A stretch of 64,000 nt of DNA, from contig NC_092673.1 in assembly GCF_964355755.1 (NCBI RefSeq), positions 33,427,648-33,491,647 on the forward strand, given 5' to 3'. Every line of letters starts with the position of its first letter. Position 1 is the first letter of the stretch. The stretch comes from Antedon mediterranea. Taxonomy: Eukaryota > Echinodermata > Crinoidea > Comatulida > Antedonidae. Position numbers and translations under genes: made by a program. Shown here piece after piece: positions 1-64,000 of this stretch. Below the pieces are notes generated by a model. It did not search any database. It worked only from the letters and a program-made list of their open reading frames with translations, and was not told where the DNA came from.

Positions 1-3000
1 GAGATTTTAGGTTGTTTTTGTGGAAGATAATATTGCTAATTTCCTGGTGACATTTTTTTCTATTTTTTATTTGTATTGTATGGATGCACTATCAAGGAAA
101 TGATGATGATATATCACCATTCTTCATTGGCCTCGTTCCGTTCGACTATAACTGTTTTATTCTGTTTCGAATTGGCCTACTTGTAGAACAATTCAAACCA
201 TACGTGTTTATCCATTTAAAAAAAAATTGGGTTTGTTTTTTTATTTTCTCTTTTTAGATAAAAGGATTTCACTGTTTTCATATCTCTGCCAATAAAATTA
301 AGACAACATACCGGTACTAAATGTTGTGTTAATATAAAAGCAACGGGCCTAACATAGACTAAATGAATTTGGACCAGAATACCAAGTTTGCTTTTCTATT
401 TTATCTTACATCATTTATTAATCAAAATATTGTTCAGAAAGCATTTGTTTTTATGTTTGAAGGACCTCTTCACAGGATATATTTCGGATTTTTAAAAATA
501 GGCCTATTATATAAAAAATAACGAGAACAGCGTTGTAAATGTTCATCGGATTTGTAATCACACATGAATTTATATATTTCTTTCTATCAACCAATGGTAT
601 TTTATCATTACGGTTTGATAACAATAATCTATAGGCCTACATTCAGAACATTGTGTATATCAACATCTAATTAGCATTTCCTCTCATGCTAAATGTTTCT
701 TTCTTTTTGACACTTAGCCGAATGTGTAGGATGCCGGGTCTGTTTTAAAGATCTAATTCTAAATTCATAATGGAGACAGTCTGCATGAATTAGTCTGTAT
801 TGTACATTAGGTAGCACGTACATTTCTATTGATCATAATACATTCCAATAATTATAGTTTACAATATCGTTTCATAATTGTGGGACTTTTTTTCATTTGA
901 TAGTTCCGAATTACACAATACGAATCCCTATTCTTTTGTACTATTTGTAAATAGAAAGAAGTATTTTAAAAAAAAGGAAATAAACGGTGTTTTATCAGAG
1001 GACTATAAAATGTAGGTATAATAAAAAATAATTTGATTTTTTTATTCAACTTCCCAGAGTCACCAGATCTAGTATAGGCTATAACTAAAACGGTCTGTGG
1101 TTTTTATATTCTAATAGTTGTACATTCATTTTAAGTTAATCATATTTACTTTTGTATGCCTTTTATGTTGTGTATTTCACAACATTTATTTTGTTTCAAG
1201 TTAATATTATGACGCACCTTTATCATCAAAGTGTGACCTGTTATAAAAGTGAAGTTTATTATATTTATAGCAGTGGTTTTAAAGATATCTTGTCACCCAC
1301 CCAAATTTATTTTTAGTTTAATATGCCATTTCAATGTCATATAATAATTTAAAAAAATTATTTAAGCTGTAATTTAAAGCAAAAATAGTCAAATTGTCTG
1401 AAATCAATGAGGTTTTTAATTTAACCGTTTATTTTGTCATTTTATAAGTGAAAACATATTTTTAGGTGTGTTTTTTTTCTACGGAAGTGATTCTTTATTA
1501 AAACTTCGAAAATGGCCTATTCAAAGTTTTCTTTTATTAATCTACTTTTCATATTTTTGGGGAACAATACATCTTTAAGATGAATTCATGTGTTTTCTTC
1601 GTGATAACGAATAATATTATAAAAAGAAATGTTATAAACTTAAGAAAAACATTGTTTTATTATCAAAAAATAATTGTTATATCATCATATTATGGCATAT
1701 GAAAATATATGCAAAAACAAATAAATTTAACTGATAATGTAGGTCTGTTTATTACATTTTACTATAATTGGCTAACAACTATTATTGTATGGTACTATTC
1801 AAAGAATGTGTATGTTGGTTGTTGTTCGTTGATACGTACGATAAACTTTCCAAAGAGATACAGTATCTGAATCAATTATTACAGAGGGCGTTTTCATTTT
1901 TAAAATCCTGTCACAACTTCAATAGTCGTTTATTTAATAGTTCAGTAATGTACATAATATTATAATGTATTAATTCATATTTGTGTAATATCTAATGCAA
2001 TTTTCAATAGCTTATCAAAAGAACAGAAATGCAGAATATGAAATTTGTTTAAACTATTGCGTTGTTGACAGGTCTAGTAGTAGCAATCCGAATGAACTTT
2101 GATTAGGCCTAAAGTAAAACATTTTTTTAATCGGGGAACTTCAATATTTTTCGTTCGATTAAATTATTTTTATTTTAATGAATGTTAACCTGACTAGTGA
2201 CTTGTGAATTTACACCCAATGTAATTTGTTTTCCTTTCTATGGGCCTAACCCTATAAATAAAAGGGACCGGCACATAGATTTGGTTAATTCATAAATAAT
2301 TTCAATAACATTTCTTCACAACAAAGAAAACGTATGAACAATTAGTTATTACAAGCAAGTGTTTCATAATTAATTTCTAAAGCAACACCAATACATTTTT
2401 TTGGCTAAATGAGTAAACAGATATTTTAAAGATCATAATTAGTCATTGACATTCACATGATGGAACAACCAGAAGGTTCTGGTGACAGAGGGATGAATGA
2501 TGTTTATCAGAAATTCCCAAACCACGCAATATAACCGGCTGCCTGGGAAATAACAGTACTACCTAGCTAGCTTTATGGGTAATTAAAGAACGAAAACTAC
2601 GTAGGCCTAGCGTAGTACGCGTTTCTGACAAATTGATTTGTATTTCAACACAACATTTTGAATAATAAACTGACTGCATTTGTTAACTTTTACTCAATTA
2701 GGACGTTGGTTAAATTATTTAGCCAAGTTTGGCTTGTGTAAGTACGTTATTAAAGATTATTTTGTGGCCTTTTCAGCGAAAAATGCTAGGCCTAGGCCCA
2801 TCTCTTGACAGATTATCGCAGTTATTTCTGGTGTGCTTATTATTGGGTTGGATCCGGCTACATATGCTGCCTGTCCAGTCTTCAGTTGGGCCTAGCTCTT
2901 AATACGATTTCATTTCCTTGTTTTAGTTTGGTTTATTTTTGTTTTACAGAAAAATATATTTACACTGTCGCAGAAGATTCTGTTCTACCTCCTGCATATT

Positions 3001-3259
3001 AACGCTACGCTTTGTTAAGTTGTTGTTTGTGTGTGTTTTTTTTATTTGTTTTTGCTTTTTTTACTTGACACCCCTACCCTCCTCCTAGTTGGCCTATAGT
3101 AGCTAGGCTAGTAGGCCCTCTAGTCTAGGGCTAGGCATAGACTGGCCTCTAGACTACGGTAGCCTAGGCCTAGGCCTTATACAGAGTATTACTAATTCTG
3201 AATCTATTTATATTTATTTTTAGTACAGTACTGTAAATTTGTGTAGATTTGAAAGAAAT
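1..3259. other. AT-rich sequence upstream of BAG6
   Basis: No coding exon is recognisable. About 800-1330 resembles the dispersed repeat seen again near 30880-31330. About 1350-1580 ends like the foldback family of 31453-31689 (right end reading ACATCTTTAA). The last few hundred bases (about 3070-3180) are rich in TAGGCCTA/CTAGGCC variants. Two AG acceptor-like sites just before the BAG6 ATG (near 3222 and 3246) suggest that the 5'UTR is spliced and that the transcription start lies further upstream, but I cannot place it. Confidence 0.5.
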
Positions 3260-6200
3260 ATGATAGAAGTGACCATCAAAACGTTGGACTCTAAAACCCA
3301 ACCATTCTCAACTTCAGATGATGTAAGTAGTGAATAAAAATAATATAAATGATCTGTAGCCTATAGGCCTATATACCCAAAAACAAATATAAATACAGTA
3401 ACCCATATTAGGGTACACCTTCGGTACAAACAAAGTGTCAGCCCAAAGGGTATCCCCTAAATAGGGGTTGGACATAGGAGTGTTCAGACATGTCATATAT
3501 TGCCTCTTTTTTTGCTTGACCTTGATTTACCTTAATAGGGTTTTTCTCAAAGAAAAGGTTTCACTGTTTTCTGTTCTATCTGAGAAATGAATTTTTTTTC
3601 TCCAATTGGTTAATAATAATGGTAGTGAATATTGATAGTTGTGTTATTGATTTTGTTATCAAATGTGAAAGCAGATTTGTATGAACATTATTTCTTTCTT
3701 TGTTTATATAGATCACAGTCCAAGGATTTAAGGAACAGATAGCAGAGGATGTGGTAGGTAGAAATATATGTACATGTACATACAAATAGCTATTGAACTT
3801 CAGAAAATAGGTATACAAAAATAATAGCATTCAACACTATCTTACACTTTATATAATAATTGTTTATTTTATTCTTTGCACATTGGCACAATAAAATAAG
3901 TGTTGTTGTGCATTCAAGTTAATTAGTAGTCAAGGATATACAGTAGCTATCATATTCCTATTGTGTACAGTAGATAATTATTTTTGGGTGTTTTGTATTA
4001 TGAATGTTGATGTTTTGTGTTCCTGCAATCCTCTCTTCCCCAGCACAATTCCATACATAGATAAGAGTAAATTTAACCAGTTATACTGTACTGTTAGCAG
4101 AATACAGAACAACTATTTTCTAGTAAATTATATGGAAATTGGTATATTATTGTAAAGAGCTATAGTACATTAAACCTTCTGGGTGTATTTTATATTGCAT
4201 TCAGTTAATAAACATTGCTGTAATATATCTTAATATCTTTAATAATATAAAACAATGTTTATATTACTAAAACATTGTATATTATTTTTTCCTATAGAAA
4301 ATTACAGCGAACCTTCAACGTTTGATATACCAAGGTCGGGTTCTTCAAGATGGAAAGAAACTTTCCGAATACAACGTCGATGGAAAGGTTATTCACTTAG
4401 TAGAGCGCCCTCCACCATCAAAGCGACCTGCTACGAGCACCAATGCAGAATCAAGCAGTTCCACCTCGTCCAGCTCACATGCTTCTAACGACAGTAACAT
4501 TTTTGTTGGATCCATATCATTGCCTTCAGATTTGCAAGATCAGGTCGAAGTTCAGGTCAGAGTTCATGTCATTCATCATTTTTCTTTTGTCACTACTGTT
4601 GAACCTTTTTAGGACAGCCTTATTAGAGGGCACTTTCCTTTAATTAAAGGGGCAATTAAACTATGGCCAATCCCTATTGCAAATGTCTTTTGTGGATACT
4701 GATCTCCTATTTCTGAAATCCTATATGAAACAAGATTTCTCACTATTGGCATGCTTGTGTAAAATTCAGGGGCCTCTATTGCTAATACAAACTTAGAAAA
4801 TGTTTTACCTTCAAGTTTTTTTATTTATAGCGTATAGTTCAGCAAGTTGTATCTGACATGGGAGAGTTGGGTCGCAATGCTCGTGTCACATCAAGATCTT
4901 CGGTACCTATTAAAATCTTATTTATTTGATCAATATTTAAAGAGGGAAGCACTTCCAGTTCCTTGTCATAGAGGAGCTGATTATTTATCGTTTTACTTTT
5001 AAAAATAGCTAACTTTAAATCAATTTATAGCAATATTAATTGTTATTGTTAATTTTGTGGAAATTGTTCGAAATTTTTACCTAACATTCACTGTCTTGTT
5101 TTTGTTGTTTAGCCCGATGGTTCGTCCGTAGATGTTCACATTAATCTTGGTCAAGTTCCGATACATCAGATCAGCGCATCACAAGTTAGAATTAACCAAT
5201 CACGTAACATGATACGGCAAGCCAACGCTATTATTGATCGTCTAGAGGTATTTAATCATCCATAAATATATTGTTTTTAAATTTTAGTTTGGTTAAATTT
5301 TTTTTTTAAATCATACTCTTCAATATAAACTATTTATTATATTTTAATATGTGACATGACAATATACGTAACGCTCTCTTATAAAAATGTACATCTGAAG
5401 AAATTAAATTTTACTTAAACGCAAAAAAAGAACGTTCTACTTAAAAGGCCTTTAGAGAACAAAAAAAATGATTAGGCATTTATAGTTTTATATAATAATA
5501 ATAATAATTTTATATAATTATCATGAGCGGGAAAGCTATTCTAAGAAAAATGTGATTTTGATTACGATATTTTATACTTTTTAGTCATCTGTAGTGTTAA
5601 TTACAAATTAATTGCATTGAAAACTATGCTTCTTTAGAATCCACCACAACAGGCAGAAAATCAAACTGAAGGTTCCAGCAGTGAGAGTGGTGCCACAGCA
5701 TCATCATCTGAAGCTGCCAACTCCGTTTCTTCTGCAGCCACTGAGGAAGAACCAATGGTTACTGATACAAGTGATACTACAACACAAGAAGATAGCCAAG
5801 GTGGTGCCCGAGCCTCTAACACACAGTCAGGTACATCAAGTAGAGGTAGTGGACAGAGCATGTAAGTATTATTGTAGATAAGTTCATCTCTGGATTGACC
5901 TTAGCAAAATGGTTGATAAGTGGTAAATTATATATAAACTATGAACCTGGTAGAAATTGGACAGGATACCTTCTGAAAATATTGGTCACTATTTGAAAAG
6001 AGTGGAGTTGCCTCCCGCTGGGCTGTACATGGCGCTCTGCTGGGCCCTCTGGGAGAACAGTCTTGTGTTGAAGAGGTCGCCCAGTATAAATATACATTTT
6101 CCGTTCCATACTTAAACATTCTTATTATTTATTCGACAGACATCCACCTATAACTGCAATGGCGGACATTTTAGATGAAGTGATGCGATTGAACGAACGA

Positions 6201-9200
6201 CTACGACCTCATATGGAGAGTTATAGAGACATGATGAGAGCTGATCTTCCTTACGATGGCAATGTATGTATTTTCTACAAACAAAAAATATTGTAGTACA
6301 GGCATTCAACAGTCCCTTTATTCACCTCTTTTTTTAATTACCGTAGTATGATTGCTTAATATGATAATTTTATATTTACATTTAGTCACGGTTAATGCGA
6401 GATGCGCAGCGTTCACAGAATCTGGTTGGTCAAGTGATGCATCTCATCAGTCATGTGTACCATTCGCTCTCCGACTGCGGTTCAAATATGACATCACCAC
6501 CACCAAGAAACCTACGAGTACCGCAGACAGGACCACCGGTTCCAATACAGGTACTGTGGTACACAGTTATACTGTAGCACATTAATTTACCTTGGTTTAT
6601 GATAGGTTAATATTTTCATGTGTCAAAATATTGTATTTTGTTAATGCCTGGCAAAACAATAGACTCACTTCAACCTCTATAATATAATTTTAGGTAATAA
6701 TTAGTATGTAAAAAAGATTTTCAATTAAATAACAATAGTCGCTAGGTGGTTGCATTTGCTGCAGGATTTTTAATTTGCAGACTGAACAGGAAAGTATCTC
6801 AGAAATATTCTGTTTGCCATTTCTACCCTTCTGTTTCAGAGCCATTATAAGCTTACAGCTATGATTACATTTTGACTAAATATTAGTTTTTTATTCTGCT
6901 TTTTCAATTAAAAAATTATACTGTACTACTAATAAGAATGTGAAATTAGGGATTTCATTGTTTTTTGTTTTAGATTAGTCTACCGCCCGCAATATTTGCC
7001 TTCAATGGTTCAAGACAAGGGGGAAATAATCAGCAATCTAGAGACATCAATGCCAACCAGACCATGCCACCAGGACAAGACCAAAACCACAACCAAACCG
7101 GAGAAGCTGCAGCCTCTCAGGCTTCAGCATCTACCCCTGAATCAAGCAGCACAACAGGTTCCTCAACCACAACATCAACACCTACTGCTGCAACAACCAG
7201 ACCAACAACAACAGCTAGCACCACTAACCCTAGAGTCTCAAACATGGTTGTGTCAAACACCCAGACGATTGTTATCTCACCTCAGGGGATATCAAACATT
7301 CCTGGTCCTCCACCAAGGATGATGGGGGCACAGCAGCCGCAAGGAGCATTTGGTAGGGGTGTAATAAGACCCGGAAGAGGCGGTGGTAGTAATGGAGGTA
7401 AGCGACAAGTTACATTAAGCATTAATACTCAGAATGTGATGTAAAACTCTGTAAGGTAAATTAAATGTTTTACTAAAGCTCTGTCTGCACTATCAAACTT
7501 TATGTGACAAAAAAATGTGATATGCCCATATATGGACATGATGATGTCATATCACTACCATATTTAAGCATATTACTACCATATTTGGGCACATCACACT
7601 TTTTTTGTCAAAATAGTTTGATAGTGTAGACAGAGCTTTAAATCTAAATTGTGATTAACTCTTTCCAGGAGCTTCAATACATATACATCAAGTTCCGCAT
7701 CAAGGTGGACCAATCACACCGCAGGTTATGTCGGCTCTAATGGGGGCCATTTCAGGCCAACTACCAGGTGTACAAATGACCGGAATTCGGTCGAATTTAG
7801 GCCCAATTGGATCTAGGCCAAATTCAGGCCCAGCTGGAGCTAGGCCCAATTCAGGATCTAGATTTCATTTAGGTCCTAGGCCTGCTTCAAGTTCTGGTGG
7901 ACCTCGGCCGTCTATGAGTCCTGGTTTGTCTGTACCTGCTTCAAGTCCTGCTGGACCTAGACCAGCGTCAAGTCCTGCACCGGCTTCAAGTTCAAATGCA
8001 AGTGCTACCACAGCATCTAGTGAACAAGGAGCGCAACCAAGTGGTACGTATCTTGTAACTCTTGAATGATAAATAAGATATTTATAGTAAGGCCCAACTT
8101 ATGCCTATTTCACGCTCAGACCGCTAATCTTAAAAGTTAATTTCAATGTGTTCACACCATCTACCTTGTAGACTTATTTAATTTACTGTGCCTGTTATAG
8201 TTATGTTGCTCATTTTGCTAGTAAGTTTTTTCACAAATGGCAAATGTTTGGCACTGGGTAAAAAAGAAAATAGCCTAATTACCTGTATCTCAATTCAAGG
8301 CCGTACGTCAAAACTAAAAGGCGGATCTTTATCCCGATTATTGACTCTTTTTAATCCTGGCGGAAGTGTCAACTCTCTGATTGCTCTTGTTTTTTTTTAA
8401 CTTGCCACCAGTAGGCAGCAGATCAAGCACTACCACTACCAGCACCAATTCAACCAGTAGCTCTACCAGTTCCAGGTCACAGACAGCACCAACAGGTGCA
8501 AACCAACAAAGAGCTCATTCACCATTAGGAATGTTTAATCTGCTTTCCGGTAACGGTAATTCGTTTGATGCGTTTTTACCTTGTCAATCACGCCACATTC
8601 CAAGTCAGTCTCAAGGGACCAGGCCAGCACCAGCCCCGAGCTCAAATGTAGGACCAGTAAGTATATAACATTGGTCAATTTTTGACATTCTGGAAAAGGC
8701 AACACCACTCACAGTATCAAACATTCTTTTAATTAATTTTTCTAAATAGTTTACTATTATTTTTTTGTTTTACTGTATTTTAGTAATTTTTTTACCCTGC
8801 TTCTGAGATCCATTTGAACTCCAGAGCCCCTTGTTTTAGCCAGTGAGTGCTCGTATCCGTTTGGCCACTGGTTCTATGTTATAATTACCTGAAATCATTA
8901 TATATCATTTTTATTATGACCTGAATGTACTTATTTTACTATCGGTATTTTTCTTGATCTTAGCAAGGCCTTTGATACAATTGATCATAACATTCTCTTG
9001 AGAAAACTTGAATTCTATGGTATCAGAGGCCTTGCTCTTAATTTTTTTAGGAACTACCTAGGCAACCGTAAACAATTTGTCTCAGTTAAATCCTACTTTT
9101 CTTCTCATTCTAAAATTACATGTGGTGTTCCACATGGCTCTATACTTGGACCTTTACTATTTTTAATTTATGTTAATGACTTACCTAATTCCTCTTCCCT

Positions 9201-12200
9201 CTTAAATTGTGTTCTTTTTGCTGATGACACTAACATTTTTTTTTCACACAAAAATATTACTGAACTTGTGCAAACTACAAATAATGAATTAGTTAAGATT
9301 TCCAATTGGCTCAATTTAAATAAATTATCTTTGAATATTAATAAAACTAACTATATTTTTTTAAATTATAAAATAAAAAATATAGACTCTGTTGTTATTA
9401 AAATTAATGATAGTGTAATCAAACAAGTTAATGAAACAAAATTTCTCGGTGTTTTCCTAGACTCAAAGTTATCCTGGCAGTCCCATCGTAATAATATTTC
9501 AAATATAATTTCTAGAAACTTTGGAATAATGAATAAACTAAAGCACTATCTCCCACAGCACATTCTTTTATCTTTATATAACACCTTAGTTTTACCCTAT
9601 ATTAATTATTGTAACATATCTTGGGCTACCACAATTGATAAATTTCTTTACTTGTGTCCCTGGACGAGTCCTGAAGCAACCAATATTGACAACATCTTCA
9701 AACTACAAAAACGTGCTATCAGGATTTGTGCAGGGTCAACCAGAATAGCTCACACCAAAAACTTATTTAATAAATTTAATATACTTAATGTATTTGATTT
9801 ACACAAATTACAAACTTATATTTTTATGTATCGTCTAAAAAATCACTCTTTACCAAATCATATTATTTCTTTATTTCCTAAACAACAACCTGATAAATTC
9901 ACAATTACAATACAAGATTTGCTAAAACAAATATTTTATCTGAAAAGCATACATTTCATTTAAGAAGAAAATCGATTTTTTATAACAGTCCAAAAATATG
10001 GAATTTATTAAGTATTTCATTAAAATCTCTTCCTAATCTACTTTTGTTCATCATTCGCGGTACTATATACGTACCATTTATTTGTATCAACAACAAAATA
10101 ATACAGTATTTCTTTCACAAGAATATTTCTATAAACTTATTTGATACAAAACGGGTATGCAATGAGCCGAAGCTCTTAAACGCATTACCCTATAATACAG
10201 ATATCTAATTAGCAAATAAAACAATAAAAGTACAAATAGAAATAAAAAGTAAAAGTAACAAAAGTGAACTCTACATGAGTGAGTATTTATTTATTAATAA
10301 TTGTTGTATTTCCTTTTTAAATTTTCCGATTTTAGTTTCACACTTTATGTTTTCAGGTAAACGGTTCCAAATATTTGCCCCTCTATAGGCAATACTTCTT
10401 TGTCCTATATTTGTTCTTTTTAGAGGAATACGGAAATCACTCTTCTTCCGCGTACCATACTCATGTACAGATTCCATTTTTGTAAAAAAAGAGTTAAATG
10501 AAACTGGTAAATTGCCCATACGGAATTGAAACATAAATACAGCAGTGTACTTTTCATACAAGTCAAAAATATTCAATAGGTTTTTGTTATAGAATAAATT
10601 TGCTGATGGATGCTGATAATGCACTTTACATATAATTCTGATCGCTCGTTTTTGAAGTATATGTATTCTCTGTAGCTTTGTTGCCCCCGCAACTCCCCAA
10701 ATAGTTATTGCATATATTAGGTGAGGTAAAATTAACGAGTTGTACATTATTAACAAAACATCTGATTGAACAATATATTTAAGTTTGTTCATTACACCAA
10801 TGACCCTTGCAATTTTCATAGTAATGATATCTATGTGATCATGGAATGTTACAAACTCATCAAGAATGACACCTAAGAACTTAATTTTACTAACTCTTTC
10901 AATTTCAACATCATTAATAAATAAAGTATAGTTATTGGTATCTTTTTTCTTATACATGCTTCTAAATTCGATAAACTTGGTCTTCTTTGTATTCAGACTC
11001 AATTTGTTTGCAGTAAACCAATCACTTAATTTACTTAATTCTGTATTTAAAGTGTTAATTAAAAGGTTTATATCTTTGTGCTTAAAAAATACGTTAGTAT
11101 CGTCAGCAAAAATGACAAATTCTAAATATTTACTACTTTCAACAATGTCATTTGTATAAATTATAAAAAGTAACGGCCCAAGAATTGAGCCTTGTGGTAC
11201 TCCATATTCAATCAGTTTTAATTCTGATTTACAATTTCCCATGTGAACATATTGTTTTCTCATATATAAGTAGCTCTTAAACCATTCAAGAACAATGCCC
11301 CGAATACCATAAAATTTGAGTTTTTGTAAGAGAATCTCATGATCTATCGTATCAAATGCCTTAGAAAGGTCTAGGAAGACGCCGATACTTATCATTTGTT
11401 CATCTATTGCTGAAGTAATTTTTTCTATTGTTTGTGAAAGTGCATGACTCGTAGAGTGGTTTTTTCGAAAACCAAACTGTGATTTATTAATGATGTTAAG
11501 TTTGTCAAGGTATTGAGTCGTTTGATCATACACAACTCTTTCATAAATTTTAGAAATACAAGGCAAGACTGAAACAGGTCTATAATTTGTTATGTCATTT
11601 TCATCGCCACCCTTAAATATAGGCACAGTTCTGGCAATCTTTAATTCATCTGGAAAGCAACCAGTTGTCAATGATATATTAACAATATGTTTAATCGGTA
11701 TTGTTAGGCATTGCGAAAATGGTTTAATATAACGAGCACCAATTCCATCATTACCAGGTGACTTACTTATATCTAGATTATCAATATATTTCTTAATGTC
11801 ATGTTCATTTACTGGCCTAATAAACATAGAATTGGCGTAATTGCCAGACATTAACGTTAGTGGATCTATTCTATTACTTCTTTTATTTTTTAGATCAGTT
11901 GCTATATTTTTGCCAATATTAATAAAATATGAATTCATTGCTTCCGCTTGATCTTGTTCATTGTTGTAATAGTTTGTATTTAAGAACATCTTTGACGGTT
12001 TTCCCGAATTGTAATTTTTTCCTAATAAATTGTTAATATTTCGCCATGTTTTTTTAGAGTTATTTTTATTTTTCTCAAATTCTTCATTCAGGTAATTCGT
12101 TTTTCTTAGTCGTATTAGTTTAGTTAATTTATTTCTGTAGTTAGTGTATCTACTTTTGTTCAAATCTAACCTAAAAAAATCTTTGGTCGCAGCATATGGC

Positions 12201-15200
12201 AGCTAAATCTCCTGTTCTTGTTCTTCTTGTTTCCTTTCTTCTTCCCTTTATTGAATTGAATACCTTATCATATTGTTCATCTTGTAATTGTACTATTGTC
12301 TTAGCAATTTAAGCTTCTGTATTTTTTATGTAAGCCGGACTGCTATTGTATACCTTCATTTTTTTTTTTTTTTAACTGGTGGTCACGACTTAAAGTTGTC
12401 CGCAACTTATTTTGACCTCCATCCGTACATTTTTGATGTTTTTCTTTTATATTGTAATTTTCTTTTTTGCAATTTGTAATTTTTATCTTTTATTTTAAAA
12501 TGTGTGGAGAAACTAATAAAACAAACAAACAAACTTATTTGTAAAATGCTATTTTTTTCTCATATACAGCCTCTACATGGCATATTTCAAGATATTGTTG
12601 GAGCCTTTCAAAACCTGCCCAGCCAACAGCAGCAACAACAGAGCTCTAGGCCTCAGCCAACCACTCCATCAACCACATCACAAGGCACTTCATCAAGTAC
12701 CTCTTCAACCAATTCACAGTCACAGACAAGGGCTCAAGCAAGCTCTATTGCCAATGCTTTTATTGGAACGTTTATGAACCAACAGACAGCAGGTGGAGGT
12801 AAGCTTATGATTAAAAACATAGAGGTGTTTTATATAACTTGAGAGTGAACTAGATATAGCGAAGTGATGCAAACTCAAAATGACCCCTCAAAATGGCAAC
12901 CGTATCTGTTAAAAAATATTAAGATATAAATTGATAATTGAAAAAAAAATACAGTACAGTTTTTATAAAATTATTTATATTATTAATGATAATCAAATTA
13001 ATAATGTTTTGGTTAATGTATAAAGTTGATAAAATACTGACTGGTGTTAATATACTCAACATGATATATTATAATAACTCTATGATTAAACACAATTATG
13101 TGTACCTAATATGGGAATGGAGATGTAGCTATTACTAGTAAATATAGCAGTGTGTTCGGCTTGTTCATATAACACATGTTTTGGTTCACATTTTATAGGA
13201 AGTAATTCATCTGCAGGGGGCAACCCGTTTGCCCAGCTTCTACTGGGAGGAATGGGACAAGGAAGATCGGCAACCGGAACCCCAAATGCGTCAACATCCA
13301 CTGGGAACCAAAACAGATCATCTAGTCAACAAAGTGGCACAACATCAAGCGAAGGTCTCTTAGAATTAATGCAGCAATTTGCACGAAGAACCCCAAATAT
13401 GTCGCCTGGTAGCGGTCCAAACACAGGAAACGGACCCACGTCTTCAAGTCAACAAAGCAACCAAGCGCCCTCAGCTACCGAGACTATGTTTTTTGATTTG
13501 GTGCAAGGGATCTCAGAGCATGTCGCCATGGCTGCAACTGGTCAAGATTCAGCATTGACCATTCATCAATTTTTAAGTGGTCTTGACCAATCTTATGCTG
13601 AGCAGCATGTTGAAGGTACTTTGTTTTTTTTCTATTTTTAGACCTTTCTTTTCATCAGGTTCATCTATTCCCAAATAATGAATACATTTATTAGTACTAT
13701 AATATTTTAGAGTACTACCAAACCCGTAGTCAGGAGGGAGTTGAAGAGTTCGAACAAACCCTTTTTTTCTTAAGTGCCCCTCTTCATACTAGAGACAAGC
13801 ACCGAAGATGCTGGTAAACAAGGCCTAACAAGCTTACCTTACAATGGAAATAACATCCAGATAAAGCTTGACTACAACATTTAAATAATGCCAAAAATAA
13901 CACCCCAACTCCCTATAAAATTTGAATTTCTTTACTTCACTGCATTGTGGGAAATTAACAAAATCTGAAAGTCAGTTGGTTTTATTTAACATTAATGCAT
14001 TTGGAACCAGACCAGCTAGTTCAGTAGTAATTGTACTAAAATACAATACAGTATTTAGTTTATTTTTTTTACAAATGTTTTTACTTAATAGGTTTCTTTT
14101 ACGAGGCATTTGATTATTACGCAAGAAACTTTACGATGACAGATCTGTCGCATCTTATATTTGGACGTTCTGAACCACTCCAGCAAAATCGGCAGAGTCT
14201 TCGTAGATTTGTGAACGAGAAAGTATTAAGAGGGCGACAGCCAAGTGAAGAAAACATTACAGTAGGTTTTTTTTTTCATTTATTTTTTAATATTTTATTT
14301 TTTTATTTAATTAAATTGGTTTAATTAATGTGTGGATTGGGTGTTTGATAGATTGATTTTATGGATTACTAGCTAATTAATACTGTAATGGAATCATTAA
14401 TTGGTTTAATTAATGAATTGACTGATTTTATTTTATTTCTTATTTATCATGCCAGTGATTGAATGAGATTAGTGTGTTCATAGGATTAATAGATTGATTG
14501 TTTTTGTATTGATTTCCATTTATCATGACGTTGAATTCTTTTACAGTTGGCAGTGAATGAGATTGCTTTGGAAGTGATAAACCAACTGGAAGAAGATGCA
14601 CCAGAAATCACAAGTGTCAGAGAAGGGGTTGACATCAAAGCTACTAACCTTAAATTTGTTCAGAGCGCACTCTTAAAAATGGTTAAATACATTCTTGATG
14701 ATCGTAAGTACCTTAGTTGATTACTAAATCTATTCCTGCTTATAATAACTGGCCGTTAGTTATCAATATCACTATTGAATTTGACCGACAATGCTTTTAT
14801 TGAAATGTTGAAAATTAAATTATCATTTTAAACAGAATTATCAAAAACATATTATAGGTAGACCTGTGAGACTATGGGGAAATCTAACAGGAGGAGACTT
14901 AACATGCTTGCCTCTAATCCCAAGGTCCAGGGTTCAATCATGACCTAGTGCCAGAGTTGTAACTCAAATCTTTTAACTCCACTCCCTACGCTTCTAAAGA
15001 GACTTAGTTTATAAGCACACGATAAATTATAAAATAGTTTATCCATCCTGTAAATGGCGAGTTGCTTGATGTTGGATACGTATGCCTATAAACATACTAC
15101 AATAGACCCATTCTTTGAGACAACACCATAAAGGAGCACACTTTTCTGTGAAAGGAATGAGTGGAAATATATGTTTTAAACCTACAGCCAATCCCTGTTC

Positions 15201-17949
15201 AGAGGACACTTTGTTTTGTCCTAAAGTTATCTCTTTAAGAGGGATTCTATTGTAATTTTTAACATTTTTGTTTATCTATAGATGATCCTAGCTTTGGAGT
15301 CACTCTGCACAACATGATACGTGATAGTTTACACAGATGGATTGTTTTAAATATTTACTGTATGAACGGACAACAACCAGTTCTTGATACAATGGTAGCT
15401 TGTATGGTACGTTCACACTATAAAGAATTTCTTAATTGAAAAGCCGTACAGCAATTATCATTCTTTTCGCTTAAGTCAAGACAGTTATATCTTAAGTGAA
15501 AAACGGAGGCTTGATTTCTTTTTATAATATGGAATGAAGAGAATGAAGATCTAAGATTTAAGAGAAAAATAATTTATTTTGACTTAAAACAAAAAAGTTT
15601 AGATGATTATTTTTTAGTTACATCTGATCTCTGGTTTATCACAATTATTTCAATATTCCTCAATGTGAATAATATACTCATGATTTGAGTTAGTTCCTCC
15701 AGCGTAACATTTTAAAATTTGTTCTCAATTTGTTCAATTAGCGCACTTGGATGGGGAATATTAACTCTGGATTTAGTAACATAATGATCTCAATGACAAC
15801 GCAGAATTTTGGTCAAATTATCAGCAATCTATCGATAACAGAGGCAGACATTCTTGAACATGTTGTAAGGACAGACACACAGCAAGAAATGGGTAAGCTA
15901 GAAAATTGTTTGAATTGGGCACACAGTATCTAAATTATTACTTTAGTAACAGACAGCATGAAACACCATTTGCAGACCAAGAACTGAGGCTTAGAGTAGT
16001 TCTATCAAGAATTTAAAGCTAGGTCCAAGCTTATTTGTTAACTACTTTGCTAATATCTTCAGTAACTTAAAATATATATGAATGTGTAAAAATGTTGAAT
16101 TATTTATTGTGGTTATTTTGTAGAAAGAGAATCAGAAGCTGTTGCTAGTTCTACATCTGAAGTTGAAAGAAAGACGTCTCGAAATGGAAACGCAAATAGT
16201 ACACAAGAAAACAACAGACCAGATGTAATTCTTTTTACATTTTTAAAATTATTTATGTATGAAGTCCACTATACTGTAAAGATTATTCCTTCAAAGTTAT
16301 GGATGGCTGACTTCATGAATATTCATGGTTAACTTGCCTCATGAATATTCATGGTTGACTTGCTTCATGAATAAGTAATGTTCTTTAAGTAAAAAAAATT
16401 TGAACACTATGAAAATAACTTAATTGAACTTGAATGTAATATTGCGTTTAGGCAATGGAAGTTGATGATGATGCAAATGAGGCGTCTGCTAATCTGGTAT
16501 CCTCAACTGTCTCGGAATCAGAACCAGACCGATCGACAATGAGGCAGTCTTCTAGAATGCAGGCAAATGGTGTTGACAGTACTGGAACGGTTCTTCTTGG
16601 AACTGAGAGATGGCATGCATCTGTACCAGTTGTACGTCAATGTTTTTCTTGCCTTGTTTTGTCATACTTACACAGACAAGTGGTAACGTTAAGCAGGAAA
16701 ACAAAATATAGAATTTATGTTGTTTTCTATGCTGATTTATGCAAATCACGGACGATATCCGGTTATGATTGATACATATTATACGTGAGATAAGCTATGC
16801 GGTTTCCCGCTTACCGTTAACGCAATGCTGTCTCAGTCAATGTCAACGAACTGTATTTTTACAACATTCCATTTCATGATATTTTTTGTAATGGCCTAAC
16901 CTTTGTTAAGAAAGTGTCTTATACCTGTTCAATTTGTTAATCATATATCATATTGGTATTAGAATAAATCAAAAAAGGAAATTGTAAATTGTGCCATTTA
17001 AAAAAAAAAAATCTTTATTTTGATGTTACCAGGATTGGGTTCCAGTTATTGAGCGTGACATCAATCGACAAAGACGGCAAGCTCCTCAAGCGGCCTTTAG
17101 TGATGCTTATCTTAGCACACTCCCTCCTAAGCGCATTAAGGTAAGTACATCTAGAATCTGAATCTGGAATGATCTTGATGACAAACTAAAGCATTTTAAA
17201 TCTCTATACTTTTTGTAAAAATTAAAAACAATATCTTATTTCTTTATACTAATTTAAATATTATTATGATTGTGGTACACTGAATGTATCTATTTTTATT
17301 GTCATTTTTATTGTCATCCTTTTTGTTTTTTTATTATTATTTTTATTATTATTTTTTATTATTTTAACAAGTAAATGTTATTAGTTTGTATGTATTGTTT
17401 GTGGGGTCTTTCTCGAGACAAGAAACTTGATTTCTTTTACAGAAGACCCCAAATGATGGTTTATTACCATGTTCATTTAAATACACACCTATGTTATACT
17501 CTACAATAATATGCCATTATTGAATAAATAAATGTTATTTTGAACATGATTATATTAGGAAGGTTTTGATTCAATGGCCAACTAACTAGGTCATGTCAAT
17601 CCCCCACTTTTTTCAATCCAATTTTTAGTTAAATCTTGTTTATTTCATAGAATTCTGTAACTTTTTAAATTATTTTATATGTTTTCTTTAGCTAATGCAA
17701 GATACTAAAGCACACATACAGAACGGTACCGATAAATTCCTAGAAGAGAGTTTATCCCGAGCGGTGAGCAGCGCGGGCGTGCAGCCCACGACCAGCCTTT
17801 CTGCGCTCATGCAAGACGTGAGAGAAGACGAGCAACTACAGGCAGCATGCGAAGACCAGGTGAAGAACGTCCTTAAACAACGTATACAAAAGGATACCGA
17901 CTATGACGCCACAAGATTTCCAAGTACAGAAAAATACTTGCGTAAATAG
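3260..17949 (+). CDS. BAG6: BAG6 (BAT3/Scythe) large proline-rich protein, 21 coding exons
   Basis: Exons: 3260-3322, 3712-3753, 4298-4555, 4831-4902, 5113-5247, 5638-5861, 6140-6263, 6386-6550, 6974-7397, 7669-8043, 8415-8656, 12570-12798, 13199-13615, 14092-14261, 14547-14703, 15282-15406, 15742-15892, 16124-16224, 16452-16631, 17033-17140, 17692-17949. All have GT-AG sites and matching phases, giving about 1339 residues (human about 1130). Residues 1-75 form a ubiquitin-like domain ([16 protein letters not shown] to [10 protein letters not shown]). About 266-345 match the conserved BAG6 helical block known as DUF3538 ([20 protein letters not shown]). Long S/T/Q/P-rich linkers follow. PPKRIK (about 1249) is a nuclear-localisation-like motif, and the last 85 residues match the BAG6 BAG-like domain. 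Known family role: with GET4/UBL4A it holds exposed hydrophobic segments for tail-anchored protein delivery or proteasomal degradation. The ATG is the first in frame and starts the UBL fold. Confidence 0.93.
7474..7640. mobile_element. Foldback MITE, AAGCTCTGTC family, copy 1 (BAG6 intron 9)
   Basis: The two ends are inverted copies: AAGCTCTGTCTGCACTATC on the left and GATAGTGTAGACAGAGCTT on the right, flanked by TA on both sides. The interior carries ATATGGGCACATCAC-like half-sites. It has no coding capacity. TA flanks and long terminal inverted repeats suggest mobilisation by a Tc1/mariner-like transposase, which is an inference. Other copies lie near 24442, 29750 and 49504. Confidence 0.85.
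8941..10050 (+). pseudogene. LINE reverse transcriptase C-terminal fragment, frameshifted
   Basis: The open frame from 8941 to 9963 has RT motif A ([13 protein letters not shown]), the [13 protein letters not shown] motif, catalytic FADD (near 9219) and the LGVFLD motif, then thumb-like sequence. The usual Q of VPQGS is H here. A one-base frameshift near 9895-9905 ends the frame early. The intended reading ([20 protein letters not shown]) continues in another frame through SPKIWN to the interruption at 10050. The endonuclease and N-terminal RT are missing, so the copy cannot move on its own. Confidence 0.85.
10051..12147 (-). mobile_element. Second 5'-truncated LINE nested inside the first
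   Basis: Opposite in orientation to the host LINE and flanked by a perfect 15-base direct repeat ATCTACTTTTGTTCA (10036-10050 and 12148-12162), its target-site duplication. Removing it restores the C-terminal reading frame of the host LINE, which proves the order of insertion. The minus-strand 3'UTR lies at about 10051-10270. It is 5'-truncated just inside the region before the RT domain. Confidence 0.92.
10271..12147 (-). CDS. LINE ORF2 fragment: intact reverse transcriptase and C-terminus
   Basis: One uninterrupted frame of about 625 residues lies within the nested LINE. It holds the pre-RT linker ([14 protein letters not shown]), RT motifs [57 protein letters not shown] and catalytic FADD, then [10 protein letters not shown] and a C-terminal [11 protein letters not shown] / [10 protein letters not shown] region. 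No endonuclease domain is present because the copy is 5'-truncated. The apparent TTG start at 12163 lies in the target-site duplication and is not a real start. The lack of stops suggests a young insertion. It belongs to the transposon, not the host gene. Confidence 0.88.
14841..15240 (+). repeat. SINE-like and dispersed repeat sequence in BAG6 intron 15
   Basis: A GGTTCAATC B-box-like motif (near 14930) in a tRNA-like context suggests a decayed tRNA-derived SINE. Further on, GCCAATCCCTGTTCAGAGGA (near 15187) recurs in variant form near 4660 and 42560, so it is a dispersed repeat. Boundaries are uncertain. Confidence 0.4.
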
Positions 17950-20782
17950 GTATGACTAGATAGATAAATCATGCAATGTTGATTCTGTTCTGTACTTTAT
18001 TTTCTCTTATTATATTGCCATAGTAAGGTAACTGTTATTATTACAGTATATAATTGGATGTTAATAAGCAGTCAATATAATTTTAAGGGGGTACTTTAAA
18101 AAAAATAGTGACCTTGAAAGAGACTTAATTTTTAAATTTCATTATACATATTTGAAATGGTTTACTGCACGTGATACAATAATTACACTTAGTAGTGCAC
18201 ATTAGTAGTGTACCTTTCAGAAACTTCATAAAAAAATGTAACATTGTATATACATTTATTACTCAAGACACAATTGTAGTGTTGCTATCTTTCGTTGGAA
18301 TAAGTCTAAACCTATTCATTTAATGAGACTATTTTAAGGCAATTAATTAAAGCGTCTTTCACACCTGCTCAGGTCTGGCTCCGGCTCCAGTTCAAGTTTG
18401 TGTCAGATTGCGCGAACAGCATTAGTAAATTCAGCTACATGCATATCAAGTAAAACGATTAGGCAAATAGCTGCTTAGAGCGTCGTGAACGAACGAAACG
18501 AAACATTGACATGTGATTTTATTTGCCAGAGCCGCACCACCAGAGAGAAAGTGTTGAAGACAATTAAGGCTGTACAAGCATATAAAATATCAATCATTTA
18601 ATTATATTGACGTCTTAATATAAAAAATAAAAACATATTGTACAAAAATACCTAAAATATAATAAACTAAAAAAATAAAATGATAAGAATAATAATAATG
18701 ATAAACTAATAAATATAGAAACAGTTATAATCTTGTCATTCAAGTTCCAAAAAAGTAATTTGAATAATGAATAGAATACTGCATTAATTATCATCAATAT
18801 TATATAATCAAATATAAAGTTAATACAATCGGTAAACATACCTTAACTTTTATTTATGTACAAATGAAAATTGGTTATACAGTTGAGTCTCCGTGAGCGG
18901 CCACCTATCGTAAGCGGCCACCTTTCTTTACGGCCTAAACAATAAAATACAATTAGCTGGAGGATTTAGAGGCCTGTTGCGTTAAGAATGCCAACAAATA
19001 TCGTGCATAGCCATATATGTGATTTTGTCCCTCTATCGGTAGAACCTCCCGTAAGCGGCCACTTTTCCCGGTCCCAAAGGTGGCCGCTTATGGGAGTTTC
19101 AAGTGTATACTGTAACACTGTAAACTTAGCTTAAGTGAGAAGATATAAATTGTTTAGGCTGACTAGTTGGGCAAGAGTGGGGTTTGTGAGGAGTAGGGTA
19201 GGTACAACCGAAAGACTGCTGTGAAATCTGTTCAAAGTTGCTCAAATGTGGAGGGGTTGGCAAGCCTAGAACCATAATATAGAGTTTGGACGGTTGCCTG
19301 GCTAAGAAATTGTAGGTAAAAGTTTTCTAAAACCCAGTGAGGCCCTTTTTCTTGGTTTTTTAGATCAAGAAAACTAAGTCTTAGTTTTCTAGAAAACAAG
19401 GTTGGGCAGTGACGATCATACGATGATTTGTATTTTAGGAAAAGTTAAGAAAATTAGTTTTTTAGACAACCTGTTTAGGCCCCAGTGACAGTTAATGATG
19501 GTCTAAAATATCTAAATACTGTACCTAGTGGACACTCTTCATGTTCCAACTGCTTGAACAAGTTGTTACCTTTGCATTCCTATTGTTTATATAGGTGTAA
19601 GCTAATAGTGAAAATATATGCCTATCATATTTGAAATATTTTATTACAGTATTTAGTTTTTAGTAACATCTGTGAGTATCAAAAGTTGGTGAATTACATT
19701 TTAAAATTTCGTTTTTCTGTGTATGTACAGTTTAGGGAAAGACTTCTTTTAATTATTTAAACCTGAACATGCTTCTGCTAAAGGTGACTCGATTTTAATG
19801 ATTTTTATCATTAAAATCAAGTCTACTTTTAATACTAATAAAGCTTGACACATTGTTGAATTTTGTGTATTCTTCAAATTTATGCTTTTTGGTTTTTATA
19901 TTTAAGTTTAGGGTTTGCCTCAAGTCTGTAGTTATTGTCTTTTTTATGTTAGTCCACCAGTCGGCGTTTTGATTTTTTTAGCTCAAGTATTATACGTATG
20001 AAACGCCATATGTGGAAAAGTATATATATTTACTAATTTCATTCTAGAACTTTGACCACGGGAAATTTGTAATGTATGTTTATAGATGCTAAAAAGTGCG
20101 TTAATTAGAATCAAGATGTCCAAAAGTATCAAGATGTCCAATATTATGGTCATTTATTAATTCAGTAGATTCCGTTATTGATTCTCATTGCTGTACTGTA
20201 CATATGGAAATATATGTCCAGTATCAAGTCAAATTTCGTGATACAGCGTCCCATGTGTCATCACGTGTGGTCCAGTATCATGAAAAGTTAGATTAAGGGT
20301 TTAGGATCTATGATACAGGCGTCACACATGAAACACATGAGATACTGTATCACAGATTTTGTCTATGATACTCACATTTAGAAACAGTACCCGAGAATCG
20401 GCTGCCATCGAAGACAAAAAATAATGAAAGGACATTATCATGGCAACTTAGATATACTGTACATACAGTATCATTGCGTACACTGTAAACAACCATTTAA
20501 AAATATAACTTGTTGGTGTTCAAAGAGAGGGCTAGAACAGGCCTCACAATATTTGACCAAGGTAATCTACAACAAGAGCTGAGCTCGCTTTGCCAAGATA
20601 GACACTCGTAACCATCCTTTGATCTTATGTATGGCTGCGACAAATACCAACAGTACCATACATATTCTCCGCAGTGAACGGTGTCTTTTAGTGCCGTGAT
20701 GTATCGCAGCCTCAGATACACAAAACACTTTGATCTCCGGAGCTCAGCATCCTGTTAGATTGCCTTGATTGGACGAACTACT
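17950..20782. other. Convergent spacer between BAG6 and the SLC10 gene
   Basis: Holds the 3'UTRs of both genes. Possible BAG6 poly(A) signals (AATAAA) lie at 18626-18631 and in several later AT-rich stretches; a TTTATT at 20153-20158 could serve the minus-strand gene. None can be chosen from sequence alone. A MITE lies at 18880-19105. About 20210-20380 is a run of GATACTGTATCAC-like inverted motifs, with relatives near 24240 and 46700-46870, so it is a dispersed repeat. Open frames here (for example 20497-20721, minus) have no recognisable protein character. Confidence 0.6.
18880..19105. mobile_element. MITE with AGCGGCCACC inverted termini
   Basis: The left end reads CAGTTGAGTCTCCGTGAGC; the reverse complement of the right end reads CACTTGAAACTCCCATAAGC. 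Both continue into GGCCACC, and both ends are flanked by TA. The 226-bp element has no open reading frame. TA target and CAGTTGA-type termini fit Tc1/mariner-like MITEs (inference). Confidence 0.8.
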
Positions 20783-22153
20783 TTACGCTTCAGTCGCAGA
20801 AGACGCATTGATATCAGAAAGGTCAACATCTTTGTTTTCTGGAGGAGGAGCACCAGTTTCCTCATTAACTTTTGCTGTGTCATCTTCATTTACAGCTTTA
20901 TACTTGTTTTGGACAAATTTCACATAAACCAGATAGCCCAACACTAGAGTACATCCTTCGATAAGCGTGGTAATGGTGATTAACAGAGGCATTCGAGAGA
21001 CAAGATCAGCCTCCGGTTGAGGGTATGCAAATCTGATAACAGTCGTCGCCAGAACACTGTTTTGAATTCCTGTCTCCAGTGCTATTGTGATGGCTTGCTC
21101 ACGCTCTCGTCGTGTGATCTTCGAAATGCCGAAACCAAGTAAGCCGCCTACGAGTGGGTATAGGAAACAAACGAGCCATATCTGCCAGGAACCTTGGAAA
21201 ACGTAAAGATTCGACGGCACACCTAGACCCGTTGAAACAAATATCAGAACATACGCGAACGGTTTTAGGAGACAAAGGCATACGTTTTTAACTTTTGAGA
21301 GTTTGTATCGGATGAAGATTCCTACTAAGGCAGGCGCGACCATCAGCGCAAATTGTTGAATCATTTCCTTAAAAGGCGTTTTTAAAGCTTCGTCACCGTC
21401 AACAAATCTCTCCGCGTAGATAAAGAGATTCAAAGGCATGAAGGCGAGCGCAGCTATCGTTGAACAAAATGTCATTGTTAGGCTTAAGATAAAGTCACAA
21501 TCAAGAAGCAACGTAAATATGTTACTGAACCATCCGCCTGGGCATGACCCCTCGACTAAGAGACCGACGGCAGACTGACGGTTATCTGATAAGATAGCAT
21601 TAGCTAAGCAAAATGCTAACAACGGCATGACGATGAACTGGCATAACATGCCAATAGAAACGCCTACTGGACGTCGAAGATGTCCCCAGATGACCTTCAG
21701 GTCAAGTTTAGTACCCATACTGACGTACGATATCAGTAACCATATTAGAAGAAAATACGTGAAGATGAAATTTAGTATCGTTGGTGTACGTAGAACTTTG
21801 ACGACTTCTTCGAATTCGCTTGATTCAGAGCTAATGATTTTGATGGTTAGGATTTCGACTCCTACAGACAAGCCAATGATGGTGGCATTGAAGGATACGG
21901 TATCTGATGGCAGGACATCCAAGGATATGACGTCAGGTTCCACTGTGAAAACGTGTTGATCCGAACTTTTAAGTTCTATGGTAATGTTGTGTCGTGCTTG
22001 GTCTTGCTTGACGTGGAAGGTAATTGTTTTTGTTAATTTCTCAAATGTTTTGAGAAAGCCTTCATCCATCCCTTCATAGGTAGCTTCCAGAGTATACCCA
22101 TCTACGGGTACAGTCAACGCCATCATAAGAAATGGAATAATTTCTTTAAACAT
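20783..22153 (-). CDS. SLC10-family (P3/SLC10A3-A5-like) sodium/organic anion transporter
   Basis: A single coding exon of 456 residues. Residues 1-19 look like a signal peptide; about 20-122 form an extracellular or lumenal beta-rich domain with two N-glycosylation sequons; from about 125 there are hydrophobic segments typical of the nine-helix bile acid:sodium symporter (BASS) fold. Family signatures are EGSCPGGWFSN (201-211) and ALETGIQNS (358-366), which in characterised members line the sodium and substrate sites. The tail after about 417 is hydrophilic and acidic. The long ectodomain before helix 1 resembles SLC10A3/SLC10A5 rather than SLC10A1/A2. Just before the ATG, the minus strand reads a pyrimidine tract ending in CTTCTAG, so a non-coding 5' exon is likely. 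Substrate cannot be predicted; SLC10A3 in vertebrates is itself an orphan. Confidence 0.9.
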   Translation of the reverse strand: MFKEIIPFLMMALTVPVDGYTLEATYEGMDEGFLKTFEKLTKTITFHVKQDQARHNITIELKSSDQHVFTVEPDVISLDVLPSDTVSFNATIIGLSVGVEILTIKIISSESSEFEEVVKVLRTPTILNFIFTYFLLIWLLISYVSMGTKLDLKVIWGHLRRPVGVSIGMLCQFIVMPLLAFCLANAILSDNRQSAVGLLVEGSCPGGWFSNIFTLLLDCDFILSLTMTFCSTIAALAFMPLNLFIYAERFVDGDEALKTPFKEMIQQFALMVAPALVGIFIRYKLSKVKNVCLCLLKPFAYVLIFVSTGLGVPSNLYVFQGSWQIWLVCFLYPLVGGLLGFGISKITRREREQAITIALETGIQNSVLATTVIRFAYPQPEADLVSRMPLLITITTLIEGCTLVLGYLVYVKFVQNKYKAVNEDDTAKVNEETGAPPPENKDVDLSDINASSATEA

Positions 22154-24441
22154 TCTAGAAGATAAAAAGTAGAAACAAAAATAAATATTTTAATTCTTGT
22201 ATTCCCTTATTATTAAAACCGTATTGATTGTGGAATTCACACAACCACTACAATATACTATTACATGACCGTATACATTTTCCTAGAATTATTTTTTATT
22301 CAATCGTACAGTGACGTAGGCCGATCTTTTAAGAACATTTTACAGTATTTTTTTTTCTGATACCGTTCAGGAGTTACGATTATTTAATTAACATGGTGTC
22401 CTGAAATCCCTTGACACGCTATGTTATTTTTGTTTTTTACGCTCGTCTGGTTACGATTTTTTGTTATCTCTGGAAGATGGCTTCCGTAGCATGAACATGT
22501 ATTATTATTATTATTATTATTATTTCAGAATCTCTGGTGGTCCAAAGAATTCGTATGAATTTAAACAAATTTAAATAAAAGTATTTAAGTGACAGACATA
22601 CTGTGCCTATATTCGTCATTCTGTTTCGTTAAACAATTTATTCTCAATTGGTACTTCTTGTTTTCTTTTCTACGATTTTTAATTTTACCACCAGGCGCAA
22701 AGTTTGCGCGCACGTATACAAGCTGTCATAACTACAGAGTAATTTTAACGCGTCCGTACACGTCACAAACGGTATTATATCCGACAGTTCAATATCGTTT
22801 ACTGAACTTTACTAACCTATGCCGTGGTCCTCGAGGCTTCTTTTAGCCTAGGCATACCGGTACGTTTTCTCCGGGGCACAAAAGTTCAACCAATAACTTG
22901 AAACTAAAGATATGTTTTGAGTTATTTAATCTGCACTCGTTATAATGAAATTATCATATCAAAATGTCACGGTTGTGAATAACAGTGAGCTAAGGTCCTT
23001 TATATTGTGGCACCCATGGGAGCTAAAATTCCCGCAGGCCAAGTATCGTATTGGATTAATATTTCCTATAGACTTACCAAAGAACGAAGTGAAATATAAC
23101 TTATTTAAAGTTATACTTTCCTAATGTATCACTCAAACTAGGTTTGATAATAATAATGTATAATTTTTTAATTTAAATTATTATTATTATTACACAACTA
23201 TTTCGTTTTAGAGAAAGATTACATTATTCATTTTTGTTTTCATTATTTAAATCACAATAATGTATAATATGGAGGGATAGTATGAATATCTTTTATTTTA
23301 CAATTCCTGCTTAGAGTCCAAAGTCCACAATATCGACCGATGTGTGTGTACGCGCGCGTACCAAAGTTTTGACTTAAATACCATTTTCACAACGTTTAGT
23401 ATCGAAGTGAATTATGGTAGGGCACCCACTAAACTAGGCCTATATGTACAGGATTTTTCAGGGACTGACTTATGGTAAGTTTTGTCATACAATTGTTATT
23501 TACGTGTTTGATGTTTTGTGGATAGGCATGTTTTAGAACACGTATAAAGTTAAATGATTCATTGAATTTTCATCGAGTCAGTCAATAACCTATTGAAATT
23601 ACACGGTGTGGTTACATTTTTCTTACATTTAGATTCAGTTTGAACATACAAATTATAACAATAACATAGAGGAGGAACGAAATTGACAGGATAAATTCGT
23701 GTTTTCAAAACGTTACGTTTTAAAGAGTTACTTTTAATCAATATCCTATTATAGGCCCATTATGTTTTTTTACTGTATTTTTTTACGATTGCTCAGTCTA
23801 TTATTAGTTGGATCATATATTTTTCTTCTTATACTTACAACGTAGTGCCAGGAAAACTTTTCATTCATCATGTTCTTAACAATTTCGGGTGAATATCCTT
23901 GCATAGTCCTATAATGTTATTTTTTCAAAATTGAGTAATATAGTTTCGTTGAATTGTTTTGTCATACATAACGATCCAGTTTTATGACACGATATAACTG
24001 GGGTACCGAATAATTGTTTCCTAAATGTCTACGTCAGATGGGTAACCTAAAACATGTTGGTGTTGTTGTTATTTATTATTTGTATACAACTTAATGCATG
24101 ACAAATCTAGAAAATACGTGTATTCAAACGGCTAAAAATCAAAAATTAAAAACGAATATAGCCTACCGCTACATATATTTTTTCATCGCTGGTTCAACAA
24201 CAATTAGCCGCTTCTGTGTTCTGATGTCTATAGGTAAATTATATGATACAGTACCGCCTGTTTCACATGTAACGCGTGGCACATACTATAATAAACAAAC
24301 ATAATACGACGTCACATGTTATGGTGCCTATATTACCGGAGAGTGCCATGTGGAGATGATACAGGGAATCATATACAGTGTAAACCTCTTTTGGGGAAGA
24401 AAATACCGTATTATAATGGTCATCCATAAAATGTTCTTCTT

Positions 24442-24602
24442 TAAGCTCTGTCTACATTATCAAATTAGTTTGACAAAAGAAGTGTGCCCAAATAATGGAA
24501 GTGATATACTTAAATATGGTAGTGATATGACATCATCATGTTCATATATGGGCACATCACATGTTGTTATCACATAAGTTTGATAGTGTAGACAGAGCTT
24601 TA
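24442..24602. mobile_element. Foldback MITE, AAGCTCTGTC family, copy 2
   Basis: Starts TAAGCTCTGTCTACATTATC and ends GATAGTGTAGACAGAGCTTTA. The interior shares the ATATGGGCACATCAC motif with copy 1. Non-coding. Confidence 0.82.
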
Positions 24603-26614
24603 CAGCAGGTTATTAATATCCTACGGCTTTGCTTGGACAGGACAAATCTCGTTTTTTAAAGAAAGGGCAGAAAGGTTAAAGACCCCTTCCCTGCAATTTT
24701 GGACGTTTTTTGGAAAATAATACATATATATCACTTTAAAAACATTAAACCATGTCATTCCTTGTCTTAAATGTACGTTTTATGGTAAATTATGATAAAA
24801 AGTGAGAAACAATGCACTACCTAAGTAGCTCGCGGCGATCGACCTCTCGTGGACGGTCTTAGGCCTAGCCTAGCTAGGCTTAGTTTTGTAGGCCTAGCTG
24901 GTAAACATCGGTAACGTACGAACATCGTACGCTACCTATATACCTAGCCTGACGTTGTATAGTTGCTGCATTAATTGTCTTTCTATTTTTGCCAGACTCC
25001 GTTGATACAAATTGGGGAAAACCCGGTATTTTCGCTGAAAAGTTAGGAGTCTTCCATTTGTTTTGGCCTCACGATCGATCGAAAAGTGGGCGAATTACAG
25101 GTGAAAAACAAAAATATCAATCCGCGCGCAATGCATTTTGGGATTTATAGCGGGCCGCTATAATTATTAGAATCGACTTATTTTTCACATTTTTAACCGT
25201 TTAAAGACGAAAAAAGTTATCGCAATAGGACCATATAGTATTATTTTTACATTAAATATAGTTTGTGATCTTAAATTAGATCTAAAAAACGTAGGGAATG
25301 GGGCTTTAAGTGAAGCGGAAATAAAGATCACCAGTACATTTGTTTTTCATTGCTGCAAGTCAATTCAATTTCTCTATACAGTTTGACATAAATCATTTTG
25401 CATCAACCAACTTCTTTTATAGACAATGACATGACATATACCCCACTCCATCTTAATCTGTTTTTAATATAGGTAATCGAATTTTGATGAACTTTAGACA
25501 TCTTTATTCGGTTGAATGTTTTTTTTTTTTTATGTGTCGCCATAATATAGGCCTACTATGTCCAAGGGTTTGGATGGATGGCCGTATAGTGTAAAAAAGC
25601 ATGTTCCCATCCCTCATTCGTTTCATGGGAAAATGTTCCCATGGCCCTAAATAGAAGGGCTGTCCCAGGTATAGGAGTGCCCCCTTCTTTCATTATCATT
25701 ATATTTATGTTATATCATAATTCAATGCCTTGTTTATTTAAAGAATCGCATTCCATGCACTGTGCTTGCGGGATTACGACCCATCAGCAGGTGCAACTAC
25801 CCGAGTTGACAGTAACAATAATAATATTCCCTTAGTGAATACTGAAATTTCAGACTAAACCACCTGCACTATTTCTTACATAGTAAAAAGTTCATAAATT
25901 TTGTTTTATTTTCCGTGAACATGAAGACTGTCTCTATGCTAGAAATGTCACTGTACCTTAAAATAGCCTAAATTAGGGTTTGAATAATAATAAAATTAAT
26001 GTTGTTCGTATTTATAAATTAATTATTATTAAATTATATTTTTTAAATATATGTCAGTACATTAGGCTAAACGGCTCAGTTCTTTAAATATGTATTGTCA
26101 CTATGGAAAAAATAATTCTTAATTAAAACAATTTATGTTGTCATTTTATAAATAAACACTTTTTTTTCGTTTTATTTCTATGGAAGTGATTTACTTTATT
26201 CAAACTACAAACTCATTTTCATGATTTTGGGGAAGAATTCATCTTTAAGTGTTCTTAAAAAACCATACTCTAATGATTTGGGAAATTGTCTGAAATGTTA
26301 TACATCGGTATTCCGCAAGATCAAACCGTGTTTTACTCATAATAGTTATACGGTATCTTTCGTTTATTTGTTGCTCCAAATGCTATACTTCCTGATATAA
26401 TAAAGTAGCCTACAGCTTTTCCTTTATATTCATTTTGTATTCAATAGAATTTAAAATTACAAATAATGTCACACAATCCAAGTAACCTGTCTTGTAAATG
26501 CAGGAATTACAACAAGAAACTCATTCAAAAGAAAAACAGATAGTAGATCATAATAAAGGTATTGTTAATAAGGTAGACACATAATTCACATATTCACTAC
26601 CGTATATAGTACTT

Positions 26615-26830
26615 CAGCGTGGTTCCCACTAGCGACGCAACGCAACGCCACGACGTATTGACGCAAAGTGCTGTATTGCGTAATCACAAGTAAGAACCGA
26701 CGACGCAAGAATGCTGCAAACATCACAGGTTTTATTTCACGCAGAAGGGGGAAACACAATTATTAGAAGGGCATTTTCTTACGTTGTATGGGTTGTGCTA
26801 CGTTGCGTCGCTAGTGGGAACCAAGCTTTA
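26615..26830. mobile_element. Foldback MITE, GGTTCCCACTAG family
   Basis: Left end GCGTGGTTCCCACTAGCGAC and right end GTCGCTAGTGGGAACCAAGC are inverted copies, followed by ACGCAACGCAACG-type sequence that also folds back. The family recurs at 35606, 52959, 54646, 56607, 61296, 62366 and 63868. Confidence 0.8.
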
Positions 26831-27107
26831 GCATTCCAAATGATTCTGCATTTAAGCCAATTCACACGGACGACCGGCAGCGATGAGCGGAAAATCTAGG
26901 CTAAGCAGGTTTCAGGTTTTCACTTATATGTTTTTGTTAGTAAACATGTTGCTCTATTGGCTACCCTTGAGGGTAAATGTGATTTTAGTGACTTCACATA
27001 AACTGTTGAATAAACACATGCATAGACATTCCAAGTCCATGTATTTGGAGTAAGATTCCTTGGATGAATGAAGTTCTGGCTTAGAAAAGAAAAATGTCCG
27101 TTCGCTC

Positions 27108-27240
27108 TAAAGGCCAATTTACACAGAAGAGCAGTATACGGTAATAAAACATATAGAATTATAGTATTATTCCTTATGACTATTTAGGCCTAAACATAAC
27201 GCAGACGGGCGGTTCCTTGCTCTGTGTAAATTTGTCTTTG
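27108..27240. mobile_element. Short inverted-repeat element, AAGGCCAATTTACACAGA family
   Basis: AAAGGCCAATTTACACAGA on the left is answered by TCTGTGTAAATTTGTCTTT on the right. The same termini bracket 54612-54980. Non-coding. Confidence 0.65.
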
Positions 27241-29749
27241 GTTCCCCCCCCCCCCCCCCCATAGGACGCAACGCAGGTACGTAAGCGCAACGGAAGTGAG
27301 TTGACTCAGGCAAGCTACAGTTCAGATGAGACGAAATTGGTCAAATTACTTGCGTTCAAATTACTTGCAACCAAGCTGGAACTCCATAATCAACATTATA
27401 AATTATCTAATTTCCATAAAAAAATACCATCTGTAGGCCTGCATTCATTATTGCTAATAGCCGTTAGTTACTCGTATCTTATCGATCATAAATAAATCCC
27501 AGTAAAATAATATTTTCTAAACCATATTGTCGATTATGTGAAATCTAGATAAATAATCAATAAACATATCAATAAATTAAACATTCAAGTATGGTAATAG
27601 GCCTACAGAAATATTAATAGTAATTTTATGTTTTGTTTTATGAATTACATTTTTGTCACTATAATAATGTTTATTTGTGAGAGATTCTTAAAATATTTCC
27701 TGTATAATATTATTTTATGTCCGTCATAGCGTTCCATACTATACCGAATCTTACTTTCTAACAGTTTCATTATTTTGTTAATTGTTAAAAGGGTTTATTA
27801 TCAATCGTTTCCTATATTTAAAAAATTAAGGCCTATATTCTAAAACATTCAACGTTTTGCAATTATTGATTTTACCTTAATTCTCAATAGATGCTCAATT
27901 TGAATAAGTGGGCGATAAAAAATAAAATAGACCTTTTGTCACCAGGCAGAATGAGTTCCACACTTCTATGACAAGACAATGCAATCAATGTACTGTATGT
28001 GAAATAAAATAAAATAGGCCCATTGGCCAATGTTACTCATACAATAAATTTGAATGAAGAACGTTGAGTTTTTTTAAATAAGAAAATGACAACAGATTAC
28101 GGAGACTCAAGAAACAAGAACTAAGAAACATGAGTTTCGATCGGTCGTCGTCATATATTGAAAGAAAAACTAATTATACTGCGATTAATGTTAATTATAT
28201 AAGTAAATGTTATATAATATAAGAATATCCAACATAAATAAAGTAGCTTGAAGAATTATTTTAATTCTTCGTATAAAATTTAAGTTTATATATTTCACAG
28301 ATTCAAATGTAGTTAATTATTCGCGGTTAATAATAATAATAGGTTAATAATAGGTTACCTACCTGGTTTCAGAAACGTTTGTTAGTATTAACCTGTTGAC
28401 TCGGAGGCGAACAGACAACTAAGTTATCTATAGAAAGTCAGCGTTTATATAGGCTACCAATCACGAAGCGAAATCAATTCCCACTTGGTCGACTGGCGTG
28501 CTAAAACTGATATAAAACTAGCCCGGATGGAAAGTTATATTTCATATTTTATTTGAAAAAAACCCTGAGTTTGCTGTTGGAAGTATTGCACCCTGAGGAG
28601 GTGCTTATGACCCGCTTTATGACAGTAAGCTTATACCGTTTTTACGGAGAAGGAAAACAATATTTCCTCGGCTGACTTTAAAAACGGTCCTTTTGAGAAG
28701 GGATATGTTTGTCAATTGTCATAGAGATGTCACGTCAAATAATATTTTACATATTTTTGACGAATACGAATATACAGTAGTTTACAAAAGTAGGCATAGA
28801 GACAAGTTTTAGAAACAATGGACGATTTCTCATTTAAAGATGTATTGTCCCCCCCCCCCCCACCCCCCGGACAAAATCATTTTCAACATTTTTTTGTTGT
28901 TGAATATGCAATTTTAATGTCAGACAAAAATTAATAAAAACAATGGACCTAAACAAATTATATTTACCTTTAAATGAAAAATTAGTCAAATTGGATTTTT
29001 TGTTTATTTTGTCATTGTATAAATTAAAACAATGAGGTTTTTTTCTACAGATTTAAGCTTAATAGACGCGGTTGTCATAAGTTGGCATACTCTACCTGAT
29101 GGGAAAGATTATCAAGGCCCAGTTTTTATATCTTTCAAATATGTTTCTTTGATAATTTATGAATGTATGCAAAAATTCCCAGACATAGACTGATTCTCTG
29201 GTAAAACGTTGTTCATTTGTGAACATACGTTTTGTCTGACTTTGGAGAAATTATTATAAATAATATAATGGTTTGGCTGTTCGTATTTTTTGGTGTTATT
29301 TTTTTATTAATTTTTTTTTTTTTTGCGTTGGCTGCCTTCCATAATGAATTAGGTCTCGAACAATCTGTTGGCGTCAAACATTACTTGATTGTCACAATGA
29401 CAGAATGTTTCTTTAAATCATATTAGAAATAATGTCCCTTTATAGGCCTACTGCAAAATATCCACATAAAGTGTTAGCGCAGTAAATGAATGTAAATAAA
29501 TAACATAGGCCTACTCTGGCGGAATTCCTTTCCTTTTGTCTTTCAAACTATGTTTCTATCGGCCTAATTAAAGTGTTGGTTTTTATTTGGTAAGGCCTTA
29601 AAGAAATTTTACTTTCATATCAAAAAATCCATTTAATGTTTTATATTTGTTAAGCGTTAAAGCATACATGGAATACCAATATTAAAGGGAAAGTTTCAAT
29701 TTAAACGAGGCAAGAAAAATGTACTAGGCCTATGTTTCCATGACAATAT

Positions 29750-29912
29750 AACGCTCTGGCTACACTGTCAAACTGTATCTGACAACAAAATGTAATGTGC
29801 CCATATATGGACGTGATGATGTCAGTATCACTATTAGTGCATACCACTGCCATATTTGGGCACATCACACAGACATGTTTTGTCAAACTAGTTTGATAGT
29901 GTAGACAGAGGG
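29750..29912. mobile_element. Foldback MITE, AAGCTCTGTC family, copy 3 (diverged)
   Basis: Left end ACGCTCTGGCTACACTGTC, right end GTTTGATAGTGTAGACAGAG, with the shared ATATTTGGGCACATCAC interior. Its ends have mutated, so it is older than copies 1 and 2. Confidence 0.75.
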
Positions 29913-30296
29913 GACAATTGGTTGTGGTGTCTCTTTCTAGGACGTAGGCTCAGTAAAACGCAAACTTCCTTACACTCAGCACAAATAATTTGACCAATAC
30001 AATAAAGAACATGGAATGACGATCACATTTTCAATGATTCTTAAGCAAACAGATTACCAATTTATTTTGCCGCACAAAGAAAAATTAGATATTGATGTTT
30101 TAGCACGATTCAGATTTTCCTTTTTGATTTGTAAATCGAAATTAAAAGAAAAGCTCAGTAGAGGGCGTCATAAGATCGTCACAAGATACTGGAGGTATAT
30201 TCAGAGCGTCATTTCGACGATCGAGCATTCTCTACTTCTACGGAGCGCCATTTATGCCTTTATTTACTTCCGTAATAGAAATAGTACTACGGTAAC

Positions 30297-30860
30297 TGGT
30301 TCAGTGGACCAAATTTAGCACCAGTGGAGCACAGTGATATAAAATAGAAATAAGTCACTAATTTTAATATCTTTTTGTATGTTAATACACTGTGCTCAAG
30401 TGTACCCAATTTGGAGCCAGTAGTGCATAGTGATATAAATAGAAACAAGTCATTTAATGTTAATATCTTTTCGTATGCTAGTACACTGTGCTCAAGTGGA
30501 CACAATTTGGCGCCAGTGGAGCACAGTGATATAGAATAGAAATAAGTCACTGAATTTTAATATCTGTTCGTATTTTAATACACTTTGCTCAATTGAACCC
30601 TATTAGGAGCCCAGTGATATAAAACAGAAATAAGTCACTGAATTTTAATATCTTTTCGTATTTTAATACACTGTGCTCAAGTTGACCCAATCTGGTACCA
30701 GGGAAGCACATTGATATAAAATAGAAATAAGTCACTGAATGTTAATATCTTTTCGTATTTTAAGACACTGTGCTCAAGTGGACCCAATTTGGCGTCAGTG
30801 GAGCACAGTGATATAAAATAGAAATAAGTCACTGAATTGTAATATCTTTATACTTTAAAG
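30297..30860. repeat. Tandem repeat, period about 96 bp, roughly six units
   Basis: Each unit carries CACTGTGCTCAAGTGGACCC and GAGCACAGTGATATAAAATA, so the unit itself contains an inverted CACTGTGCTC/GAGCACAGTG pair. One unit (about 30590) is shortened. The array continues the left arm of the 30191-34116 inverted pair. Confidence 0.8.
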
Positions 30861-31134
30861 GCCAGGTGCGGGCAAAAAATTTCTATTGATCATACATTCC
30901 AATAATTATCGATCTTTAGTTTCCCCTATGTTTCATATTTTTTTGGATTTTATTTGTGTTACACGAGCTTGTTGAAAATAAGCACTTTCTTATCAGTGGG
31001 GGGATAGTTCAAATTACACAGTAAAATCTCTATTCTTTTGTACACAAATTTTGTAAATAGAGAGGCATTTTAAAAAGCTATAAAAAATAAATGGTGTGGT
31101 AAAAAATGTTATCAGATGACTAAATATAGGTAAT

Positions 31135-31460
31135 ATAACTTGAATATTACATTTCTGATATTTTTATTCAACTTCAGATTTTTATTTTCATGCTATAGCA
31201 AAAATTATCCACCGTATATCCACCATCTTTTTTTACCATCTAGGGAGTCACCAGACATGTTATTACATTAGGTTAACTACCTAACTACTGAAAAAAAGTC
31301 TTCCTGGTTTTTATGGAATAATTTTGCCAAATTTTGTATTTGACCATATTAAGGGAAATTCATGTTTTTTCGTCTTAATTTTTTTTACAAATATTTGATT
31401 TATGTACAATTAACCAAATATTATATTTAAAATTCATGCCTGTACCTGAGCTTTAAAGAT
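31135..31460. repeat. Dispersed repeat, near-identical to 63213-63540
   Basis: The two stretches align over about 330 bases in the same orientation with few differences (landmarks TCAACTTCAGATTTTTATTT, TAGGGAGTCAC and GTATTTGACCAT). The region at about 1030-1100 is a more diverged relative. Non-coding. Confidence 0.8.
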
Positions 31461-31689
31461 GTATTATCCCCCAAAAACATGAACAATGAAAATTACTAAA
31501 ATCAAACTTCTGTAGAAAGAAAAACTCCGAAACAATGTTTTCACTTATAAAAAGACAAAATAAACGGTTAAATTCAACCAAAACCTGGCAACCAATCTGA
31601 CTATTTTTGCTTTAAATGTTTTCAAGTAAATTTTTTTTTTCCGAGTATTAAAACATTTTTTTTTTTTTTGGGAGACAATATATCTTTAA
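31453..31689. mobile_element. Foldback MITE, TTAAAGATGTATT family
   Basis: Left end TTAAAGATGTATTATCCCCC matches the reverse complement of right end GGGAGACAATATATCTTTAA. Related ends occur near 1580, 26250 and 28832. Non-coding, with poly-T tracts. Confidence 0.7.
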
Positions 31690-32534
31690 CTTTAATCTTT
31701 AGATTCGATTGTGAACGGTATATGTAATATGATGCATTTATTTGTAAATGTGTTCTTTCATATTAATTGGTCTGGTTTTATTATATATTAACCCACCATA
31801 TTATATTATGTTTTTTATTTACTAATTGTGTATACAATGACTGTAGCCAAATGATGTATATATTATTGGTGCTCTTTCTTTGGCTACGGTACGGTCGAGG
31901 CGGTCATTATAATGTGTGCGCATTATCCGCGTTCGTTTAAAAGGTGCGGACATTGACTATGTAGGCCAATTGAATGTGGATATCCGTAAGTTGATTGGTG
32001 GAATGTTTGTGAATATTTGAAGACGTTTGTCATGTGACACATCTTCATAACGAGGCTTTCATTCATAGGCGTATACGTACGCAGTGACGGTGTGCGTTTA
32101 TGCACATCAACAAGTGTAACGTACGGACATTGAATGTGTAGGCCGATCGGATTGGTTTGTGAATATTTTACTGTGTTTGTCATGTGACACGTCTTCATAA
32201 CCAGGCTGTCATCACAATGTGTACGCAATACATGTGAGAATGTGTGTATACGCTTAAACCTACTACATACAGAAAATGTGTAATATTTTATATTATACAA
32301 TTATTACAGGTTTCAGGTGATGTATTATTTCTTAGAATGACTTCCAAGGAATTGTAATAAAAGTTGTTACGAGATAATAAAGGATGAGAATTGATGAATT
32401 ATTATTTTAAAAGAATTTTTACATCGATTAAGCATATTTGAATACCTACCAGTATGGTACCATACATGTTCGACAATACAGTGTCACATATCTCTCTTTA
32501 CAAAAAAAAACAATATTCATTAAAAAGAAATATT

Positions 32535-32605
32535 CGTCGAGGTTCGAACCCCAGCCGATAGCACTCAAACCTGAGCATTACCCGTTACGCCACCAAGTAC
32601 ATGAC
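32535..32605 (-). repeat. tRNA-like fragment on the minus strand
   Basis: The minus strand contains a GGTTCGAACC B-box-like motif with an upstream TGGCGTAACGGGTAA A-box-like stretch, but the acceptor arms do not pair well. It is best read as a decayed tRNA or SINE head, not a working tRNA gene. Confidence 0.35.
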
Positions 32606-32694
32606 TGAAAAGCTGATAATAGTCTATTTATACGTGTATTACGTAATTGATCCTTACGTCATAAATATCCTATTAACCTTGCTAAAACCAAAAT

Positions 32695-32957
32695 GATCAG
32701 TTAGCTCAGTCGTCTGAACGTCGTGTTAACAACACGTATGTCGTGGGTTCGATTCCCACGCTGGTCGGTGGAATAGAGTTAAGGCTATGCGAGCCACTGT
32801 GTTTGAGGTTCATAGCATTATACGTCCCCCTTTCCACCACACATCTTGAGAAGGCACTAGCAATGCATCTGGTAATGATGTGGTGGAAACGAACCCAAGG
32901 CTGCTGTAGAGGGCCTTAGTGCTGAGGCAAGGAGAGCACAATTTTTACTCTTTTTTT
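32695..32957 (+). mobile_element. tRNA-derived SINE with a tRNA-Val(AAC)-like head
   Basis: Positions 32695-32766 fold as a tRNA cloverleaf: a 7-bp acceptor (GATCAGT/GCTGGTC, wobble pairs included), a T arm GTGGG-TTCGATT-CCCAC and an anticodon loop TTAACAA (anticodon AAC, 32728-32730). The A box is TAGCTCAGTCGTC and the B box GGTTCGATTCC. The D stem and first anticodon pair are imperfect. A non-tRNA body of about 180 bases follows and ends in a T-rich tract typical of RNA polymerase III termination, so a SINE is more likely than a functional tRNA. Confidence 0.65.
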
Positions 32958-34814
32958 TTGGCTTTCGCTACATGTATTTGATCTCGTAAATTTTATGTTT
33001 AGCGGCCTCAATTTTAATGTAAAAAAAGGAATTAATTATCTTCGTTACGCGTTACGTGTTGAGAAGAGAATGTATCTCTCATCATAGTCTGGTATGCCGT
33101 TCGTTGTTATAAAAAATGAGTGTGTGCAGGTGTAGTGGGAAAGATGGTATTGTTAGTCATTCGCGGTCAACGCGCCCCAATGTTAAATTTATATTTTGTT
33201 AATCAATGTTGCAACATTGGTAGCGAAATGTCCGATTCTTCATAGCAGTTGGTGTGTATGGCCGCACCGTCCCAGAATAAACATGTTTTAAACAGATAGT
33301 TTGTCTCCGATGGTTTTTGTATGGGGTTAATCATGGAGTTAACTCCATGGGTTAATGGAGAGTGAAATAAGATCAAATATAGAACATTTGCAAAGATGCC
33401 GATTTCCAGACCAATTCCGCCGCCGGGCTAGGCCATAGGCATATACGAAGTCGAGTTTTTAAAGTAGAAAACCCCACCTAAAATGTTGAAGTCGCATCTG
33501 GATAGTTGAAATTTTAACATTATCATAATTATCATAGGTGACTATGTATAGTAATAAGTATAAGTAAGTGCATTTCTGGGCTATATTTTCATTGCTCTGC
33601 CTCAACCATGAATGGGCTAGTACTGGAGACTTGTTATTTAATTAATTTTATATTTCAATTAATAGGTGCACTTTCCGGGGACAAGCTCATATATTGTACT
33701 GGTGAGTCTTATATAGTTTGTTTCATTCAAATTATGTAACGCTATTTTTTCGGGCGGGAACCTACTGTATACAGCTCTTTTTTTCAAAATTGTCTTTGCT
33801 CAGCCCCAAGCATGATGGGGTACTGAAGATTCTTATGCATGTTGTTTGAAAACATAAAAGATAAATTTGAATCAATATGAATGCCAGGATGTTTCTGTTT
33901 GTCAGGTTGTGATATGGGTATATACGAAACGATATTAAAAGTAGTGACTTTTATTTCTATTTTATATCACTGTGCTACCCTGGTGCTAAATTGGGTCCAC
34001 TTGAGCAGTTACCGTAGTACTATTTTTATTATTAAAGTTAATAAAGGCATAAATGGCGCTCCGTAGAGAAGTAGAGAATGCTCCAGTCGTCAGAATGACG
34101 CTCTGAATATACCTCCTGTAGGCCTACAAACGATTAAATCAACGCATATTACATTTTTGAAAGAGTTTTAGTAGTGCGCTTATAGTGGCTCTTCTTTAAG
34201 CAGTCAGGCAGCATCTATTTTAGGCTAACTTTCAGTTTCCACTTAAAACCGCTTCTCTTCCGAATTTATTCGTATGAAACCGACAGCGCATGTGTAAAGA
34301 ATTTCTTTTCTAATATAGGTTGCGGCAAACAGGAATACTACTCTGAACAACAATGGTCTAATTTAAAATTCAGCAAACCTTTTTATTTCAAATAATTCTA
34401 TAAGCAATCAATAATATAAAAAGCTAATTATTACGGTAGCTTTTAAAAAAATGTAAAATAATTACCACAGTGACGACGACCAAAGTGGTTTACAAAAACA
34501 AAAGTTATTTTAATTAACAATATACAAACATTTTTATAATTTCAACTAAATATTTTCTGCTATTAATTCCAGTTTAGGTAATTTTCTAATTACATAGTAC
34601 AACACTACCAAAAAGAAGTGTAACATAATTATATGGAATATACCACTGGAATTTGGGGTCGGGTTAGAGAGAATGAGCAGACAATTTTGTCACACTTCAT
34701 TGTCTGATCTTCTTTAATATCGAGTCCCTGCAGATTATGGTGTATACAATTAATAATAAAAACGTATATAAACGAAATAGTTATGTTATCATATCTTAAA
34801 ATATGAGGTACAGT

Positions 34815-35466
34815 AAATACAGAGAGGATTTAGTTATAGGCCTAGATATAGGCCTCAATACAGAGAGGATTTAGTTATAGGCCTAGATATAGGCCTAAAT
34901 ACAGAGAGGATTTAGTTATAGGCCTAGATATAGGCCTCAATACAGAGAGGATTTAGTTATAGGCCTAGATATAGGCCTCAATACAGAGAGGATTTAGTTA
35001 TAGGCATAGATATAGGCCTAAATACAGAGAGGATTTAGTTATAGGCCTAGATATAGGCCTAAATACAGAGAGGATTTAGTTATAGGCCTAGATATAGGCC
35101 TAAATACAGAGAGGATTTAGTTATAGGCCTAGATATAGGCCTAAATACAGAGAGGATTTAGTTATAGGCCTAGATATAGGCCTAAATACAGAGAGGATTT
35201 AGTTATAGGCCTAGATATAGGCCTAAATACAGAGAGGATTTAGTTATAGGCCTAGATATAGGCCTAAATACAGAGAGGATTTAGTTATAGGCATAGATAT
35301 AGGCCTAAATACAGAGAGGATTTAGTTATAGGCCTAGATATAGGCCTAAATACAGAGAGGATTTAGTTATAGGCCTAGATATAGGCCTAAATACAGAGAG
35401 GATTTAGTTATAGGCCTAGATATAGGCCTAAATACAGAGAGGATTTAGTTATAGGCCTAGATATAG
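34815..35466. repeat. 41-bp satellite, about 16 units, built on TAGGCCTA
   Basis: The unit contains AATACAGAGAGGATTTAGTT then ATAGGCCTAGATATAGGCCT. Units are nearly identical; a few carry GGCATAG for GGCCTAG or CTC for CTA, and those variants are interspersed, which suggests recent homogenisation. No open frame crosses it. Confidence 0.95.
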
Positions 35467-35605
35467 ATGATGTACTTTCAATGGACTGGAAATATTACTA
35501 AGAAAAGTAGAATCTTCGTGTGTACGAGAGTTTCGATTATCTTGGTATATTACCATACCTGACGTGAATTTTCTAAACCAGCCCAGCCGTTATAAGCATT
35601 TTATA

Positions 35606-35768
35606 AAGCTTGGTTATCAATTGGACGCAACGCAACGGCGTAGGTACAACCGCAAGCAAGTTGACCAAGCACAAGTGACAGTTCGGATGATCCGCCGCGT
35701 CCTGATTGGTCAAATTACTTGCAGCGCGCTTGGTGCTTGTGTTGCGCTTCCAAGGACGAACCTAGCTT
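35606..35768. mobile_element. Foldback MITE, GGTTCCCACTAG family (diverged)
   Basis: Begins AAAGCTTGGTT, continues ACGCAACGCAACGGCG, and ends with ACGAACCTAGCTT. The interior has the family's TTGACCAAGCACAAG / TGATTGGTCAAATTACTTGC pair. The 68-codon frame across it is incidental. Confidence 0.65.
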
Positions 35769-35788
35769 AATTTTAAACCCATCTCTCT

Positions 35789-35794
35789 TTTATT
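35789..35794 (-). terminator. Candidate poly(A) signal of the THAP-CAP gene
   Basis: AATAAA on the minus strand about 150 bases past the stop codon, the nearest canonical signal. No cDNA evidence is available. Confidence 0.4.
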
Positions 35795-35943
35795 CAAGAC
35801 TGTTAGGCCCTATGCGTTTTTTATAATACTAAGATTAAGAAGAAAGATTTACCAAAATGAGATCATGGAATGGAGACGATTGAACATGAGAGGATTTGAG
35901 AAAAGCAGAAATTTGATTTAATTGTAATTAACACTGTAAAATA

Positions 35944-38900
35944 TTAAACTTCAGTATCTTCACCATCTGAATATTCTCGATTAAGAACTACGTGATCCTG
36001 ATTGTCACTTATTCCATTTTCTACGTTTCCATTTAATTCGCCAGCATCTTCTCCATTTTCCATAAACTTTAAACTGACAGATGATGACCTTTCCTTGACT
36101 TCCTGATCATATTCGTCTTCCTGAACTACCTCCTCTCCCTCGTCATAATCTTGCTTGCTGCTTTGATCGTCATCAAACTCTTCCATGTCGCCTATACCAT
36201 TCAATTGTTCCCAATCTTCTTCGCTTAACTTATTCGCTAAACTTCCTTCCTCGTGCAGTTCCCCATTATTATATTCTGCTTTAATAACCTCCTGTTGTAC
36301 AACGTCTTCTGAAATTACATCCGTCCCAACCGCGTCGCTAGCTGCGCGTTTAACGCTTTCTTCTCGTTTTCGTACAATCTCCTCAGCTTTCCTTTTTGAC
36401 GGTGTTCGCGTCAACGGTGAGCGTTCATGTTCCGGTTCTGGTTCGGACTCTGGGTCTGACTCGGGCTCTTCTTTAACATCTAATGATACGTTAACTTTGT
36501 TAGCAGGAACGTTCTTTTTATATTCACCCGGCATGTTTCCATTACCTATAGGCTTGTAATGCGCTACAATAACATATTTATTTTTGTTCCTCATTTTGGC
36601 TTTAGCGACTCCAAAGTCGGTGGAATTTTTCCAAACCATTTGTGTGAAGTGACTGGTATCTGTGGAACAAAAAAAAAGGCATGCATTAATATCAAATATT
36701 GTTGATTTATTAAATAAATAACCAAAGATGCCAATACAAGATTTTGTGAGATAGCTAGAAACTTGATATTTAGTGTCTTTAATGGGATAGAAAAAGAGAC
36801 AAAAACTGAAGTTTTAGGTTACATCATCCAAGATACGATTGTATTTTATTACACGATGAAGACTAGTCTAGGTTCCATACTTTTTTATATAACAAGATAA
36901 ATATTTTGGCAAACATGACGTTTCATACGTAAAATACTTTATCTCACGAAGAAGCGTGGGGCGTGCAAGTCTAGATATAGACGTTTAACCAATCAGAAAC
37001 AGAGCAGTCAAACAGCACCCGGATGTTAAATATTTTCCGCTCGTCTTTTTGAACGTGTAAGAAACATCAAAAAACGGGCAAAGAACTTAAACTTCTTTGG
37101 AAACATTGTGGAGAAACGAACAATAAAGAAAACAATTATGTTTTATATTGCAAATTTTACCTGGATTTTAAAACTACTTTTTACAAGAGAGATGTCTGTT
37201 ACATGGAGACTGCCACAGACATAGAATGAATGGTGAGTAGGCACTTCATTTTGTATTCAGAATGCCTATGTTAACACTATGGGATATGACCGGTTGGGCC
37301 GCCGACAAGTTGAGCCGCCGGTGATTTCTATGAAACGCCCAGTGCATGCGTCTTTTACGACATTTCGCGTAGTGATTAGGATGTTGTCCTAGCCTAGTAG
37401 CCTACACAAGTTCATGGTCTTGGTTTATTGGTCATGAAAATGAATAATATATAATTACATATTACAATTTACAACAAAGCAAAGGAAAGTAGTAATATTT
37501 AATAATTTAATTGTTTTAATCTTTCGAGGAAAAAATTCAGTGCACTCATAATTTTTCTCGCGTGTAGGCCTAGGCCTACTACCACGTAAAGCTTTACGTG
37601 GTATATATGTTATGCGCGATTTGAACGATTTGCGCAATTTGAAATTGCGCAAAAAAAATCCTTGCGCAATTTGAATTGAAACATGTGTTTCAAATTGCGC
37701 AAGCAACGTATTAAATTGCGCAAGTAATCTGCAAATTGCGCAAGGTTTTTCGACAGATTGTGAAATCATGCACACCCATATTTTTATAGTAATTTCTAAG
37801 AATGATTCAAAATTAAAGATAAATATCGCATTTCCTTATTTTAGTAGTGCAAATATTGTTATAAGTTAGCATACCGTCGAAGAACCGACGAAGGAAAACG
37901 AAGCGGTGGTGTTCCACCAGGCGGGCGCGGCGCGGGCTGCCGGCTATACTACTCTAGCCTAGCTAGGGTCTGGACTACTGATACTGACTAGGTTACATGG
38001 CCTAGCTTAAACTAATATTAAAAACTTAATTTTTACATTTATTTTGATTTATTTCAAGTTACAGTGATAATATTATTTAATTGTAATAATAAATGTTATG
38101 TATTTATTATACACATGTTATCTTCGCATTTATTATGTTTTATTTTGAGTTATTTAGTTTCCAATAAATTATTATAATACCCATTGTCTGGTAGAATTTT
38201 GTTGCGCAATTTGAAAATTTACAGTTCGTTTTCAAATTGCGCAAAGGTGTCATATTGCGCAAGAACTATCTTGCGCAATTTACAAATTGTGCAGCGCAAT
38301 TTAAAATTGCGCAAAGATTTTCTTGCGCAATTTGAAATTGCGCAAGTTGATTGCGCAATTTGAAATTGCGCAAAAAAATCCTTGCGCAATTTTAAATTGC
38401 GCAAGAATTCTTTGCGCAATTTTAAATTGCGCAAGAATTTTTTTGCGCAATTTCAAATTGCGCAAATCGTTCAAATCGCGCATAACATATAGTTAGTAGG
38501 CCTACACGCGAGAAAAATTAAGTCACGTTGTCTCTCAGGACTAATTAATAGAGTATTAACATTCTTCGAATGAGGTTAAATAAATACTATTTTTTATTTA
38601 CTAATCTTTTAATATAATATTTTATTGAATTTTACAATTTTAATACACAAAATATTTTACTAAAAAACGTGATTTTATGTAATTATTTTACCGAAAAATG
38701 GAGTAGGCCTAGCCTAGTTCATACAACTGCCGACTGCTGAGGGGCAACATGTTTACGTCATTTTTGGCTAAAAACGATCACTTTCGGTGATATATATTTT
38801 GGAATCTACAAGCAAGATTTTCATAATTATTTAAATATAATATTTAATAATGTATATACTAAAAACCATGATATATAAACTTTTGAATGTACATCGTTAT

Positions 38901-41900
38901 CCCTATATATAAATAGAACGAGCACCGGCGGAAAGTTAGCATTTGGCGTTCCATAGAAATAACGTTTTTCTGGCGGCGGCTCAAAATTGTCGGCGGCTCA
39001 ACTTGGCCTAATCCAAAACTATGTGACCGTGCCGAACATGTTGATGGCGTAGGCTAATTCGCTGACCTGACACCGGGTCAGACTACTTTAAGCATAGCCT
39101 ACATACACAGGGCCTAGAAACATATCCTAATTAATTACTGAGAATTTAATAGACCGCTCCTAAACTGCTGTCATTGGCGCTAATGACAAATAGTATATTT
39201 GAAAAGTACGTTTTAAGAAACCTAATAGGCCTAGCCTAGGCTAGGCCCTATTTTTGTACGTCAAAACAAATTTCATATCAGGCCTAGCTAGCCCAGGCCT
39301 AGGCTAATTCGTCTAACCTCGTTCAAATACTTACTATATTGCCACATAGGCATGTCAAACTTGTAGGCATCTACTTCTTCAAGCCACGATTCCACAACCT
39401 GACTTCCAGACACATTTTCTTTGTCTTCGGTTATCAAAATATTCTCACCATAAACTAATAATATACAAACATAAAAATAATACAATTATTAAAATCGATG
39501 TGTGGTGTTAAAAATGGCTTAATATTTGTTGTTTATTAATATAATTACAACCCAATGACGTTTCGATTAAATCTTTTTTTAACAATAAATTGTACTGGTG
39601 AAGGGGTAGTTTTGCCCGCTTGCTCTGTTAATTGTTCTTTGTTTTACGTTATCGTTTTGATTTAGCTTTTTGCTTATTTTATTTTGTACTCCATTGAGAT
39701 CCAGCCACGGATACGTACCCACACCATTATCAGTTTTCAATAATGTGCCTTTGGATTTAATAAATCGTAATCAATTAAATTAATTCATTATACATATCTG
39801 GTTAATACAGTAACTTAAACCACTGATAAGTTGTGATTAGGCCTACAGGTATTTTATTATCAGTCAATGAGTAGGTGTACTGTATAAAACTTAGATGATG
39901 AGGATTTAGCCAAAACTGATAGAGTAAGGTCTACCGCGGAATTAAAAACATGTTTGAAAGATAGTGTTCACAAACTTGTTAGAGCTGTGCATTATGCAGT
40001 ATTATGATTGATTTGTGGGAGCCAGTTAGTATTTGCCTCCAATAGAAACTAAGAAAACATCAAAGATAATGCAAAACTCTAAGTATAGTATAATAAGAAA
40101 CAAAAGTGAAAAGATTGCCAATATTAGGGTCATTCTTTGTCTTAAGTTTGATAGGGAAAATAATAGGTAAATAATATATAATCACCTCTATTTTCACTAT
40201 GTTGTAAATATCCTTTGTTTGCCAGTTTTTTTGCCCATTCTTTAGCAGTGGTGGCAGCGTCATCAGACCAGTTCATTTGTGGAATACCAAATTCCTCTCG
40301 CACTGTATTATGAGCCGTCAGACAGGCTGATTGAAACTTGTTGGCTAAAATTAGAAAAATGAAGAGAAAAAATGTTGTAATTACAAACAGAAACTATTGG
40401 TTGTTAGGGAGTTTTAGGGACAGTCCTTTGGTTGTTATGGAATTTAGGGACAGTCCTTCTTCTGATTAGCGATCACTTTCAGAACAAACGTTTTACACTT
40501 TGTAGATGGTTTAGTATTCTTTGAGTACTTTTGAACGACCTTTATAGCGACCACTTTTATTTATTTTCCTTAAATTATTTCACTTAATAAATAATAAGTC
40601 TTTCCTTTCCATTAAATTGAATTTATTTGGATAGGATATTTGTTTAATTTTAAGGGTAGCCCAAGTGTGAATGGTGAATACGGCCACTACTGTCTTTAAA
40701 TTTCGAATTTAAATTACTTTAGGAAAGCTTTTTTCTAACTAGCGATCACTTTCGGAACGAATGTTCTAAACCTCTTCGAGAGTTTAGTCTCTACTTGTTG
40801 AATAATCTTTTTCTAATTAGCGACCAGTTTTTTTTCTCGGATATTTCGCGTGTCAAGTTTAACGTCGGATTTCACCTGCTCAGAACCGTGGTATTATGAA
40901 CGCCTTGGTTTGGAGAGAATAATGCAAATTACTCAAGACTATTAGGAATAAACCACTTCATATACATGATGCATTCGTTGTTATTTATTTAATCATAGTA
41001 GCAATCAACTGATTTTACTACTGTTGTAATTTGATTGATATAGCAAATTAACATCATGATTTCTCTGACAATTTTATCAATATACTGTACATAGCAGCAC
41101 GTAATCATGTAGAAAGCTCAGGCGTCGGAGGAGCAATTTCATATTCGAGTATTATTATCCTTCATAATTTGGTCTCCACATGTTTACCATTTGCTTATTA
41201 ATTTTACAAACGATACGCAGTTAATGGTTCATAAAGCTGGAAATAGGTATAATTGCATTGGTGTACTAGTTATTAACGGTTCAAACTTCAGTCAGCCGCG
41301 GTAACAGCAGGTTGATGGGCCTTGGTCACGAAACAGTGTAGAACGTAGTTAAATCCCTATTTAGGCCTAACTTTGTAAAAAAAAAAAGATAGGTATAAAT
41401 AATATAAAGCCTACGACAAAAGTGCAAATGTGATAATCAAACGTATATTTTATATAGACAATTGTACATTTTTTTAACATATAGGTATGGTCGCCCTTGT
41501 TACAATAAACTACCGGTAATTCAATCTCAGCTTGATATACATACACACACATACTTCGGATCGAAATGCAAAGAACAAAATGTTTTAATAATTTTGCTTG
41601 TAACTGTAGCTTGTTTAATAAAGATATATGTAGCTTTGTATAAACAGATAATACAGTAAACATCTTACATTTAAATTACATTGTACAACATTCCTCCTTT
41701 GTTCAACAGTAAATTAACATAAAAACAGAACTTACTGTACAAGTAAATGCAAAGCTATATAGCTGATTATTATTATGGTCATTATGGACATGCTTGATAT
41801 TACCAACACCTTACAGTACATTACTGATAAATACACCCAATGGTATAATACCATTTAGTCAGCCTTAAGCAGTAGCCTACACTCAAAGTACACCAGACTC

Positions 41901-44014
41901 ATTACATTAATATACACATACTAGACAACCAACATCAGTGACGTCACGAAGGATACGCAGCCGATGCGCGCGCATGACGTTGAAATCTGCGCGTGCGTTA
42001 ACTGTATGTCCCACATTTTTTCACTGACGATTTGCATACATACCGTATAGATAATAGGATTATTAGAAAACATATTGTTTGTATACAATAATTACTCCAT
42101 AAAAACGTTTATCGCCGTGTTAAAATGCATAAACATAAATTATCTAAATGGAGCTATTATTTACGTATGCATATGCAAAATAACTGTATAACTATAATCT
42201 TGTTTTTAAGAGAAAAGGATGCATGTGCTGTGCTTTCAAAGTGTGTGTATTCATTTAGCCCTAGAATACAAGCAGTTTGAAAATAAGTTCTTACGCTTTG
42301 GTGTGTTATCCTCTGTTTCTGGAGGCTGGAAAATAATATAAATATATTTATTATGAAAATATTAATAGCCTATTAAAACCAGTAGTATACTCTGATTTTC
42401 TAATATCATAATTTATATTCATAAATTGCGAAATCGAACAATTAATGTTGTTCTCCAAAATGCAAAAACAGAGAACCATTCCTTTGGTTCGGTGGACACT
42501 GCTATTGAGAGGACATTTTCCCGTGGAACGAATGAGAGGAAATAAGTGTTTTGAACTCTATGGCCAATCCTTATTCAGAGAACACCGCATTATAAAGGGT
42601 TATCAAACGAAAAATACATAAAATATTATTCTGTTGGTAGATCATTGTTTAATATCTCATATGATTTTAACTGCCAGCATCTTTCCCAAATATATTTTAA
42701 CATGTTTAGTGTTGTGAATTGTAAGGCCGGTTAATATGTATTATTCTGTTTCAAACGTGTGTAAAGAGTTGTTAAATAGCAGTTGATTGTTGAGTAGTCT
42801 GTTGCCGTAACATTGTGTGTTTTCACACGCCATAGTGCCAAAAAAGTCAATGGATTATGGTCCTGATCTCAATTAATTGTCCTTCATTGTCTTCTACGTT
42901 TTATTAATTAATAGTGTTTGTTTTTGTAATTGTGGTCGGGAAGATATTTAAACACCAATTATATAGGAGTTATTTAAGTTTTAAGGACGATAATGAGGCC
43001 TGAAGAGAGATGATAATGAGAATGTTAGGAAAGTGGAAGTTTCTAAACGAATTTTTTATTGGAAAAGAACTTATTTTCCAAAATGAAATATGATTAAAAT
43101 AAATAATTATTTACAGACCTACTTTATACAGTAAATCCGATATTATAATTCTGTAGGCCTACCTGAGGAATGTCCTCGGGAAATACAAATATTGTAGGAA
43201 TAGCAGTATGTTTAAGACGAGTTTTTCCTTTATACATTTCAAAATTATCTGGAGTAAAATGTCTGGAGCACAACAGTGTCCTTGCTTTTGGCATCCACTT
43301 GCCCACATTCATGTTCATTACCCATATCCACAGTCTGTTTGAGTCTCGGTGGGGAAATCTAAAAAGACGATCATTCATACATTTCAGCATTATATAATAT
43401 CCTGTTAATCGTTGGCGGTAAACGCTTAACAGACTCTTGCAGAACTAAGATTGTTTGGCCAAAGGAACCGTAGTCTATTATTTTATTTAAGTCAAACCTT
43501 GTGAGCTCAGACCTACTCTAGGCCTACCTTATATTTGAATAAAATGTATAGGATACCGTATTCTAACAAGAAGCAACTAGCCCTTTTAAAATGGTTTATA
43601 TATACGTACTGTCATAGCTTACTCATGTCACCTAGGCAAAGACAATCACAACAGCTATTCGGTAACATTAGACTTTCTACCACAAAATTAACAGCTTTGT
43701 TAGTTTAGTTTTAGTATTATACAGTACATTGTTGTCGGTTGGTTATTTTCCTTTTTTTTAAATTAATGACGAATTCACATTCTATATAAACTCCATGACT
43801 ATCAGTTAAAGATATTTCTATCTCCCATCAGTGTTGAAGTTAGCCCAGACAACTATCAGACATTTGTATTTTATAGATCTAAACACAATCGTTACATTGT
43901 GCAATGTGAAATTAGATGAAAGACGGTGCCTTACCTGTGGAACGTAATTCCTTTCTCTCTAGGTATAGTCTTATCATGGTATTTACAACCCTGAGCTGAA
44001 CACTGTAATGGCAT
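35944..44014 (-). CDS. THAP-CAP fusion protein with acidic tail, six coding exons
   Basis: Exons (5' to 3'): 44014-43935, 43358-43163, 42325-42295, 40344-40186, 39454-39335, 36659-35944. All are GT-AG with matching phases (2,0,1,1,1), giving 433 residues. Residues 1-92 are a THAP C2CH zinc finger starting at its own Met: C5, C10, C57, H60, W37 and the closing AIPTIF (79-84). After a short linker, 104 to about 250 form a CAP/SCP domain of the GAPR-1/GLIPR2 type: AHNTVRE, TSHFTQMVWKNSTDFG and YVIVAHYKPIGN, with tetrad H151, E159, E182 and H199 present and no signal peptide. The tail is strongly acidic, with a basic stretch SKRKAEEIVRKREESVKR (283-300) and SUMO-consensus VKEE (K258) and IKAE (K322). 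Inference: a nuclear DNA-binding protein whose CAP domain acts in dimerisation or ligand binding. I know of no described THAP-CAP protein. Confidence 0.88.
37289..39013. mobile_element. Layered inverted-repeat element with TTGCGCAA boxes (THAP-CAP intron 5)
   Basis: The outer arms are 37289-37344 and 38958-39013, inverted, sharing CCGCCGACAAGTTGAGCCGC and TTTCTATGAAACGCC-like sequence. The inner arms start at 37549 and end at 38520, sharing AATTTTTCTCGCGTGTAGGC and GTTATGCGCGATTTGAACGA. Inside the inner arms are clusters of palindromic TTGCGCAA boxes, about 6 on the left (37629-37743) and about 15 on the right (38198-38465), often paired as TTGCGCAATTT / AAATTGCGCAA. No transposase was recognised. 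The structure resembles a foldback transposon with repeated subterminal protein-binding sites (inference). Confidence 0.7.
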
Positions 44015-47000
44015 TTGGCTGCAAGATGATGTTGATAGCTTCAGACTTTAAACTGACAATACGGTTTCAATCTATCTTCTCAATCGCCGTCAAGCGTTTT
44101 TAGACATACATCCGTTTAATGGTACCACTTTACACATGTACCATCACAGTCGATAATAGTTGTTGAATTTAAGGTGATGTATTCTGCAAATGCGTGACTT
44201 ACCATGGCGGTTACACAACTGGATATAATCCAAATGGACACTATTATATAAACATTCGAACGTTACTAATATCAAATGTTCATTTGCATTTTATTCACCA
44301 TTGGTTTTCAAACAGATCAGTCGCGTCTCCGTCCGTCTGTACGCACTAATAATATCGCATTTGTTAAAATAAGCCTTTTAATTACAGGTCAGCGAATCAA
44401 ACAATATAGCCAACTTTAATCAATCGCACTTCGGTAATCAATATTTTACAGTAAGCATAAAGGAGGCCATATCGTTAGATCATCTTCAGCATTGATATTC
44501 ATATATACATTAGGCCTATGATAGTCATACATTCAATGTATCAGACCCGAAATAACATTCGTTCGCATGGGAGCAAATTTAATCGTCCCCTGTAAGAGTA
44601 CAATTGCAATGAGATAACATTGTTTTGCGGCATGTTCACACACGAGTAAATTAAATACCGTGATATGCAGCTCTAAACGCTATATACGCACATTGAATGC
44701 GGTGCACATTAGATCAATTCTCCACAATTTTTCTATCGAACTTAGCACCTTGATGCAAATATACATAACGATCGTTCTCGTGTGAAAGAACCGTTAAACA
44801 TTGACAAATATAGTTGAAAATTGCTCCAGTGGGAACCAAGCAAGTGAATGTGTTGGACCTGCAGTAAACTGTTTTATTACATTGTGATTATATAGCAATT
44901 TTAGACTAACGATGCGTGTTAATTGTAAAGTGCAATTTAGGCCATTGGCTAGCGATAGGTATGTTTCAGTGTCTATCCCGGGAATATGCATTTCCCTTTT
45001 GTATACAGTTTTTAAAGTAATTTTTTTGTGTAATTTGTATGGACGCACCATCTACGCATGTGTGCCACTGTTAAAAAAGTGTTGTTCCAAATAAACATTA
45101 TGTTATACATTGACAGTTGCTTCAGGTTGCCAGTCTTATTAATAGTTTGGACATGAATTTCCATTATGACGACGCGTGTTTGTTGTCAATATCGCAGATT
45201 TCCCCATACATACATTTTACATACCTTATTTATTTCAGCACATGGCGGCAGGTTTAGTTTCATTCTTTTAACTGATATGAGTTTGTGATAGGCTTATGTG
45301 TATAGTTAGATGGATGTGTTGTGTGCGAATGGGTATTTAGCTATGATGGGTACTGATATGCATGTTGTTGTTAATATCACACCATCAGATATCGTATATA
45401 ATTTAGTCTTCATCATTTTTACACTATTATTTTTTATTAACTAGTGTCTCTATTATAATTAAACTTCATTGTGACTTAGCTAGCGTGTAATATTGCGTAA
45501 AAATCCCTGTTTGTTAATCTGAAACTTCGACCCAGGACTATGGGGCGCCATAAGCAGCAAATGATGTGTATAAGCCTTGTATTTAAAACGAATAATGTGT
45601 GCTACATCAAATAGGCTGTGGAATGTGTAAATGACATGGTAGGCCTAGGTCCCAAGTCTCTATAATTGTTGCTAATTTTGTTATTAGGCCTACTGTAGTA
45701 GGCATACTGTACAGTACGGTATTCATTTTATCATGTGCGCAAATAGTCGGGCATTTTGATTTTAGTCTGTAAGCTAATGTTTCAGCTCAAGTGTTATGGA
45801 CCCTCTGGGAGAACAGTCTTAAATGATATGATTGATTATGATTAAATTATCTTTTACCAATATTAACTTGAATCGTCGTCTAGAACCATGGACCTATAAT
45901 ACTGTAGGTCCATGCTAGAAACTAGACTAGTAATTGGGTACAACAACCGTACAAGCTAGGTTACTGTACATAAGTGTGTGATATGCGTAGTTAACTAATA
46001 ACAGTCCCTGTCATGACGTGCTTGCATCTATAGTTTGTAAAAAATCAAATCTATTTCCATATTACATTAAAGATAACAGAATACATTACGAGTGACAGTA
46101 TAATTAATATACGCAATCATTAGCACAATCCAACACGATCGAACATAATGATTTACGTATTCTGTCGTGTCTACAATTAGAAACAAATCCAAAAGGGCTC
46201 TTTTAAAATCCTTGCCATCGTCCGTACGTGCAAATAGACCACATTCCGTCTATTTTGAGTACATACACGTTGCTCTAATATATAACACCTTTAATCCCCC
46301 TTTCAAAATAACATCAAATCTAAATGCACATGACAGGTGTGATCTATATTAAACATCGTATAGAACAGAAGCTATATATTTTATGAATACGTCAAGGAAT
46401 TTTATTAACTTAAAAACAAAAATGGAAATTTTAATTTTTGTGTTAATCGTTATAGTAGAATTAGAAAATTAGAATACATTTATAAATAAAAATTTTCAAT
46501 AATTGTTACTATACTTTTTTTCATTTTGAAATTGTCATCTCCTCCAACAGCTTAAAAGGAGTGATTTATTTTTACTATTTTAACCTATAATAATACAATA
46601 GGCCTACAAAATATACATCACATGATAATACCATCACTTCTCTACTGTACTGTATCTCCACCTATACTGTATGGCTTGTATTTGTTCATATCATAGGTAA
46701 ATTATGTAATACAATGTCACTTGTATCACATATGCAGCCTGTATTATGTTATGGTTAGGGATAGGTTAGGCTTATTACATATCATACATGCGTCACATGT
46801 GATACATTATGTGATACTGTGTTTACAGGATTTGCCTATGATACTCTGTACAAATGGATACAGTACTGATAGTTGAATAAAGTTTACAGAAAAGGAGTGG
46901 CAGTCAAGAGTTAATCTTTCCTTACATTCATTCTAGGCCTACGTGCTGTGTCAGTGACACCAGAGTCCCATAATGATGCTTCAGTTGTAGTTGTCATAGC

Positions 47001-49503
47001 AACATGACAATGCACTCTACAACATATAGATTACATTATGGCAATAGATGAATATTTCTCTTGTAAAACTTATGATTTATATTTGTAATGTCTTATTACG
47101 TTTAACACATTTTGTGGAGTATATGCGGTGAATAATTTGTAGTTATATGTCCGATGGCAGTGTTCTTCCGTAAAGTTAATTTGTTTGTACTAATCGGCAG
47201 TGTAGCGTAGCACAATTCGCGTACAAAAAACTAAACTACCACACATTTATAAAATAAAATGCAGTAGGCCTAGCCTTCAAAACCATGTTTCAGACATTAG
47301 ATTGATTATCAATTATTGCTAATCAAACGTTTAAAATGGAACTTTTCCATGTAACACACGGTCATACAGTACTTTAGCTTTCTTTAGCAGATATAGTGGC
47401 ATTTTAGTACGTAGGCCTAGCCGCCTATTATCTTAAATAGTAATAGGATCATACATGGTACTGAGAGTAGTAGACCGTTTAGTAGAATTGTATCCCACAT
47501 ACGTACATAGGCCTACGATGTGTCTATTTAAAAGATTTCAGAGAAAAGATTATAAAAGACAACTGTTGCATGTCATGACCTCTCACTTTATTTGAACACT
47601 TGTAAGACAGACAAGTACGTGATTAAACATTTTAATTGTACTTCATATTTCCTGAAATACTAATATCATAGACCAGGACTATTGGCTTACCAGCTGTACA
47701 GGTCTACTGTAACTGTGTTTACGCTTAGAGATAATATATTCACTAGGCCTATAGTATAATTATTATCTATGGTAGACTAATAAATAGTGTCTACATGTAT
47801 ATAACAACTCCTGACGTTTTAAAAACTATAAGTTCATACTTCCTATTTAATGGTCTTTTAAAGTTGGATCACTATAGAAATCCTTATTTAAAATAAGTGT
47901 ACCGTGTGTAAGAACAGTTAGCATTGGTCTTGAAATCAAAGACACTTGTCTGATTGTGTTGGTCTAACTCCAATTAAAAACTGGCTCCACATCCATTCAT
48001 TGGGAATTGTACTCTGTTAGTCTTTAATTATGTAAATTTACAGAGAAAATATTGATAACCTGGCAGAGATATGTAATTTCATGGTTGATTAAGCCACAGA
48101 GAAACTACACTACCGTTCTTTGCCATGTAGCTTAACCATGTGGAAATAGTAATGTATTAAAAGTTATCTGCGCCTTACCTGGCATTTTGGCCACTTTGAG
48201 ATATGTATATCCACAAGTGAAAAAGCTTCAACTATCTGTGTGTTGTAGAAGTGTCCAAGAAACTTGTTTTCTGTAATTTTCCGTACAGTAGTAACGTTTC
48301 GAAACAGTAGTAGTATTGCTAGGTTTTATATGTGCTGGTAGCTGATGTCCCTGGTGTCTGATTTGCTGTTTGTCGTGTTAAGTCCAAAGTCGACTAGTCA
48401 TGACTAATCACAAACTTACACCACAATGTACTCTTGCCGAATATAATAATAGAACAGGTAAAAGGCTATATAGAATACAATACGTTTGTTAGGTTGGTAG
48501 ATACCTGCCAAGGTTAAAGACCGGTGCTTAGTTTCTCGTAGTATTTTCAAAAGGCCTTTTTATAAAGGTTTTGTTTAGTTTGTAAGGTAAAAGAAACTAC
48601 TTTCTGAATAAAGGATCTGAATTGAAAGCAAATACGTCACGCTTCGGTAGCTTGATATGTCACAGTGGTTGCATCACAAACACTGTCGTATAGACTTATT
48701 TGCTATTTTTAATATAGGTCTACTTTGCGATTAGGGCATTTTTGAAAACAATATATGAGCAGTATTTCCTTGTTCATGCTTAATCCCGTACTTTTTGAAA
48801 ATGTATCATATTATAGGCCTATGCAAATTAATTTTGACATTCCTATTATAATATAATATTGTTGTATAACGATCCTTCATTAATTAGCAGTAGGCCGATT
48901 AAACTATTTTTGAAAAATGAGCCTTATTATGTATTAACAATTTTAAGTCACATTCAACAGAATACAGTCATGGGCGTTCCATACCTTCGTTTTATTAGAT
49001 TTGAAAAATCTAATTAAATTAAAAAAGTTATTTTGTCTTTATGGGGTACTTGTATGTAGTATCAATATTATGGTTTTTAAGATTCCTAAATTCTATAGCG
49101 TAGCAGTTCCTCTCTTCCAGCCACACATCCACCACAAGCACCTACTCGACCACCCTTTTAACTCAATGTGGGCTAGGGTGGCTGCATCCCAATGTGTTAT
49201 AAGCTGTATTTCGTAACTATAATACAAATGGACGATTGGAAAATGCGCGTGTATAATAAATATTCAGACAATTTTCATATTCAAGTCATTTGTGGAATTT
49301 CACCTCATCTAATTTGTCCTATATTTTTATCGAGCAGTTTAAGTAATGGTAATTTGTGGTTAACACAATTTTTGATGCGATATAAATTACGAAAAATATC
49401 GCCATCATTCCACTATTTGTTCGATTCAATGGTAGGCCAATTTAAATTATCTTTATACTTATATTAAGCATATCATAGCTTATCTTTGATGATTCTGTCT
49501 GGT

Positions 49504-49645
49504 TTAAGCTCTGTATACACTACGGTATCAAACTAGTTTGACAAAAACAATGTGTGATGTACCCAAATATGGCAGTGATATGCCCACATATGGATGGTAG
49601 TTAGGCCTATATGACATTTTGTTTGATAGTGTAGACAGAGATTTA
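49504..49645. mobile_element. Foldback MITE, AAGCTCTGTC family, copy 4 (shortened)
   Basis: Left end TTAAGCTCTGTATACACTAC and right end GTTTGATAGTGTAGACAGAG, with a shorter interior than copies 1-3 but the same ATATGGCAGTGATATGCCCA-like core. Confidence 0.75.
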
Positions 49646-49833
49646 GAGGGTTCTGCTAAGCACTGTATCCCATTTTAGCAGACATTTAATCATCGTATCT
49701 CATCACAATCATCATAATCATCATAATCATTATAACATCAACAGTAACACTTATTTGAACATTATTATATGATAATAATAATAATAATTACATTAAAAAA
49801 AGACCACACTGATCCAAGGTTTATATTCTTTTA

Positions 49834-50169
49834 ATTACTAAACATGAACAAATAAATTGGTGAATATCACCTACCCACTTCAGGGTGCATTACTAAACAT
49901 GAACAAATACATTGGTGAATATCACCTACCCACTTCAGGGTGCATTACAAAACATGAACAAATAAATTGGTGAATATCACCTACCCACTTCAGGGTGCAT
50001 TACAAAACATGAACAAATAAATTGGTGAATATCACCTACCCACTTCAGGGTGCATTACAAAACATGAACAAATAAATTGGTGAATATCACCTACCCACTT
50101 CAGGGTGCATTACAAAACATGAACAAATACATTGGTGAATATCACCTACCCACTTCAGGGTGCGTTACA
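49834..50169. repeat. 55-bp minisatellite, about six units
   Basis: The unit carries ATTACAAAACATGAACAAAT and TTGGTGAATATCACCTACCC and ends TTCAGGGTGC. Units differ at only a few positions (CTAAAC/CAAAAC, AAATTGG/ACATTGG). Each unit contains the short palindrome GGTGAATATCACC. Confidence 0.95.
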
Positions 50170-51216
50170 TTGTAATGTATACAATAAATATCCTTTAAAA
50201 TAAAGGTACTATGGTGTTTTTTCCTTTAAAGTTCAATAAATAATCCTACTCAACTATTAATAATACTGTATACGAAAATAGTCATGTGAACCTTACAGTT
50301 ATACCTTCAAGATGAGTCAATCATGAAGTTTAGGGCTACGGGGTCCGGTTGGGTGACTCGAGACTCACTCTCGTCGTCTCCAAATTACAACGGGACTTTT
50401 TTTTTTATAACGACGGAAAGCGCCACGGAAGGCGGCAAAAGCTCCCGTTCACATTAGGAGTGATAAGTTACATATGTGCCGTCTTCTAATAACGTTAAAA
50501 TGACTGAAGTAGATATTATTCTTAAATACCTCTACAAAATTTAAATTTCGTTAGCTTAAATAAAAGGCCTACTATTGAAATATTTAATTTTTAAAAAGTA
50601 ATATTTCACTAGACTAAACTGTAGTTTGTGGACACTTGATATGATTGACAGGGCATTGGATAAAATGATTTTTTCACGAATACATCCGTTTCTCCCGTCC
50701 TGATGTGTAAAGTCCCAAAATGACTGCGTAAAGTCCTTGAACAAGGTAACGATCAGCACTATTGCCGCAGAGGGGAAATCACCAAGGAGAATTTACCTTT
50801 TTTGTTTTATTAACTTCATGAAATATTATTAAGGTGAACGCTGCTTACAACAATCGCAAGTGAATATAACTTTAATAACCTAATTACGAATCTTACAGAA
50901 ACGGAAGGTTGGAATCCGTTTTCGTTATCGTATTTTGTGCGTTTTCGAATTTCTTTTGACATCTATTTTTGTTTACGTGTTTTTCTCTAATTTATAAAAA
51001 TAAAGTTATTGAAAGTACAGTACTGTCTTTATACTAATTTATAATAAACTTAATTACTTCAATAAATAGCATTAACTATTATAAATATAAATACAAGAAT
51101 GAATATTTTTTTTAACTACACATTTGAATTAATAAATATGATTAAATATACAAAAGGTTTGGTTATAACGAATGGATGATTACGAGGTACAATTGGAACA
51201 TTGACCCACTACCAAA

Positions 51217-51335
51217 AGAGGCACCGTTTGGAACATTGTCCCGTACCAAAATGGCGGAACATCTTCCCGTACCAAAATGGCGGAACATTGTCCAGTACCA
51301 AAATGGCGGAACATTGTCCCGTACCAAAATGGCGC
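51217..51335. repeat. 26-bp tandem repeat next to the stop codon of the first paralogue
   Basis: About four to five copies of GTACCAAAATGGCGGAACAT plus a TTGTCCC-type spacer. It lies immediately 3' of the minus-strand stop at 51341, so it is in that transcript's 3'UTR. Confidence 0.85.
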
Positions 51336-51340
51336 TTACG

Positions 51341-53594
51341 TTATGAGGTGTGTATGAATCGTATGACGTCATCCTTCATTTGACTGATGTAGTCCGTAAA
51401 ATTCTGCAGAATACCCAACGTTAAACGATTGATGATAACAGAGTTGACCAAGGGTGTTAGATGAACAGAAGAGGGTGTTGTTGAAGAAGCCAGTGTCGAT
51501 GCATTTAGCGACGTAAGCTAAAAAGATGGAAAAGAAATAACTACGTCAAAACATGCGTACACACAAATCCGTGCCGTCATAGCATGCTTTTCAGCGACTA
51601 CAAAAAGTTGTGTGCATGCGCAGTTAGGCATATTTCATGTTAAAATGTAAACGTATACAAAATTGACGACATCAATATTGTTTTAATAGTTGTAAATGCT
51701 TAATAGGCTCTAATTTTATTCGTTTAAAATCGGTACGCTTGATAACCGTGAAAATCAGTACTAACTACGTTCACACTTTGTCTCAGTTCGAGTACGGTGG
51801 CCGGATAACTTAAATATAATGTAAATAATAGTATCCAGGAGGAATATGAAATTTGCACACTAACGCATTCCATATTGCGTACAAAACGCACGTGTGTGAT
51901 TCAAAACGTAACGCTGCCTGAAGTTTCTGGCCACCGGACCAAAACCAGGCTCATTTTGAACGTAGCCTTAAACAAAGATGGCCGCCGGCCGTACTTACCA
52001 CTTGGTTTGTTTCAGCAATACATTGATTTGTACTCGACAACGCGTTGGTAAAATTACTTGTAAAGTTGCTGGAAGACGTTGCTACACGTGACTCCATACG
52101 TATCATAATGCCAATTGCTACACCGTAAGTCTTCAAGTTCTTCAGGTGATAGAGCATAACTAACGTACTCTATTTATGGATATGAAATTGAAAAGATAAA
52201 TTATTGATTGAGATTACACTTTTTATACAGACCCCATGTGCAGTTAAATTATATACAAATATATATATAAACACATCAGGCAAAGAACATTGATTCTAAA
52301 CCGCCCGGTAATATACTGAAATTTAATTAATCAATTTGAAACGATAAAGATAAGGAAATCTGTGAGAATGAGAAATATATTTAATTTGTTTATTATAGAT
52401 CTAAAAATCACTTTTGTCGATTCCACCATACCTACGGTACCACTTACATACAGTGCAACATTCTCGATGCACTTTGAGTAGGCTTGCTACTGGTTAACGA
52501 CCGTGCAATACGCGTTTGCAGTGAGTCTATTGCCGATTATCACATGATATACTATTACAAGAAATACATATCAATTGTACAATAATTTTCTTTTTAAATA
52601 CTGCTTTTACGCTGCTTTATCATAATATTTCCATTGAATTGGTCAATAATATTGTGACGAGGACAATAAATTTAAAATGATGTGGTAATATATATTATGA
52701 TAATAATACTTACGTTTGATGCTAATGAAGTATTGATACTTGCCAGCGTGGGTATCCCTCTTATTGTAGCATTTACATATGCACTTCTTGAACCAAATCG
52801 CTCAATTTTCTGAAGAAATAACATGCAATGTCCAATTTTCATTTTTACCAGTCAGTCTAATAATATCTACTATCAAGAAGTATTTTCTTATAGTTCATTT
52901 CAGACTATTAGAAATGATAGAATCATAATACGATTTGGAGGGAAATGTGTACATCGTAAAGCTTGGTTCCCATTAGCAACGCAACGTAAGTGATTTGATC
53001 AATCAATCACAAACGATCGATTATTCGAACAGTGGCTTGTCATTGGTCAACTCGCTTGCGTTGCGCGTACGTCCTAGGTTTGCGTCTCTAGTGGGGACCA
53101 CGCTTTAGACATCCGATTATTCACGAAGTTTACATGCGTTCATGTGGGCACGTGACTGCGATCCTTGGTACCAATAGTACAAAAATACCACGTGACGATA
53201 TTGAAACTAGGCAGAAAACGGTTCACAGTACTTTTTATTACAGGAAATTAATTTTAGTATCGGAGCAAAAAAAATCGATTGATAACTTTATACGCTACCA
53301 GTAATACGCATGTGCAGCATGGTTATTTAGCAGGAAAAGTACGCGGTCTAGGCGCGCCTATAATGTGCTAGAGATGTGTTATCACGGGTAAAAATAGATA
53401 CATCAAATAGGTTTCCCTTTAATAGGGGTTAAAAACTGTACTTACGTATCGCAGTAACGTTGCATCCACTATGTTTGATAATGTCTGTAAGTTGTCTTTT
53501 AAAGAGTTGTAATTTTGAATAAGGTCATTTGTAGCCCTCCTGTTTGTTGGCCTTGCTGTGCCACGATGAATGCTTGCCGATATTAGTACGGCTA
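51341..53594 (-). CDS. Unrecognised single-pass membrane glycoprotein, paralogue A (5' end not found)
   Basis: Exons (5' to 3'): 53594-53446, 52809-52714, 52130 (or 52139) to 51999, 51517-51341. Splice sites are good and, after the first, all junctions are phase 0; about 183-186 residues end at TAA. The first exon starts in phase 1 at the end of a hydrophobic segment (AVLISASIHR), so an upstream exon with the Met and most of a membrane anchor is missing; I could not find it. What follows is hydrophilic with N-glycosylation sequons (NAT, NTS, NFT, NFT, NAS, NFT), consistent with an ectodomain of a type II protein. The second exon starts KIERFG and the last closes NFTDYISQMKDDVIRF, both matched in paralogue B at 60066-63727. 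No known family was recognised. Confidence 0.68.
52959..53106. mobile_element. Foldback MITE, GGTTCCCACTAG family, in an intron of paralogue A
   Basis: Left end AAAGCTTGGTTCCCATTAGC, right end CTCTAGTGGGGACCACGCTT. The interior pair GATTTGATCAATCAATCAC / CATTGGTCAACTCGCTTGCG also folds back. Confidence 0.8.
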
Positions 53595-54611
53595 CTGTAA
53601 CATAAGTAAGACCTTTATTAATTAACAGAATACCTTATTGCCATGTACGGATAAATAGAAAAATCGTGTACGGATAAGAATAACCGTGTACGGATAAATA
53701 GAATAATCGGGGAATATATTAGTTTCACAACGATATGAATAATATAATCAAACAATACATTTCTATTTAATTGAATCAACAAATAAGAACGTAAATATTA
53801 TTTCTTTAAAAAAATCAATTCACTATTGATAATCCTTGGCCACATTGCCTAAAGACATAAAATAAAATAAAATAACTATTAAAAACATTTCTTAAAGATT
53901 AAAAAAAAAGAAATTAATAACATAAAGTAACAACAGAATATCCAGTGAAATCATTTGATACTATAGTTGTATTATAATGTGTTGTTATTTAGCATAGAAA
54001 AGTTATTTCCGTGAAAACCCTCCTTTGGGACACTCTTCATAGGACACGCCTACTTTGTTGGTTCCCGAAAATTGTTCCCTTAACAGAGGGCCGTACTGAG
54101 TTGCATGGTTCGAATCATACTTGCCAACTACCATTATTTTACCGATTGTCCAAAACAGACATATTTGACTGAGCTGTAATCAAAATTTATTTACGATTAA
54201 AAACATATGCTTTTGAATTGACCAGTTTAATACCTATAGCGATAATTCCAGAACGTTTCATTGCAGTCTCTTCTAAATTTTACTTAAATATCTGTTGTTG
54301 AATTAATCTTTGTACTTTATGATGTGCCATGTTGATCCGATTCTGTTTTATATTTAAAGATAGGCCTAATTACGAAATAAGTGACCACAGTATCGGAATA
54401 AATGCATTACGGTGGTGGTTTTCAGTGGGTTGAATAAGGAACAGGGATTTTTTCCTGTTCATTAGTATAGCACCTTAATAATCACTGGGAATTAATGTGT
54501 AATTAATTGCTTTCAATTTCCGTTATCATATTCACATTTTTTTAAATCGGAACAAACTGATATTGAAATCGTTTTTTTCTTCTAGTAATTAAGCATCGGT
54601 ACCCGGCCGTC

Positions 54612-54980
54612 TAAAGGCCAATTGACACAGACGAGCGGTAACGATAAAGCTTGGTTCCCACTACAGACGCAACGTAACGCAACTTACGGAACGTAAGCAA
54701 ATGCCCTTCCAATAATTGTGTTTTCCCCCGCCTGCGTGTTTGCAGCACCGTTGCATCGTCGGTTCCCACTTTTGATTACGCAAAATACAACACTTTGCGC
54801 CAATACGTCGCTGCGTTACGTTGCGTTGCGTTCTAGTGGAAGTGGAAACCACGTTTTAGCACAAAACCGCGTAGCTTGTCCCACATCGGAAACCGTTGTG
54901 TGTAAATAAATGGTCATTAGAATTAACATAGATTCTATATTTTTATTACTTTTATCGTCTGTGTAAATTGTCCTACGAAG
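54612..54980. mobile_element. AAGGCCAATT-family element with a second MITE inserted in it
   Basis: Outer ends AAAGGCCAATTGACACAGAC and TCGTCTGTGTAAATTGTCC are inverted. A GGTTCCCACTAG-family element (54646-54857) sits just inside the left end, so the outer element was present first. Confidence 0.65.
54646..54857. mobile_element. Foldback MITE, GGTTCCCACTAG family
   Basis: Left end AAAGCTTGGTTCCCACTACA and right end AGTGGAAACCACGTTTTAG, with ACGCAACGTAACGCAAC-type subterminal repeats inverted on the two sides. Open frames on both strands across it are incidental. Confidence 0.8.
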
Positions 54981-56606
54981 AATTATATGACTGCTAATTA
55001 CTAATTAGTAAATCGCCCTTCTTGGATTAGGCCTTCTAAATAAGTTCTTGAACATCTTATCAAAACAATATTTCGTTTGTATTACGGTACTTCTAACAAC
55101 GTTTTTGCAAGTGATATTTTGACCAATGTCAAGCGACGGCTTGGATGAGTTTAGTTGAGCCGTCGTCGGTTATTGGTTAGTTCTCTTGGATTATGTTTTA
55201 AGGCTATTAAACCCATTTTTTGTTTTGTTTTATAGGTTCGTTTTACTTTTTTCAATCGAAGAATAATCCATCATTTTTTGACATGTTATGTTTTTCACAT
55301 TATTATTTATTTATTTTAAAGAAATTGATTTATTTTGTTGTAAATACAATATTTAATTATCCACATACATCCACATACATTTTTACTTAAGATTGTGCAT
55401 TATTCACTAATCACAGTGTATAGTATCGAAAGAGGATGGTCTAAAGTTATGTAATTTAGGTTTAAGAAATAATAATATTTATCTTCCAGTGGCTGTGAAT
55501 GAGAGTGAATTAAGGCTCTGTTTACGTTACCTCCGAAAGTTGTGGTTTTATGAAAAGGCTTTGACAAAGGGAATGTTAATATATTTTTGTGTTCATATCG
55601 ACATTTTGAAATAAAATGATACCTGGATCATCGACAAAGGAATTATATAGCTCGTTTAATTAACGTACCGTGTATTTTAGTAAATTAAGCAATATTTATT
55701 GACTCCCACACCCAACATCAAAAGTTACCCAGAGAAAGTAAATATGTATATTTTAGCAACATTACCAAAGGTGGTTCCGGAAATTAATCATATAAGTAGA
55801 AGTAGGATGAACATTACACAGACCTAGGTAACACTTGTATAAATTAATAACGTCAATATACTAATGGAGAAAATGTAACATTCAGAATTGGCGTTGATTA
55901 AAATCGATTATGTTATAAAAATTAAAATCTGCTAGTTATTACTGATATTATTTTGACATGATGTGGTCATTCTTATATCAAACATCTTGAAAGTAATAAC
56001 TTGTACTATGCATTTTGAGCTTTTACTGATTTTCTGGCTAAGTTGGCAAACATATGGAAAATGTAGCGTACATTTACCACGATTGTACGATTATCAGCTA
56101 TTCGATGTCGCTGTCAATACAATAGACGCACGGCAGCTTAACAATACACATAGTATAGCGGTGAGATGCAAGCCGAGCAGTCTTAAATTGTCTTTTTAGT
56201 GAACATCGTATAGGTTCTTAAATCATTGTATGTAAAGTTTTATTTAAGTCTGAGTATTCAGCGCCTTTGATAAAGAAGGGTTTTTAGAACTGTGCAATGA
56301 TGCTTACGAAGTAGCACTGAAGGAAATGATCAATATAGTCGTTTGTATTAATGCGGGCAAGTTTAATTAAGGTTTTATTTTATTGATGAGTGCTGGTAAT
56401 TAGTACAGTGTTTCATATAGTAATATCAATATATATTGAGGTGTAACATAACTATAACAATGATATTGTAACAGTTACCAATACTGTTTACGTCTTCGGC
56501 GACTTATTAAAATCGACATTGGTATAAAACAACACAATTGATTTTACATTGTTAAGTGTTATTGTTGATTGTTGTCAATTAGATATAGGTGGTTTGAGTT
56601 GCTGCT

Positions 56607-56757
56607 TAAGCTTGGTTCCCACTAGCGTCGCAACGTAATGCAACATACGCAACGTAAGAAAATTCCCTTCCAATAATTGTGTTGGCCCCTTCTGCGTGAA
56701 ATCAAACCTGTGATGTCTGCGTTACGTTGCGTTGCGTTCTAGTGGGAACCACGCTTT
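56607..56757. mobile_element. Foldback MITE, GGTTCCCACTAG family
   Basis: Left end TAAGCTTGGTTCCCACTAGC, right end TCTAGTGGGAACCACGCTTT, with inverted ACGCAACG/CGTTGCGT subterminal motifs. Confidence 0.85.
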
Positions 56758-57207
56758 AGAGACCGTACTGGGTTGAAATAGAAGAACTGAATTACTAACA
56801 GTTGTGTAGTTATCGTCGAAATTCGGCAGCCCGTCCGCGATATTTCTTTTCGTACATAAGTTTAGGACCCCTCGTGAAACGTCACAAAATAAACATGAAT
56901 ATTCATTAGTTATATCCATAAGGTGTGACGTAAGAATCGAGCTAACTACAATTCGCTAATGTAAACGATTTCTGTCGAGCCGTCTGTGTAGTCGAGTGAA
57001 TATATGGACTTTACATGTCGATGTATGGTGTTCGACTCCCATGAGCTACTTCTTTTACTTTATAGTGAGAGAGAGATTATTTGAAGGGTTAGGTTAAGTT
57101 ATATTTAGGAAGTTTGGCTATCTTTCACTTATGTACGAAAAAAAAAATCGCAGCCCGCCCTCATCCGTCTTCGATCCGCCTATCGTATTATGGCTGCAGG
57201 GGCCTGG

Positions 57208-58717
57208 GTGCGATTTTTTTTCCGTACGAGAGTTCCTCCATCGGTTCGTTTCGGACTCAATCGACTCTCTTCGGTAAAGTCAGCTCACTGATGCGTGAGC
57301 AACATAATACAATTTACATTAATAGTAATACGAGTTTTGATGACATTAATTAATAAATACTAGGCCCTAGGCCTACTTAGTAATTGCATTAAGAACCCAA
57401 TAGCATATTAAAGATAATTAGGTCTACGACCCAATAGTAGGTCGTATCAGATATTATTTGTTGAAGTTGAATGACCTTTTGTCACGAACGAAAGGCTCTT
57501 TTCTTTCGTTATGGTATTGTAGCTAGCCCATGGCTAGCCTAGCCAAGCTTGTGTAGGCCTATGCAATGTATTACTTTTGAATTTAAAATGATTATGTACA
57601 GTAGGAATTCCTATGCACAGTGTATGTTTTTTATACCTTTTAAAATAATATTATTAAATTAATATTTATATTGTAAGGTAATGTAATTACGTTACCGACG
57701 TAGGCCTACGTATTTATCCCCAATCATGAAAAATAAAGATTTCAGACTTTTAATAATAGGCCATTTTGGAGTTTTAATTAAGTTGGGCCTACAACTAAGA
57801 TATATATTATTGTTTATTATGTGTAATATGTAATTTGGAAAATCATAAAAAATACATGCAAAGTAAAAAACATCCAATTACGGTACTGACACGACTACAA
57901 ATAGTACAATACATTTAATAATAACAAATTTTCCAGGAAGCTTATGTGATACTATCATCTTATCATGAAGATCGGTTTTCTGTATTCTGATATTCTTGAT
58001 TTTATTTTTTTTATTATGGTTTCTGAAATTAATTAAAAAAAAAATTGTTCATTTTAATTCAAAATTTCCACCGGCCAAGATATCAATAATTATTAAATTA
58101 ACACAATATTAAACGCTTTATAAGCAAGCATTGTTTCTATACATTACAACTACAAGAATACATGTTACTAGGCTAGGCCTATAAACAATTCATTTCAAAT
58201 GAAGAAATTGTAATTTTCTTGATAAAAACATCTGTTAGTGTTACTGTACATATAATTTCTAACCTACTACTTCATTTTATTAAAATAAAAAATAGTACTG
58301 TAGATGGAAATGTACTACACATTGAAGCACACGTCGTACGTAGGGCTAGGCAGCTAGGCCTTTTGTGACGACCAACAAAGTGCTGCTGTGTGTGTTAACT
58401 GTTTGTGAATCTCATGGTACATACATTGGTTTGTGGCTGCCTATACAGTATTATATTATTAAAATTCAAGGCCTATTATTATTATTATTATTACAATGAG
58501 GTTCAGTACTACTATTAATATTTATTATTATATTTACAGTGAGTATATAATATTAGGCCTAGTAAATCTGTCACTCGTCGTGCAAAAAAAGCTGCTCACG
58601 TTTTGTCTTGTGGTTGCTGTCACGCATCAGTGAGCATCGGTGGCTTACCGAAGAGTCGATGGAGTCCGAAATGAACCGATGGAGGAACTCTCGTACGGAA
58701 AAAAAAATCGCGAGCCG
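57208..58717. repeat. Inverted-repeat pair, arms of about 95-100 bp, 1.3 kb apart
   Basis: Left arm 57208-57302 and right arm 58619-58717 are reverse complements (landmarks CCGTACGAGAGTTCCTCCAT, CGACTCTCTTCGGTAA and CACTGATGCGTGA). A poly-T/poly-A tract and a GCGATTTT motif mark the outer side of each arm. The interior is AT-rich with no recognisable protein. A related CGTACGAAAA...ATCGC motif occurs inverted near 56840 and 57130. Confidence 0.7.
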
Positions 58718-58986
58718 TATAGCTAGTAAAATGTTAGAATCAATGTCGCCCTCTTGCGATAGGTATGATAACTGTGGAAGACGTAGAGGGCAGTGGTTAT
58801 AAAAACTATGTACGATGTGTACATTATACTGTCTGTCTGTCTGTTATCATAAACGAAATAATCAAAAAAAGTGGACCTTTAACAGGACACACCCATTGGC
58901 ACATTACTAGATTAATATTTTTATCACATCAGTGAATTGTTATTAGTATTCTTCAGCAAGAATGTCGATATGCATCTAAACAACGA

Positions 58987-59113
58987 AAGTGACCTGACCT
59001 AGTAGGCCACACACGACGAGTACGTGACCCTCCGACTCGACCTCCCCATAAGTGACCTGACCTAGTAGGCCACACACGACGATAACTTGACCCTCCGACT
59101 CGGCCTCCCCATA
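58987..59113. repeat. Tandem duplication, 63-bp unit, two copies
   Basis: The unit reads AGTGACCTGACCTAGTAGGC, CACACACGACGA, then GACCCTCCGACTCG and CCTCCCCATA. The copies differ at a handful of bases. Confidence 0.85.
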
Positions 59114-60065
59114 ATCCATATATTGATATACATTATCATTTTAAACAAATAAATAATAAAGAAAATTGCTTTTTTAATTTATGTAAAATTTATTTTTAAT
59201 GTAAAAAAGTATGCATATAAACATAATCATCTTATTAATGGAAGATACATTATCAGCACCCCTAAAACACCTTTATTTTTATAAACAATATTATACTTAA
59301 ACTACAGTTGTATATTACACACATTTCCATTTTATAAATGGTTACAGGAATTCACTGAATAGACTTATTTATTCAAATTTTTTCAATAAGTATTATCCTA
59401 TTTCTTTCAATATGAAAGTACTTCATAAGTATCTAGATTATACATCCAAATGTTTTTTGTTTTCCAAATGTTGAAACAATTTTTTTAAATACATGTGGTT
59501 TTCTTAATTGAAACAATGTTTATAAAAATACAGCGCTGCTTCAACCAATAACCTTAAATAAATAGCATCTAAATAAATAAATATAAATACAGTAGTATAA
59601 AAAATAACGCTTTGCGTTTTAATTAAATCTGGAAGAGCTTGATATATACAGCACCTGATTCTTCAGGAGGACGACACCATAAACAAGACGCGCGGCACCA
59701 TAACCAAGACGCGCGCGTATAAACCCTGATAATTAGGACTGGCATTCTTATTGGACGCTTTCATCAGATGTCTTCTCGTGGTGATATATAAATAATTAAT
59801 TAATTCAAATATTATTTTATTATATTATTTACAAATTAAAGTTAAATTGCATTCGGATTCAAGGTTTAGTACTCTATTGGAATTCAAAATAGAAAATGTA
59901 ATATATCTAAAGTTATTTATATATACAGTATATTAAATATTATTTCAGGTTTGCATTTTTGCTTGCTATAAGCTAAACAGAATGGTACAACAGATGAATG
60001 AAATTCTATTTACAATTGCATGGTGGTGCGCAGTGCACCTTGTATAAATCACCTAATCCTCTCAA

Positions 60066-63000
60066 TTATTGCGAGCCAGAAAAACGCAGTCTGATGACGT
60101 CATCTCTCAAAACGCTCAGGTAATCTGCAAAGTTGTCCATAGTGGCGACCATCATAAAGTCGTTGGCTTGTTCGTTGAAAAATCTACATGCAACCGGGTG
60201 TCCCTCTGATCCAGCAATCAAATCGTGTTCCAACTCTTGCTCAAGCTTTAAAGGAAAAAAAAAATTATTAAAGATATTTAAACTTTTTAATCTTATTATT
60301 ATTGGTTATTTTATTTCTATTAAGTATCAATTCGATTTCTGTGTATAGATAGTGTTTATACATAATATTCGATACTGTTATGTTCGGTCAGTAACACAAA
60401 ACCGTACGCGCGCGCGTACAAACTCTGATAATGTAAACCTTTTGTACGCCGCCTTAAAAAAGTTTGTGGTTCTTTTGTGTTTTAGAAAGATTGATATTGT
60501 TAAATAAAATCAATTAAAAGTGTAGTAACTTAAATAAAAAATATGTACTTCGATAATTTGTTTAATATTAGTTTAATATTACCATAATAGATACCACATT
60601 AGAGCGATATTCACATTAATTTGTTCCGTTTCACGGAAGGACGAAGATTCTTTTTTATGATTTTCCATTTTAAACACAGGGTACAGTGTGAATGTAGCTT
60701 TACAGTGAGCAAACAAGCAATTGACTGTTGACTGTGTGAAAAGACTGTTACCAAAGAGAACCTTTACAACAAAATACTTACATATCTCGTTATACGATGC
60801 TGTACTTCTGTTATTACTAATTGTATTTTGACAAAATCGTCAACATAATTCGGTGTTCTGTTCATTTTTGTTTCATAATTCTTGAAACAGATCATAGCAT
60901 TGTTGTAAGTGAATAGTTCATCATAGTATGCGGCGAATATCTGAGGGAACTGCAAAAGAAACCATAAGACTTGAAATTTACATGGCATTGCTATTGTTCA
61001 CATGATGGGGGGGGGGGGGGAGGAGGGGCAGGGGGAGGGGACGTTGTTCAATAGTCTTTTGGCTAAATCTGTTTGGGTTTTTCCAACTATATGTGGTGGA
61101 GAAGCAAAGCCAAATCACATCTTTTGTGCGTGGGTGTAAAATCGCAATGCAGTGCGGTGGAGTTGACCAATCACAGGCGAAGGTTCTTGATTGGTCAAGT
61201 TACTTTGTGGTGGGTTTGAGCGAGAGTTGATTCACCAATCATGACAAGCGAAAATGCGAATGATCTATCGCGTCGTACGTCAACGTAGTTGCGGCTTAAG
61301 CTTGGTTCCCACTAGAACGTACGCAAGGACGTAAACGCAACGCAAGCGTTTTAACCAATGACAAGCGAAGTTATAGACAGTTAGCAATCACAAGCGAATA
61401 AGCCATCGCTTGTGATTGGTCAATTCACTTGCGTTGCGTTACGTCCTTGCGTTGCGTCGCTATTGGGAACCACGCTTTTGTGGGAGTAGGAAATCAGTCG
61501 CCTTTTTAAAAACTTACCGTTATATCTGGTTGTTGTGACCTAGCGTAGGCATCTTGGTTTTGAGGGACATTGTTATTTGTGTATCCGTTTGTGTACCCAG
61601 GATCACCAAATCTCATAGTTTTCTATAAACAGAAATATTATTACTAATGATGAGTTATCTGAGGACATTTTCAAGAAAATATTATTAAAAATAACTTAGT
61701 GACAACAATGTGAATAGACAAAAATAATATTAATGAGCGTGGCGAAACATAATGATATAGTATATGTAAATCAATAATAATAGTATACTTATACAAAATG
61801 ACAATGATAGTTAAATAATTGGTAAGACAAAAATGACAATGATAACAATAAGAAATAGTGATTTTAAATCTAAAAATGAAAATATTATTATATAATGTGT
61901 AATATTTTATTATGGTAATGAGTACCCACGTGTTGAAAAGGGAAAGGCGATTGTCTAAAACTGGCGGACTTGGATTCATCTGGTTTTGCTTTCGCGTCAA
62001 TAAAGTATAACAACTATCGATTTCTTCATTGACAAAAATTAAGATTTAATCATAGTTAATATTATACCGGATAACTACTGTACATGTATTGTTTACTTGA
62101 TTTTTTTAAAGGCCCTGTTGGTAATATGTGATGTATATTGTGACGTCATGAGTTAAATGAATGATCAATAAATCCCAATTACTATATTATGAGGAGGAAA
62201 CGCATGAACGTAAGCGCAACGCAAGTAATTTTGCCAATCAGGGCGGCGCGCGATGGATCATCCGAACTATCGCCTGTTTTTACGCTATACTTTCGTTGAG
62301 TTGCGTCTCAAAGTGTGAAACAAGCTTTAGTTTGAAAGCAAGTGAGGCACATGTGAATATTAATGATTGGTTCCCACTAGAGACGCAACACAACGACGTA
62401 AGTGATTTGACCAATCACAAGCGATGGATTATTCGAACTGTCGCTTGTCATTGGTCAACACGCTTGCGTTGCGTTTACGTCCTTGCGTTACGTCCTAGTG
62501 GGAACCACGCTTAACTGATTTCTGATATAATAATCATGCTGTACAAACTTTAAATCATTTATAGATATTACTCCATGCATTATAAGCCAAGAAACACTAA
62601 ACTACCCCTGCACTGATAAGGCTGAAACGAATAATACGAACGGTAATACAGTATGAGAAAATCGTTCCAATCAGACTGCAGTATGGGCCCGTTTAATCAG
62701 ACTGGACAGTCTATGGGCTCGTTCAATCAGACTGGACAGTCTATGGGCCCGTTCAATTAGACTGGACAGTCTATGGGCCTGTTCAATCAGACTGCAGTCT
62801 ATGGGCCCGTTCAACAAGCAGACTACAGCAGTCTATGGGCCCGTTCAAGCAGACTACAGTCTATGGGCCCGGCTTTATTTACCCGGGTAAGTTGGTGCCC
62901 TACCCACCAATAAACTGTGCCCATGAAACCATCTTTCGCGTGGGCGAATAACTAAAGGCGCCAAGACTTGAACATAAAATAGATAGGCCAAAGTTTATTT

Positions 63001-63727
63001 GTCTGAAACCGAACTAACTGTCGGTACCGGTACACTATATGCAATGGTATGATAATATACATTTCGTGGTTTTCGTGGTTATATAGGAAATGAATTTATT
63101 CCACCATTACAACACTATTACTAGTATTATTCCGGAAATTACAATAGGGTTGGTGCCGCTAGGAAATTACGGTTTCCCACCTCCCATTCCTTCTAAAATA
63201 AAAACCGAATATATAACTTGAATTTTACATTTCTGGTATTTTTATTCAACTTCAGATTTTTATTTTCATGCTATAGCAAAAATTATCCACCGTATATCCA
63301 CCATCTTTGTTCACCTTCTAGGGAGTCACAAGACATGTTATTACATTTGGTTAAACTACCGTACCTAACTACTGAAAAAAATGTCTTCCTGGTTTTTATA
63401 GCAGAATTTTGCCAAATTTTGTATTTGACCATAATAAGGGAAATTCATGTTTTTCGTCTTGATTTCTGTTACAAATATTTGATTTATGTACAATTAACCA
63501 GATATTATTTAAAATTCATGCCTGTACCTGAGCTTTAAAGTAAAAATACATTGCTACTCACCATATTATTTAATATTGATGTTTGTCTATTTACTAATTC
63601 TTCGACTTTCTTATCTAAATCGTCGACAATTGAGGGAATAGGAGCTGCTTTCACACTGTATAGGCAGGTAGCGATTAATAATAAAACGACTGCGAATGAC
63701 AGAAAAATAAATACATTATTATAAATT
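60066..63727 (-). CDS. Unrecognised type II-like membrane protein, paralogue B (5' end beyond window)
   Basis: Exons (5' to 3'): 63727-63562, 61622-61518, 60949-60782, 60245-60066. All have GT-AG sites; the first begins in phase 2 and the rest join in phase 0, giving 205 residues to TAA. The first exon encodes a membrane segment (VFIFLSFAVVLLLIATCLYS) followed by a charged, coiled-coil-like stretch (SIVDDLDKKVEELVNRQTSI). The second starts KTMRFG, the third is helical with a NRT sequon, and the fourth closes NFADYLSVLRDDVIRLRF. Exon count, order, phases, exon-2 start and C-terminus match paralogue A, as do the last-exon lengths (59 and 58 codons). The initiating exon lies past position 64000. 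No known domain was recognised, and function is unknown. Confidence 0.72.
61296..61477. mobile_element. Foldback MITE, GGTTCCCACTAG family, in an intron of paralogue B
   Basis: Left end TAAGCTTGGTTCCCACTAGA, right end GCTATTGGGAACCACGCTTT. The interior pair CAATCACAAGCGAATAAGCC / ATCGCTTGTGATTGGTCAAT forms a second stem. Confidence 0.85.
62366..62512. mobile_element. Foldback MITE, GGTTCCCACTAG family
   Basis: Left end TTGGTTCCCACTAGAGACGC, right end GTCCTAGTGGGAACCACGCT. A more diverged relative lies just upstream (about 62195-62335: ACGTAAGCGCAACGCAAG to ACAAGCTTTAG). Confidence 0.82.
62668..62873. repeat. Tandem repeat, period about 30 bp, about seven units
   Basis: The unit reads CAGACTGGACAGTCTATGGG then CCCGTTCAAT, with some units lacking GGACAGT or carrying small insertions. 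Located in the intron between the first two identified exons of paralogue B. Confidence 0.85.
63213..63540. repeat. Dispersed repeat, near-identical to 31135-31460
   Basis: Same landmarks in the same order as the 31-kb copy. The 106-codon frame across it is incidental. Confidence 0.8.
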
Positions 63728-63867
63728 CTAAAAAAAATTAGATAATAAGAGAAAACTATTCTTAAAGATTAAGGAATTAAAGACTTGTTCGCGCATGCAT
63801 AAGACATTTTATAATACTGTAGGCCTAGCCTAATGCTGATTGCAGTAACTACCGACGATACACGCAC

Positions 63868-64000
63868 AGCTTGGTTCTCGTTCAACGCAAGGAAGGTAAC
63901 GCAACGCAAGCGTGTTGACCAATGACAAGCGAAATTTCGAATAATCCATCGCTTGTGATTGATCAACTAACTTACGTTGTGTATACGTCCTTGCGTTGCG
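63868..64000. mobile_element. Foldback MITE, GGTTCCCACTAG family, cut by the window end
   Basis: Begins AGCTTGGTTCTCGTTCAACG and contains ATGACAAGCGAAATTTCG and CATCGCTTGTGATTGATCAA. The right terminus lies outside the window. Confidence 0.75.

Follow-up and report, generated by a model that had tools for sequence, protein, structure and literature searches.

Results

The window analysed here, a stretch of 64,000 nucleotides (C4:33427648-33491647), carries on its minus strand a predicted gene of six exons between positions 44014 and 35944, whose 1302 nt encode 433 residues followed by a stop codon. An earlier note on this DNA had read these exons as a single open frame, and this is borne out in full: GT-AG borders are found at all junctions of the six-exon model, every exon joins in phase, and no internal stop interrupts the frame. 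Exon 1 (43935-44014) supplies the start codon and the first part of a THAP-like N terminus (residues 1-26 plus two bases, including C5 and C10), while the remainder of the THAP domain (C57, H60 and the AIPTIF motif), up to residue 92, lies on exon 2 (43163-43358), which ends in phase 0. Exon 3 (42295-42325), a 31-nt linker that runs from phase 0 to phase 1 and encodes PPETEDNTPK, is the least certain of the six. The CAP domain is spread over exon 4 (40186-40344; first part, including H151), exon 5 (39335-39454; second part, including E159 and E182) and exon 6 (35944-36659; third part, including H199), the last of which continues through an acidic tail (residues 248-433) to the stop codon. Elsewhere in the window, a BAG6-like guess for plus-strand exons at 7-13 kb was discarded, with no Pfam match in three frames and no PDB match in one.

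The exons differ considerably in how well they score, where splice scores come from generic matrices and coding scores from a codon model built from other frames. Exon 6 has a coding score of 48.7 bits over 237 codons and the exon 1 donor scores 8.6, whereas low values are seen at the acceptors of exon 2 (-3.2), exon 5 (-4.0) and exon 3 (-0.6) and at the exon 3 donor (0.4); codon use is slightly negative for both THAP exons (-0.7 for exon 1 and -8.6 for exon 2). Because they fall inside domains, junction 1/2 in the THAP half and junctions 4/5 and 5/6 in the CAP half are supported by homology. The fusion itself hinges solely on junctions 2/3 and 3/4, neither of which has such support.

The N-terminal THAP zinc finger is canonical, as the earlier note had it. 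THAP fingers bind DNA and share the signature C-x(2-4)-C-x(35-53)-C-x2-H together with an AVPTIF-like motif; here the complete Pfam profile (1-87 of 87) aligns to residues 5-84 with 60.8 bits against a cut-off of 23.9, the C2CH ligands are C5, C10, C57 and H60, and the motif reads AIPTIF. The best solved relatives of this half are human THAP2 (49.7 bits) and THAP1 (48.8 and 45.5 bits). THAP proteins often, if not always, carry a C-terminal coiled coil and an HCF-1-binding motif; a search of the 433-residue protein for the latter, (D/E)HxY, returned none. The C-terminal coiled coil is also described in the passages used of a survey of THAP genes (PMC13228809).

An intron at FHR|FP interrupts the THAP half, and sequences related to it are abundant in the genome, which comprises 354 Mb in 18 contigs and is almost wholly contained in 11 of them, each of 22-41 Mb. 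A search of this assembly for mitochondrial COX1 returned no match. THAP matches occur in at least 75 places, including a repeated family with 141-residue open frames that is 39-40% identical to the THAP half. These repeated copies are what a THAP domain of P-element or Harbinger type, captured by a GLIPR2-like gene, would call for, and a P-element-type transposase origin had indeed been put forward in the earlier note. The remaining evidence argues against it, however: among the matches listed outside the gene's own locus, identity to the THAP half is just 24-46% and no close copy is present; THAP matches in the repeated copies fall within one frame, whereas the THAP half is intron-split; and in a small tree of 17 rows the THAP half groups with human THAP2 (support 86/85), on a long branch and away from the repeated copies. 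Pfam, moreover, finds solely the THAP and CAP domains above cut-off in the predicted protein, and no transposase domain. With identities this low and the THAP2 grouping, the THAP half is no recent transposon copy, and we rejected recent capture; the transposon-capture scenario as a whole appears very improbable. None of the evidence indicates a transposon origin of the THAP half, though an old one is conceivable. The FHR|FP intron appears to match one of human THAP1 in position and phase, and is not clearly present in six other split THAP loci (L006-L010 and L025), three of which (L006, L008 and L009) are split near R-C-A. The tree used 14 of the 21 fetched THAP loci; left out were L019 and, their matches being short, L006-L010 and L025. 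The THAP half forms its longest end branch (1.72), and the stem of the pair L020/L011 is longer still (2.74), so that a long branch is nothing peculiar to the THAP-CAP gene.

The CAP half is equally well defined. Pfam places the domain at residues 111-230 (68.9 bits against a cut-off of 21.1; profile 1-117 of 117), and alignment to GAPR-1 (1smb) shows H151, E159, E182 and H199 all kept, four residues that we take to be the His-Glu-Glu-His tetrad of CAP proteins. The earlier assignment of a CAP domain with a full tetrad thus holds, and so does its likening to GLIPR2, since the best solved relative is GAPR-1 itself (74.2 bits), ahead of Pry1 (67.7 and 65.4 bits), plant PR-1 (58.1 bits), CRISP-type chains (at most 42.8 bits) and GLIPR1 (24.2 bits). 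By sequence, then, the CAP half is of the GAPR-1/GLIPR2 type. Its one cysteine, C110, is also the only one in the protein after residue 57, and there is no Cys-rich C-terminal domain. CAP domains are normally extracellular or located on the Golgi, and GAPR-1 begins with an N-terminal start bearing a myristoylation site. Besides having a single cysteine in its CAP half, the model differs from secreted CAP proteins in that it has no signal sequence, since it starts with THAP, an N-terminal feature that hinges on the fused model; nor does it have a GAPR-1-like start of its own, as no ATG precedes the CAP core in the exon 4 frame. In a CAP tree of seven rows, two of them paralogues with the middle exon missing, the CAP half is again the longest end branch (2.09), and all four inner branches are unsupported.

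The remaining 186 residues (248-433), of which 56 are acidic and 19 basic, form an acidic tail. The earlier note had described a basic NLS-like stretch and two SUMO-consensus sites within it. The acidic character and nuclear look of the tail stand, but the basic patch at residues 284-301 (KRK...KR) is merely bipartite-like, and the monopartite motif K-K/R-X-K/R does not occur in the protein. Both SUMO-type sites are present (VKEE at 257 and IKAE at 321), but two or more are also found in 6% of 10,000 shuffled tails, which makes their number unremarkable. A genome search with 184 tail residues returned a match at the gene's own locus alone. Since exon 6 encodes both the end of the CAP domain and the tail, the combination of a CAP protein and a nuclear-looking tail is secure as far as the open frame goes, irrespective of the THAP exons.

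Are the two halves one gene? The earlier note had answered yes, arguing chiefly that the 31-nt exon fits both neighbours in phase. One gene is still the reading that economy favours, but this main argument proves weak. The intron between the halves holds 15 in-phase, stop-free microexon candidates, among which exon 3 ranks second by splice score, and an in-phase microexon that scores equally well or better is present in 97.5% of 200 random stretches matched in length. A positive coding score is reached by 2 of the 15 candidates, namely exon 3 and its own sub-fragment; of 5000 stop-free 30-nt pieces drawn at random, 2.2% attain the score of exon 3. When splice and coding criteria are combined, an equally good microexon appears in 56, 108 or 120 of 300 random stretches, depending on which of three training sets is used, counts that are possibly inflated by real exons within those stretches. 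Taken together, these rates make the linker compatible with a fusion and weak as proof of one.

The missing start is a better argument for one gene than the linker. The CAP core begins right at the exon 4 acceptor, and the frame upstream runs into a stop without meeting an ATG. If the locus instead held two neighbours on the same strand, a short THAP-only gene made of exons 1 and 2 or terminating within intron 2, and a GAPR-1-type gene whose tail looks nuclear, the latter would need a first exon as yet unseen. The gap between the halves offers three candidates that fit the CAP frame with a donor of at least 0.4, the score of exon 3, in a search that covered this gap and donors of that strength; 100 random stretches hold 4.2 such exons on average. 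Two of the three, MVLYHWVYLSVMY and the one starting MFTVLSVYTK..., score below zero for coding, and the third comprises just two codons. Two genes would nonetheless accommodate the statistical weakness of the linker, and exon 2, if read through, continues for 12 more codons before a stop and is followed by an AATAAA 64 nt further on, at 43060, so that a THAP-only transcript is possible; this hexamer is a common signal here, at about 2.1 per kb. At least one frame of the GAPR-1-type tandem cluster described below (locus L001, near 9464) also carries an ATG of its own immediately ahead of the CAP core. On balance we regard two separate genes as unlikely, if well short of negligible. It is also conceivable that the halves are joined in some transcripts only, through a read-through chimera or an alternative promoter, giving the THAP-CAP fusion alongside a CAP-only or THAP-only product; the middling splice sites that flank exon 3 and the AATAAA or ATTAAA signals within the introns would agree with this, but the gap yielded no alternative first exon of coding character, and we hold such partial joining to be improbable. 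A THAP-CAP fusion in one form or another, by contrast with complete separation of the halves, is probable. That the gene forms the longest end branch in both trees would fit a single fast-evolving protein, an agreement that is only suggestive.

Paralogues within the same genome place the CAP half in context. Among the matches listed, the closest belong to a tandem cluster of GAPR-1-type genes on the same chromosome, 2.5 Mb away (C4:30.957-30.966 Mb), with 32-52% identity to the CAP half, exon by exon. Read by eye, the introns of the cluster genes comprise one in phase 1 after YSG and another just before HFT, whereas those of the THAP-CAP gene lie inside HSENR|VYGEN and, three codons ahead of the HFT histidine, within a codon; since the patterns differ, the CAP half is no fresh copy of a cluster gene. 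The acidic tail is absent from the CAP-end frames of the cluster paralogues, some of which may run on into untraced exons. Among the matches listed, which are lower bounds, no THAP match lies beside the CAP cluster, and none elsewhere lies within 600 kb of a CAP match, so the pairing of the two domains has no backing from a second copy. Nor was a retrocopy of the spliced gene seen: searches with each half gave, among the matches listed, the exons of the locus itself and diverged paralogues.

Discussion

In light of these results we lean, with some reserve, toward a single host gene for a nuclear THAP protein, equipped with a CAP partner-binding or oligomerisation module and an acidic tail, that would have been born by the joining of a THAP and a GAPR-1-type gene. 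Such a gene could have originated when a THAP2/THAP1-like exon pair became attached to a GAPR-1-type gene by way of the phase-1 intron that immediately precedes the CAP core, an event possibly followed by fast divergence of both halves. In the protein, for which we infer a joint transcript and a nuclear location, the N-terminal finger would bind DNA at a short site, the CAP domain of GAPR-1 type might replace the usual THAP coiled coil as a dimerising, partner-binding or zinc- or lipid-responsive module, and the long acidic tail, possibly SUMOylated, could contact co-regulators.

The role suggested for the CAP domain draws on what has been described for its relatives. GAPR-1 dimerises, according to the passages used of PMC7554809, and forms zinc-dependent oligomers through His54 and His103, according to those of PMC6900432; the counterparts of both histidines are kept here as H151 and H199. 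Two further sources offer precedents closer to transcription: a fungal CAP protein, and likewise its isolated CAP domain, showed autoactivation (on data that the paper does not present), for which its authors suggested a transcriptional role (PMC8544888), and the mosquito CAP protein AAEL011795, described as having no DNA-binding motif, figures in a discussion of proteins potentially bound at promoters (PMC3464256). It is from these dimers, zinc oligomers and precedents that we read the CAP domain as a partner-binding or oligomerising module, and the gene as encoding a THAP protein specific to its lineage, with a GAPR-1-type domain that would bind partners or form oligomers. A more specific version, in which a nuclear CAP domain sits within a sequence-specific DNA-binding protein and its zinc- and lipid-sensitive self-association, a property known from GAPR-1, switches occupancy of THAP sites, is speculative and in our estimate unlikely.

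Set against known systems, the predicted protein resembles GAPR-1/GLIPR2 in its intact tetrad and lack of a Cys-rich hinge, but differs in having a THAP domain in place of the N-terminal start and in its long acidic tail. With human THAP1 and THAP2 it shares the C2CH ligands, the AIPTIF motif and the N-terminal position of the finger, but here the finger is linked to a CAP domain and the HCF-1-binding motif is missing. The joining of THAP to an unrelated domain recalls C. elegans CTBP-1 and other THAP fusions. The passages used of PMC13228809 describe THAP genes as numerous in echinoderms, with assorted partner domains, and count 51 in one sea cucumber, where the partners include LdhA, Lectin_C, PCC, SAP30 and RING-type/zinc-finger domains and the LdhA fusion is likened to CTBP-1. 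CAP-related terms do not occur in the main text of that paper, and the partners found in other echinoderms, such as the feather star Anneissia japonica, lie outside these passages; a THAP-CAP gene may therefore be present in Anneissia japonica or other surveyed species. In the parts used of two other papers, THAP and SCP proteins appear as separate transcripts (PMC3204972) and nothing on zinc fingers was found (PMC7694928). Among the papers listed in full-text searches, judged by titles and the starts of abstracts and drawn mostly from non-subscription literature, none describes THAP and CAP in one protein, and predicted proteomes may already contain such a combination unremarked.

We regard the architecture as new and as built from two known families. 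To our knowledge no transcription factor of the CAP family has been known so far, and this protein, if the proposed reading is true, would be the first. Its CAP domain would then be linked to a finger that binds DNA, and its behaviour readable by promoter occupancy and reporter assays, and CAP would join the list of domains acquired by animal THAP genes.

A Widespread Palindromic Repeat in Intron 5

Intron 5 of the THAP-CAP model, which separates exon 5 (39454-39335) from exon 6 (36659-35944), carries a palindromic element composed of GCGCAATTT-type repeats at 37549-38520, whose inverted arms match over 24 nt at 100% and over 57 nt at 98%. When its outer 112 bases were used as a genome query, at least 43 matches were returned, the element itself included (40 of 722 candidates scored), and the intron therefore houses a widespread repeat.

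Related THAP and CAP Loci

Among the THAP matches listed genome-wide, at least seven, distributed over six chromosomes, share a 141-residue open frame. One member of this set lies at 1448-1870 of L012, a THAP locus elsewhere in the genome, where THAP is the sole domain recognized by Pfam. Separately, on the same chromosome as the window, L001 (G000:C4:30956500-30966400) holds a cluster in which at least four CAP genes of the GAPR-1 type stand in tandem, a count based on four matched first CAP exons.

Other Open Frames in the Window

Two reverse transcriptase frames of opposite direction, at 8920-9960 (plus strand; RVT_1, 79.9 bits) and 10274-12202 (minus strand; RVT_1, 128 bits), are flanked by plus-strand Pro/Gln/Ser-rich frames and look LINE-like by eye. 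Low-complexity open frames span 6974-13641 on the plus strand and look BAG6-like by eye; three of them found no match in Pfam, and one used as a PDB query likewise found none. On the minus strand, a single open frame of 468 residues at 20786-22189 scores 119.1 bits against SBF, the family of sodium/bile acid symporters, and is one we take to be SLC10-like.
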